Source: PVC group bacterium (lineage in GTDB: Bacteria; Auribacterota; Erginobacteria; Erginobacterales; PUNC01). From it: a stretch of DNA of 50,033 nucleotides. Below are positions 1-50,033 of the stretch, piece after piece. The stretch covers positions 1 through 50,033 of the forward strand of contig PUNC01000175.1 in NCBI GenBank assembly GCA_003551625.1. Direction: 5' to 3'. Numbering within the stretch: position 1 is the first letter of the stretch; every line of letters begins with the position of its first letter. The translations under genes were made by a program, and so were the position numbers. The notes under the pieces are model-generated. The model was not told where the DNA came from and did not search any database. It saw nothing but the letters and a program-made list of their open reading frames with translations.

Positions 1-414
1 GGCGGGAGGAGGTGTTTTCAAACTCTCGGACCGGTCGGACGGGTCGGAAGGTTTTATGGGAAGGGTTTGCCGGCAGTCCGGGAAAACCGAACAACCCCAG
101 AACTCCCTGCCCTCTCCCGGGCCGCTCCGCGACGAGCGCCGCTTCATCGGCTTTCCGCACGACGGGCAGTCCGGCGCTTCCGGCAATGGGGGTTTCGATG
201 GAAGCGCGGCGGGAGGAGGTGTTTTAAAACTCTCGGACCGGTCGGACGGGTCGGAAGGTTTTATGGGAAGGGTTTGCCGGCAGTCCGGGAAGGCCGAACA
301 GCCCCAGAACTCCCTGCCCTCTCCCGGGCCGCTCCGCGACAAGCGCCGCTTCATCGGCTTGCCGCACGACGGACAGTCCGGCGCGGCGGCGTCAGCCCCA
401 GCTCCGGCAGAGGC
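1..414. repeat. Tandem direct repeat, period ~207 bp, two copies (homology 1-177 versus 208-384)
   Basis: ggcgggaggaggtgtttt(c/a)aaactctcggaccggtcggacgggtcggaaggttttatggg... at 1 recurs at 208; about 7 mismatches over ~177 nt by eye. Copy 1 starts at the window edge, so the array may extend left. Confidence 0.9.
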
Positions 415-540
415 TGGCCTGCTACGGCTTCTCCGGCGGTAGAGGTTTTCACTGAAACCGCCGTGCGGCAGAAGGGGGCCGTTGTCTTCGTTCATAGCAA
501 CTCCTTCGGAAAACCGGTTTTCCGATTGATCGGGTTTTCA

Positions 541-578
541 AACTCTCGGACCGGTCGGACGGGTCGGACCGGTCAGAG
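541..578. repeat. Partial third copy of the repeat core, expanded 9-mer array (TCGGACCGG/TCGGACGGG)
   Basis: aactctcggaccggtcggacgggtcggaccggtcaga matches the start of the 207-bp unit (21 and 228) with one extra 9-mer. Confidence 0.8.
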
Positions 579-770
579 GGTTTTATCTTTCAATCCCGAA
601 ACAGCTTTTCACAAATTTTCAGGTTTGATATTTTACCAGCCCCCCCATTTTCTGGTAAAGGTTTTTCCCCGACCATCGTCCGCCAATTTTCTAAAGCTAT
701 TCGCAACGGTCTCTGTTATCTTTGTTGCCTTGAGAACGAAATCACCGGAAAAGTCGCGGCTATTTTACTA

Positions 771-1316
771 ATGAAAACCTTCAAACCGGTCATACTCGCG
801 GCCCTGACCGCCCTGGCGGCGGGCTTCTTTCCGGCCGCGGCTGAAGCCGTCGAGCACGACCTGATCTTCGGCGGATACGTCCTGACCATAAAAAACCATT
901 CCACCCGGGGCGCCCTGCTAACCTATCGCCTCTGGCTCACTCCGCCGGCCGGCGGCCCGGACCGGTTCACCCCGCTCTACCCCCGGCCTTTCACCTGGGG
1001 ATTTGAGGTCAAGGGGGGTAAACTCAACCATCCCGAGGAAGCCTGGGAGGCCGTGCTGGCGCTGAAATTGAAATACGAACTGGAGTTCCTGCCGGGAACC
1101 GGGTTCTTCGCCACGCTGGGGGGCGGCGGCTCCTACTCCGAGGCCGACTATCACGCCGTCCCCACCAACTACAGTTTCGTCGGGCGGGTGGGCCTGGGCT
1201 GGCGGCTGGACCATTTCCTGGTCCAGACCGTCTTCGAGCACCGGAGCAACGGCGGCATCCGCAAACCCAACCGGGGCGTGGACCTGCTCGAAGTCGGCGC
1301 GGGATTCCGGTTTTAG
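771..1316 (+). CDS. PagL-like lipid A 3-O-deacylase / acyloxyacyl hydrolase family outer-membrane protein
   Basis: N-terminal signal peptide; C-terminal EHRSNGGIRKPNRGVDLLEVGAGFRF resembles the PagL His-x-Ser-Asn active-site segment followed by a Glu; ends in an aromatic residue as for a beta-barrel. Confidence 0.65.
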   Translation: MKTFKPVILAALTALAAGFFPAAAEAVEHDLIFGGYVLTIKNHSTRGALLTYRLWLTPPAGGPDRFTPLYPRPFTWGFEVKGGKLNHPEEAWEAVLALKLKYELEFLPGTGFFATLGGGGSYSEADYHAVPTNYSFVGRVGLGWRLDHFLVQTVFEHRSNGGIRKPNRGVDLLEVGAGFRF

Positions 1317-1353
1317 GCCGGATTATTCAAAAGAAACCAAATTCTAATCCGCG

Positions 1354-1896
1354 ATGAAAGAGAAGAAACGGCAATCGCCGGCCAAGGGGCGGATCGTCTA
1401 CCGGGGACCGTTTTTTGTCCTCCGGGAACTCCCCGGAACCGTCAGCGGCGAAAAGACGAAAAAGTGGATCGTCCTGGAGCATCCCGGCGCGGCGGCGGCG
1501 GTGCCCGTCCTTCCCGGAGGGAAAATCGTCCTGGTCCGGCAGTATCGCCCGGCGATCGGGAAGCGGACCCTGGAGATCCCGGCCGGCAAGCTCGAACCCG
1601 GCGAGTCGGCCGAAAGCTGTCTGCAACGGGAACTGGCCGAGGAGATCGGCCGCCGGGCCGGCCGGCTTGAACACCTGGCAAGTTTTCATCCCTCTTTCGG
1701 AATCAGCGACGAGATCATTCATGTCTTCCTGGCCTCGGGACTGACCGAAGCCAAAGCGGAGACCGGTGACGAAAGCCGGATCGAGACCGTGATCCTGCCG
1801 CTTCCCAAAATCGAACGACTGATCGCCGCGGGCGAGATCACCGACGCCAAGACCATCATCGGCGTCGCCGCCGCCCGAGCCCGTTTGAAAGACTGA
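1354..1896 (+). CDS. Nudix hydrolase, ADP-ribose pyrophosphatase-like
   Basis: Nudix box GKLEPGESAESCLQRELAEEIG; VLVRQYRPAIGKRTLEIPAGKLEPGE typical of the NudF group. Confidence 0.88.
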   Translation: MKEKKRQSPAKGRIVYRGPFFVLRELPGTVSGEKTKKWIVLEHPGAAAAVPVLPGGKIVLVRQYRPAIGKRTLEIPAGKLEPGESAESCLQRELAEEIGRRAGRLEHLASFHPSFGISDEIIHVFLASGLTEAKAETGDESRIETVILPLPKIERLIAAGEITDAKTIIGVAAARARLKD

Positions 1897-1908
1897 ACCG
1901 CCGCGGAA

Positions 1909-1937
1909 TTGACAAGCGCGAAAAAAGCTGAGATAAT
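1909..1937 (+). promoter_or_regulatory. Sigma-70-type promoter: TTGACA-N17-GATAAT
   Basis: ttgaca 1909-1914, 17-bp spacer, gataat 1932-1937; ~45 bp upstream of the ATG at 1982. Confidence 0.7.
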
Positions 1938-1981
1938 AAGAAGGATTCCGAATATCTATTCCGCCTCGAAAAGAAACGCGT

Positions 1982-3442
1982 ATGATAAAAATCCTGACAA
2001 TAACGTTGATCGCGACTTTGATCCTGCCGGCCCTGTTCGCGCCGGGGGCCGAAGAGACGTCCGAACCCTATCTCAAGTTCTCCGGCGCCACCGGCACCAT
2101 CTTCGGATCGACCACGCTGCTCAACACCGGAACCGCCAAGTATTTATTGGATTGCGGGATTTTCCAGGATGAGGGGTTGATGGACGAAGACGAGATCAGG
2201 AAACACAACGAGTTCTTCCCCTTCGATCCCCGCGAACTCGACGCGGTCCTGATCACCCACGCCCACGCCGATCACATCGGCCGCGTTCCCTATCTCTACA
2301 AGCTCGGTTACAGCGGCAAGGTTTACCTCACCAGAGCTTCCGCCGAGCTGGCCCGCGAGATGCTCAACCTTTACCTACGGATAGCGGAGTGGAGCGGCGA
2401 GACCCCGCTCTACCGGCAGGCCGACATCGACAACGCCCTGCGGAATATGGTCCCCTGCGACTACCACCGGCCCTACTCGCTTCCCGGCGGGGCGGAGGTG
2501 ACTTTCCTGGAAGCCAGCCATATTCTCGGCTCGGCCATGATTAAGGTTCAATTCCCGGTCGAAGACGATACCTACAGCGTGGTCTGGACGGGCGACTTCG
2601 GACCGCCCCACTCCCCCTATCTTCGTCCCCACGACATCATCGCGGAGGCGGACTTCGTGATTATGGAGTCGACTTACGGAGATCGCGTCCATTCCGACCA
2701 GGCCGAAGACCTGCAGGACTTCCGCGACATCGTCAACTCCACGATCAACCGGGGCGGAGTGGTTATGATCCCGGCCTACGTCCTGGACCGGACGCAGAAG
2801 ATCCTTTACTACCTGGGACAGTTTACCCGCCAGGGCCTCTTCGACCGGCCTTTCCGGGTATACGTGGACAGCAGAATAGCGAACGATCTGACCGCGATCT
2901 ACCGCCGCCATCTTCACCTCTATAACGACGAAACGCAGGAAGCGGCCCGCCTGGGCGAGCCGCCTTTTTCATTTCCCGCCCTCTGGATGGGCCGACCGCC
3001 GGACGAGATCGATGGGCCGGCGGTTATCATCGCCCCCGGCGGGATGGCCGACGTGGGCTCGATTCAGAAGCATCTCGCCCGTCATCTCTCCAATCCCAAC
3101 AACACCGTCCTCTTCGTGGGCTTTCAGGCCGAAAACACGGTCGGCCGGAAGATCCTGGACGGGGAGCCCATAATTCAACTGGAGGATTCGACGGCCACTG
3201 TGCGGGCAAGGAGCCGCTACCTGAGCAGTTTCTCCGGCCACGCCGACTACAAGCAGATGACCGCCTGGCTGAAAAACTTCAAGAGGATCGGCCGGATTTT
3301 CCTGATTCACGGCCAGCCGGAATCAACGGCGCATTTCGCCGCCCATATCGAAGAGAATACCCCTTTCACCACCCACGTTCCCGAATACCTGGAGAAGGTT
3401 ACGCTGACCCCGACCCTGGCGGGCCGGGCATCCGTCGAGTGA
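1982..3442 (+). CDS. Metallo-beta-lactamase-fold beta-CASP (CPSF/RNase-like) protein with N-terminal signal peptide
   Basis: THAHADHIGRVPYLYKLGY (HxHxDH), EASHILGSAM, WTGDFG, FSGHADYKQM, FLIHGQPE; N-terminus MIKILTITLIATLILPALFAPGAEE looks like a signal peptide. Confidence 0.88.
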   Translation: MIKILTITLIATLILPALFAPGAEETSEPYLKFSGATGTIFGSTTLLNTGTAKYLLDCGIFQDEGLMDEDEIRKHNEFFPFDPRELDAVLITHAHADHIGRVPYLYKLGYSGKVYLTRASAELAREMLNLYLRIAEWSGETPLYRQADIDNALRNMVPCDYHRPYSLPGGAEVTFLEASHILGSAMIKVQFPVEDDTYSVVWTGDFGPPHSPYLRPHDIIAEADFVIMESTYGDRVHSDQAEDLQDFRDIVNSTINRGGVVMIPAYVLDRTQKILYYLGQFTRQGLFDRPFRVYVDSRIANDLTAIYRRHLHLYNDETQEAARLGEPPFSFPALWMGRPPDEIDGPAVIIAPGGMADVGSIQKHLARHLSNPNNTVLFVGFQAENTVGRKILDGEPIIQLEDSTATVRARSRYLSSFSGHADYKQMTAWLKNFKRIGRIFLIHGQPESTAHFAAHIEENTPFTTHVPEYLEKVTLTPTLAGRASVE

Positions 3443-3474
3443 TCCTTTCTTCACATCGGAAGCCAACTGCTCCG

Positions 3475-3502
3475 AACCCGCCCGGCGAGGGCGGGTTTTT
3501 TT
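3475..3502 (+). terminator. Intrinsic terminator
   Basis: acccgccc-ggcga-gggcgggt stem-loop followed by ttttttt. Confidence 0.8.
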
Positions 3503-3576
3503 AATTGAAAAACCTCCGGGCGGGCGGCTAAAATAAGTTTTCAGCGTGTCAACAGCCGAAACCTCCGGCGGCGGCC

Positions 3577-3966
3577 TTGAATTACTTTTCAATCTTAAGC
3601 ATTGTTTTGGGGGTGGCCCTGCTGGCGCAGTGGCCGCTCTTTCGTTTCGGCTTCAAGCCGGGCGCCGGCGGGAAGATCGGGTCAAGGACCGGCCGGGCCG
3701 GATACTGTCTGCTGGGGCCGGCGTTCACGCTGCTGGTGGGGATAACCTGGCACCGGCATTTCACGCTCGGCGTGGAGCATTCCCTCCTGGCCACGGTCCT
3801 GTTGACCCTGCTTTATTTCAAGAGCGTCTGGACGCTCTTCAGTTACGATAAATTCCGGCAATGGCTTCAATACCGGGCGGCGCGGCGGTGGTTCTTTCGC
3901 GCCGGGGACTTGAACGCGGTTCTGATCGGACTCCTGTTCCTTTTTCTGGGACTGGCGATCTACTGA
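3577..3966 (+). CDS. Small multi-pass membrane protein, unknown function
   Basis: 129-aa ORF with about four hydrophobic segments; fits between flanking + strand genes; TTG start inferred. Confidence 0.6.
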   Translation: MNYFSILSIVLGVALLAQWPLFRFGFKPGAGGKIGSRTGRAGYCLLGPAFTLLVGITWHRHFTLGVEHSLLATVLLTLLYFKSVWTLFSYDKFRQWLQYRAARRWFFRAGDLNAVLIGLLFLFLGLAIY

Positions 3967-3988
3967 ATCTTAAGCAAGGGAGAGAATA

Positions 3989-5038
3989 ATGGATTTAAAG
4001 AAGGTTAAAGCCCTGTCGATATCCAAACCCAAAACCGTCTCGGAACTGGTCAGCGAAATGGCCGCCACCGGTTACCAGGGGAGAAGGCTGGCGGAGGCGG
4101 TTGAGGTCTGGAAGAGAATGATCGAAGACCCCGAGACCACCATTCTTTTGGGCTACGCCGGATCCCTCTCCACCGCCGGCCAGTGGAAACTGATATCGTG
4201 GCTGATCGAAAACCGCTTCATCGACGTCCTGGTCGCCACCGGAGCGAACCTTTCCGAGGACCTGGTGGAGGCGATGGGGCGAAGTTACTATCAGGGTTCT
4301 CACCTGGCGGACAACGCCCGGCTCTTCAAAGACGGTCTCAACCGCTATTACGACATCTACGGCCGGGAGGACGACTACCTGGAGATGACCGAACTGATCG
4401 CCGATTTTTACCTCACGCTGGACAAAGACGGGATCTACTCGTCCCGGGAGATCTTCTACCGTTTCGGCCGGTGGCTGGAGGAGAAAAAAGTCGACGGCAT
4501 CGTCACCGCCGCCGCCCGCAACCGCGTTCCCATCTACTGCCCGGCCATCGCCGACAGCCCCTACGGCGACGCCGCCCTGATCTCCCACCGCAAGGGCGTG
4601 TTGCCGAAAATCGACGGAATCAAAGACTACGTGGAGTTTATGCGGCTGGGGGAAAAGGTGAAAACCACCGGGGTGATCTACATCGGCGGGGGGGTTCCCA
4701 AAGATTTCATCCAACTGCTCGCCGCCACCTCCGATCTCCTCTATGACGACCTGCGCGTCCCCAACCGGGAGGGGCGACAGCAGCGTTCCGGGACCGACGA
4801 ATCGTACTACCCCCACCGCTACGCGATTCAGGTGACGACGGACTCCCCCCAGTGGGGGGGGTTGTCCGGCTGCACTTTCGAGGAGGCCGTCTCCTGGGGG
4901 AAGGAGGATCCCGCCGGAGATCTGGTGCAGTGCTACTGCGACGCCACCATCGCGCTGCCCCTGATCGTCCACGCGCTGGCCGAGCGGGTCTCGTCTCCCC
5001 GGCGAGGAACCGACTTCTCCGAGATCTTCTCCGGCTGA
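3989..5038 (+). CDS. Deoxyhypusine synthase family protein (bacterial DHS-like)
   Basis: LGYAGSLSTAG, LVATGANLSEDLVEAMG, and C-terminal EEAVSWGKEDP, which matches the DHS active-site EAVSWGK segment including the catalytic Lys. Confidence 0.85.
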   Translation: MDLKKVKALSISKPKTVSELVSEMAATGYQGRRLAEAVEVWKRMIEDPETTILLGYAGSLSTAGQWKLISWLIENRFIDVLVATGANLSEDLVEAMGRSYYQGSHLADNARLFKDGLNRYYDIYGREDDYLEMTELIADFYLTLDKDGIYSSREIFYRFGRWLEEKKVDGIVTAAARNRVPIYCPAIADSPYGDAALISHRKGVLPKIDGIKDYVEFMRLGEKVKTTGVIYIGGGVPKDFIQLLAATSDLLYDDLRVPNREGRQQRSGTDESYYPHRYAIQVTTDSPQWGGLSGCTFEEAVSWGKEDPAGDLVQCYCDATIALPLIVHALAERVSSPRRGTDFSEIFSG

Positions 5039-6150
5039 TGACCAAAAAGACCGGGATCGATTCCGCCGGCGGCTCCGAACCCATAACCCTCCGGGGAACG
5101 CTCTCCCTTTCCGAAGGGCGCGAACTGCTCGAGACTGTAAAGGAAAGGATCCGGGCGGGGGCCAAAGAGATCCAAATCGATCTCGCCGGACTGGACGGAA
5201 TCGACAGCCCGGGCGCGGCAACGCTTATCCAGGCCTGGCGGCTGGCGCGGCAGAAAGGCGGCCGATTGAGATTGAGCGGGGCCCGGGGGAAAACGGCCGC
5301 CTTCCTGGAACTGATCCGGGAAAGCTTCCCGCCCCCCGCTCCGCCCCTCCGGCCTTCGAGAAACCCGCTGGCCGGACTGGGTGAAAAAGGACTCGTCGCG
5401 CTGGCGGAGATCCGGGCGGCGGGACGATTGGTGGTGGAAGCGGTTTACTGGTCCTTCATCGCCCCGCTGGAAGGGAGAGGCCTGCGCTGGAAAAGCCTGA
5501 TCGGCGAAATCGACGAGATGGGATTCAAGGCCATCGGGATCGTCGCCCTGATCAACTTTCTGCTGGGGGTGGTGGTGGCGATGCTTTCGGCCGCTCAGCT
5601 GCGGCTGTTCGGGGTCCAGATCCTGGTCGCCAGCCTGGTGGTAATCGGTTTCGCCCGGGAGCTGGCCGCCCTGATGACCGGAATCGTGGTCTCGGCCCGT
5701 TCCGGCGCGGCGATCACCGCGGAACTGGCCGCGATGACCGTATTCGAAGAGGTGGACGCCCTCAAGTCGATGGGTCAGAACGTCTCCCGGTTTTTGATCG
5801 CGCCCAAGTTCCTGGCCATCATCGTCTGCCTGCCGCTGCTGACCGCGATCGGTTTCGTCACCGGAGTGGCCGGGGGTTTCGCCCTGGGGATCTTCTCGCT
5901 GGGATTTACTTTCAACAGATGGTGGGAGCAGACCCTGGAGGCGGTCACCACCGGGGATCTCCTCCAGGGATTTATCAAGTCGCTGGTATTCGCGGTCATC
6001 ATCGTGGTCGTCGGCTGCCACCACGGCCTGCGGGTGAAAGGCGGGCCGCGGGCCATCGGACAGGCCACCACCCGCGCGGTGGTGCAGGACATCTTCCTGA
6101 TCATCGTGGCCGATCTGGTCTTCGCCAGTCTCTTTTATTTTCTCGCTTGA
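5038..6150 (+). CDS. MlaE-family ABC transporter permease with N-terminal STAS (MlaB-like) domain
   Basis: STAS-like IQIDLAGLDGIDSPGAATLIQAWRLA, then MlaE permease (FARELAALMTGIVVSARSGAAITAELAAM). Start at 5038 inferred from TGATG overlap with the upstream stop. Confidence 0.88.
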   Translation: MTKKTGIDSAGGSEPITLRGTLSLSEGRELLETVKERIRAGAKEIQIDLAGLDGIDSPGAATLIQAWRLARQKGGRLRLSGARGKTAAFLELIRESFPPPAPPLRPSRNPLAGLGEKGLVALAEIRAAGRLVVEAVYWSFIAPLEGRGLRWKSLIGEIDEMGFKAIGIVALINFLLGVVVAMLSAAQLRLFGVQILVASLVVIGFARELAALMTGIVVSARSGAAITAELAAMTVFEEVDALKSMGQNVSRFLIAPKFLAIIVCLPLLTAIGFVTGVAGGFALGIFSLGFTFNRWWEQTLEAVTTGDLLQGFIKSLVFAVIIVVVGCHHGLRVKGGPRAIGQATTRAVVQDIFLIIVADLVFASLFYFLA

Positions 6151-6163
6151 AAAGATTTGGCCG

Positions 6164-6937
6164 GTGAATCTAAAATCAACAGCGGCCGTAAATACCGAAC
6201 CGGTGATCCGGGTAGCGGGTTTAAGCGCGGGTTACGGCGACCGGCAGGTCCTGGAGAACATCGGATTCGATATCTTCCCCGGAGAGATTCTGACCATCGT
6301 GGGAACCTCGGGCTGCGGCAAGACCACGCTGCTCAAAAACCTGATCGGCCTGGCCGCGCCGGCCAGAGGCTCGATCCGTTACTGGGGGCGGGAAATCACC
6401 GGCCTGGACGACGAGGCCCTCAACCGGCTGAGAAGAAAGATCGGGGTCAGTTTTCAGTCCAACGCGCTCTTCAATTCGATCAGCGTGGCGGAGAACGTGG
6501 CCCTGCCCTTGCGGGAAAGCCGGGCCGTCGATCAGGAGATCATCCCGGTAATCAGCCGGATGAAGCTGAGCCTGGTGGGGCTGGGCGATACCGCACACCT
6601 GATGCCCGACTCGCTCTCCGGCGGGATGAAGAAAAGGGTGGCCTTCGCCCGGGCGGTGGCCCTCGATCCGGAGATCGTCTTTTTTGACGAACCGTCCTCG
6701 GGACTGGACCCGGTGACCGCCGCCGGCCTGGATCGCTTGATCCGGCGGCTGCGCGATCTGCTGGAGATCACGGCGGTGGTGGTGACCCACGACCTGGCCT
6801 CGATCCGGGCCATCGCCGACCGGGTGCTGATGCTGGCCGAGGGGAGGATCGTCTTCCTCGGCGGTCTGGAGGAAGCCGACCGCTCGGCCGACCCGGTCGT
6901 GCGCGCTTTCTTCGACCGGGGGCGGGAAAGGAAATAA
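6164..6937 (+). CDS. MlaF-like ABC transporter ATP-binding protein
   Basis: Walker A GTSGCGKTT, signature LSGGMKKRVAFARA, Walker B IVFFDEPSSGLDPV. Confidence 0.92.
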   Translation: MNLKSTAAVNTEPVIRVAGLSAGYGDRQVLENIGFDIFPGEILTIVGTSGCGKTTLLKNLIGLAAPARGSIRYWGREITGLDDEALNRLRRKIGVSFQSNALFNSISVAENVALPLRESRAVDQEIIPVISRMKLSLVGLGDTAHLMPDSLSGGMKKRVAFARAVALDPEIVFFDEPSSGLDPVTAAGLDRLIRRLRDLLEITAVVVTHDLASIRAIADRVLMLAEGRIVFLGGLEEADRSADPVVRAFFDRGRERK

Positions 6938-6951
6938 AGCGAAACCGGAGA

Positions 6952-7695
6952 ATGAGTACCAGAGCCCAGAATATAAAAGCCGGGGTTTTCATCGTCTGCG
7001 GATTGGCGGTGATCGCCGCCGTCTTCGCCGCGATGGCGCGCAAGCATCACCTTCCTCTCGATCCATACTATATTCTCTTCAAAGACAGCGTTCAGGGCCT
7101 GGAGAAGGAATCGGCCGTCCTCTACCAGGGGGTGGAGGTGGGGAAGGTTCTCGATATCAGCGTCACCGCCGAGAACCTGGTTCTGATTGAAGTGGGCATC
7201 GACCCCGACCGGCTGACCCCCCGCGAGGGAATCCACGCCACCTTAAGTTTTTCCAGCATCCTCCGCGGCCTCCAGATCAACCTGGGCGGCGGCGACCCCG
7301 CCTCCCCCCCCCTTCCCCGCCATTCCCATATCACCGCCCGGCCGTCGGTGATCCAGGACCTGGCCAAGGAACTGCCCGAGATATTGCTGGAGATCAGGAG
7401 CATTCTGGCTAAAATAGACGGTTCCCTGGAGGAGGTGGGGCGGACCCGGCTCAAAGAGATCGTCGAGGCCACCGATCGAGTGATGGAGACCACCCGCGAT
7501 TCCCTGGAAGAGCTTTCGATCTTCCTCCGCTCGGCCCGGGAATCGCTGGCCGTCACCGAACGCGAGATGGGCCGGACGATGGACGAAGTGGCCCAGACCC
7601 TGCGGCCCCTGCGCCGGACCCTGGAGACCGTCGCCGAGGACCCGTCGGTCCTCCTGCGGGGACCTTCCCGGCCGCGGGACGCCTACGTAAGATGA
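6952..7695 (+). CDS. MlaD / MCE-domain substrate-binding protein
   Basis: N-terminal TM; MCE motif KDSVQGLEKESAVLYQGVEVGKVLDISV; co-directional after MlaF. Confidence 0.88.
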   Translation: MSTRAQNIKAGVFIVCGLAVIAAVFAAMARKHHLPLDPYYILFKDSVQGLEKESAVLYQGVEVGKVLDISVTAENLVLIEVGIDPDRLTPREGIHATLSFSSILRGLQINLGGGDPASPPLPRHSHITARPSVIQDLAKELPEILLEIRSILAKIDGSLEEVGRTRLKEIVEATDRVMETTRDSLEELSIFLRSARESLAVTEREMGRTMDEVAQTLRPLRRTLETVAEDPSVLLRGPSRPRDAYVR

Positions 7696-8300
7696 AAAAC
7701 AATTCCAAGATATTTTTGACCCTGATCGCGGCGGGGCTGGCGGCGGCGGGCTGCCGCTCCGCGCCTACCCGTCACGAATACTTCCTGATCCGGCCGGCCG
7801 ACGACGTCCTGCCCGCCGTCGCGACCTCTCCTCTCTCGCTCCGCCTGCGACCGGTCCGGGCGCCGGGCCGCTACCGGGAACGAATCGTCTACCGGCGCGA
7901 CGACCAGCGAATGGGTTTTTACGAATACAGTCTCTGGATGGAACCCCCCGCCGAGATGATCGCCGGAATCCTGGAGGACGCTCTGCGCCGGAGGGCTTTC
8001 TTTGCCCGGGTGGCCGCGGACGTTCTGCCGCCGGCGACCGATTATCTGCTCGAAACATCGATAATCAGTTTCGACCAGATCGTCGAAGACGAACGCCTCC
8101 TGGCGGAATGTCGGCTGGCCTTCGAACTGATCCGGAAAAGCGACCGGCTGGCCGTCTGGAGCGGGCGAACCGAGGCCCGGGTCGCCCACCGGGAAGGCCG
8201 CTTCGCCGAGGCGATGAACGAGGCGGCGAACCGGGCGGTGGCGGAAGCGATCCGCGAAATGGAGGAGGCGCTGGCGGCGGAAGCGGACTCAGCCGGATAG
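7692..8300 (+). CDS. ABC-transport auxiliary lipoprotein, PqiC/YmbA-like
   Basis: Lipobox LAAAGC; HEYFLIRPAD and PVRAPGRYRERIVYRRDDQRMGFYEYSLWMEPP; 4-nt overlap with MCE gene. Confidence 0.8.
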   Translation: MKNNSKIFLTLIAAGLAAAGCRSAPTRHEYFLIRPADDVLPAVATSPLSLRLRPVRAPGRYRERIVYRRDDQRMGFYEYSLWMEPPAEMIAGILEDALRRRAFFARVAADVLPPATDYLLETSIISFDQIVEDERLLAECRLAFELIRKSDRLAVWSGRTEARVAHREGRFAEAMNEAANRAVAEAIREMEEALAAEADSAG

Positions 8301-9722
8301 CCGCCGGCGGATGATCTCGTTTACCAGGCGCGGGTTGGCCTGGCCCCGGGTCTCCTTCATCACCCGGCCCACCAGGAACCCCAGCGCCTTCTCTTTCCCC
8401 GAAGCGAAGTCTTCAGCCGGGCCGGGATGCTCCCCGATCACCTTTTCCACCACCTTCTCCAGCTCCGACTCGTCGCTGATCTGGACCAGCCCCCGCTCCC
8501 GGACGATCTCCGAGGGAGGCTTCCTTTCGTCGCACATCAGGGCGAAGACCGACTTGGCGATCTTCCCGCTGATCACGCCCCGGTCGATCAGTCCGACCAG
8601 CTCGGAGACGTGTTCGGGCGGCACCGGGGAACTCTCGATCGGGGTGTCGGACTCTTTGAGCCGGGCCATCAGTTCCACCGTGATCCAGTTGCTCAGGGTC
8701 TTGAAGTTGGCGCAGGCGCGGGCGGCGGTTTCGAAATACTCCGCCAGGGCCGGATCCGAGGTCAGCACCCCCGCGTCGTAAAACCCGAGTTCGTAGTCCC
8801 GCTGAAAACGCCCCGCCTTGGCCGAAGGCAGCTCGGGCAGGGCGGCGGATATTTCTTCGATCCAGACCCGGTCAAGCTCCGTCGGGACCAGATCGGGATC
8901 GGGAAAATAGCGGTAATCGTGAGCCTCCTCCTTGCTCCGCATCGGGAAAGTCTTCTGGGAAGCGGCGTCGTAAAGCCGGGTCTCCTGGACGACGGCGCCT
9001 CCGGAACGAATCAGTTCGGCTTGACGGGAAACCTCGTAAGAGAGAGCCCTCTCCACCGCCCGGAAGGAGTTCATGTTTTTGACCTCGGTCTTGACCCCCA
9101 GCTTCTCCGAACCGGACAGGCGAAGCGAGACATTGGCGTCGCAGCGAAAGCTTCCCTTTTCCATATCGCAGTCGCTCACCTCCACCGTCCGCAGCAGGTT
9201 CCGCAGGACCTTGAGGTAATCGTAGGCGTCCTCCGGGGAACGGAGATCGGGACGGGTCACGATCTCGAGGAGCGGAACCCCGGAACGATTGAAATCGACC
9301 CCGCTGAAACCTTCGGCGGCGAAGTGGACGAGTTTTCCGGTATCCTCCTCGAGGTGAGCGCGGGCGAGTCCGACGCGAAGGCTTCCCTCCTCCCGGGGGA
9401 TCTCCACGAACCCGTCGGCGGACAGGGGGAGGTCGTATTGAGAGACCTGGTAGTTCTTGGCCATATCCGGATAGAAGTAGTTCTTGCGGTGGAACTGGCT
9501 GAAGGGAGCGATCCGGCAGTTCAGGGCCAGGGCGGCACGTACGCCCAGCTCGACGCTTTTGCGGTTAAGCACCGGAAGAGTGCCGGGCAATCCCAGACAG
9601 ACCGGGCAGACGCGGCTGTTGGGTTCCCCGCCCCAATCGACCGGGCAGTCGCAGAAAAGCTTGGAGCGCGTCTTGAGCTGAACGTGAACTTCCAGGCCGA
9701 TTACGGTTTCGAATTCGCTCAT
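8289..9722 (-). CDS. gatB: Asp-tRNA(Asn)/Glu-tRNA(Gln) amidotransferase subunit B
   Basis: FETVIGLEVHVQLKTRSKLFCDC, VCPVCLGLPGTLPVLN, HRKNYFYPDMAKNYQVSQYD. Confidence 0.97.
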   Translation of the reverse strand: MSEFETVIGLEVHVQLKTRSKLFCDCPVDWGGEPNSRVCPVCLGLPGTLPVLNRKSVELGVRAALALNCRIAPFSQFHRKNYFYPDMAKNYQVSQYDLPLSADGFVEIPREEGSLRVGLARAHLEEDTGKLVHFAAEGFSGVDFNRSGVPLLEIVTRPDLRSPEDAYDYLKVLRNLLRTVEVSDCDMEKGSFRCDANVSLRLSGSEKLGVKTEVKNMNSFRAVERALSYEVSRQAELIRSGGAVVQETRLYDAASQKTFPMRSKEEAHDYRYFPDPDLVPTELDRVWIEEISAALPELPSAKAGRFQRDYELGFYDAGVLTSDPALAEYFETAARACANFKTLSNWITVELMARLKESDTPIESSPVPPEHVSELVGLIDRGVISGKIAKSVFALMCDERKPPSEIVRERGLVQISDESELEKVVEKVIGEHPGPAEDFASGKEKALGFLVGRVMKETRGQANPRLVNEIIRRRLSG

Positions 9723-9731
9723 TTCCTTCCG

Positions 9732-11216
9732 TTACCGGTCGTCCAGGGCCGGTTTTTTCAGATGATGGGCGGTGGCGCCCTCGAAAAGGGCCGCCGCGCG
9801 GATCAGGTTGTCCTCGCGGAACGGGGCGGCCACCAGCTGCAAGCCCACCGGCAGCCCGCCGCCGGTGAATCCGCAGTTGATCGAGACGGCGGGGACGCCG
9901 GCCAGGTTGATGGAGATGGTGAACAGGTCGGTCAAATACATCTGGAGGGGATCGTCGATCTTTTCCCCGAGGCGGAAGGCCGGGATGGGAGCGGTCGGGA
10001 GAATAACGCAATCGCAGCCGGCCAGGGCGGAATCGAAGTCGTTCTTGATCAGCCGCCGGATGCGGAGAGCCCGGCCGTAATAGGCTTCGTAGTATCCGGC
10101 GCTGAGAACATAGGTGCCCAGAAGAACCCGGCGCTTGACCTCCTCACCGAACCCTTCCGCCCGGCTCTTTTCGAAAAGTTCCAGCAGGTCGGCGACTCCC
10201 GGCGCCCGGCGGCCGTAGCGGATACCGTCGAAACGGGCCAGGTTGGAGGAAGCCTCGGCGGTGGAGACGATATAGTAGCAGGCCACCGCGTATTCCAGGC
10301 TGGAAAGCTCCACCTCGACGAACTTCGCGCCCAGGGCGGCGTAGGTGTCCACGGCGGCGCGAAAAGCCGCGGCCACCTCCCGGTCCATCCCCTTGAGCGT
10401 ATCCCGGGAGGGAAGCCCCAGGGTAAGGGAGGCGGGGTCGGCCTGGAGGAAGTCCCGGTACCGGGGAACCGGCTCCGGCGCGGAGGTGGCGTCCCGGGGA
10501 TCGTGGCCCGCGATCACTTCCAGCAGGAGCGCCAGATCCTCGACGTCCTTGCCGAAGGGGCCGGCCTGGTCGAGGGAGGAAGCGTAGGCGACCAGTCCGT
10601 AGCGGGAGACGCGCCCGTAAGTCGGCTTCAGCCCGGCCACGCCGCAGAAAGCGGCGGGCTGGCGGACCGAACCGCCGGTATCGGTCCCGAAAGCCGCCAC
10701 CGTCTGGTCGGCGGCCAGGGCCGCCGCCGAGCCGCCCGAAGATCCGCCGGGAACCCTTTCCAGGTCCCAGGGATTGCGCGCCGGCCCCCGGGCCGAGTTT
10801 TCGGTGGACGACCCCATCGCGAACTCGTCCATATTGGTCGATCCCAGGATAACGGCGCCGGCGTCTTTGAGCTTGCGCGCCACCGTGGCGTCGTAGGGGG
10901 AGATGAAACCCTCGAGGATCCGGGAGCAGCAGGTAACCTCCCGGCCCTTGACGCAGAACAGATCCTTGAGCGCCACCGGAACCCCGGCCAGCGGTCCCGG
11001 GTTTCGCCCGGCGGCCAGCTCGCGGTCGATTCTGCCCGCCTCCTCCAGCGCCTCCTCCCGATCGACGCGGACGAAGGCGTTGAGGCGGCGGTCGGTCTTC
11101 TCGATCCTCTCCAGGCAATCCCGGACCGCGGCGGTCGCCGTCGCCCGTCCCGCGGCGATCCGGGCGGCCAACTCGTGGGCGGAGAGGCGGTTGAGGGCTT
11201 GAAAGGCGGGCATCAC
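9732..11216 (-). CDS. gatA: Asp-tRNA(Asn)/Glu-tRNA(Gln) amidotransferase subunit A
   Basis: Amidase signature GSSTENSARGPARNPWDLERVPGGSSGGSAAALAA. Confidence 0.97.
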   Translation of the reverse strand: MMPAFQALNRLSAHELAARIAAGRATATAAVRDCLERIEKTDRRLNAFVRVDREEALEEAGRIDRELAAGRNPGPLAGVPVALKDLFCVKGREVTCCSRILEGFISPYDATVARKLKDAGAVILGSTNMDEFAMGSSTENSARGPARNPWDLERVPGGSSGGSAAALAADQTVAAFGTDTGGSVRQPAAFCGVAGLKPTYGRVSRYGLVAYASSLDQAGPFGKDVEDLALLLEVIAGHDPRDATSAPEPVPRYRDFLQADPASLTLGLPSRDTLKGMDREVAAAFRAAVDTYAALGAKFVEVELSSLEYAVACYYIVSTAEASSNLARFDGIRYGRRAPGVADLLELFEKSRAEGFGEEVKRRVLLGTYVLSAGYYEAYYGRALRIRRLIKNDFDSALAGCDCVILPTAPIPAFRLGEKIDDPLQMYLTDLFTISINLAGVPAVSINCGFTGGGLPVGLQLVAAPFREDNLIRAAALFEGATAHHLKKPALDDR

Positions 11217-11527
11217 GTCTCCTCGATCACCGGGGGGACTTTGAAGAAGCCGCCCTCCCTTTCCGGGGCCAGCCGCAGGTATTGCTCGGAGCCGGCGGGT
11301 GACGAGGGTTCATCGGGGCGGGTGACGTTTTTCAGGGGCAGGATGTGCGACAGCTGCTCCAGATCGTCGGCCGGAGCGGACTTGAGTTTTTCCATATAGC
11401 CAAGGATATCGCTCAGCTGGGCGCCGAGTTTTTCCTTCTCTTCGCGGGTCAACCGGATCCGGGCCAGGCCGGCCACGTGCTCGATCCCGGAGGGATCCAG
11501 CGGCTGGTTTTTCGACGCGTCTTTCAT
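11213..11527 (-). CDS. gatC: Asp-tRNA(Asn)/Glu-tRNA(Gln) amidotransferase subunit C
   Basis: IEHVAGLARIRLTREEKEKLGAQLSDILGYMEKL; start at MKDASKN inferred (ORF track extends further upstream). Confidence 0.92.
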   Translation of the reverse strand: MKDASKNQPLDPSGIEHVAGLARIRLTREEKEKLGAQLSDILGYMEKLKSAPADDLEQLSHILPLKNVTRPDEPSSPAGSEQYLRLAPEREGGFFKVPPVIEET

Positions 11528-12435
11528 CGTTGAGAACCCCGGCCGGAGATCGCGGCCAACTCGTCGCTTAGGCGGGCAAAGTCCTGCCCGCTCAGGGTCT
11601 CCGCCCGGCGGGAGGGGTCGATCCCCGCCCGGCGGCAGGCTTCCGTCAGCATCCGAGCAGTATAACCAAGGGCGGAGAGCGAGGCCAGGGAGTTTTTCAG
11701 AAACTTCCGGCGGCGGCCGAAAGCGGCCCGGACCACGGATTTCCACAGGGATAGATCGGAGACGGGATACCGCCCGCCGGGAACGATTTCGAAGCGGATG
11801 ACGACCGAATCCACCCGGGGGACCGGGAAAAAACAGCGGCGGCCGACCGGAAAGAGAACCTCGGGACGGCTGAACATTCCGGCCAGGACGCTCAGGGTCC
11901 CGTAGTCCCCGCTCCCCGGCGGGCTGGTCACCCGGATCCCGACCTCCCGGGGAAGAGTCAGGACCATCAACCGGAGATTTTCCGAGGACAGAAGCAGGCG
12001 GGCCAGGATCTCGCCCCCGATCGAGTAAGGCGGATTCGCGATCACCTTCACTCCCATCCCGGCGGCCGCACCGAAGGACTCCGGGGAGAGAAGCCGAAGC
12101 GGGTCGAGCCGGAGAAAGTCGGCCTCGATCACCTCGACGTTGGGCAGCTCGGCGACGGTTTCTCGAAGCAGCTCGGCCAGTCCGCGGTCGACCTCCACCG
12201 CCTTCACCCGGCCGGCGCGATACGCCAGCTCCCGGGTCAGGGTGCCGGCGCCGGCGCCGATCTCCACGACCAGATCGGAGGGACCCGGCTCCCCCGCCCC
12301 GACGATCTTGGCCAGAATATTCCGGTCGACCAGGAAGTTCTGTCCCCGGCGGCGGGAAAGGTAAAGACCGCGGGAACGCAACAGCCCGCTCAGATAAGAA
12401 CGGTTGACCAGCGGGTTTTCCCGCCCGGCGCTCAC
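11524..12435 (-). CDS. rsmA: 16S rRNA (adenine1518-N6/adenine1519-N6)-dimethyltransferase
   Basis: RRGQNFLVDRNILAKIV, VVEIGAGAGTLTREL, VIANPPYSIGGEIL. Confidence 0.93.
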   Translation of the reverse strand: MSAGRENPLVNRSYLSGLLRSRGLYLSRRRGQNFLVDRNILAKIVGAGEPGPSDLVVEIGAGAGTLTRELAYRAGRVKAVEVDRGLAELLRETVAELPNVEVIEADFLRLDPLRLLSPESFGAAAGMGVKVIANPPYSIGGEILARLLLSSENLRLMVLTLPREVGIRVTSPPGSGDYGTLSVLAGMFSRPEVLFPVGRRCFFPVPRVDSVVIRFEIVPGGRYPVSDLSLWKSVVRAAFGRRRKFLKNSLASLSALGYTARMLTEACRRAGIDPSRRAETLSGQDFARLSDELAAISGRGSQR

Positions 12436-13433
12436 TTCGACGCCAGGCGGCAGGCGAGTTTCACCGCTTCGATCATCGAACGCGGATCGGCGCGTCCCCG
12501 GCCGGCAAGCTCGTAGGCGGTGCCGTGGTCGGGGGAGGTCCGGACCAGCGGAAGGCCGAGGGTAAGGTTGACCCCGCGGTCGAAAGCCAGCGTTTTGAGC
12601 GGGATCAATCCCTGGTCGTGATACATAGCCACCACCGCGTCATAGTCGCCGCGCCGGTGGCGGTAGAAGACGGTGTCGGGAGGCAGCGGCCCCTCGACCG
12701 GCAGACCCGCCCGCCGGCAGGCGGCCACGGCCGGGGTTATGATCCTGGCCTCCTCGTCCCCGAAAGCCCCCGCCTCCCCGGCGTGGGGGTTGAGGCCGGC
12801 CACCGCGATCCGGGGACGGGAGACGCCCAGCCGGAGCAGCGCCTGGTGGGTCAGGCGGATCTTCTCGGCGATCCCCTCCCGGGAAAGGGACCGGCTGACC
12901 CGGGAGAGAGGAATATGCACGGTGCAGAGCGTGACCCGGAACCTGCCCCCGACCAGCATCATCGCCCAACTGCGGGCGCCGGTCAGGTGGGCCAGGAAAT
13001 CGGTATGGCCCTGGAAACGGTACCCCGCCCGGTGAATCCCCTCCTTGTTGATCGGAGCCGTGACCAGGGCGGAGGCCCCGCCGGCAAGCACCAGCTTCAC
13101 CCCCCGTTCCACGCACTCCATCGCCGCCCGGCCCCAGGCGGCGGAGACCCGGCCGGGACGAACCGGTCCGGACGGGAGGCGGGGGGGCTGAAGAACGGGG
13201 ACCTCCTCCCCACTCCCTTCCCTCCGCTCGCCCGCGGAGAGGCGGCGCAGGGCCAGGGCCGCTCCCGTCCGCCGGGCTTGTTCCCGGAATACATTCAAAG
13301 AACCGATAAGGAGAAAGTCGCAGCGGCGGCGGAGGAAGGGATCGGCGGCGGCCCGGACGGCGACCTCCGGGCCGATCCCGGCGGCGTCGCCCATAGTGAC
13401 GGCGACGCGGATTTTTCTACTCGAAGATGGCAA
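12432..13433 (-). CDS. pdxA: 4-hydroxythreonine-4-phosphate dehydrogenase
   Basis: VTMGDAAGIGPEVAV, ALVTAPINKEGIHRAGYRFQGHTDFLAHLTG, GLNPHAGEAGAFGDEEARIITPAV. Confidence 0.95.
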   Translation of the reverse strand: MPSSSRKIRVAVTMGDAAGIGPEVAVRAAADPFLRRRCDFLLIGSLNVFREQARRTGAALALRRLSAGERREGSGEEVPVLQPPRLPSGPVRPGRVSAAWGRAAMECVERGVKLVLAGGASALVTAPINKEGIHRAGYRFQGHTDFLAHLTGARSWAMMLVGGRFRVTLCTVHIPLSRVSRSLSREGIAEKIRLTHQALLRLGVSRPRIAVAGLNPHAGEAGAFGDEEARIITPAVAACRRAGLPVEGPLPPDTVFYRHRRGDYDAVVAMYHDQGLIPLKTLAFDRGVNLTLGLPLVRTSPDHGTAYELAGRGRADPRSMIEAVKLACRLASK

Positions 13434-14388
13434 CGTAGGTTTCGGCCTTCAACCGCTCTACCCAATCCCGGAATTTTTCCTCGAATCTTCTGGAGAAGAG
13501 TTCGGTTTCGATCTCCGTCCAGACTTCTTCCAGGGGGCGGATCCCGGCGTCCCGCCGGCCGGTCACCCAGACGATATGAAAACCCAGATCGCTCTCGATC
13601 AGCCGGCTGTGCCGACCCACGCGCAGGGAGAAGACCTCCTCTTCCAGGACCGGGAGGATCTCTCCCCTCTCCACGAAGCCCCAATCGCCTCCCTGTTCCG
13701 CCCGCGGCCCCTGGGAGTAGGCGCGGGCGAGTTCCTCGAAGTCTTCACCCTCTTCGATCCGGGCCAGGATCGTTCCGGCCCGCTCCCGGCCGTCCGCGCG
13801 CTCTTCCTCATCCGCGCCGGCGCGGATCAGGATATGACTGAAGCGGACCAGCTCGGACTCGGAGAACTCGTCCCGGTTCCGCTCGTAGTAGGAGATGATC
13901 TCCCCCGGGGGCACATTCACTCTCTGCCTGACCTCGAGGGTTACCAGGCGTTGGATCTTGATCTCATCGCGAATCTGATCGCGCAGGTCATCTTCGGTCA
14001 TCCCCTCCCGGACCAGATCCTCCTCATATTCGGCAAGAGATGGATAAGCCGACCTGATCTCGGCCAGCCGCGCCTCCACTTCCCGGTTCGAAACCCTGAT
14101 CTCATCATCACGGCGGGCCCGCTGACGGAGCAGCTCCCGCTCCACCCAGCCCTGGATGGCGTTCGAGCGCATCCGGTCCTTCACCTCGGCCAGCTCGGCG
14201 CCGGAGTAGACTTCCTCGAGCTGACGGTAGACCGGCTCAAGATTCCGCTCCAGATCGGCGGCGATCAGCAGCTCATCGCCGACCTGGGCCAGCGCCCGGG
14301 CGACGGCCAGCACCTCGCCCCGGGAGGCTGCCGGCGCCGCCCCCAGCGCCAAGATCAGAGCCCAGAAGATCAAACCCCCGAATCTCAA
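13417..14388 (-). CDS. SurA-like periplasmic chaperone / parvulin peptidylprolyl isomerase
   Basis: Signal peptide, SurA-N-like region, parvulin core RFSHILIRAG...FEELARAYSQGPRAEQGGDWGFVERGEILPVLEEEVFSL. Confidence 0.85.
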   Translation of the reverse strand: MRFGGLIFWALILALGAAPAASRGEVLAVARALAQVGDELLIAADLERNLEPVYRQLEEVYSGAELAEVKDRMRSNAIQGWVERELLRQRARRDDEIRVSNREVEARLAEIRSAYPSLAEYEEDLVREGMTEDDLRDQIRDEIKIQRLVTLEVRQRVNVPPGEIISYYERNRDEFSESELVRFSHILIRAGADEEERADGRERAGTILARIEEGEDFEELARAYSQGPRAEQGGDWGFVERGEILPVLEEEVFSLRVGRHSRLIESDLGFHIVWVTGRRDAGIRPLEEVWTEIETELFSRRFEEKFRDWVERLKAETYVAIFE

Positions 14389-15266
14389 TTCCCTCTCTCC
14401 ATTTCCGCCTTCATCCTCTCCAGCCTCACCTCGTCCACCCAGACCGGAGTTTTCCGGACGGCCTTCTCCCGCAGTTCAGCCATCCTCTCCTGCCGGCGCC
14501 GAAAGAGCAAGGCCGAAACCACCTCGTCGCGGGCCTCGTCGAGTTCCCGAAGGCGGGGAGGACGACGGTCGGTAACCTTGACCAGGTGGTAGCCGTAGTC
14601 GGTCCGGACCGGGCCGGCGATTCCGCCGGTCTCCAGCCCCCGGGCCACCCCTTCCAATTCGGGAAGAAGCTGACCCGGGCGGAAGAAACCCAGGTCCCCG
14701 CCCCGGGGAGCGCTGTCGGCCTGTGAGTAACGTCGGGCCAGTTCGGCGAAATCCTCGCCCTCCCCCGCCCTCCGCAGCAAAGACCGGGCGAATTCCGCGG
14801 CCTCGCCTTCCTTATCCGGCGAATCACGAAGAAGAATATGGCTTACCCGGACCAGCTCCGGAACCGCGAAGTCCGCGGCGTTCTCCCTCCAGAACTCCTC
14901 GATCTCCCGCTCCCCGGGAGAAGGGAGGGCTGAAAATTCTTCCTCCAGAAAGAGTTCCACCAACAGGCTCTCCCGAACTTCGGCCAGCGCCCGGCGGAAA
15001 CGATCGGTCTCCTCGATGCCCGCGGCGCGGGCCAAACCGACCAGCTTCTTCTCCTCGATTATTCCCTGCAGCACCAGCTCCGGAGATACCGGTTCCGTTT
15101 CGGAAAGCGCTTGCCAGACCCGGCGCAACTGTTCCGCGGTGATCCACTCATCTCCCACCACGGCCAGGATATCCTGTTCCCGGTGCCGGCGCGGGCGGAG
15201 GGAGAGATAAACCACCGCCGCCAACACCGCCAGGCTCAAGATCACCAGCAGATGCGACTTTTTCAT
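14385..15266 (-). CDS. Second parvulin-type peptidylprolyl isomerase (PrsA/SurA-like), membrane-anchored
   Basis: N-terminal TM; RVSHILLRDSPDKEGEAAEFARSLLRRAGEGEDFAELARRYSQADSAPRGGDLGFFRPGQLLPELE. Confidence 0.85.
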   Translation of the reverse strand: MKKSHLLVILSLAVLAAVVYLSLRPRRHREQDILAVVGDEWITAEQLRRVWQALSETEPVSPELVLQGIIEEKKLVGLARAAGIEETDRFRRALAEVRESLLVELFLEEEFSALPSPGEREIEEFWRENAADFAVPELVRVSHILLRDSPDKEGEAAEFARSLLRRAGEGEDFAELARRYSQADSAPRGGDLGFFRPGQLLPELEGVARGLETGGIAGPVRTDYGYHLVKVTDRRPPRLRELDEARDEVVSALLFRRRQERMAELREKAVRKTPVWVDEVRLERMKAEMERGN

Positions 15267-15410
15267 CTTTTTGTCTCGGGACTCTTAATCAAACGGTTCT
15301 CAAGCATCATCGGATATTTTACCAGCCAACCGATATGAGAAGAAGTTCATAACGCCGATTAGCCGTGGAAACCTCAGCGGTTATTCAGACCGATTTCCGT
15401 CGGGTCGCGT

Positions 15411-16772
15411 TCAACCGAAGAATTTATTAGCCAGGCCGCTGACCATAATCAGGATGATGGCGGCCGGGATCAGATACCTAATCAGAAAGCCCCAGATCCG
15501 GATCCAGGCCGAAGCGGGATCGCCGAGTTCGCAGTCAACCGCCGCTTTTGACGCGGTCCAGACGTATCCGGTAAACAACGCCGCCAGCAGACCTCCCAGG
15601 GGGAGAAAGACGCTGTTGACCAGCCAGTCGTAGGAGTCGAGGATGTCCATTCCCAGGATGCGGACCCCGCTCCAGCCGCTGTAGCCGAGGATGGCCGGGA
15701 TGCCGGCCAGAAAGATCACGAAACCCGAGGACAGGGCGGCCCGAAACCGCTTGAGACCCTTCTCGTCCATCGCCCAGGCCACCACCACTTCCAGCAGGGA
15801 TATCCCGGAAGTCAGGGCGGCGATGCTCAAGACCAGAAAGAAGACGAATCCGGCGGCCCGCCCCATCGCCATCCGGGCGAAAACCGCCGGCAGGGTAACG
15901 AAGGTCAGGCCCGGACCCTGGGCGGCCTCGAAGCCCAGCGCGAAGACGGCGGGAAAGATCGCGAAACCGGCCAGGATGGCGATCCCGGTATCCATCGCCA
16001 CCACCTCCAGGGCGTCTCGGGCCGCGCTCTCGCGCCGGCGGAGATAGCTTCCATAGGTGAGGATCGCTCCCATTCCCAGGCTCAGGGTGAAGAAAGACTG
16101 GGCGATCGCGTCGAGAAAGGTCCCGGCGGTGACCCGGCTCCAGTCGGGACGGAGAAAGAACGCGATCCCGCGGCCCGCCCCCGGAATGGTCACCGCGCGG
16201 ACGATAACGGCGACCATCAGAACCAGGAGCAGCGGCATCAGGTAGAAGACGCATTTCTCGATCCCCTTCACCACCCCGGCCGAGATCACCGCCACGCAAA
16301 GAATCATAAATACCAGGTGGCAGAGCAGGAGGGTCCCGGGAGAGGAGATCAACGAGCCGAACTCGGCCGAGTAGTCCGCCGCGGGGGAAAAACCTTCAAA
16401 GAGCGCCCGCCAGGTGTAATGCAGCGCCCAGCCGGCCACCACCGAGTAGTAGGAAAGGATCACGAAGCCGGTCAGGACCCCGAGCGCGCCGACCAGCCAC
16501 CACGGCGCTCCGGGGGCGAGCGCCCGGAAAGCGCCGACGGGATTTTTCTGGGTCTTCCGGCCCAGAAGCATCTCGTTTAAAAACAGGGGATAGCCGATCA
16601 GGCCGATCGTGACCAGGTAGATGAGCAGAAAGGCGGCGCCCCCGTTGACGCCGGCCACGTAGGGAAACCGCCAGATGTTGCCGAGCCCGACGGCGCTTCC
16701 CGCCGCCGCCAGGACAAAACCGATCCTCGTGCTCCAGCCCTCGCGTTGGTTGTTGTTGGAGTTGTTTCCCAT
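15411..16772 (-). CDS. Na+-dependent transporter of the NSS/SNF family
   Basis: RIGFVLAAAGSAVGLGNIWRFPYVAGVNGGAAFLLIYL is the SNF-family signature; many TM segments. Confidence 0.94.
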   Translation of the reverse strand: MGNNSNNNQREGWSTRIGFVLAAAGSAVGLGNIWRFPYVAGVNGGAAFLLIYLVTIGLIGYPLFLNEMLLGRKTQKNPVGAFRALAPGAPWWLVGALGVLTGFVILSYYSVVAGWALHYTWRALFEGFSPAADYSAEFGSLISSPGTLLLCHLVFMILCVAVISAGVVKGIEKCVFYLMPLLLVLMVAVIVRAVTIPGAGRGIAFFLRPDWSRVTAGTFLDAIAQSFFTLSLGMGAILTYGSYLRRRESAARDALEVVAMDTGIAILAGFAIFPAVFALGFEAAQGPGLTFVTLPAVFARMAMGRAAGFVFFLVLSIAALTSGISLLEVVVAWAMDEKGLKRFRAALSSGFVIFLAGIPAILGYSGWSGVRILGMDILDSYDWLVNSVFLPLGGLLAALFTGYVWTASKAAVDCELGDPASAWIRIWGFLIRYLIPAAIILIMVSGLANKFFG

Positions 16773-16947
16773 TCTTTCCGTCCGGCCGGGAGGAAGCCCG
16801 GATTGAATCCGGTCTGAAAATTAAATCCACCGCTCCGTTTGAATCGTGAGCGCAGACCGGCCTCGGGTTCGTTTTTTTCCAAAAAGGCATTTTACACTTT
16901 CTCGGTGGAGATTCAAGAATTCAGCCCGATTTACTATACGCCGGATC

Positions 16948-17062
16948 AGGGACATAAGGGACGGAGAAGGGACTGAAGGGACAGAAAAGGGACTGAAGGG
17001 ACAACAAAGGCGAGGTTAAACCGTCCCTCCGTCCCTTTAGTCCCTCAAGTCCCTGAGTCCCT
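16948..17062. repeat. Inverted array of AGGGAC / GTCCCT units
   Basis: Six AGGGAC units (16948, 16957, 16968, 16977, 16988, 16997) face five GTCCCT units (17023, 17031, 17040, 17049, 17057). Confidence 0.92.
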
Positions 17063-17103
17063 CCCGCCCCCGGCATTTCCGGCGCCGACCTGGTGGATCC
17101 GGG

Positions 17104-20100
17104 CTAAATCTCCACCACCTTGCCGGTGGCGGTGAAGACCAGGTAAGCGGAGATCGGAAGCTTGAAGATCCGGGCGGCGGCGGCGGCGTAGGCTTTCATC
17201 TGAGCGCGGTATTTGCTCAGGTGCCTCTTCTCGCCGCCGGGCCGGACCCGGTTGGTCTTATAGTCGTAGATTTCGACCCGGTCGGGAAAGACGGCGGCCA
17301 GGTCGATCACCCCGCTGACCAGCTCTCCCCCGTCCCGGCCGGCGATCAGATCCAGAACGGGGAGTTCGGCCCGGAGTTTCTTCGCGCCGGCGAAACGGGC
17401 CAGGAAATTCGAGGACGCCATCACCTCAAGATCCTTCTTCATCTCTTCTTCCACCCATTCCCGGTCGGGCCGGCTTTTTTCCAAAAACGCGTCCAGAATC
17501 CCGGCCGGATCCGGCTCTTTCCCCCGAACCCAACCTTCCAGGGCCAGGTGAAGCGCGCTTCCCAGCGTGAGGTGCTTGGCCAGCCCCGATTCGTCGGCGG
17601 GGGAATCGTAATCCCGGTAACGGTCTTCGCCGGCGGCGGGGCGGAAGAGAACGGGACCGGTCGGACCCGCCGGATCGAATATCTTTTCGTCCACCGCGGC
17701 CGCGGCGGGAACCGACACGGCCGGCGCCTCCGGCAGCGAGGTCTCGTCCCGGAGGGAGACCAGGGCTTCCTGCCCGCAATGATCTGCGCGCTCGACGCTC
17801 CATTTGCCGGCGGCGGCCAGCGCTTCGGCGCCGGAAAGAATCCGCTCCCATTGGCTAGGGCCGGGGCGAGGGGGCTCGACCCCGCTGATAAAGAGGTGCT
17901 GGGCGGCCCGGGTCAGAGCCACGTATAGTATCCGCAGTTCCTCGGCGGCGGCCTCCTCCGCCGCGCGGGAGCGCCAGTCCTCGAATTTCGGGTCCCCGGA
18001 GGGCTGAAGCCGGGAGGGAGGCAGATAGACCAGCGGCGGCACCCCGGCGCCTTCCCGCAACCGGACGAAGGTGTCGTTGCTCCCCGCCGGCCTCATCTCG
18101 GAGGCGGCGTCGAAGAGAAAGAGGACCGGGAACTCCAGCCCCTTGGCCTTGTGCACCGTCATCAGGCGGACGCAATCTCCGGCCTGGCCGGCCATCCTGG
18201 TCTCGTCCTCGTCCGACATCCGGCGCAGCGCCTCCCGGCACTGACTGACCGAAAGATGCCCCTTCTCCGCCATCTCGCCCAGAAGGTCCACCATCTTGTC
18301 CAGGTTGAGCGCCGGCAGATCGTCGCCGTAAAAATTCCGGTAGGCCGCGCGGGCGCTGGAAGCCTGGAAGAATTCCTCCAGCACCCGGCAGAGCCCGAGG
18401 CGGCCGATCGAGGCGCGGGCGTCGGCCAGCAGTTTCCGGGGGCGGGCGGGGCCGGCCCGACAAAGAACTTCCCACAGGCTCTCCTCCTTCGATTTCTCTT
18501 CCAATAGCTCCGCCAGACCGCTGTCGTCGATTCCCACCAGGGGGGAGCGCAGGACCGCGGCCAGGGCCGCGCTGTCGGCGGGCTCGACCAGGAAATCCAG
18601 CAGCGCCAGCGTGTCGGCGACCTCGCGCCTTTCGTAGAAACCGCCGTGTTCTTCCCGGCGGCAGGGCACGCCGAACCGGGAAAGGGCCGCTTCCAGATAG
18701 CGCGAGGGACGGGCCTTGCGGTAGATGACGGCGATATCCGACCAGCGGCAGGAACGGCGGCGGAGACCGTCGTTTTCCCCTTCCACCCTCACCGACAGGC
18801 GTTTCGGGGCGGCGGCGATGGCCCGCGCGACGCGTTCGGCGTCGTCGCGCCAGCGCCCCGTGATGAGACGCCGGGCGGCGGTATCGTCTTTGGCCACCAG
18901 CGGATAGACGGTCACCGAGGCGGGCGAACGCGGCCGAACGGTCCCGTGTTCCTCCCACATCGGCAGCCGCCCGTCGGCGAAGACGGTGTTGAAGAAATCG
19001 CAGAGCAGGGGCGCGGCCCGCCAGCTCCGGTTCAGTTTCTCCAGAACCAGGTTCTCCCTCTCTCCGGCGGAGAGGGCCAGCTGCTCGAGCAGGGTATAGT
19101 CGGCGCCGCGAAAGCCGTAGATGCTCTGCTTGAGATCCCCGACGGCGAAGAAACTCTGGCGGGAGTAGGTCCCCTCACCGGCGACCAGCTCCTCCATCAG
19201 GGGCCGGAAGAACCGCCACTGCAGGGGGTTGGTATCCTGGAACTCGTCGATCAGCAGATGCTGAACTCCGGCCTGGACGGTGAAGGCGATGCCGGGATCG
19301 CGCAGCAGGCGGCAGGCGGCCAGGGCGATATCGGTGAAATCGACGGCTCCCAGCTCCGCCTTGACCCCGGAAACGATCTCCCGATACCCGCCGTAAAGCT
19401 CCAGCATCAGGGTGAGGAAACGGTTATAGGCGCGTCTCTTCACTCCCAGCCGGTATCTTCGCATCAGATCGGCCACCGGTTCGCCGTATTGTTTCAGCTT
19501 CCGCGGGAAATAGTTGAAGCTGAGCGAAAATTCCTCTTCCGGAAGATCGTTTTCCGGCCATCCCTCCTTTTCCGGCTTGAAGAAGCGGGACGAGACCAGG
19601 GCGGCGAAATCGCCGCTTTCGGCCAGCGCCGCCATCTCGGAACGCCGGTCGGGGGGCCAGCCGTCTTCGTCCAGGGCCCGGCGCATCAGATCCCAGACCG
19701 ACGACCTAAGCTCTTCCGGCCCCGGGGCCCCCTCCTCGGGAAGGAGCAGGTCCCGCAGAAGGCCCGCTTCTTCTTCGCCGCCGTAACGGTAATAGAGAAC
19801 CGGTCGCAAATCCCGGTAGAGTTTCTGAAGAAAAGAGCGCGCCCGGTCGATATCGCCCTCAAGCATCTCCAGCGCGGGGCGGAGACGCGCGGCGGCGGAC
19901 GGGGAGTTCAACAACCGGTTCCAGGCTATCCTCAGAATCTCCGCTACGCCGCTGGGCGAGGCGGTCTCCGCTCCCACCGGCAGGCCGGATTCAAGGGCGA
20001 ACCGCCGGACCAGCCAGCTGAAGAGCGAATCCATGGTCATCACCCGCATCGTCTGGCTGCGGCGCAGGATCAGGCCGGCCGCCGCCGCCGGCCCGGGAGA

Positions 20101-20328
20101 AACCTTCCCCGACACCGGCGTCAGCATCCGGGCCGCCTCCTCGATTATCCGCTGCTGCATCTCGGCGGCGGCCTTGCGGGTAAAGGTAACCGTGAGCAAA
20201 CGGCTTAACCGGAGCTCCGGCGCCGAAAACGCCTGCTCCAGATACCGGCCGACCAGCCGGTAGGTTTTCCCGGCGCCGGCGGAAGCGACGATCACCCGGG
20301 AGGCGTCCGGAGATGCCCGATCAGTCAT
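17104..20328 (-). CDS. AddA/RecB-like UvrD helicase with C-terminal PD-(D/E)XK nuclease
   Basis: VIVASAGAGKTYRLVGRYLE (Walker A), LLIDEFQDTNPLQWR, MTVHKAKGLEFPVLFL, C-terminal VIDLAAVFPDRVEIYDYKTN. Confidence 0.9.
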   Translation of the reverse strand: MTDRASPDASRVIVASAGAGKTYRLVGRYLEQAFSAPELRLSRLLTVTFTRKAAAEMQQRIIEEAARMLTPVSGKVSPGPAAAAGLILRRSQTMRVMTMDSLFSWLVRRFALESGLPVGAETASPSGVAEILRIAWNRLLNSPSAAARLRPALEMLEGDIDRARSFLQKLYRDLRPVLYYRYGGEEEAGLLRDLLLPEEGAPGPEELRSSVWDLMRRALDEDGWPPDRRSEMAALAESGDFAALVSSRFFKPEKEGWPENDLPEEEFSLSFNYFPRKLKQYGEPVADLMRRYRLGVKRRAYNRFLTLMLELYGGYREIVSGVKAELGAVDFTDIALAACRLLRDPGIAFTVQAGVQHLLIDEFQDTNPLQWRFFRPLMEELVAGEGTYSRQSFFAVGDLKQSIYGFRGADYTLLEQLALSAGERENLVLEKLNRSWRAAPLLCDFFNTVFADGRLPMWEEHGTVRPRSPASVTVYPLVAKDDTAARRLITGRWRDDAERVARAIAAAPKRLSVRVEGENDGLRRRSCRWSDIAVIYRKARPSRYLEAALSRFGVPCRREEHGGFYERREVADTLALLDFLVEPADSAALAAVLRSPLVGIDDSGLAELLEEKSKEESLWEVLCRAGPARPRKLLADARASIGRLGLCRVLEEFFQASSARAAYRNFYGDDLPALNLDKMVDLLGEMAEKGHLSVSQCREALRRMSDEDETRMAGQAGDCVRLMTVHKAKGLEFPVLFLFDAASEMRPAGSNDTFVRLREGAGVPPLVYLPPSRLQPSGDPKFEDWRSRAAEEAAAEELRILYVALTRAAQHLFISGVEPPRPGPSQWERILSGAEALAAAGKWSVERADHCGQEALVSLRDETSLPEAPAVSVPAAAAVDEKIFDPAGPTGPVLFRPAAGEDRYRDYDSPADESGLAKHLTLGSALHLALEGWVRGKEPDPAGILDAFLEKSRPDREWVEEEMKKDLEVMASSNFLARFAGAKKLRAELPVLDLIAGRDGGELVSGVIDLAAVFPDRVEIYDYKTNRVRPGGEKRHLSKYRAQMKAYAAAAARIFKLPISAYLVFTATGKVVEI

Positions 20329-23092
20329 CGCGGCCTCCTTCTTCCGGACCGGCGCCCTCCTCTCCCGACCGGCAGACCCCCGGGTAGGGGCAGAACGCGC
20401 AGTAGCGCTCGTCGGGATCGGCGGAAACTCCGCCGGCGGCCGCGATCCCGGCCAGCCGGTCTTTCAACGCCCGGGCCAGCCGCGCGCCCAGCCCTCCCTC
20501 CGGGATCTCGGTCATTCCCGGCCGGCCGCGCCCGAGCAGGGAGCAGTAACCCAGCCGGCTGACGGGCTTCTTCGCCCGCTCCAGCATCAGGGCGTAAAAA
20601 GGCAACTGGGGCCGGGAAAGGTCCTCCACCTCCCTCTTTCCGGCGATGCTCCGGGACTTGAAATCGATCACTATCCGCTCGCCGGCGGCGGAGAGACCGA
20701 GGAAATCGGCCCGTCCGGAAAGATTGAAGGTCGATCCGCCGGCGGACAGTTCGGAAGACAGCCTTTCCTCCCAGGAAGACGGATTCCATTCGGCCAGCAG
20801 TTTGGCCAGCCGGCCGGCGGCCGGTCTCCAGGCCCCGCACTGCAGCATCATCCGCAGAAAGGCGAAACCGGCGATTCGGGGAACCAGGCGTGAGCTCAAC
20901 CCGACCAGCTCGGCCTCGATCCCGGCGGCCGTGAGACCGCGTTTTTCCCAGAATCTCGATTTCCAGAATTCCGCGACGATCCGGTGCAGATATGTACCCT
21001 CGACCCGGCGGTCCGGCTCTTCCTTCAGTTCCGGCCCCTCCGCCACCCCCTTGAGCTCCAGGTAAAAACGATAGGGACAGTTAAGAAGGGCCTCGCAGGC
21101 CCCCGCGTTGAGATGGATCCGCCGGGGCAGCGACACCCTCAGGAAGGCCGCGGACGGGGGCGGCGGAGCTTGGTTTCCCCGGCCGGCCGCCGCCGCGCGC
21201 CAGCGCAGATCGCTGCGGCTGGCCGCGCCTTCGGGGACCGCGTAACCGCGGCCGGCCAGCCGCAGGCGGGTGATGAAGCGGCTCTCGGCGGAATCCTCGT
21301 TCTCCGCCTGGGCGCAGCGGGTCAGGACCACCCGCCGGGGCTGAACGACCAGGGAGAAGAAACCCAGCTCCTCGAGTTCCTCAAGATGGTCCGGATTGAG
21401 CAGCCCGAACTCCCGGCGGACGGAATGCTCCTCAACCAGGCGGGTGGGAAGCGGGGCCGGGAACTGCCCCTCGTTCATACCGCACAGGATAAGAGTTTCG
21501 GCCGGGACCATCCGCGCCTCCATCGGATGAAGCAGCTGAACTCCCCGGAAGGGCTGGGGGGAAGCGTAGATCTCGTCCTGAAAGACCAGCTTTTCCAGGA
21601 ACGCCAGGTGTTCGACCGGCTTGCCCGGCAGGGGGCAGGCGGCGTCGAGAAGAACAAACTGCCGCAGGGACTGCCGGAGCTTGACCCGGACGGCGGCCTC
21701 GATCTCGCCGGCCGGAAACACCCGGCAACAGCGATCATAAAGTTTCAGGGCCAGCGCGGCCAGCCCTCCCAGCCCCGCCGGGCGCGGGAGAAGGCGGTGA
21801 AGATCTTCCAGCGCCGGGAGCAAATCGTCTTTCCCGTCAAAATCGGCCGAATGGGAAAACGCGTCGCGGAGCTGAGAGTAATTTTCGAAAAACCTGTTCT
21901 CGATGAAGCGCCGCAGCCGGTGATTAGTTCCCTCCCGGCAACGGCCGTCGCCGGCCAGCAGTTCCGCCGCTCCCGGAGTCCGGGAAAAAGCCATCAGGCG
22001 GGAGCTGCCGAATCCCAGCACCGCCAGTTCGAGCAGGGCCCGGAGAAGCTGGACCGCCGGGTCCGCGTAGCATTTTCTGGCCAGGGCATCGCTTACCGGA
22101 AGGAGACCGCCGGAATCGGAGACGGGAGCGGAGAAGACGGCGGAGAAGACTTCGACATAGCGCTGACGACGGGGAATGACGACCAGAGCCCTCTCCCCCC
22201 GGGCGTGAGCGGCCAGGGCCTCATACTTGGCCTGGCGGGCTTCGGCGGTCAGGGACGGCAGCGCCAGGATCTTGAACTTTTCCAGTCCGGCCGTCCCGGA
22301 AGCCGGCAGCCCCTCGCCGTCGAGGACCGCCAGGAGGGGGCGCGGTTCCCGCGCCGCCAGCGCCGGCCGCAGATCGTGACCCAGGGAGGCGGCGAACCGG
22401 ACGACGGGAGTGAAAGCGGGAGTCGAATCCGCCGGGAAGACATACTCCGGAACAGGTTCGATCCCCTTGAGAAAATCGATCTGCGCCGAGGCGGCGTCGT
22501 AGAAGCCGCAGATCAGCACTCTTTCATAACCGTGGCCGGAGGGAGCGGGGGACGGAAGAGTCCAATCCGAGTCGATACATCCCTTCTCCCGGACGGCGGC
22601 GAAGTAACCTTCGGCCAGAACCGCCAATTCCCGGGCGCACTCACCCCAGTAGAGGGCGTAATCATTGCTCCCGAAAGGATTGGCCTCGAAGGCCCCGGCC
22701 AGCCGCTCGAATACGTCCGGAGCGTCCACCCGGTGGCCGGCGGCCGCTAACTCCCCGAAAAAGTCCCCGATCAACCCTTCCATACCCGGCCCAAGACGGC
22801 GCCAGCGCCCTTTGGCGAGCAGCGACCGCAGGATCAGGTTTCTTTCGAGAACGGTGACCGGGCGGCCGGAGGGAGAAGCAGACAAGAGCGCGATCAACCC
22901 CGCCAGGGTGGTCACGCGGGGAGGGAGACAGGCCCCCGCCCTCTCGGCCAGTTCCCGGCGGAAATGCTGGCCCAGCCGGGCGGTGGGAAAGACGGCGACC
23001 TGGCGGGAGAAATCGTTGCCGCCGGCGGCGGCGACCAGGCCGGCGACAAAACGGGGAAGGTTTTGCTCGGGAGAGATCAGATGGAAAGACAT
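20321..23092 (-). CDS. AddB-like PD-(D/E)XK nuclease, Fe-S type
   Basis: Adjacent to AddA-like gene; RIVIDFKSRS nuclease motif; CPYRFYLELKGV and YCAFCPYPGVC Fe-S-type cysteines. Start at MSFHLI preferred. Confidence 0.82.
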   Translation of the reverse strand: MSFHLISPEQNLPRFVAGLVAAAGGNDFSRQVAVFPTARLGQHFRRELAERAGACLPPRVTTLAGLIALLSASPSGRPVTVLERNLILRSLLAKGRWRRLGPGMEGLIGDFFGELAAAGHRVDAPDVFERLAGAFEANPFGSNDYALYWGECARELAVLAEGYFAAVREKGCIDSDWTLPSPAPSGHGYERVLICGFYDAASAQIDFLKGIEPVPEYVFPADSTPAFTPVVRFAASLGHDLRPALAAREPRPLLAVLDGEGLPASGTAGLEKFKILALPSLTAEARQAKYEALAAHARGERALVVIPRRQRYVEVFSAVFSAPVSDSGGLLPVSDALARKCYADPAVQLLRALLELAVLGFGSSRLMAFSRTPGAAELLAGDGRCREGTNHRLRRFIENRFFENYSQLRDAFSHSADFDGKDDLLPALEDLHRLLPRPAGLGGLAALALKLYDRCCRVFPAGEIEAAVRVKLRQSLRQFVLLDAACPLPGKPVEHLAFLEKLVFQDEIYASPQPFRGVQLLHPMEARMVPAETLILCGMNEGQFPAPLPTRLVEEHSVRREFGLLNPDHLEELEELGFFSLVVQPRRVVLTRCAQAENEDSAESRFITRLRLAGRGYAVPEGAASRSDLRWRAAAAGRGNQAPPPPSAAFLRVSLPRRIHLNAGACEALLNCPYRFYLELKGVAEGPELKEEPDRRVEGTYLHRIVAEFWKSRFWEKRGLTAAGIEAELVGLSSRLVPRIAGFAFLRMMLQCGAWRPAAGRLAKLLAEWNPSSWEERLSSELSAGGSTFNLSGRADFLGLSAAGERIVIDFKSRSIAGKREVEDLSRPQLPFYALMLERAKKPVSRLGYCSLLGRGRPGMTEIPEGGLGARLARALKDRLAGIAAAGGVSADPDERYCAFCPYPGVCRSGEEGAGPEEGGRDD

Positions 23093-23093
23093 A

Positions 23094-23140
23094 TTGTTCT
23101 CACGCAAAGACGCAAAGATCGCTAAGTGCTCCGCACCCTG
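23094..23140. repeat. ttgttctcacgcaaagacgcaaagatcgc...ctccgcaccct repeat, copy 1
   Basis: Diverged copy at 23242-23284 (ttgttctcgcgcagagacgcggagacgc...gcaccct). Confidence 0.75.
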
Positions 23141-23241
23141 ATAAAAGCAGATTTTAGCCCCGAAAAATGGCTCCTACGGCGCCATCTCGGGGTAAAATTT
23201 CAGAATTTAGATTCCGGCTACGCTCCGCACCCTATCCCCCT

Positions 23242-23284
23242 TTGTTCTCGCGCAGAGACGCGGAGACGCGGGGTTGCGCACCCT
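23242..23284. repeat. ttgttctcgcgcagagacgcggagacgc repeat, copy 2
   Basis: Direct repeat of 23094-23140, offset ~148 bp. Confidence 0.75.
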
Positions 23285-23370
23285 CGGACCAAGTTAGAAA
23301 GGATGCATAGCGCAAAGAGCTGGAGCATGGGGTTAAAACACTCCCCTCGGCCCCCTTTCAGCCCGGTTCG

Positions 23371-23417
23371 TCAGCCTTTACCTAATAGTCTAACAGCCTA
23401 ATCCCCTACAGCCTGTA
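23371..23417. repeat. Degenerate ~7-bp tandem array, AGCCTAA-like
   Basis: cagcctttacctaatagtctaacagcctaatcccctacagcctgt. Confidence 0.6.
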
Positions 23418-24086
23418 TTTCCGCGCGATTCTTCGCCCCCAGTAGATGAAGGGAGTGTCGGCCGCGGCCACGATCAGCTTGAAAAGATAGGTGGTCACCA
23501 CCAGCTGAACAAAGACCCCGGCGCTGAAAAGACCGGCAAAAGCGATCGTGGAGAAGACCAGGGTGTCGATCAGCTGGCTGACCAGGGTCGAGGCGTTGTT
23601 CCTCAGCCAGAGATGGCGCCCGGAAGTTTTCCTCTTCCACATCTGGAAGGCCCAGACGTCGTGAAGCTGGCTGACCAGGTAGGCCGCGAGGCTGGCCGCC
23701 GCGATCCGGGGAAAGAAACCGAAGAGATCGGCCAGCGCCGGGTGAATGAAATCCTCGGGCGCGGGAAGATAAAGCAGATCGATCTGCAGATAAAGGGTCG
23801 TCAACAGCAGGGCCGCCAGTCCCAGCCAGACCGCCCTCCTGGCTTCGGAAGGCCCGTAGAGTTCATTTATGAGATCGGTGGCGAAGAATATCCCGGCGTA
23901 GAGAATATTGCCCAGGGTCGCCGTCAGCCCGAATATCTCCACTATCTTCATCACCTGGATGTTGCAGACGATCACCGAAAGGACCAGGGCGCCGTAAAGG
24001 CCCGCTCTCCCGAATACCCGCAACAGGACCAGGTTGGCCGACAGGACCAGGAAGATCGATCCGATCCAGAGAAGCTCGTTGGTCAT
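23406..24086 (-). CDS. Queuosine precursor transporter, YhhQ/VUT family
   Basis: FFATDLINELYGPSEARRAVWLG, YLVSQLHDVWAFQMWKRKTSGRHLWLRNNASTLVSQLIDTLVFSTIAF. Confidence 0.9.
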   Translation of the reverse strand: MTNELLWIGSIFLVLSANLVLLRVFGRAGLYGALVLSVIVCNIQVMKIVEIFGLTATLGNILYAGIFFATDLINELYGPSEARRAVWLGLAALLLTTLYLQIDLLYLPAPEDFIHPALADLFGFFPRIAAASLAAYLVSQLHDVWAFQMWKRKTSGRHLWLRNNASTLVSQLIDTLVFSTIAFAGLFSAGVFVQLVVTTYLFKLIVAAADTPFIYWGRRIARKYRL

Positions 24087-24116
24087 TAAACGCCGATTCC
24101 TTTTTCCGTAATTACG

Positions 24117-24464
24117 CTACTCCGCCGCCGAAGCCGCCAGAACGCCGGCGACCGCGCCGGCCAGGTTCCAGGCCATATCCTTCCAGCTCCATCTCCCCCC
24201 CCGGGAGCGGTCCCAAGCCTCCTTGGCGGAGCCGACGGAAAGAGCCAGTCCCAGGGCCGCCGCCGCGCTCTCGTCCCGGGAAAACCCTCTTCCGCGGGCC
24301 AGGGAAGTCGAGGCGGCGGCGACAGTGGCCGCGGCGGAGAAATGAAGAGGCTTGTCGCTTCCCAGCCAGCGGTCCGTTCCCGGGCCGGCCGAACAACCGG
24401 CCAGAAGCGCCAGCGCTCCGAACAGGAAGGATATTATCCGCCGATATCTGTCTTGCCCGCTCAT
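24117..24464 (-). CDS. YfiM/DUF2279-like lipoprotein
   Basis: Lipobox LALLAGC; SDKPLHFSAAATVAAA, GSAKEAWDRSRGGRWSWKDMAWNLAGAVAG. Start at MSGQDRY inferred. Confidence 0.7.
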   Translation of the reverse strand: MSGQDRYRRIISFLFGALALLAGCSAGPGTDRWLGSDKPLHFSAAATVAAASTSLARGRGFSRDESAAAALGLALSVGSAKEAWDRSRGGRWSWKDMAWNLAGAVAGVLAASAAE

Positions 24465-24584
24465 CCCCGATTTCCCGGCGGCCGCGAACGGCCCGGCTCC
24501 CGGGCCGATTATAGTCCCGCCCCCGGATTTCTTCAACCGGGACGGCTCGACTTTCAACCGTTTGGACACCAGGATGATAACCAT

Positions 24585-24621
24585 AATTATTCGTGAAAAC
24601 CGCCGGTTTTCGTGAATAATT
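24585..24621. repeat. Inverted repeat / hairpin, 17-nt arms, 3-nt loop, in the divergent intergenic region
   Basis: aattattcgtgaaaacc-gcc-ggttttcgtgaataatt; pairs fully as RNA if two G-U wobbles are allowed. Confidence 0.85.
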
Positions 24622-24628
24622 AGGGTTT

Positions 24629-25582
24629 ATGAAGACCGCCTTCAACGAAAAAATAATCCTGGCGCCCCTTTCGGGCTGTTCCGATCTCGCCTTCCGGCTG
24701 ATCGCCCGGGAGATGGGGGCGCGGCTGGCTTTCTTCGAGATGGTCTCGGCCCGATCCCTGGTCCACGGCAATCCCCGAACGCGGGACCTCCTGGCCACCG
24801 CCGATGCGGACCGTCCCATCGCCGCCCAGCTCCTGGGAAGCGAACCCGATATTATGCTGGCGGCGGCCGGAAAAGTCAGGGAGCGCGCGGAGATATCCTT
24901 CCTGGACGTCAACAGCGCCTGCCCGGTCAGAAAAGTGACCAGCAAGAAGGCCGGGGCCTACCTGCTCCAGGATCCGGAACGGCTGTTGCGGATAATCTCC
25001 ACTCTCGCCAACGGGCTCGAGATTCCGGTGACGGTAAAGCTGCGCCTGGGCGATACCGCCGTGGACCGCGAATGGATCTCCCGGCTGGCCGCCGCCTGCG
25101 CGGAAGCCGGCGCGGCGGCCATCTTCATTCACGGTCGGACCCGGACCCAGGGATACGCGGGCGGGGTGGACTACGACGGCATCCGGGCGGTCAGGGAATC
25201 GGTGAAGATCCCGGTCTTCGGATCGGGGGACGTCTTTGACGGCCCCTCGGCCAAACTGATGCTGGACCGGACCGGGTGCCGGGGGGTCCTGGCCGCCCGG
25301 GGAGCTCTGGGCAACCCCTGGATTTTCCGGGAAGTCGAGGCTTTTCTGGAACGCGGAGAGGTTCTCCCCCGTCCCGGGACGGAGGAGAAGAAAGCCGTGC
25401 TGAAAAGGCATCTGGAATATATCCGGCGCTTCCGGGAAGGTTCGTTCACCGGAAAACTCGGCTTTATGCGGAAAGTGGCCACCTGGTATCTGAAGGGGCT
25501 GCCCCGGGCTTCCGCGATCCGGCGGGAGATTTACGAAGCGGCCGACTTCGGGGAGCTGATCGACCGGATCGAATCCTGTTGA
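24629..25582 (+). CDS. tRNA-dihydrouridine synthase
   Basis: LAPLSGCSDLAFRLIAREMGA, LDVNSACPVRKVTSKKAGAYLL, IHGRTRTQGYAGGVDYD. Confidence 0.93.
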   Translation: MKTAFNEKIILAPLSGCSDLAFRLIAREMGARLAFFEMVSARSLVHGNPRTRDLLATADADRPIAAQLLGSEPDIMLAAAGKVRERAEISFLDVNSACPVRKVTSKKAGAYLLQDPERLLRIISTLANGLEIPVTVKLRLGDTAVDREWISRLAAACAEAGAAAIFIHGRTRTQGYAGGVDYDGIRAVRESVKIPVFGSGDVFDGPSAKLMLDRTGCRGVLAARGALGNPWIFREVEAFLERGEVLPRPGTEEKKAVLKRHLEYIRRFREGSFTGKLGFMRKVATWYLKGLPRASAIRREIYEAADFGELIDRIESC

Positions 25583-25585
25583 GTT

Positions 25586-25623
25586 AAAAAAAAGGCGGCG
25601 CCGTGACGGCGCCGCCTTTTTTT
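25586..25623. terminator. Bidirectional intrinsic terminator between convergent dus and groEL
   Basis: aaaaaaaa-ggcggcgccg-tga-cggcgccgcc-ttttttt. Confidence 0.92.
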
Positions 25624-25648
25624 GGGGAAGGTCTGCCGATTCCGTGAA

Positions 25649-27286
<1,638 letters not shown>

Positions 27287-27310
27287 TTACTCCTTTCGGT
27301 TTTTGGTTCT

Positions 27311-27598
27311 CTATTCCAGGATGGCCAGAATGTCGTCCTGGCCGATGACCAGATACTCTTCGTCACCGACGTTGATCTCGGTCCCCGAGTATTTCCCGAT
27401 CAGCACCCGGTCCCCCTTCTTCACCTCGAAGGGGACTTTCTTTCCCTCGTCATCAACCTTGCCGGTGCCGAGGGCCACCACTTTGGCCTCCATCGGCTTT
27501 TCCCGGGCCGTGTCGGGGATGATGATATCGCCCTTCTTGACTTCTTTCTCCTCCAGGCGCTGAACCAGTACCCGGTCTCCCAGGGGTTTGATCTTCAT
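27311..27598 (-). CDS. groES: Co-chaperonin GroES
   Basis: [46 protein letters not shown]. Confidence 0.98.
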
Positions 27599-27741
27599 AT
27601 CCCTATTTCCTCCTTTTTCATTTCTTCAACTGCGGCAGCAGTCTCTGCTGATTGACATCGCGGCGACTCGCCGGCACGGATCTTCCCTTCGACCGTTATT
27701 CACCTCCTTTCCGGGAATGGATCGGCGAATCAGTCCGGTTT

Positions 27742-29667
27742 CTACTTCTTGTCCTTATCCTCGTCGTCGACCTCGAACTCGGCGTCGATGACCTCGCCTT
27801 CCGGAGGAGTCTCGCCGCCGCCGGGCGGCGGGGGCGGGGGCGCCTCTCCGGAGGGGGGACGCTCGGCCGACGCCTTCCGGTACATCTCCTCGCTGACCTG
27901 ATGCCAGGACCGGCTGAGGTCCTCGGTGGCCGCCTTGATCTCGGCCGCGTCATCCTTCTTGAGGGACTCCTTCACCCTTTCGATGGCGGCTTCGATCTTG
28001 GACCTGGCTTCGGGATCGATCTTTTCGGCGTTCTCCTTGAGCAGTTTCTCGGTCTGGAAGACGGCCTGGTCGGCCTGGTTGCGGGCGTCCACCTTCTCCC
28101 GGGCCGCCCGGTCCTCGTCGGCGTGTTCCTCGGCTGCCTTCACCATCTTCTTCACGTCATCCTCGCTCAAACCGCTGGAGGCGGTGATGGTGATGTTCTG
28201 TTCCTTGCCGGTGCCCAGATCCTTGGCGGAGACGCTCAGGATACCGTTGGCGTCGATGTCGAAGGTCACCTCGATCTGGGGAACGCCCCGGGGGGCTGGA
28301 GGAATCCCGGTCAGATGGAAACGGCCGATGGTCCGGTTGTCCCGGGCCATCTCCCGCTCCCCCTGAAGCACGTGAATCTCCACCTGGGTCTGGGAATCGG
28401 CGGCGGTGGAGAAGATCTCGCTCTTGCGGGTGGGAATCGTGGTGTTGCGGTCGATCAGCTTGGTCATCACGCCGCCCAGGGTCTCGATCCCCAGCGAAAG
28501 CGGGGTGACGTCGAGAAGAAGAACATCCTTGACATCGCCCTTGAGCACGCCGGCCTGAATCGCCGCGCCGATCGCCACCACCTCATCGGGATTGACCCCC
28601 TTGTGAGCTTCCTTCTTGAAGAAGTTCTTTACCGTCTCCTGCACCTTGGGCATCCGGGTCATCCCCCCGACCAGAATCACCTCTTCGATCTCGGAGGTCT
28701 TGATCCCGGCGTCCTCCAGGGCCCGGCGGCAGGGGGGAATCAGCCTCTCGATCAGGTCTTCCACCAGCTGCTCGAGCCGGGAGCGGGTCAGCTTCATCGA
28801 CAGGTGCTTGGGCCCGGAGGCGTCGGCGGTGATAAACGGCAGGTTGATCTCGGTCTCCATCGCCGAAGAGAGTTCGCACTTGGCTTTCTCGGCGGCTTCC
28901 TTGAGCCGCTGCAGCGCCATCGAGTCCTGCTTCAGGTCGATCCCCTGATCCTTCTTGAACTCCTCGGCGATCCAGTCGATCACCCGCTGGTCGAAGTCGT
29001 CCCCGCCGAGGTGGGTGTCTCCGTTGGTGGATTTCACCTCGAAAACCCCCTCCCCGATTTCCAGGATGGAGATGTCGTAGGTGCCCCCGCCGAGGTCGAA
29101 GACCGCGATCTTCTCGTCCTTTTTCTTGTCCAGGCCGTAGGCCAGCGAGGCGGCGGTGGGCTCGTTGATGATCCGCAGCACCTCCAGGCCCGCGATCTTG
29201 CCGGCGTCCTTGGTGGCCTGGCGCTGGCTGTCGTTGAAGTAAGCCGGAACCGTGATCACCGCCTGGGTCACCTTCTCCCCGAGATAAGCTTCGGCGTCCT
29301 GCTTGAGCTTTCTCAAGATCATCGCCGAAATCTCCGGAGGGGAATAGACCTTGTCGCCGGTTTCAACCCGGGCGTCGCCGTTTTCGGCCTCGACCACCTT
29401 GTAGGGAACCAGCTTGATCTCGGAGCCGACTTCGCCGTAGCGCCTCCCCATAAAACGCTTGATCGAAAATACGGTATTGGCGGGATTGGTTATCGCCTGC
29501 CTCTTGGCCGGCTGGCCGACCAGCCGCTCCCCCGTCTTGGTAAAAGCCACCACCGAAGGCGTCGTCCGGCCCCCTTCCGCGTTGGGGATCACTTTCGGAT
29601 CCTTGCCTTCCATAACCCCGACGCAGGAATTGGTAGTCCCTAAATCGATTCCTATAACCTTGGGCAT
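27742..29667 (-). CDS. dnaK: Molecular chaperone DnaK (Hsp70)
   Basis: [21 protein letters not shown]; start at 29667 preceded by aaggaggaagag Shine-Dalgarno; full Hsp70 motifs. Confidence 0.99.
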
Positions 29668-29721
29668 CTCTTCCTCCTTATGATGAGCGTGAAATTTAAC
29701 AAAATTCTCCAATCCTCAAAG

Positions 29722-29737
29722 AGCAATAAGCATGCCA
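29722..29737 (-). promoter_or_regulatory. Sigma-54 (-24/-12) promoter upstream of dnaK
   Basis: Reverse complement reads TGGCATG-CTTA-TTGCT (consensus TGGCACG-N4-TTGCW); GG and GC separated by exactly 10 nt; ~55 nt upstream of dnaK ATG. Confidence 0.7.
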
Positions 29738-29768
29738 GTTAACCGACAGGAGGGGCCGAAAGGGTTTC

Positions 29769-29798
29769 TTGATCATATGTTATTGCCCGGCATATAAT
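29769..29798 (+). promoter_or_regulatory. Sigma-70-type promoter: TTGATC-N18-TATAAT, divergent from dnaK
   Basis: ttgatc 29769-29774; tataat 29793-29798. Confidence 0.55.
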
Positions 29799-29804
29799 TA
29801 AATC

Positions 29805-29967
29805 TTCCGTATTCTGCGGACACCGGGGCGGTCCGGGGGAAAAACAGTAGCGTAAAGTTACAGTTCTGTCTTGGTGGACACATTTGACACACTTCGGGCC
29901 GTCAGCCGCGGTCGCCGGCGGCGGACGAAAAAAAAAGGCGGCGCCGAAATACGGCGCCGCCTTTTAG
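29805..29967 (+). ncRNA. Candidate ~160-nt small RNA (promoter to terminator, no supported ORF)
   Basis: Downstream of the promoter at 29769-29798, ends at the hairpin at 29928-29965; contains several local stem-loops (cggac...gtccg; gtagc...gttac; gccgc...gcggc). Confidence 0.35.
29928..29965. terminator. Bidirectional intrinsic terminator downstream of the cold-shock gene
   Basis: aaaaaaaaa-ggcggcgccg-aaata-cggcgccgcc-tttt. Confidence 0.88.
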
Positions 29968-29987
29968 GTTTGATGTCGATTACGCGA

Positions 29988-30185
29988 TTAAAGCGGGGTG
30001 ACGTTGACGGCTTTTTCGCCCTTGTCGCCCGTTATCAACTCAAACTCAACCTCCTCACCTTCCTTCAGGGTGCGGAAACCGGAAGTTGTGATCCCGGTAT
30101 GATGCACGAACACATCTCCACCGCCTTCCTTCTCGATGAAGCCGTACCCTTTTCTGTCGTTAAACCACTTCACTTTACCTTTCAC
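29988..30185 (-). CDS. Cold-shock domain protein (CspA family)
   Basis: [35 protein letters not shown]1/RNP2 motifs; GTG start with aaaggaggt upstream. Confidence 0.97.
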
Positions 30186-30223
30186 TTACTAATACCTCCT
30201 TTTGGTAAAGTTTTCGGTCAAAT

Positions 30224-30255
30224 AAAAAAACCACAAAGTCGACCACCCTTTGCGG
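30224..30255 (-). terminator. Terminator-like hairpin between cdd and csp (possible csp leader attenuator)
   Basis: Reverse complement CCGCAAAG-N9-CTTTGTGG-TTTTTTT, only ~38 nt upstream of the csp start. Confidence 0.7.
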
Positions 30256-30314
30256 CTTGAACTAACATAAAAGTAAATTCTGTCATTTGTCCGTCCGCCA
30301 ACCTCAGCGTGGAC

Positions 30315-30343
30315 AGAATCTCACGGCGGAGAATATTTGTCAA
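30315..30343 (-). promoter_or_regulatory. Putative sigma-70 promoter for csp: TTGACA-N17-GATTCT
   Basis: Reverse complement reading; perfect -35, weak -10; located between cdd stop and the hairpin. Confidence 0.45.
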
Positions 30344-30353
30344 TAGCAAATTT

Positions 30354-30779
30354 TTACGTCTTTTTATCGCCGGAGAGCAGGTGAAAAGGGCTGAAGGGAT
30401 GGGGATAAAGTTCGGCCAGGGTGGTCTCCCGGGATTTCCCGTCCTTGCCGGTCGCTATGATCAGCATCTCCCCGCGGTTGAACTCGATCAGAGCCTGCCG
30501 GCAGAGAGCGCAGGGGAAAGGCGGATACTCGGCGGGAGTGAATACCGCCAGGGCGAGAAAGTTTTTTTCGCCGGCGGCCACCGCCGAGGCGATCGCCGTC
30601 ATCTCGGCGTGGAGGGTGATGGAAAGCGCGGCGTTCTCCACGTTGCAGCCGCGGTAATAATTTCCGCGGTCGGTCAGCAGAGCCACGCCGACCCGGTAGC
30701 CGGAATAGGGCGCGTGAGCGTTCGGCATCGCCGTCCGGGCCAGCTCGATCAACTTTGTTTTCTCTTCCCGACCGATCAT
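30354..30779 (-). CDS. cdd: Cytidine deaminase
   Basis: NAHAPYSGYRVGVALL, NVENAALSITLHAEMTAI (HAE), PFPCALCRQAL (PCxxC). Confidence 0.93.
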   Translation of the reverse strand: MIGREEKTKLIELARTAMPNAHAPYSGYRVGVALLTDRGNYYRGCNVENAALSITLHAEMTAIASAVAAGEKNFLALAVFTPAEYPPFPCALCRQALIEFNRGEMLIIATGKDGKSRETTLAELYPHPFSPFHLLSGDKKT

Positions 30780-30836
30780 TGGGTCAAGATAGCGTTTTCA
30801 CGGCGATTGGCAAACAAAAAAATCGCCGGCGATTTT

Positions 30837-33071
30837 TCACATCATCGAAACGGGGTCGACATCGACCTCGACCCGCCAGGAACGGTCGCGGCGGGAGGAG
30901 TCGAAAACGGTTCCCAATACGCCGAGAACGCCGGCCACGTTTTTGGTCTTGATCACCAATTGTCTTCGCCAGCGGCCCCGCCGGCGCTCGACCGGCGGCA
31001 CCGAGGGGCCCAGCACTTCGGTGCCGGGAGGCAGGCGGCGTTTGATTCCGGAGGCGATCAACTCCGCGGCCCGATCGCACTGGCGCTGGTCCCGCGATAA
31101 CGTCGTGACCAAAATGAAATGGTTGAAAGGAGGATAACCCAGCTCTTCCCGAAAACCGATCTCCCGGCGATAGAATTCCTCGAAGTCCTGCCGGGCGGCG
31201 GCGGCGACCGCGGGATGGGAGGGCACCAGCGTCTGGATCACCACCTTGCCGGCCGCCGCCCCCCGCCCGCTCCGCCCCGCCACCTGGGTAAGCAGCTGAA
31301 AAGCGTATTCCCCGGCCCGGAAATCGGGAAGATTGAGCGCGGGATCGGCCAGGACCACGCCGACCAGAGTGATATTGGGATAGTCGAGCCCCTTGGCGAT
31401 CATCCGCGTCCCGACCAGGATATTTATCCGCCCCAGCTTCAGTTCCCGCAGAATCCTTTCGGAAGCCCCTTTGGCGCCGGCGGTATCGGTGTCCATCCGG
31501 CCGACCTTCGCTCCGGGGAAGATTCGGGCGATCCGGTCCTCGACCTTCTCGGTTCCCGTTCCCGCCACCAGGACCGAGCGGGAACGGCAAAGGGGACAGC
31601 TGGCCCACGGCCGGGCGGTGAATCCGCAGTAGTGGCAGATCAGGAGACCGCGGGCGCGGTGGTAGGTCAGGGATATGCTGCAGTGGCGGCAGCGGGCGGT
31701 ATAACCGCAATCCCGGCAGATCAGCAGAGTCGTAAAACCGCGGCGGTTGAGGAAGAGGATGGCCTGGCGTCCGGCGGCCAGCGCCGCCCGGACCTCTTCG
31801 ACCAGATACTCGGAAAAGAGAAACCCGGCCCGCGTCCGGTCTCTCTCCTTGCGCATATCGATCACCTTGACCGCGGGCAGAACCGCCTGTTCCGGCCGGC
31901 GGCGGAGATTGAGGAGAGCGTATTTACCCCGCCGGCTGTTGTAATAGCTCTCCAGCGACGGGGTGGCCGAACCGAGAACCGCCGTCGCGCTCTCGAGCTT
32001 GGCCCTCATCACCGCGGTATCGCGCGCGTGGTAGAACGGGGACTGCTCCCCCTGCTTGTAGGAGGTCTCGTGCTCCTCGTCGACCACGATCAGGCCGAGC
32101 CGGGGCACCGGCGCGAAGACGGCCGAGCGCGGCCCCAGGACAACCCCCGCCCCGCCGGCGGCTATCCTTCTCCACCGCCGGTTTCTCTCCCCGCCCGACA
32201 GCCGGGAATGAATAACGGCGACCCGGCCGCCGAAACGGGAGCGAAACCGGTCTCCGATCTGAGGGGTGAGCGATATCTCGGGAACCAGCACTATCGCCTG
32301 GCGTCCGAGCGCGAGCGTCCTCTCGATCAACTGCAGATAGATCTCCGTCTTGCCGCTCCCGGTGATCCCGTGGATCAGGAAGACCTCGAACCGGTCCCGC
32401 TCCAGCCCGGACGAGATCCGGCCGAAGACTTCTTCCTGCTCGGCGGTAAGCTTGAGGGGAGTCGAGGGCAGGACCTTTTCTTCCTCCGCCCCGGCGCCTT
32501 CGAATTCGGCCCAGCCCAGCTTCACCAGCCCTTTCGCGGCCAGGGCGGCCAGAATCTGCCCGTCGGCGCCGGCTTCTTCCCGAAGCTTCCGGGCGTCGAG
32601 CGGACCCGGGTTTCCGGCCAGAAAGGCCAGAACCCGGGAACGGGCGCGGGCCCGCTTCTCCAGCTTCCGGGCAAGGTCGCGGGCTTCTTCCCGGCCGATC
32701 AGCAACTCCGCCGTCCGGTCGCGTTTCCAGCCGGTGCCGCGGCGCACCAGGGCCGGCAGGGCGCAACGAAAGGCGCGGGGAAACGAGGAGAAATAATAGC
32801 GGGAGACCCATTCCACCAGTTCGACCAGGTTGGGATGAAAGAGCGGAGCCCGGGGGGAGACCCCGGAGAGGTCGCGGAGCGGGCGGGAGGGCGAAGCGAA
32901 CTCCTTGATCACGAACCCCCGGGCCTTTCTCCGTCCCAGGGGAATGAAAACCTCCGAACCCACCGTGACGCTTCCGGCCAATTCCGGCGGAACCGAATAG
33001 TCCAGAAGCAGATCGGCCGGAAGGTCCGCCACCACCCGGACGGCCTTCGCTTTTTCTCCGGGAAGGGCCAT
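30837..33071 (-). CDS. priA: Primosomal helicase PriA
   Basis: LIHGITGSGKTEIYLQLIERTLALGRQAIVLVPEISLTPQ, DEEHETSYKQGEQSPFYHARDTAVMRA, zinc-binding CxxC pairs. Confidence 0.96.
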   Translation of the reverse strand: MALPGEKAKAVRVVADLPADLLLDYSVPPELAGSVTVGSEVFIPLGRRKARGFVIKEFASPSRPLRDLSGVSPRAPLFHPNLVELVEWVSRYYFSSFPRAFRCALPALVRRGTGWKRDRTAELLIGREEARDLARKLEKRARARSRVLAFLAGNPGPLDARKLREEAGADGQILAALAAKGLVKLGWAEFEGAGAEEEKVLPSTPLKLTAEQEEVFGRISSGLERDRFEVFLIHGITGSGKTEIYLQLIERTLALGRQAIVLVPEISLTPQIGDRFRSRFGGRVAVIHSRLSGGERNRRWRRIAAGGAGVVLGPRSAVFAPVPRLGLIVVDEEHETSYKQGEQSPFYHARDTAVMRAKLESATAVLGSATPSLESYYNSRRGKYALLNLRRRPEQAVLPAVKVIDMRKERDRTRAGFLFSEYLVEEVRAALAAGRQAILFLNRRGFTTLLICRDCGYTARCRHCSISLTYHRARGLLICHYCGFTARPWASCPLCRSRSVLVAGTGTEKVEDRIARIFPGAKVGRMDTDTAGAKGASERILRELKLGRINILVGTRMIAKGLDYPNITLVGVVLADPALNLPDFRAGEYAFQLLTQVAGRSGRGAAAGKVVIQTLVPSHPAVAAAARQDFEEFYRREIGFREELGYPPFNHFILVTTLSRDQRQCDRAAELIASGIKRRLPPGTEVLGPSVPPVERRRGRWRRQLVIKTKNVAGVLGVLGTVFDSSRRDRSWRVEVDVDPVSMM

Positions 33072-33124
33072 AGTTTAACGGCCGGCGTGAGATTGGCGTT
33101 TCAAACCGTCATCTCCCGGATTAT

Positions 33125-33844
33125 TCATTCCTCCGGCGGATCTTCTTCCTGCAGAAGCTTCTGCAGGCGCTTGACATCCTCCCAGACCCGGCGGCGGTTC
33201 TCCACGGTATAGGAACGCAGCAGGTAGGCGGGATGGTAGGTGGCGATCAGGGGAATTCCCTGATAATCGTGGACCCGCTCCCGAAGCTGCGATATCCCCT
33301 TCCGCGACTCGAGCAGGGTGCGGGTAGCCGGGCTTCCCAGCGAAACGATCGCCCGGGGCCGCAGGGCTTCGATCTGATCTTCCAGGTGAGCCCAGCAGGC
33401 CAGAATCTCGTCGGGACGGGGGTCGCGGTTGCCGGGAGGGCGGCACTTGACGATGTTGGTGATATAGACGTCTTCCCGGGTAAGCCCGATCGACATCAGG
33501 ATCTTGTCGAGCAGCCTTCCGGCCCGTCCCACGAAGGGGCGCCCCTGCCGGTCCTCGGTCTCCCCCGGCCCCTCTCCGATCAGCATAACCTTCTTTCTGA
33601 ACCCCCCTTCCCCGAAGACCACGTTCTCCCGGCCGGAGGCCAGGGAGCACTTCCGGCAACCGGACAATCCCTCTCCCCGTCTTTTAAGCTCGCGAAGAGA
33701 CGCCAGGAGAGAAACGCCGACCGATTCCGCCGGGGCGGGCTCTTCACCGGCCGGGAGGTAATCAACGCCGTCCCGGTGGAGTTCGACCAGGTATTTTTTA
33801 AAATCCACCACCAGATCGCGGCTATTTTCCTGCTTCTTCATCAC
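33125..33844 (-). CDS. Uracil-DNA glycosylase, family 4
   Basis: VMLIGEGPGETEDRQGRPFVGRAGRLLDKIL, YITNIVKCRPPGNRDPRPDEI, ATYHPAYLLR; Fe-S-type cysteines CRKCSLA. Confidence 0.92.
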   Translation of the reverse strand: MMKKQENSRDLVVDFKKYLVELHRDGVDYLPAGEEPAPAESVGVSLLASLRELKRRGEGLSGCRKCSLASGRENVVFGEGGFRKKVMLIGEGPGETEDRQGRPFVGRAGRLLDKILMSIGLTREDVYITNIVKCRPPGNRDPRPDEILACWAHLEDQIEALRPRAIVSLGSPATRTLLESRKGISQLRERVHDYQGIPLIATYHPAYLLRSYTVENRRRVWEDVKRLQKLLQEEDPPEE

Positions 33845-33858
33845 AAAATAAATGAATC

Positions 33859-34611
33859 CTACAGAACATTATCGAAGATCGCCCGGGCGGATTGCCAGGC
33901 TTCCGAATCTTCAGAAAGCTCCAGCAGCGACCCGCCCTCCCATTCCCAGTCCGAAAGCAGGGGATCGAACGGCACCACGCCGGCCAGCGGCAGGCCGAGC
34001 CTCTGGGCCTCTTTGACCAGAACCTCCTCCCGTCCCCCCGGGGCCTGATTGACGGCCACCGCTTCCCGCCCGACCTCTATCCCCAGCTCCCGTGCCAGTT
34101 CCCGGATCCGGGCGGCGGTAGCCAGCCCGGAGGGGGACGGACCGGAGACGATCAGCATCACGTCCATCTTCCGGACCAGCCGGCGGCTGAGGTGCTCCAG
34201 GCCGGCCTCGTTGTCGATGATCACCACCGGATACCTTGCCTGCATAGTCCGGATGATCTCCCGCAGAACCTGGTTGGGATAGCAGTAGCAGCCCGGCCCT
34301 TCGGGACGGCCCATCGCCAGCAGGTCGAAACCTTCCGATTCCGCCAGAAGCTCCTCCACCCCCAGCTTGAGAAAATCAACCTTGCTCAAGCCGCCCGCTT
34401 GACGGCGGACCCGGTCGATAAGCTCCTCGCAGACGCTTCCCACGCCGCCCGCGCCTTCCAGGCCCACCGACCGGCTCAGCGTCGAGTTGGGATCGGCGTC
34501 GATCGCCAGAACCGGCTTCAAGGATCCGGCCAGGAAATACTTCAGCGCCAGCGCGGCCAGGGTAGTCTTGCCGGTGCCGCCTTTTCCGCAGATTCCGATA
34601 GTCCGGCTCAC
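33859..34611 (-). CDS. CooC/AcsF-like P-loop ATPase (CO dehydrogenase Ni-insertion family)
   Basis: MSRTIGICGKGGTGKTTLAAL (deviant Walker A), AIDADPNSTL, MGRPEGPGCYCYPNQVLREI. Confidence 0.85.
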   Translation of the reverse strand: MSRTIGICGKGGTGKTTLAALALKYFLAGSLKPVLAIDADPNSTLSRSVGLEGAGGVGSVCEELIDRVRRQAGGLSKVDFLKLGVEELLAESEGFDLLAMGRPEGPGCYCYPNQVLREIIRTMQARYPVVIIDNEAGLEHLSRRLVRKMDVMLIVSGPSPSGLATAARIRELARELGIEVGREAVAVNQAPGGREEVLVKEAQRLGLPLAGVVPFDPLLSDWEWEGGSLLELSEDSEAWQSARAIFDNVL

Positions 34612-35654
34612 CGCGGAAACTCCCCGCCGAACCGGCGCAGAACTTCCAGGACCTCCCGGCTCAACTCTTCGGAAAGGGTGCCCAGGCCGCAGCTGGGGGT
34701 GATCATCGCCGAACCGGCGACCAGCTCCCCGCCGGCTCCTTCCGTCTCCAGCCGCCCCCAGAAATCGAACAGAAGCCGGCGCAGTTGATCGTAATCCCGG
34801 GAACCGATCTCTTCGGACGAGGGGACGATTCCCCAGGCCAGCGCCCCGCCTTCCGCGATAAAATCCCGGATCCGTTCCCGGTAGAGCAGCAGGTTGTCGC
34901 CGTAACCGAAGGCGTCAAAATTCAGGATGTCCACGCCCGTCTTCAGGGGAACCGACCAGTCGGTGTTCGCGCAGCAGTGAATTCCGGCCAGCGCGCCTTC
35001 TCCGTGGATCGCTTCGACCACCTCGGCGATCCTCTCCGTCACGTCTTCTTCCCGAAGACTGATCACCGCCGAACCGAGGGCCGCCAGGTATGGTTCATCG
35101 ATGAAGATCATCACCCGGTCGCAGAATTCCTTCAGGACGCGGACCTGCCACCGGGCCTTCATCGCCAGGGACTTGACGATGGCGTCGGCCACCTCGGGAT
35201 GGTAGAAAGCCGGCCGGCGGTCCTGGTCGGTGACCGTCATTCCGAAAGTGACCGGACCGACCACGCACCCCTTGAGGTAACCGGAGCGGTCGGCGGACCC
35301 CAGAAGCCGGAGAAAAGCGTCCAGCCCCCCGGCGTAATCCGGGGTGAGGGCGAAGTGATCGACGTCGTCTTCGATAAGGCGGCCGTAGAACTTCTCCAGC
35401 CGCCCGGGCAGGGTGTCGTCGATCCGGAAGTACACCTTCTCCGAGTCCTCATCCAGGACCAGGGCCGGCATCCCGGCGCTGAACTGCACGGTCATCTTTT
35501 CCCGGAAAGAGCGCCGGGGGAGCTGGGGCCAGGCCGGACAGTGGGGCAGCGTCTCCAGGACCAGGCGGCAGGCCGCAGCGGGATCGCGGTGGGGAAGGCT
35601 TCCCACCATCGTCACCAGCCCGCGGGGACGGAAGTTGCGCGCCCGCGCCGTCAT
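34608..35654 (-). CDS. MetE/UROD-fold methyltransferase-like protein (core cobalamin-independent methionine synthase-like)
   Basis: GLVTMVGSLPHRDP, IHCCANTDWSVPL (H-x-C) and ITPSCGLGTLS resemble MetE C-terminal zinc ligands; start at MTARARNF inferred. Confidence 0.75.
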   Translation of the reverse strand: MTARARNFRPRGLVTMVGSLPHRDPAAACRLVLETLPHCPAWPQLPRRSFREKMTVQFSAGMPALVLDEDSEKVYFRIDDTLPGRLEKFYGRLIEDDVDHFALTPDYAGGLDAFLRLLGSADRSGYLKGCVVGPVTFGMTVTDQDRRPAFYHPEVADAIVKSLAMKARWQVRVLKEFCDRVMIFIDEPYLAALGSAVISLREEDVTERIAEVVEAIHGEGALAGIHCCANTDWSVPLKTGVDILNFDAFGYGDNLLLYRERIRDFIAEGGALAWGIVPSSEEIGSRDYDQLRRLLFDFWGRLETEGAGGELVAGSAMITPSCGLGTLSEELSREVLEVLRRFGGEFPR

Positions 35655-36598
35655 TCGCCTTCCGCCGCGGTCTCCGCCCGGTAGCGTTCCCGAAAGTGTT
35701 CGGCGGCGAGACCTATCCCCTCCTTCAGGCCGACCCGCGGAGTCCAGCCGAAAGCTTCTTCCGCCTTCTTTGAGCTCAGCACGCACCGGAGTTGCTCGCC
35801 GGCCGCGGGAGGGCCGTGAATCTCGGCGGCCGAAGACGACAGTGCTTCCCGGAGAAGACGAAAGATCCCGTTGACGTCGGTCTCCCGGCCGGTCCCGATA
35901 TTGTAGATTCCGGGGCGGGCGGCGCGGGCGGCCAGCAGATTCGCCCGGGCCACGTCCCCGACATAGACGAAATCGCGGGTCTGCCGGCCGTCGCCGTTGA
36001 TTACCGGTCGGTCGCCGACCAGCATCTTGCGGGCGAAAATCGCCACCACCCCCGCCTCGCCGAGGTCGTTCTGGCGAGGGCCGTAAACATTTCCGTAACG
36101 GAGCATCACCGCCTCCAGCCCGGAGGCCAGCCGGTAATAGTATAGATATTTTTCCACCGCCAGCTTGGTGATCCCGTAAGGAGAGACCGGGCGCGGGGGA
36201 TGATCCTCGTCGGCGGGAAAGTAATCCTGTTCCCCGTAGATGGCGCCCCCGGTGGAAGCAAAGACGAATCTTTTCACGCCGGCGTCGCGGCAGGCCTCCA
36301 GGATGTTGAGACTGCCCAGGATGTTGACGGCGGCGTCGGCCACGGGGTCCTTGACCGAGGCCCGAACGTCGATCTGAGCGGCGTGATGATTGACCAGGTC
36401 GAATCCGCCCTCCCGGATGACCGCGGCGGCGGCGGGAGAGGAAATATCGGCTTCGATAAACTCGGCGGCCGGGGGCAGGTTCTCTTTCCGGCCGGTGGTT
36501 AGGTTGTCCAGAATGGTGACCCGGAAGCCTTCCCGCAGGTAGGCTTCGGCGATGTGGGAGCCGATGAAGCCGGCGCCGCCGGTGATCAAGGTTTTCAT
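35651..36598 (-). CDS. NAD-dependent epimerase/dehydratase, UDP-glucose 4-epimerase-like
   Basis: MKTLITGGAGFIGSHIAEAYL, YGITKLAVEKY (YxxxK), GDGRQTRDFVYVGDVA. Confidence 0.88.
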   Translation of the reverse strand: MKTLITGGAGFIGSHIAEAYLREGFRVTILDNLTTGRKENLPPAAEFIEADISSPAAAAVIREGGFDLVNHHAAQIDVRASVKDPVADAAVNILGSLNILEACRDAGVKRFVFASTGGAIYGEQDYFPADEDHPPRPVSPYGITKLAVEKYLYYYRLASGLEAVMLRYGNVYGPRQNDLGEAGVVAIFARKMLVGDRPVINGDGRQTRDFVYVGDVARANLLAARAARPGIYNIGTGRETDVNGIFRLLREALSSSAAEIHGPPAAGEQLRCVLSSKKAEEAFGWTPRVGLKEGIGLAAEHFRERYRAETAAEGE

Positions 36599-36671
36599 AA
36601 AAGCCCCTGGCTGGCCCCGAGTATTCGTCAGGGCTATCGTTTTGACGTTTAAACGGTTAAATATTGCTGTT

Positions 36672-36726
36672 CCGGGCTAAAGCCTCAAAGGTTTCCGTCC
36701 GCCCCCCGGCTGAAAGCCCGGACGAT
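36672..36726. repeat. Inverted repeat TCCGGGCTAAAGCC ... GGCTGAAAGCCCGGA
   Basis: 8-bp TCCGGGCT/AGCCCGGA stem plus inner AGCC/GGCT in the gap between two same-strand genes. Confidence 0.7.
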
Positions 36727-36737
36727 TGGAGGCGGGG

Positions 36738-37841
36738 CTAGCGACCGAAGAATTCCCGGATGGCCCCGGCCACCTCGTCCAGCTGTTCTTCTGAAAGTTG
36801 AGGATAAATCGGAAGCGCCAGGGTTTGGAGGGCGGCCGACTCCGATTCCGGGAAGTCTCCCCGGCGGTACCCGAGACGCTCGTAGCATTGCTGGAGATGA
36901 AGCGGAACCGGGTAGTAGATCTCGGTGCCGATACCCTTCTTCGTGAGGTATTCCTTGAGTTCGTCCCGCCGGGGGGTGCGGATCACGTATTGATTAAAGA
37001 CGCTTTGGTTGCCCTCGCGGACCAACGGCAGGGCGAGCGGCAGACCTTCAAGCGCCCGGCTGTAGTAGGCGGCGTTTTTTCTTCTGCCCCGGTGCCATCT
37101 CTCCAGGTGCGGCAGCTTGACCAGGATCACCGCCGCCTGGAGCGCGTCCATCCGGCTGTTGATCCCCACCAGGCGATGGTAATACTTGGGCTGGGCGCCG
37201 TGCTCCCTTAACACGGTCAGCAGCTCGGCCAGGTCGTCCCGGCCGGTGGTGATGAAACCCCCGTCGCCGCAGGCGCCCAGGTTTTTGGAGGGGAAAAAGC
37301 TGAAACAGCCCATAACCCCCATCGAGCCCGCCTTCTTTTCCCGGCTGACCGCCCCCACGGCCTGGGCGGCGTCCTCGATCACCGCCAGGTTCTTGCGGGC
37401 GGCCAGCTCCAGGATCGGCTCCATCTCGGCGCACTGCCCGTAGAGGTGAACCGGGATGATCGCCCGGGTTCTTTCGGTGACGGCGCCGGCGACCTGGCCG
37501 GGATCGATGTTGTAGGTCGCCGGTTCGATGTCCACGAATACCGGTTTCGCCCCCAGCCGGGATATGCTCCCCGCGGTGGCGAAAAACGTGTAGGGGGTGG
37601 TTATCACCTCGTCGCCGGGGCCGACGTCCAGGGCCATCAGCGCCAGCAGCAGGGCGTCGGTCCCCGAAGCGCAGGCCACGGCGTGTTCGACCCCGCAGTA
37701 TTCGGCCAGCGCCCGCTCCATCGCCACCATCTTCTCGCCCTTGATGTACCGCCCGCTTCGGAGAACTTCCAAAACGGCGGTTTCCATCTCTTCCCCGACC
37801 TCCCGGTACTGGGCGGCAAGGTCAAGCAGCGGAACACTCAT
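36738..37841 (-). CDS. DegT/DnrJ/EryC1/StrS-family PLP aminotransferase
   Basis: LDLAAQYREVGEEM, ASGTDALLLALMALDVGPGDEVITTPYTFFATAGSI, FSFFPSKNLGACGDGGFI. Confidence 0.94.
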   Translation of the reverse strand: MSVPLLDLAAQYREVGEEMETAVLEVLRSGRYIKGEKMVAMERALAEYCGVEHAVACASGTDALLLALMALDVGPGDEVITTPYTFFATAGSISRLGAKPVFVDIEPATYNIDPGQVAGAVTERTRAIIPVHLYGQCAEMEPILELAARKNLAVIEDAAQAVGAVSREKKAGSMGVMGCFSFFPSKNLGACGDGGFITTGRDDLAELLTVLREHGAQPKYYHRLVGINSRMDALQAAVILVKLPHLERWHRGRRKNAAYYSRALEGLPLALPLVREGNQSVFNQYVIRTPRRDELKEYLTKKGIGTEIYYPVPLHLQQCYERLGYRRGDFPESESAALQTLALPIYPQLSEEQLDEVAGAIREFFGR

Positions 37842-37853
37842 AACAACCTCCTG

Positions 37854-38816
37854 TCAAGGTCTGGGCTGAAAATGTTTCAATCGGTACCAATCCACGGTCT
37901 CGGCCAGCCCCTCGGAGAAAGAGACCGCGGGGCGGTATCCGAGCGTCTTTTCGGCTTTCGAGATCTCGGCCCGGGAATGCCGGACATCGCCGGGACGGGC
38001 CGGGGCGAGGGTCGGCTCCAGCGGACTCGAGGTCAGCCGCGAGATCTCGCCGGCCAGCCGCCAGAGATCGATTCTTTCCCCGCAGGCAATGTTGAAAGTC
38101 TCCCCCCAGGCGGAGTCGGGAGCGTCGAGCACCCGGAGGTTGCCCCTCACCACGTTGCCGACATAGGTGAAGTCCCGGCTCTGGCGCCCGTCGCCGTAAA
38201 TCACCGGCCGGTCTCCCCGGAGGGCGGCGGAGATGAACCGGGGAATGACCGCCGAGTAGGGCGAATCGGGGTCCTGCCGCGGCCCGAAGACATTGAAGTA
38301 GCGCAGGCAGACCGCGGGCAGGCGGTAAACCTTCCAGTAGAGCCGGCAGAAGAGTTCACAGCTGTATTTTCCGGCCGCGTAGGGAGAGAGGGGGCGGCAA
38401 GGCAGATCCTCGGACTTGACCTCGCTCTCCGTGTCGCCGTAAACCGAAGATGAAGACCCGAAAGCGAAACGGCGGACGGCGGCCGAGCGCGACTCTTCAA
38501 GCAGGACCAGGGTGCCTTCCACGTTGACCGAGGTCGTGCCGACCGGATCCCGAAAGGACCGGGGAACCGACGGCAGGGCCGCCTGGTGGAAGACCGCGCT
38601 CACGCCTTTCAGGGTCTCCCGGACCGTTTCCCGGTCGCGGATGTCCCCCTCCACCAATTCCACCCGGGAGGCGAAAGAAGCGATATTCTCCAGCCGGCCG
38701 GTGGAAAAGTTATCGAGGATCCTCACCCGGAACCCCCTCTCCAGAAGGGCCTGGGCCAGATGGGAACCGATAAATCCCCCTCCCCCGGTGACCAGAACCG
38801 TGCCCGGCGTCTCCAA
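37854..38816 (-). CDS. NAD-dependent epimerase, WbpP/UDP-GlcNAc 4-epimerase-like
   Basis: GGGGFIGSHLAQALL, QAALPSVPRSFRDPVGTTSVNVEGTL, SSSVYGD, LRYFNVFGPRQDPDSPYSAVIP. Confidence 0.88.
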   Translation of the reverse strand: METPGTVLVTGGGGFIGSHLAQALLERGFRVRILDNFSTGRLENIASFASRVELVEGDIRDRETVRETLKGVSAVFHQAALPSVPRSFRDPVGTTSVNVEGTLVLLEESRSAAVRRFAFGSSSSVYGDTESEVKSEDLPCRPLSPYAAGKYSCELFCRLYWKVYRLPAVCLRYFNVFGPRQDPDSPYSAVIPRFISAALRGDRPVIYGDGRQSRDFTYVGNVVRGNLRVLDAPDSAWGETFNIACGERIDLWRLAGEISRLTSSPLEPTLAPARPGDVRHSRAEISKAEKTLGYRPAVSFSEGLAETVDWYRLKHFQPRP

Positions 38817-38820
38817 GGAT

Positions 38821-40113
38821 TCAGAACCTCCCCACGCTCTGATAGGTGAAACCCAACTCCCTCATCCGGGCGGGATCGTAAATATTCCTTCCGTCGATGA
38901 CGATCGGGTGGTGAAGCAGCCCCTTGATCCTTTGGAGGTCCATCTCCTTGAATTCGTTCCACTCGGTGAGGATGATCAGGGCCTCGCTCCCCTCGGCCGC
39001 CTGGTAGGGGTCGGAACAGTATTGTATCCCCTCGAGTTCCTCCCGGGCCTTGTCCATCGACTGGGGATCGTAAGCCTTGATCGAGGCGCCCTCCTTGAGC
39101 AACCGGTCGATCAGCACCAGCGAGGGGGCGTTACGCATATCGTCGGTGTTGGGCTTGAAAGCCAGCCCCAGGATCCCCAGCTGCTTGCCCTCCAGGATCC
39201 AGAGGGTCTGCTTTATCTTCTCGAAAAAGAAGTCGATCTGTTCCCGGTTGATCCGCTCGACTTCCTTGAGGAGGCGGAAGTCGTACCCCAGCTCCTCGCT
39301 GATCTTAACGAAAGCCGAAACATCCTTGGGGAAACAGGAGCCGCCGTATCCGATTCCGGCGTTCAGAAACTGGGTGCCGATGCGCTTGTCCAGCCCCATT
39401 CCCCTGGTCACCTCCTCCACATTGGCTCCGGCCTTCTCGCAGATCCGGGAAAGAGCGTTGGCGAACGATATTTTCGTGGCCAGGAAGGAGTTGGAAGCGT
39501 GCTTGATGATCTCGGCGCTGTTGATGTCGGTGATTATCACCGGGGCGTCGAGAGGCTGGTAAAGGTCGGTCAGCGCCCGGGCGGCCTTTTCGCTGGCGGT
39601 CCCGATGACGATGCGGTCGGGATGGAAGGTATCGTAGATCGCGGAACCTTCCCGGAGGAATTCCGGGTTGGAGACGACGTCGAATTCCACCGATTCGGCG
39701 CTGTAGCGACGGATCGTCTCGGCCACTTTCTCGCCGGTCTTGACCGGGACGGTGCTCTTGTCCACCACGATCTTGTATCCGTCGAGATTCTCGGCGACCT
39801 CGCGGGCCACCGCGGCCACGGCGGTAAGGTCCGCCGAACCGTCGGGGCGGGCGGGGGTGCTGACGGCGATGAAGACGATCTCGGAAGCCTTGACCCCCTC
39901 GGCGATGGAGGTGGTATAGCGGATCCGGTCTTTGGCGTGGCAGTTGCGGAGAATCTCCTCCAGACCGGGCTCATAGATCGGCACCTGCCCCCGCTCGAGC
40001 ATCTCGATCTTCTTCTCGTCGTTATCGACGCAGATAACGGTATTGCCCAGCTCCGCCAGGCAAGCGCCGGTCACCAACCCCACGTAACCGGTGCCGATGA
40101 TGCAGACTTTCAT
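38821..40113 (-). CDS. UDP-glucose (or related UDP-sugar) 6-dehydrogenase
   Basis: MKVCIIGTGYVGLVTGACLAELG, VSNPEFLREGSAI, GIGYGGSCFPKD; start at 40113 inferred. Confidence 0.94.
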   Translation of the reverse strand: MKVCIIGTGYVGLVTGACLAELGNTVICVDNDEKKIEMLERGQVPIYEPGLEEILRNCHAKDRIRYTTSIAEGVKASEIVFIAVSTPARPDGSADLTAVAAVAREVAENLDGYKIVVDKSTVPVKTGEKVAETIRRYSAESVEFDVVSNPEFLREGSAIYDTFHPDRIVIGTASEKAARALTDLYQPLDAPVIITDINSAEIIKHASNSFLATKISFANALSRICEKAGANVEEVTRGMGLDKRIGTQFLNAGIGYGGSCFPKDVSAFVKISEELGYDFRLLKEVERINREQIDFFFEKIKQTLWILEGKQLGILGLAFKPNTDDMRNAPSLVLIDRLLKEGASIKAYDPQSMDKAREELEGIQYCSDPYQAAEGSEALIILTEWNEFKEMDLQRIKGLLHHPIVIDGRNIYDPARMRELGFTYQSVGRF

Positions 40114-40199
40114 TATCGCACCCTCCTTTTCGGTTTCAAAGGGAGTAAGGATACCCGATACCGCCCCCCGGGCAAAGTAATCTTTTCCGGAAAAATAGC

Positions 40200-40230
40200 T
40201 TGAACAACCGAAAGAGCTGGCGGGTATAAT
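40200..40230 (+). promoter_or_regulatory. Possible sigma-70 promoter: TTGAAC-N19-TATAAT
   Basis: ttgaac 40200-40205, tataat 40225-40230; spacer long. Confidence 0.4.
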
Positions 40231-40312
40231 ACTGGAGAGTGGAGGATAAAATAGCCGGGGCGTCAGGGATCGGGTGATCTTCGCCGAACCGGTCGAAAGA
40301 ATGGAGCTTGGA

Positions 40313-40975
40313 ATGAAACAATGGTTCATCGCGGGGCTAGCCGCGGCCGTCTTGGCGGCGACGGCCGGCGAAACTTTTTCCCAGGAGTTCCGGTTGGGCG
40401 GGAACGTCTCTTACCTGATACCCACCCCGAAAGAATTTTCCAGCGAATTCGGCTACGGGGCGCGTCTCAAATACAAGTTTCACGACACGCTGGGCTTCGA
40501 GATCGGCGGCGACTTTTTTGAATGGAGCGTGGAGGAGCTGATCGTGATGCCTTACCAAATCGCCCCGGGCCCGGTCTGGTACAAGGAGAAAAACCGGGTC
40601 TTCCCGCTCCACTTCAGCGTTCTGATCTTCTCGCCGGAAGTCACCCAGGAAGGGAGACCCTACCTGGCGGTGGGAGGCGGTTATTATTTCGTCCGGGCGG
40701 ATATCGAAGGAGGCTACCGGGCGCGGGTGGACGGAAGAGATTTTGACTTCGACATCACCGGCGACGTCAGCGGCGGGCCCGGCTTCCACGTGGGTGCGGG
40801 AATAGATTTCTTTCTGGGTGAGAACATCTTCCTCAACGTCGACGCCCGCTGGGTCTACACCCGCATCAAGCGGGAGCAGACCCACTTCAACCCGGAATTG
40901 GGCTCGGTGACCGAGAAAGACCGGCCGCTTTTCAACAACTGGCAGCTCCGCGCCGGTTTGGAGTATAAGTTTTAG
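40313..40975 (+). CDS. Outer-membrane beta-barrel protein
   Basis: Signal peptide MKQWFIAGLAAAVLAATAGETFSQ; alternating amphipathic strands; C-terminal LRAGLEYKF. Confidence 0.78.
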   Translation: MKQWFIAGLAAAVLAATAGETFSQEFRLGGNVSYLIPTPKEFSSEFGYGARLKYKFHDTLGFEIGGDFFEWSVEELIVMPYQIAPGPVWYKEKNRVFPLHFSVLIFSPEVTQEGRPYLAVGGGYYFVRADIEGGYRARVDGRDFDFDITGDVSGGPGFHVGAGIDFFLGENIFLNVDARWVYTRIKREQTHFNPELGSVTEKDRPLFNNWQLRAGLEYKF

Positions 40976-40976
40976 A

Positions 40977-41043
40977 AGGTTCCAGGTTCAAAGGTTCAAA
41001 GGTTTTGAACTGTTAACCTCTGAACCTTGAACTTTTGAACCCC
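40977..41043. repeat. Inverted array of GGTTCAAA / TTGAACC units between convergent genes
   Basis: aaggttccaggttcaaaggttcaaaggttttgaactgttaacctctgaaccttgaacttttgaacccc. Confidence 0.85.
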
Positions 41044-41066
41044 TGATCGAGCGCGTCAGCGATCGA

Positions 41067-42797
41067 TCAGTACCCCGTATACCAGGCGATCCGGGACCGC
41101 TCGAGTTCCCCCAACGCCCTTTGCGCGGGATTAAGGCGCCCTTCCGCCCTTCGGCTCCACTGCCAGCCCCCCCCGGCCAGGAGCAGGAAGAAAACCAGCG
41201 ACAGGACGATAAAAATCGCCCTCACGCCCCGGTCCGGACCGGCGGTCCGGGCCAGCCGGAAGACGATCGCCAGGGCCATCGCCGCCGCCACCGCCAGCAC
41301 CGGCAACAGGCTCCCCCCCGGCGATAGCCCCGCCAGGATACCCAGATTGCCGGCGATTCTTCCTTCCGCGAAAAGCCTCCAACCCACCTCGTAGATCGGG
41401 TTGGCGAAAGCGAGCGGGAAGTAGGGAAAGGTGGCCGTCCCTAAAAAAGTCACGGTCAGGGAGAATACCGCCAGGGGGCCGAAGAGCAAAGACAGCCAGG
41501 AACGAGCGCTTTCACCCCGGCGGGCGATCAGGAAAACCGCCGCGGTCGCCAGAAAAGGGAGAATCGGGACCAGGTGTCTCGGCCCCATCGCCCACCCCCC
41601 CTCCCACTCCACGAAGGCGGCCAGAAAGAGAAGATAAAACAGGCCGACGGCGGCGAAGAAAACCCCCTCCTTCCTCCAACCGCGCTCGCGGATCATCGCC
41701 GCCAACCCCGGAAGGGCCAGGACAAGGAAGGGAGAATAAACGAATAATCCCCGCCGGGAGCCCGCGAGAAGTCTCCCCAGAATTTCCAGGCGGGGCGCGA
41801 CGAAACCGGAAAAAGTCTGTCCGGGAACAAGGGCGAATTGTCCGAAATCTTCAAACATATACGGAAAAGACAGCGGATGACCGAAACAGGACCAGTGGTA
41901 ATAAAAGAGCGCGGCCAGGGGAATCGAGCTTCCCACGAGGAAGAAATACAGAACCGGAGCTCCCCGCCGGCAGAAATAGAGGAAAACAAGAATCACCCCG
42001 GCGGCGATCACCGCCGCGCCCGCCCGGCCGACCACCGGAGGAAGGTAACCATACCAGTTGACCGCCGCGTAAACGAGCAGGGCGGCCGCCAGCAGGTAGT
42101 AAACCAGCCGCCGGGCGCTGAAGGCTTCGCGGGCGTAAAGGAGGAGCAGAAAAACTCCCACCGCCGCCGGATACTCGATCATAAAGGCCAGACCACAGAG
42201 AAAGCCGGCCGGAACCATCGAACCGATGCCGGCGGAGGCGCGGGAGCCGGTCCGGATCACGACAAACGCCAGAAAGAGGGCGATGGCGGCCAGCTGGTGA
42301 CCGTAGAACATCGCCGAATAGGGCCAGGCGATCGTTCCCAGGGCGTAGGCCAGAAGAAAGGGGAGCCTTAAGGAACGGGAGGCCCCGAAGTTCCCCCAGA
42401 AACGATAGAGCGCCAACAGGAAAAGCGCCGAAGGAAGGGCCACCACGGCGACCTTGATAAAATAGAGCCGGAGCGGCTCGGGATAGCGGGCGCCGCGGGC
42501 GGCCTCGATCCGGCGCAGAACCAGATAGGCCGGAACGGCCAGGAACGAAGCGCCGGGGGCCTTGTTCGAGTAGTAGCGGCCCAGGTGCCTGGCCTTGTCC
42601 TGGGTGTCGCGGACGGCGATCAGGTCGTCGATCGAGAACCGCCCGTAATCGACCATCGCCTGAAGAAGGTAAAACCGGCTGTATTCGTTGGTATTGCGGA
42701 ATACCGGCCAGTCGTAGGTGAAGTAGGCGTAACAGAAGAAGACCAGCAGCACCGCCAGCCAGGGAGATCTACGGGATTGAGAGAGAGTTCCTTCCAT
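41067..42797 (-). CDS. Multi-pass membrane protein, GT-C/ArnT-PMT-like glycosyltransferase candidate
   Basis: Many TM helices; YYSNKAPGASFLAVPAYLVLRR; weak family evidence. Confidence 0.55.
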   Translation of the reverse strand: MEGTLSQSRRSPWLAVLLVFFCYAYFTYDWPVFRNTNEYSRFYLLQAMVDYGRFSIDDLIAVRDTQDKARHLGRYYSNKAPGASFLAVPAYLVLRRIEAARGARYPEPLRLYFIKVAVVALPSALFLLALYRFWGNFGASRSLRLPFLLAYALGTIAWPYSAMFYGHQLAAIALFLAFVVIRTGSRASAGIGSMVPAGFLCGLAFMIEYPAAVGVFLLLLYAREAFSARRLVYYLLAAALLVYAAVNWYGYLPPVVGRAGAAVIAAGVILVFLYFCRRGAPVLYFFLVGSSIPLAALFYYHWSCFGHPLSFPYMFEDFGQFALVPGQTFSGFVAPRLEILGRLLAGSRRGLFVYSPFLVLALPGLAAMIRERGWRKEGVFFAAVGLFYLLFLAAFVEWEGGWAMGPRHLVPILPFLATAAVFLIARRGESARSWLSLLFGPLAVFSLTVTFLGTATFPYFPLAFANPIYEVGWRLFAEGRIAGNLGILAGLSPGGSLLPVLAVAAAMALAIVFRLARTAGPDRGVRAIFIVLSLVFFLLLAGGGWQWSRRAEGRLNPAQRALGELERSRIAWYTGY

Positions 42798-42871
42798 AAC
42801 GCCTCATAACCCTCCCGGTTCGGCGGTGAAAAGGGTCCTCCGGGGCTTTGAACATCAACCGCGGCCTTTCG

Positions 42872-43096
42872 CTACCCCTCGACTTCCTCGACCTTCTCGA
42901 CCTCGGGCACCAGTTCCTTGATTCTTTTCTCCACTCGCTGGCGAAGAGTGAAGGTGGCGAAAGGACATCCGGAACAGGCCCCGGTCAGCTTCACCCGGAC
43001 CGTACCCCCCTCGATCCCCACCAGCTCAATGTCGCCGCCGTCGGCCTGGAGAAAACCCCTGATCTCCTCCAACGCTTTCTCAACCTTCTCTCTCAT
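42872..43096 (-). CDS. NifU C-terminal domain (Nfu-type) Fe-S scaffold protein
   Basis: EEIRGFLQADGGDIELVGIEGGTVRVKLTGACSGCPFATFTL (CxxC). Confidence 0.92.
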   Translation of the reverse strand: MREKVEKALEEIRGFLQADGGDIELVGIEGGTVRVKLTGACSGCPFATFTLRQRVEKRIKELVPEVEKVEEVEG

Positions 43097-43156
43097 TAAA
43101 TTTTTCCTCCGGAATAATTTTCAATTACAGTTTACAGACCCGTTCCCGGTTTGAAC

Positions 43157-43179
43157 GGATCACCGATCACGGATCACCG
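43157..43179. repeat. Heptamer tandem repeat (GATCACc/g)x3
   Basis: ggatcaccgatcacggatcaccg; gatcac at 43158, 43165, 43172. Confidence 0.75.
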
Positions 43180-43183
43180 TCTT

Positions 43184-43927
43184 TCAGATCCCCCCTCCCG
43201 AATCAAAGCTCTCCTCCCCGGAAAAGAATTCCCGGACGATCTCGCGTTTCTTCTCCTCCCACGCCCGGTCGATCTGATCGGTCACTCCTCCTCCGCCCTC
43301 CAACCGCTGGAGCCGGTCTTCCAGCCGGGTCTGCTCTTTCATAATCCACTTGACGGCGTCGGCGACCGGGTCGGGAAGCTGGGCGTGCTGGAGCTCCTGG
43401 AGTTCCTGCTGGCTGAAACCCAGCGCCGCCCGGCCGGGAACGCCGACCACGGTGGCCCCGGCGGGCACGTCGCGGATAACCACCGAGCCCGCGCCGATTC
43501 GAGCGTGATCGCCCACCCTGATCGGACCGAGCAGGATCGCTCCGGCGCCGACCTCCACGCAGCGGCCGAGGGTGGGGTGGCGTTTGTCCTTGACCTTGCT
43601 CGTCCCCCCGAGCACCGCTCCCTGGTAAAGCAGGCAGCATTCCCCCACCTCGGCGGTCTGGCCGATCACCACGCCGGCGCCGTGATCGATGAAGACTCCC
43701 GGCGCCAGCCGGGCGGCCGGGTGGATCTCGACCCCGGTCAGCCAGCGGGATAAATAGGCCAGCATCCGGGCCAAAGTCTTCAGCCCCGACCGCCAGAGAA
43801 CGGCCGCCGCCCGATGCAGCCAGACGGCGTGCAGCCCCTGGTAGCAGAGCAGGACCTCCAGCAGGTGCCGGGCGGCCGGGTCATTCTCCCGCGCCGCCGC
43901 GATATCTTTCTTCAGTGTCCGCAGCAC
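43184..43927 (-). CDS. cysE: Serine O-acetyltransferase
   Basis: GVEIHPAARLAPGVFIDHGAGVVIGQTAEVGE hexapeptide repeats; KDKRHPTLGRCVEVGAGAILLGPIRVGDHARIGAGSVVIRDVP. Confidence 0.9.
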   Translation of the reverse strand: MLRTLKKDIAAARENDPAARHLLEVLLCYQGLHAVWLHRAAAVLWRSGLKTLARMLAYLSRWLTGVEIHPAARLAPGVFIDHGAGVVIGQTAEVGECCLLYQGAVLGGTSKVKDKRHPTLGRCVEVGAGAILLGPIRVGDHARIGAGSVVIRDVPAGATVVGVPGRAALGFSQQELQELQHAQLPDPVADAVKWIMKEQTRLEDRLQRLEGGGGVTDQIDRAWEEKKREIVREFFSGEESFDSGGGI

Positions 43928-43988
43928 AGTGAACGGTCTCCGTCGTCACCCCCGCCAGCCGGAGACGCGCGGCGGGGGTGAAATACCG

Positions 43989-44432
43989 CTATTCCGCGTC
44001 CCGGGCCAGCCTCTTCAATTCCTCCGGCAGCCGCAGCGGCCGGGAAGCGGAGGAAAGGCAAGCGTGGACAGTATACCCTTCCGCCAGCAGGATGTCATCC
44101 CGGGTCAACCGGTATTCGATGCGAATCCGGGCGCCGGACGCGGAAGCGACCCAGCCCGCCACCGTCAGGAGATCGTCGTAACGGGCCGGGGAGCGGTAGC
44201 GGCAGTACGCCTCCACCACCGGCAGGGTCAAACCCCGCGCCTCCCATTCCTTGTAGGTCAAACCTCCCCGGCGCAACAGTTCGTTGCGAAGCCGCTCGAA
44301 ATAAACCAGGTGGTTGGCGTAATAGACCACCCCCATCTGGTCGGTATCGGCGTAGGGTACGCGGTAGTCGATCCTGACCGCCCGGTGGGGAACGGACGGC
44401 AAAGTGTTATCGGGGCGCGATTCCATATTCAT
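43989..44432 (-). CDS. Acyl-CoA thioesterase, YbgC/FadM-like hotdog fold
   Basis: VPYADTDQMGVVYYANHLVYFERLRNELLRRGG. Confidence 0.9.
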   Translation of the reverse strand: MNMESRPDNTLPSVPHRAVRIDYRVPYADTDQMGVVYYANHLVYFERLRNELLRRGGLTYKEWEARGLTLPVVEAYCRYRSPARYDDLLTVAGWVASASGARIRIEYRLTRDDILLAEGYTVHACLSSASRPLRLPEELKRLARDAE

Positions 44433-45759
44433 CCAGCTTCCGGTAGAGCGTCCGGCGGCTGATTCCCAGCCGCTCGGCCGCCCGGCTCTTGTTTCCCCCG
44501 GAGGCGCGGAGCGCCTGAACGATGATATCCTTCTCCGCCGACTTCAAATTGAGCGTGGACGGGCGGGAGACCGGGGCTTCGGAAGGCGCGTCGCGGATCT
44601 GGGGCGGAAGGTCGTCGATATCGAGCGCGGAGGACTTGGTCAGCACCACCATCGACTCCACGCAGTTTTTCAACTCCCGCACGTTTCCGGGCCAGTCATA
44701 CGACTGCAGGAGATGAATCGCCCGGGGGGTTATCGCGGATACCTCCTTGCCGTTGGCCTCGCTGAACTCCCGGATGAAGTAACTGGTCAAAAGGGGAATA
44801 TCCTCCCGCCGATCCCGCAGCGGCGGAATATGGATCCTGACCACGTTGAGCCGGTAGTAAAAATCTTCCCGGAACGAACCCTCCGCGATCCTGGCCTCGA
44901 GGTCGCTGTTGGTGGCGGCCAGAACCCGAACATCGACCCGGATCGGCCGGCCGCCCCCGACCCTCTCGAACTCCCGGCTCTCGAGCACGCGGAGAAGCTT
45001 GACCTGGATTCCGGGCGGGATCTCTCCAACCTCGTCCAGGAAAATGGTTCCGCCGTCGGCCAGCTCGAAACGCCCTTTCTTCTGCCCGACGGCGCCGGTG
45101 AAAGCGCCTTTTTCGTGCCCGAAGAGCTCGCTTTCCAGAAGAGTGGGCGCGAGGGAAGCGCAATGCACCGGGAAGAAAGGCCGGCCGGAGCGGGGACTCT
45201 GGTGGTGGATCGCCCGGGCCACCAGTTCCTTCCCGGTGCCGGATTCCCCGCTGATCAGGACCGTGGCGGTGCTGTTACGGATCTGGCGGATCATCTCGTA
45301 TATCCGCTCCATCGGGGCGCTGCGGCCGATCAGGCTCTCGAAACCGAACCGTTTCTCGAGCTGCTCCTTGAGGTAGATGTTTTCGGCCTCCAGATTTTTC
45401 TTCTTCAGGGTCCTCTCGATCAACAGCTCCAGCTGATCGAGATTGACCGGCTTGGTCAGGTAGTCGTGCGCGCCCTGTTTCATCGCCGCCACCGCGGTCT
45501 CCACCGTGCCGTAAGCGGTCATAATGATAAAGACCGTGGCCGGAGCCAGGGACTGGACTTTTTTCAGCAATTCCAGGCCGTCCATACCCGGCATCTTCAA
45601 GTCGGCAAGCACGATGTCCACCGGTTCCGTCCCCAGGATTTCCACCGCCCGCCGGCCGTCTTCGGCCGTCAGCGCCCGATAGCCCAACGCCGCGATCGCC
45701 TCCTTCAGGCCCTCCCGGGTGTTCTTTTCGTCATCCACGACCAGAATGACGGCGCTCAT
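44407..45759 (-). CDS. NtrC-family sigma-54-dependent response regulator
   Basis: Receiver (VDDEKNTREGL, ADLKMPGMDGL), GESGTGKE, GHEKGAFTGAVGQKKGRFELADGGTIFLDEVGE, Fis-type HTH at the C-terminus. Confidence 0.96.
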   Translation of the reverse strand: MSAVILVVDDEKNTREGLKEAIAALGYRALTAEDGRRAVEILGTEPVDIVLADLKMPGMDGLELLKKVQSLAPATVFIIMTAYGTVETAVAAMKQGAHDYLTKPVNLDQLELLIERTLKKKNLEAENIYLKEQLEKRFGFESLIGRSAPMERIYEMIRQIRNSTATVLISGESGTGKELVARAIHHQSPRSGRPFFPVHCASLAPTLLESELFGHEKGAFTGAVGQKKGRFELADGGTIFLDEVGEIPPGIQVKLLRVLESREFERVGGGRPIRVDVRVLAATNSDLEARIAEGSFREDFYYRLNVVRIHIPPLRDRREDIPLLTSYFIREFSEANGKEVSAITPRAIHLLQSYDWPGNVRELKNCVESMVVLTKSSALDIDDLPPQIRDAPSEAPVSRPSTLNLKSAEKDIIVQALRASGGNKSRAAERLGISRRTLYRKLDEYGIAPR

Positions 45760-46931
45760 AACTCGCCTTCCGTTTTTCGGCCCGATTCGAGCATCTTGAT
45801 CCGGGCGGGGCGACGGGGCAGCCTTACCACCACCTCCGTCCCCACGCCGGACTCGGATTTAATCTCCAGGGTTCCGCCGTGCTGGCGGATGATCTTATAG
45901 ACCACCAGCAAGCCGAGGCCGGAACCCCCCGATCTTCCGGAGAAGAAGGCCCGGGGAATATCGGAGAGTTCATCGGCCGGGATCCCCTCCCCCTGATCGA
46001 GGATCGAAACTAATATATGGGGGTCGCGCTCCTTTACCCCGATCTCAATCGAGCCGCCCCGGTGCATCGCCCGGGCCGAATTCTTGATCAGGTTGATGAT
46101 CACCTGCTTGATCAGGTTCCGGTCGAACTTGCCCCTGACCGGCGAGCGGGGATAGACGCGCTTGAGCCCGATCTTCCTCTTCTTCAGCTCGTCCTCGAGC
46201 AGCACCAGCGCCCGCTCCACCACTTCCACCATATCTTCGTCTCGCAGGTCGAGGGAAGCGGGACGGAGCGCTTTGAGAAACTGGCCGACTATCTCGTCGA
46301 GGCGGCCGATCTCCTCCTGGAGGACCCGGGTGGACCGCTTGAGCTTGTCATCGCGGGAACGGCGGGTCCGGCGGTCGATCAACTGGGCGTGAATGGAGAG
46401 GGAACTTAAGGGATTGCCGAGTTCGTGCGCGACGGCGGCGGTAAGATAGCTTAACAGGTCCAACCGCTCGGCCCGGCCGGCGGCTTCCTCGATCTGTCGC
46501 TGGCGGGTGTAATCGGTGAAAAGCAGCAGTACCCCCCGGAACCCCCCTTCCCCATCCCAGAGAGAGCTCCGGCTCACCCGGATCCAGCGGAGACGGGGAC
46601 GCAGAACCTTGATCTCCTTCACCGCCGACTGGCCGGGAAGCTCGAACCCCTCATCGACAATCTCCCGGATGACCGGATCGCCGATGGTCTCTTCCAAAGC
46701 GCTGCCCTGTTTTTCCGCCGGCAGATCGAGAAGAAAAACGGCCGCGCGGTTGACCAGGGCCAGCCGGCGGTTTTCATCTACGACCAGCACCCCCTCCTGC
46801 ATACTGTTGAAGATCCTCTCCAGCAGGATCTTTTCCCGGGCCAGACGGCCGAGGTAGTCTCCGACCACCTGCCGCTGGGAAGGTTCCAGCCTTTTGATCA
46901 GACGTTCCAGGATTTTTTTCTGAGGGGACAT
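45756..46931 (-). CDS. PAS-domain histidine kinase, NtrB/ZraS-like
   Basis: AHELGNPLSSLSIHAQLIDRR (H-box), NLIKNSARAM (N-box), ILDQGEGIP, GGSGLGLLVVYKII. Confidence 0.93.
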   Translation of the reverse strand: MSPQKKILERLIKRLEPSQRQVVGDYLGRLAREKILLERIFNSMQEGVLVVDENRRLALVNRAAVFLLDLPAEKQGSALEETIGDPVIREIVDEGFELPGQSAVKEIKVLRPRLRWIRVSRSSLWDGEGGFRGVLLLFTDYTRQRQIEEAAGRAERLDLLSYLTAAVAHELGNPLSSLSIHAQLIDRRTRRSRDDKLKRSTRVLQEEIGRLDEIVGQFLKALRPASLDLRDEDMVEVVERALVLLEDELKKRKIGLKRVYPRSPVRGKFDRNLIKQVIINLIKNSARAMHRGGSIEIGVKERDPHILVSILDQGEGIPADELSDIPRAFFSGRSGGSGLGLLVVYKIIRQHGGTLEIKSESGVGTEVVVRLPRRPARIKMLESGRKTEGEL

Positions 46932-46961
46932 TTTTTCTTTCGGAAAAAATTCGCTTGCCTT

Positions 46962-47783
46962 TTACAACCCCGGCAGAACCCCTTCCAGCAATGATGCCAG
47001 ATCGGGCGCGATTTTTCGGGCGACGGCCAGGACTTCTTCGGGAATCAATGGTTTGAGGGGAAATTTATAGCACTCGTCGCTCAGTCCGGTAAGGACCAGA
47101 GTCTTCAAGCCGCAGTAAGCGGCGACGATGACTTCCGGGATCACCGACATCCCGACCGCGTCCGCCCCCATCCACCGGCAGGCCCGATACTCGGCGGCGG
47201 TCTCGAAGTTCGGCCCGGAGACCGCGGTCAGCACTCCGGGGCGGAGAGCGATCCCCTTGGCGGCGGCGACGCGGAGCGCCAGCTCCACCAGTTCCGGCGT
47301 GTAGGCCCGGCTGAGGTCGACGAAACGCGGGCCCGGCAAAGGCGGGTCCGGTTCGGTCAAGGGGTTTCCTCCCAGCAGGTTGATGTGGCTGGTGACGACC
47401 ATTATCGATCCGGCCGGCATCTCGGGATTGAGGCTGCCGGCGGCGTTGGTTGTTATCATAACCCGGCAGCCCAGCAGCTTCATCAACCAGACGGGAAAGG
47501 TCACCTCGGAAAGCCGGTACCCTTCATAGAAGTGAAACCTCCCCTGAAAAGCGACGACCCGCTTTCCTCCCCATTCGCCCCAGATCAGCCGTCCGGCGTG
47601 GCCGATGACCGTGGAGACGGGAAAGCCGGGAAGCGCGGAATATTCGGCTTGGCCCCGGACGGAGATATTCTCGGTCAACTCGCCCAGGCCGCTGCCCAGG
47701 ACCAAACCCGCCTCGGGCGGGAAACCGATCATCTCCCGCACGGCGGCCGCGGCCGCTTCCAGTCTCTCCTGCAGTCTTGTCAA
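46962..47783 (-). CDS. Purine nucleoside phosphorylase
   Basis: GLVLGSGLGELTENI, VIGHAGRLIWGEWGGKRVVAFQGRFHFYEGY, TNAAGSLNPEMPAGSIMVVTSHINL. Confidence 0.94.
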   Translation of the reverse strand: MTRLQERLEAAAAAVREMIGFPPEAGLVLGSGLGELTENISVRGQAEYSALPGFPVSTVIGHAGRLIWGEWGGKRVVAFQGRFHFYEGYRLSEVTFPVWLMKLLGCRVMITTNAAGSLNPEMPAGSIMVVTSHINLLGGNPLTEPDPPLPGPRFVDLSRAYTPELVELALRVAAAKGIALRPGVLTAVSGPNFETAAEYRACRWMGADAVGMSVIPEVIVAAYCGLKTLVLTGLSDECYKFPLKPLIPEEVLAVARKIAPDLASLLEGVLPGL

Positions 47784-47805
47784 GATGGTTCCTCCTTAAC
47801 CCGGA

Positions 47806-48642
47806 TTAGACTACCGATATCGAAGCCCCGAGATTGGCCAGCAGGTCCATCACCAGCCGCTCCACGAAATAGATCACCAGGATCGCCACCAGCGGGGTCA
47901 GGTCGAAGCTGCCGACCTGCAACCTCAAGGGACGGAACGGCCGGATGAAAACCTCGGCCAGCGATTCCAGCCCGTAGAAACGCCCCCCGCCCATACTGAA
48001 GGCCCTCAACCAGCTTAAGATCACCGCCGCGATGATCAGGTAGCGGATGACCGGCAGCAGACGCGCCGCCAGCGCGACGGCGATCAGCGGCGACCCCCAC
48101 CAGGGCGATGATTCCGGCAGCAACAGGCCCGCGGAGGCCAGCCCCACCCGCCCGGCGGCCAGCAGGACCGCGTAACCGGCAAAGAGGCCTCCCCATCCCG
48201 CGCGGTCCAGCCTTACCGGGGGAAGGGCGAAGTCGATAAGCCTCTTGGTCTCGTCGCCCGGCATTCCCGGCGGCCAGAACCTGACGATAAAAAGCGTGAA
48301 TAAGTAAAACTGAAAAATGAAGTTGAAGTAGCGAACCAGACTCGCCGCCGGGCGCCAGAGAAGCTGCGACCGATCGAAACTCCAGACCGCGGCGCCGAAA
48401 TTTATCGACGGCGCCTCCAGGGTCAGGCCGCGAATCAGCACCAGGAGAACAAGACAGATCCAGAGCGATAGCGGCCGGCCGGCCCGGACCGGGAGCCTGG
48501 ACAGGGGAACGACCACCGGATCGGTCGCCTTGACGATAAAACGGTAGATCCGGTTGAAGGCCGCCTGCCCGGTATCGGCGATGGTCAGCCGGAGAAGAAG
48601 CAGGAGAAAGTAACCGTTGAAAAGCAGGGGAAGCAGGTCCAT
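47806..48642 (-). CDS. YggT-family membrane protein, probably with duplicated YggT-like halves
   Basis: C-terminal half LESLAEVFIRPFRPLRLQVGSFDLTPLVAILVIYFVERLVMDLL; N-terminal half VKATDPVVVPLSRLPV similar in layout. Confidence 0.75.
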   Translation of the reverse strand: MDLLPLLFNGYFLLLLLRLTIADTGQAAFNRIYRFIVKATDPVVVPLSRLPVRAGRPLSLWICLVLLVLIRGLTLEAPSINFGAAVWSFDRSQLLWRPAASLVRYFNFIFQFYLFTLFIVRFWPPGMPGDETKRLIDFALPPVRLDRAGWGGLFAGYAVLLAAGRVGLASAGLLLPESSPWWGSPLIAVALAARLLPVIRYLIIAAVILSWLRAFSMGGGRFYGLESLAEVFIRPFRPLRLQVGSFDLTPLVAILVIYFVERLVMDLLANLGASISVV

Positions 48643-48643
48643 C

Positions 48644-49468
48644 CTATCCTCGGCTTTCCCGGCCCAGCTCCCGGCTGCGTTCCCAGGCTTTCCTGACCGC
48701 CTCCTTCAGCATTCCCGCGAATCCCGACTCCTCCAGAACCTTGAGCGCGGCCTCGGTGGTGCCGCCGGGCGAGGTGACCCGCCGGCGGAGAATATCGGCG
48801 GGATCGCCGGACCCTTCCAGAAGCTTGGCCGATCCCACGACCGTTCTTACCGCCAGCGTTTCGGCCAGTTCCGCCTCAAAGCCCAATTCCCGCCCGGCGG
48901 CGGCCAGCGCCTCGGTAAAATAGTAAAGATAGGCGGGGCCGCTGCCGCTGATCGCGGTGACCGCGTCCATCATCTCTTCGTCGAGCCGGACCACCCGGGC
49001 CACCGAGGAGAGGATCCTTTCGGCCAGCGCCAGATGTTCCTCCCCGGCATACTTTCCCGGGCTGACGGCCGCCACCCCGGCCTTGATCAGAACCGGGGTG
49101 TTGGGCATCACCCGAATCACCGGGATCTTCTTCCCTACCGTCTTTTCCAGGCGCGAGGTGGGCACGCCCGCCAGAATCGATACCAGAAGCTGCTGCGGCT
49201 TCAACTCGGGACCGATCTCCCGCAGGACGGGAGAGAGGTGCTGGGGTTTTATCGCCAGGACGACGATATCGCCGAAACGGGCGGCCCGGCGGTTGTCTTC
49301 CGTCACCTTTACCAACAGCCCCTGCGAGATCTCGCGGCGGCGGCGTTCGTCGCGGTCGGCGGCCATAATCTCCTCGCCGGAAAATATCTCCGACGACTGC
49401 AGCCCGCGGATCAGGGCTTCGCCCATATTTCCCGAGCCGATGAAGGAAATTTTTTTTCTTTCGTTCAT
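48644..49468 (-). CDS. proC: Pyrroline-5-carboxylate reductase
   Basis: KISFIGSGNMGEALIRGL, RVMPNTPVLIKAGVAAVSPG, AISGSGPAYLYYFTEAL, RRRVTSPGGTTEAAL. Start MNERKK inferred. Confidence 0.95.
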   Translation of the reverse strand: MNERKKISFIGSGNMGEALIRGLQSSEIFSGEEIMAADRDERRRREISQGLLVKVTEDNRRAARFGDIVVLAIKPQHLSPVLREIGPELKPQQLLVSILAGVPTSRLEKTVGKKIPVIRVMPNTPVLIKAGVAAVSPGKYAGEEHLALAERILSSVARVVRLDEEMMDAVTAISGSGPAYLYYFTEALAAAGRELGFEAELAETLAVRTVVGSAKLLEGSGDPADILRRRVTSPGGTTEAALKVLEESGFAGMLKEAVRKAWERSRELGRESRG

Positions 49469-49621
49469 ATTCTCTTCTCCGTTGTGGCGCGCAACAAGAT
49501 TCATTATGAGACATTTAGTCACAGCGCGCAAGGACAAGTAAAGGATACTGCTCTAAGCAATAACAGGTTTTTATTCAGAAAAACGAGGGAAGTCCTCTTA
49601 AGAGTTCCGGCCGGCGGGCGA

Positions 49622-49651
49622 TTAACCCGGATTATGAATAATCCGGGTTAA
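49622..49651. repeat. Perfect inverted repeat, 14-bp arms, 2-nt centre
   Basis: ttaacccggattat-ga-ataatccgggttaa. Confidence 0.9.
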
Positions 49652-50033
49652 CAAGAGTTCTGAAAACGCCGGAATTCCTCCCGGAGAGAGTCCGTCGCCG
49701 GCATCCCGTCGAAGACCGGCCGCCAGGCGAAATCTAAAGGAGGCTGATCGGGAGGGAAGAGATCGGCGGCGCTCAACCAGTCGCCGGTTTCCAGCATTCT
49801 TCCCAGCCGCCGGTCTCCGCGGTCGATAATCGCCTGGCGGAAAGCTTCCCGGGCGGAGGTGGCTTCGACCCGGAGATTCTTCGCCCCGCTCAACCGCGAG
49901 CGCAGGAAACGGAGGGAGGATTTCAACCGGCCCATCGGCGCCTGCGCCAGCCATTGAAAGGGGGTGCCGGGCTTGGGCACGAAGGGGCTGACCGAAACTC
50001 CGGTCGGGATTACGGCGGCCGCCGCCTCGGCCA
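49648..50033 (-). CDS. C-terminal part of a radical SAM protein, truncated by the window edge
   Basis: Reading frame upstream of the listed ORF gives VIPTGVSVSPFVPKPGTPFQW, a typical C-terminal radical-SAM segment; N-terminus lies outside the window. Confidence 0.7.
   Translation of the reverse strand, partial: AEAAAAVIPTGVSVSPFVPKPGTPFQWLAQAPMGRLKSSLRFLRSRLSGAKNLRVEATSAREAFRQAIIDRGDRRLGRMLETGDWLSAADLFPPDQPPLDFAWRPVFDGMPATDSLREEFRRFQNSC

Follow-up and report, generated by a model that had tools for sequence, protein, structure and literature searches.

A terminator in a csp leader, surrounded in related genomes by a covarying helix, as a candidate regulatory RNA outside Rfam

Beyond a few model species, little is known about how cold-shock protein (csp) genes control themselves. 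In Staphylococcus aureus, the 113-nt 5'UTR of cspA contains a long hairpin whose cleavage by RNase III raises stability and translation, according to the passages of PMC3386247 drawn on here. The Csp proteins of Escherichia coli have been reported as antiterminators, with CspA, CspC and CspE acting at metY-rpsO and CspD at SgrS and tnaC (passages of PMC11648934 and PMC9765468). For Bacillus subtilis CspB, the consensus binding sequence is GTCTTTG/C (PMC7825780). Here, we describe a csp leader whose layout recurs in several phyla, and we compare it with these systems.

The window, which is the whole 50,033-nt stretch of DNA analyzed, is a contig of a metagenome-assembled genome from Candidatus Auribacterota, with Candidatus Erginobacter occultus as the nearest named relative. 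On its minus strand, priA and cdd (30354-30779) are followed by a gap, csp, and dnaK-groES-groEL; within 25649-30779, csp lies directly upstream of dnaK, groES and groEL, and these four genes share a single strand. The initial annotation reported a CCGCAAAG-N9-CTTTGTGG-T7 hairpin about 38 nt before the csp GTG, which is indeed what the sequence contains. The core (P2) pairs CCGCAAAG (30255-30248) with CTTTGTGG (30238-30231) across a 9-nt loop, an AAG/UUU extension gives a hairpin with an 11-bp stem at 30258-30228 (-12.8 kcal/mol), and the distance from the U-tract to the GTG is 38 nt (30223-30186). The hairpin does not appear in the output of our terminator scan because the scan allows loops of 3-8 nt. 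A GC-rich stem with an immediate run of five to nine U residues marks an intrinsic terminator, and here a GC-containing stem-loop runs at once into U7. On sequence grounds, we regard the terminator in the window leader as secure.

The promoter proposed in the initial annotation, TTGACA and GATTCT separated by a 17-nt spacer at 30343-30315, is also present on the minus strand upstream of the hairpin. Its order of promoter, U-tailed hairpin and csp GTG holds as well, as does its ~120-nt leader with a terminator inside, given an inferred start ~123 nt out (Table 1). With the promoter before the terminator, everything on one strand, and csp directly downstream, the gene order is that of a leader attenuator. 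Same-order relatives have a sigma-70-like promoter at a distance similar to that in the window. We rejected a weaker candidate, CGGACA-N18-TATGTT, from which the transcript would begin at the hairpin and which was not seen in relatives.

Two further observations concern the surroundings of csp. An 8-bp perfect inverted repeat, ACUUUACC (30204-30211) and GGUAAAGU (30172-30179), would put the csp Shine-Dalgarno sequence and start codon in a hairpin loop; it forms in the predicted fold with the coding start, and its conservation within the order is not apparent. On the plus strand, a promoter-like site (TTGATC-N18-TATAAT, 10/12 matches) within 29769-29965 is aimed at the back of csp and, together with the nearly symmetric 3' hairpin of csp at 29933-29965, might produce a short plus-strand RNA of ~160 nt.

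Table 1. Features of the csp locus, in window coordinates.
Feature	Position	Strand	Basis
-35 TTGACA, 6/6 matches	30338..30343	-	Sequence; promoter in relatives
-10 GATTCT, only 3/6 matches	30315..30320	-	Sequence; relatives' promoter at similar distance
Inferred transcription start, ~123 nt 5' of start codon	30308..30310	-	Inference, ~7 nt past the -10
P1 5' arm CGGACAAAUGA, tentative	30283..30293	-	MFE fold; duplex test p 0.083
P1b, predicted small hairpin separating P1 from P2	30259..30280	-	MFE fold; class B leaders share topology
P2 terminator hairpin (core 30231-30255)	30228..30258	-	-12.8 kcal/mol; conserved and covarying in relatives
U-tract U7, directly 3' of hairpin	30224..30230	-	Sequence; kept in relatives
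P1 3' arm UUAUUUGACCG, tentative	30215..30225	-	MFE fold; duplex test p 0.083
Shine-Dalgarno AGGAGG of csp	30195..30200	-	Sequence
csp, 65 aa, GTG start at 30185	29988..30185	-	ORF list; CSD domain Pfam PF00313, 4e-27
csp's own 3' terminator, 14-bp hairpin and U-tract	29933..29965	-	Terminator scan

A direct DNA search with the window leader gave no match beyond its own genome, so relatives were gathered through the Csp protein. The hairpin recurs ~35 nt before csp in all four same-order relatives, with differing upstream sequence (e.g., AAACCGCAAAGTTCCCCATAACTTTGTGGTTTTTTT in L006). Across the phylum, a U-tailed hairpin lies upstream of 40 of 53 csp genes and is missing from 13, compared to 11 of 112 control genes (other genes with an upstream gap of at least 120 nt; Fisher 3e-17) and 12 of 212 shuffled sequences. 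When a sigma-70-like promoter before the hairpin is also required, the counts are 37/53 for csp versus 2/112 for controls (Fisher 8e-22) and 7/212 for shuffled sequences, a comparison that supports the transcription attenuation suggested by the initial annotation. Among csp upstream regions fetched via the Csp protein, the same layout is found in Omnitrophota (22/29), in an Elusimicrobiota-titled genome, and in a Desulfobacterota-like phylum (9/34), and no such terminator was found in those fetched from Firmicutes.

An alignment of 27 leaders (A1) shows that in distant relatives P2 is enclosed by an outer helix, P1, in which GUAGUAAAUAA pairs with UUAUUUACUAY. P1 runs from the inferred 5' end of the RNA to a closing arm just beyond the U-tract. 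Standard pairs occupy 95% of cells in P2 and 87% in P1, with compensatory changes in 5/8 and 6/10 pairs, respectively; these figures were reached in 0/500 shuffles, and pairing in slid controls was 34-48%. The P1 counts came from naming this helix explicitly, because gaps in the full alignment hid P1 from RNAalifold, which recovered P2 alone. A duplex test independent of A1 detected P1 (p<0.05) in 24/57 leaders versus 3/24 ordinary 3' terminators (Fisher 0.01). A T-run of at least five lies between the arms in 29 of 31 leaders picked by their P1 arms alone, a set that is not fully independent, as part of it came through the covariance model described below.

The architecture varies among relatives. 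In same-order leaders of family f2, an A-tract/U-tract helix instead lengthens P2; its closing arms are GUCGA/UCGAC in L005 and GUCG/CGAC in L006. A three-way junction of P1, P1b and P2, matching the topology of the minimum free energy (MFE) fold of the window, is predicted in several Desulfobacterota-like leaders and in most class B leaders, i.e., those whose hairpin sits between roughly -140 and -100, among them the second csp of the window genome (L002). The class B alignment is misaligned in P1 and was left out of the pair counts.

Several leaders carry additional elements. In family f9 (L122, L123, L124, and L126), we see by eye a second structure between P1 and the Shine-Dalgarno sequence, GGGAGGC/GCCTCCC (L124 has GGGAAGC/GCTTCCC), and perhaps a GGCAC/GTGCC pseudoknot, which could be a further regulatory domain. 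Four Omnitrophota leaders (L204, L209, L211, and L222) have, by eye, a second module after the terminator hairpin; its arms may pair with that of P1 on the 3' side (TCATTGTTTGCC with GGCAGGTAAAGATGA), suggesting a second switch. In L196, also from Omnitrophota, the 5' arm is fused straight to the Shine-Dalgarno sequence, as if the leader had been deleted. A second Desulfobacterota-like csp type (L178, L180, L186, L187, and L188) has a different conserved leader, by eye GGGTTT...AAACCCC with flanking arms and no U-tract. The leader 5' ends of L005 and L006 (GGCTCC and CCTCC) are predicted to pair with the csp Shine-Dalgarno sequence (GGAGG), so translational control is possible there. Near csp in another same-order relative, L007, positions 2799-2844 of the minus strand match the Rfam Acido-Lenti-1 RNA (RF01687, 45.8 bits).

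We built a covariance model of the csp leader (R1; 88 positions, P1 and P2), which at E<=0.01 matches 57 of 117 Omnitrophota genomes. For 30 of the Omnitrophota genomes the locus of the best match was fetched, and every one of these 30 loci lies before a csp ORF of the same orientation. In a separate R1 search, 13 of 16 matches precede csp and the remaining three are weak (<34 bits); the non-csp matches L264, L267, and L268 (<34 bits) were treated as noise. Scores in other families of the phylum run from ~36 to 82 bits. Some of the leaders that R1 found also went into building it, so the scores of those leaders are not independent, whereas the genome-wide specificity of R1 for csp is. Among the 15 genomes from outside the phylum in that separate search, R1 gave one weak non-csp match; it also matches 2/5 genomes in the phylum of G059. 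None of the scanned leaders matched an Rfam 15 family, and literature searches of partial coverage returned no report of a terminator in a csp leader. The recurrence of this layout before csp in related and distant phyla probably reflects a regulatory RNA rather than the tail of a neighboring gene. Regulation of csp through a leader terminator that is enclosed, in relatives, by a covarying helix is outside Rfam and unreported in the papers searched.

How closely does the window copy follow this pattern? The only R1 match in the 50 kb is the csp leader (30203-30288), but the match is weak (20.3 bits, E 0.16), and the P1 register of R1 differs from that of the fold. When the first codons are included in folding, P1 vanishes because the sequence after the U-tract, including ACUUUACC, pairs with the coding start GGUAAAGU. 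A long 5'-terminal hairpin in a UTR of ~110-125 nt is found in relatives; for the window, P1 is tentative, and we tentatively place its leader as a divergent member of the R1 family.

We favor the view that csp leaders carry a conserved transcription attenuator, an intrinsic terminator kept by selection. Transcription would start near 30309 and either stop at ~30224, giving a short leader RNA of ~85 nt, or continue into csp. The read-through RNA of most relatives would fold into a 5'-terminal rod or three-way junction, with P1 closing over P2. The 3' arm of P1 lies just past the U-tract and is transcribed only once the polymerase has read through, which would confine P1 to the read-through mRNA and leave it no direct control over termination. 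Rather, P1 could mark the full-length mRNA and, as a closed helix at the 5' end, protect this mRNA from decay or direct its processing, with the terminated RNA left open.

In the main rival, the leader is not chiefly a terminator: it would be a structured UTR at the 5' end that governs translation, the stability of the mRNA or its processing by RNase III, and Csp would bind the U-tract. The long, RNase III-cleaved hairpin of S. aureus cspA is a precedent in the passages cited (PMC3386247). The position of P1 from the inferred 5' end around P2, its limitation to read-through RNA, and an Omnitrophota leader (L195) that keeps P1 and has lost the P2 terminator hairpin are all consistent with such a role. 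Against it, a GC-rich stem followed immediately by U5-U9, which is what an intrinsic terminator looks like, is kept across phyla, and we consider this rival rather unlikely.

If the leader is an attenuator, what would decide read-through? No antiterminator competing with the P2 5' arm is conserved in 94 leaders (mean p 0.52). One candidate, pairing of a RUCUU motif with the P2 5' arm, was attractive by eye in Omnitrophota and failed the shuffle test on these 94 leaders. Folding the window leader at 5-37°C predicted no structural switch, and P2 is predicted to be more stable in the cold (-19.7 at 10°C compared to -12.8 at 37°C), which is the wrong direction for simple thermal relief. The initial annotation had read the hairpin as an attenuator-like element in csp's own leader, which stands, but its temperature-dependent antitermination is unsupported given the 94-leader test, the unchanged fold and a hairpin that is firmer in the cold; it had also missed the outer helix of the relatives. 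The same results weigh against a protein-free RNA thermosensor, in which temperature toggles the leader between terminated and read-through folds. Such a sensor would suit a gene of the cold-shock family, and E. coli cspA mRNA is one, as cited in PMC3890552, yet here no switch is predicted, the P2 5' arm has no conserved alternative pairing, and no scanned leader matches the Rfam cspA element, making a thermosensor improbable.

With neither a conserved antiterminator nor a predicted temperature switch, any regulation of read-through by the proposed attenuator needs a protein or RNA polymerase kinetics. Protein-dependent attenuators require no antiterminator pairing. If read-through is regulated, Csp is the obvious candidate; it possibly controls the attenuator and may itself set the level of read-through. 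The loop adjacent to P2 would expose pyrimidine-rich single strands (the U-tract and, in a subset, RUCUU) of the kind that Csp proteins bind. RUCUU occurs just before P2 in 21/64 leaders, where segment shuffling expects 1.7 for the slightly looser UCUU, and it is similar to the CspB consensus of B. subtilis. RUCUU is missing from the window leader, so in this case the regulator is one we infer. It is tempting to go further and see in the leaders of Omnitrophota, Auribacterota, the Elusimicrobiota-titled lineage and, in a related form, some Desulfobacterota-like lineages an undescribed RNA family, with a helix-enclosed terminator as an autogenous csp switch in which Csp binding decides read-through and its own level. 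This fuller proposal is speculative, and we hold it as possible rather than probable.

A simpler explanation, raised in the initial annotation as the case against its own reading, is that the hairpin terminates only cdd, with csp transcription starting downstream of 30224. The cdd gene is co-directional and ends ~95 nt 5' of the hairpin, which could serve both genes. However, the hairpin is kept beside csp whatever the upstream gene, unrelated or divergent. The upstream ORF varies, and the nearest one is divergent in ~25/111 leaders (an approximate count from mechanical ORF prediction), and thus the hairpin is not simply the terminator of the upstream gene. In addition, the U-tract leaves merely 38 nt before the GTG, and the conserved promoter sits upstream of the hairpin. 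The csp-linked conservation and the varied, often divergent upstream genes make termination of cdd alone very improbable. A chance hairpin without function, which a single genome with a weak R1 score could by itself have left possible, is contradicted by conservation, i.e., the csp-versus-control counts, the covariation of P1 and P2, and the R1 matches before csp, and can safely be dismissed.

A terminator conserved in the csp leaders of several phyla would be a natural cis target for Csp antitermination. The csp leader would be a compact module, testable in vitro or in E. coli, and a family that Rfam 15 lacks, from phyla nearly without RNA annotation.

Compared to known systems, the leader resembles that of S. 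aureus cspA in its described features: both combine a csp gene, a 5'UTR of ~115 nt, and a long 5'-terminal hairpin, tentative in the window, before the Shine-Dalgarno sequence, though what the passages of PMC3386247 describe for the S. aureus hairpin is RNase III processing, not termination. The Firmicutes csp upstream regions that we fetched differ in having no such terminator. Like the E. coli cspA thermosensor (RF01766), this is a structured csp leader, but it has no Rfam match and no predicted temperature switch, and translation is the step that the E. coli element controls (cited in PMC3890552). The parallel to E. coli Csp antitermination lies in the intrinsic terminators; Csp modulation is reported there and would be an extension to csp leaders, and the targets described in the passages of PMC11648934 and PMC9765468 do not include the leader of a csp gene itself. 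Lastly, unlike leader attenuators, no competing antiterminator was found and the terminator is enclosed by the long-range helix P1; like them, these leaders run in the order promoter, leader, terminator, gene.
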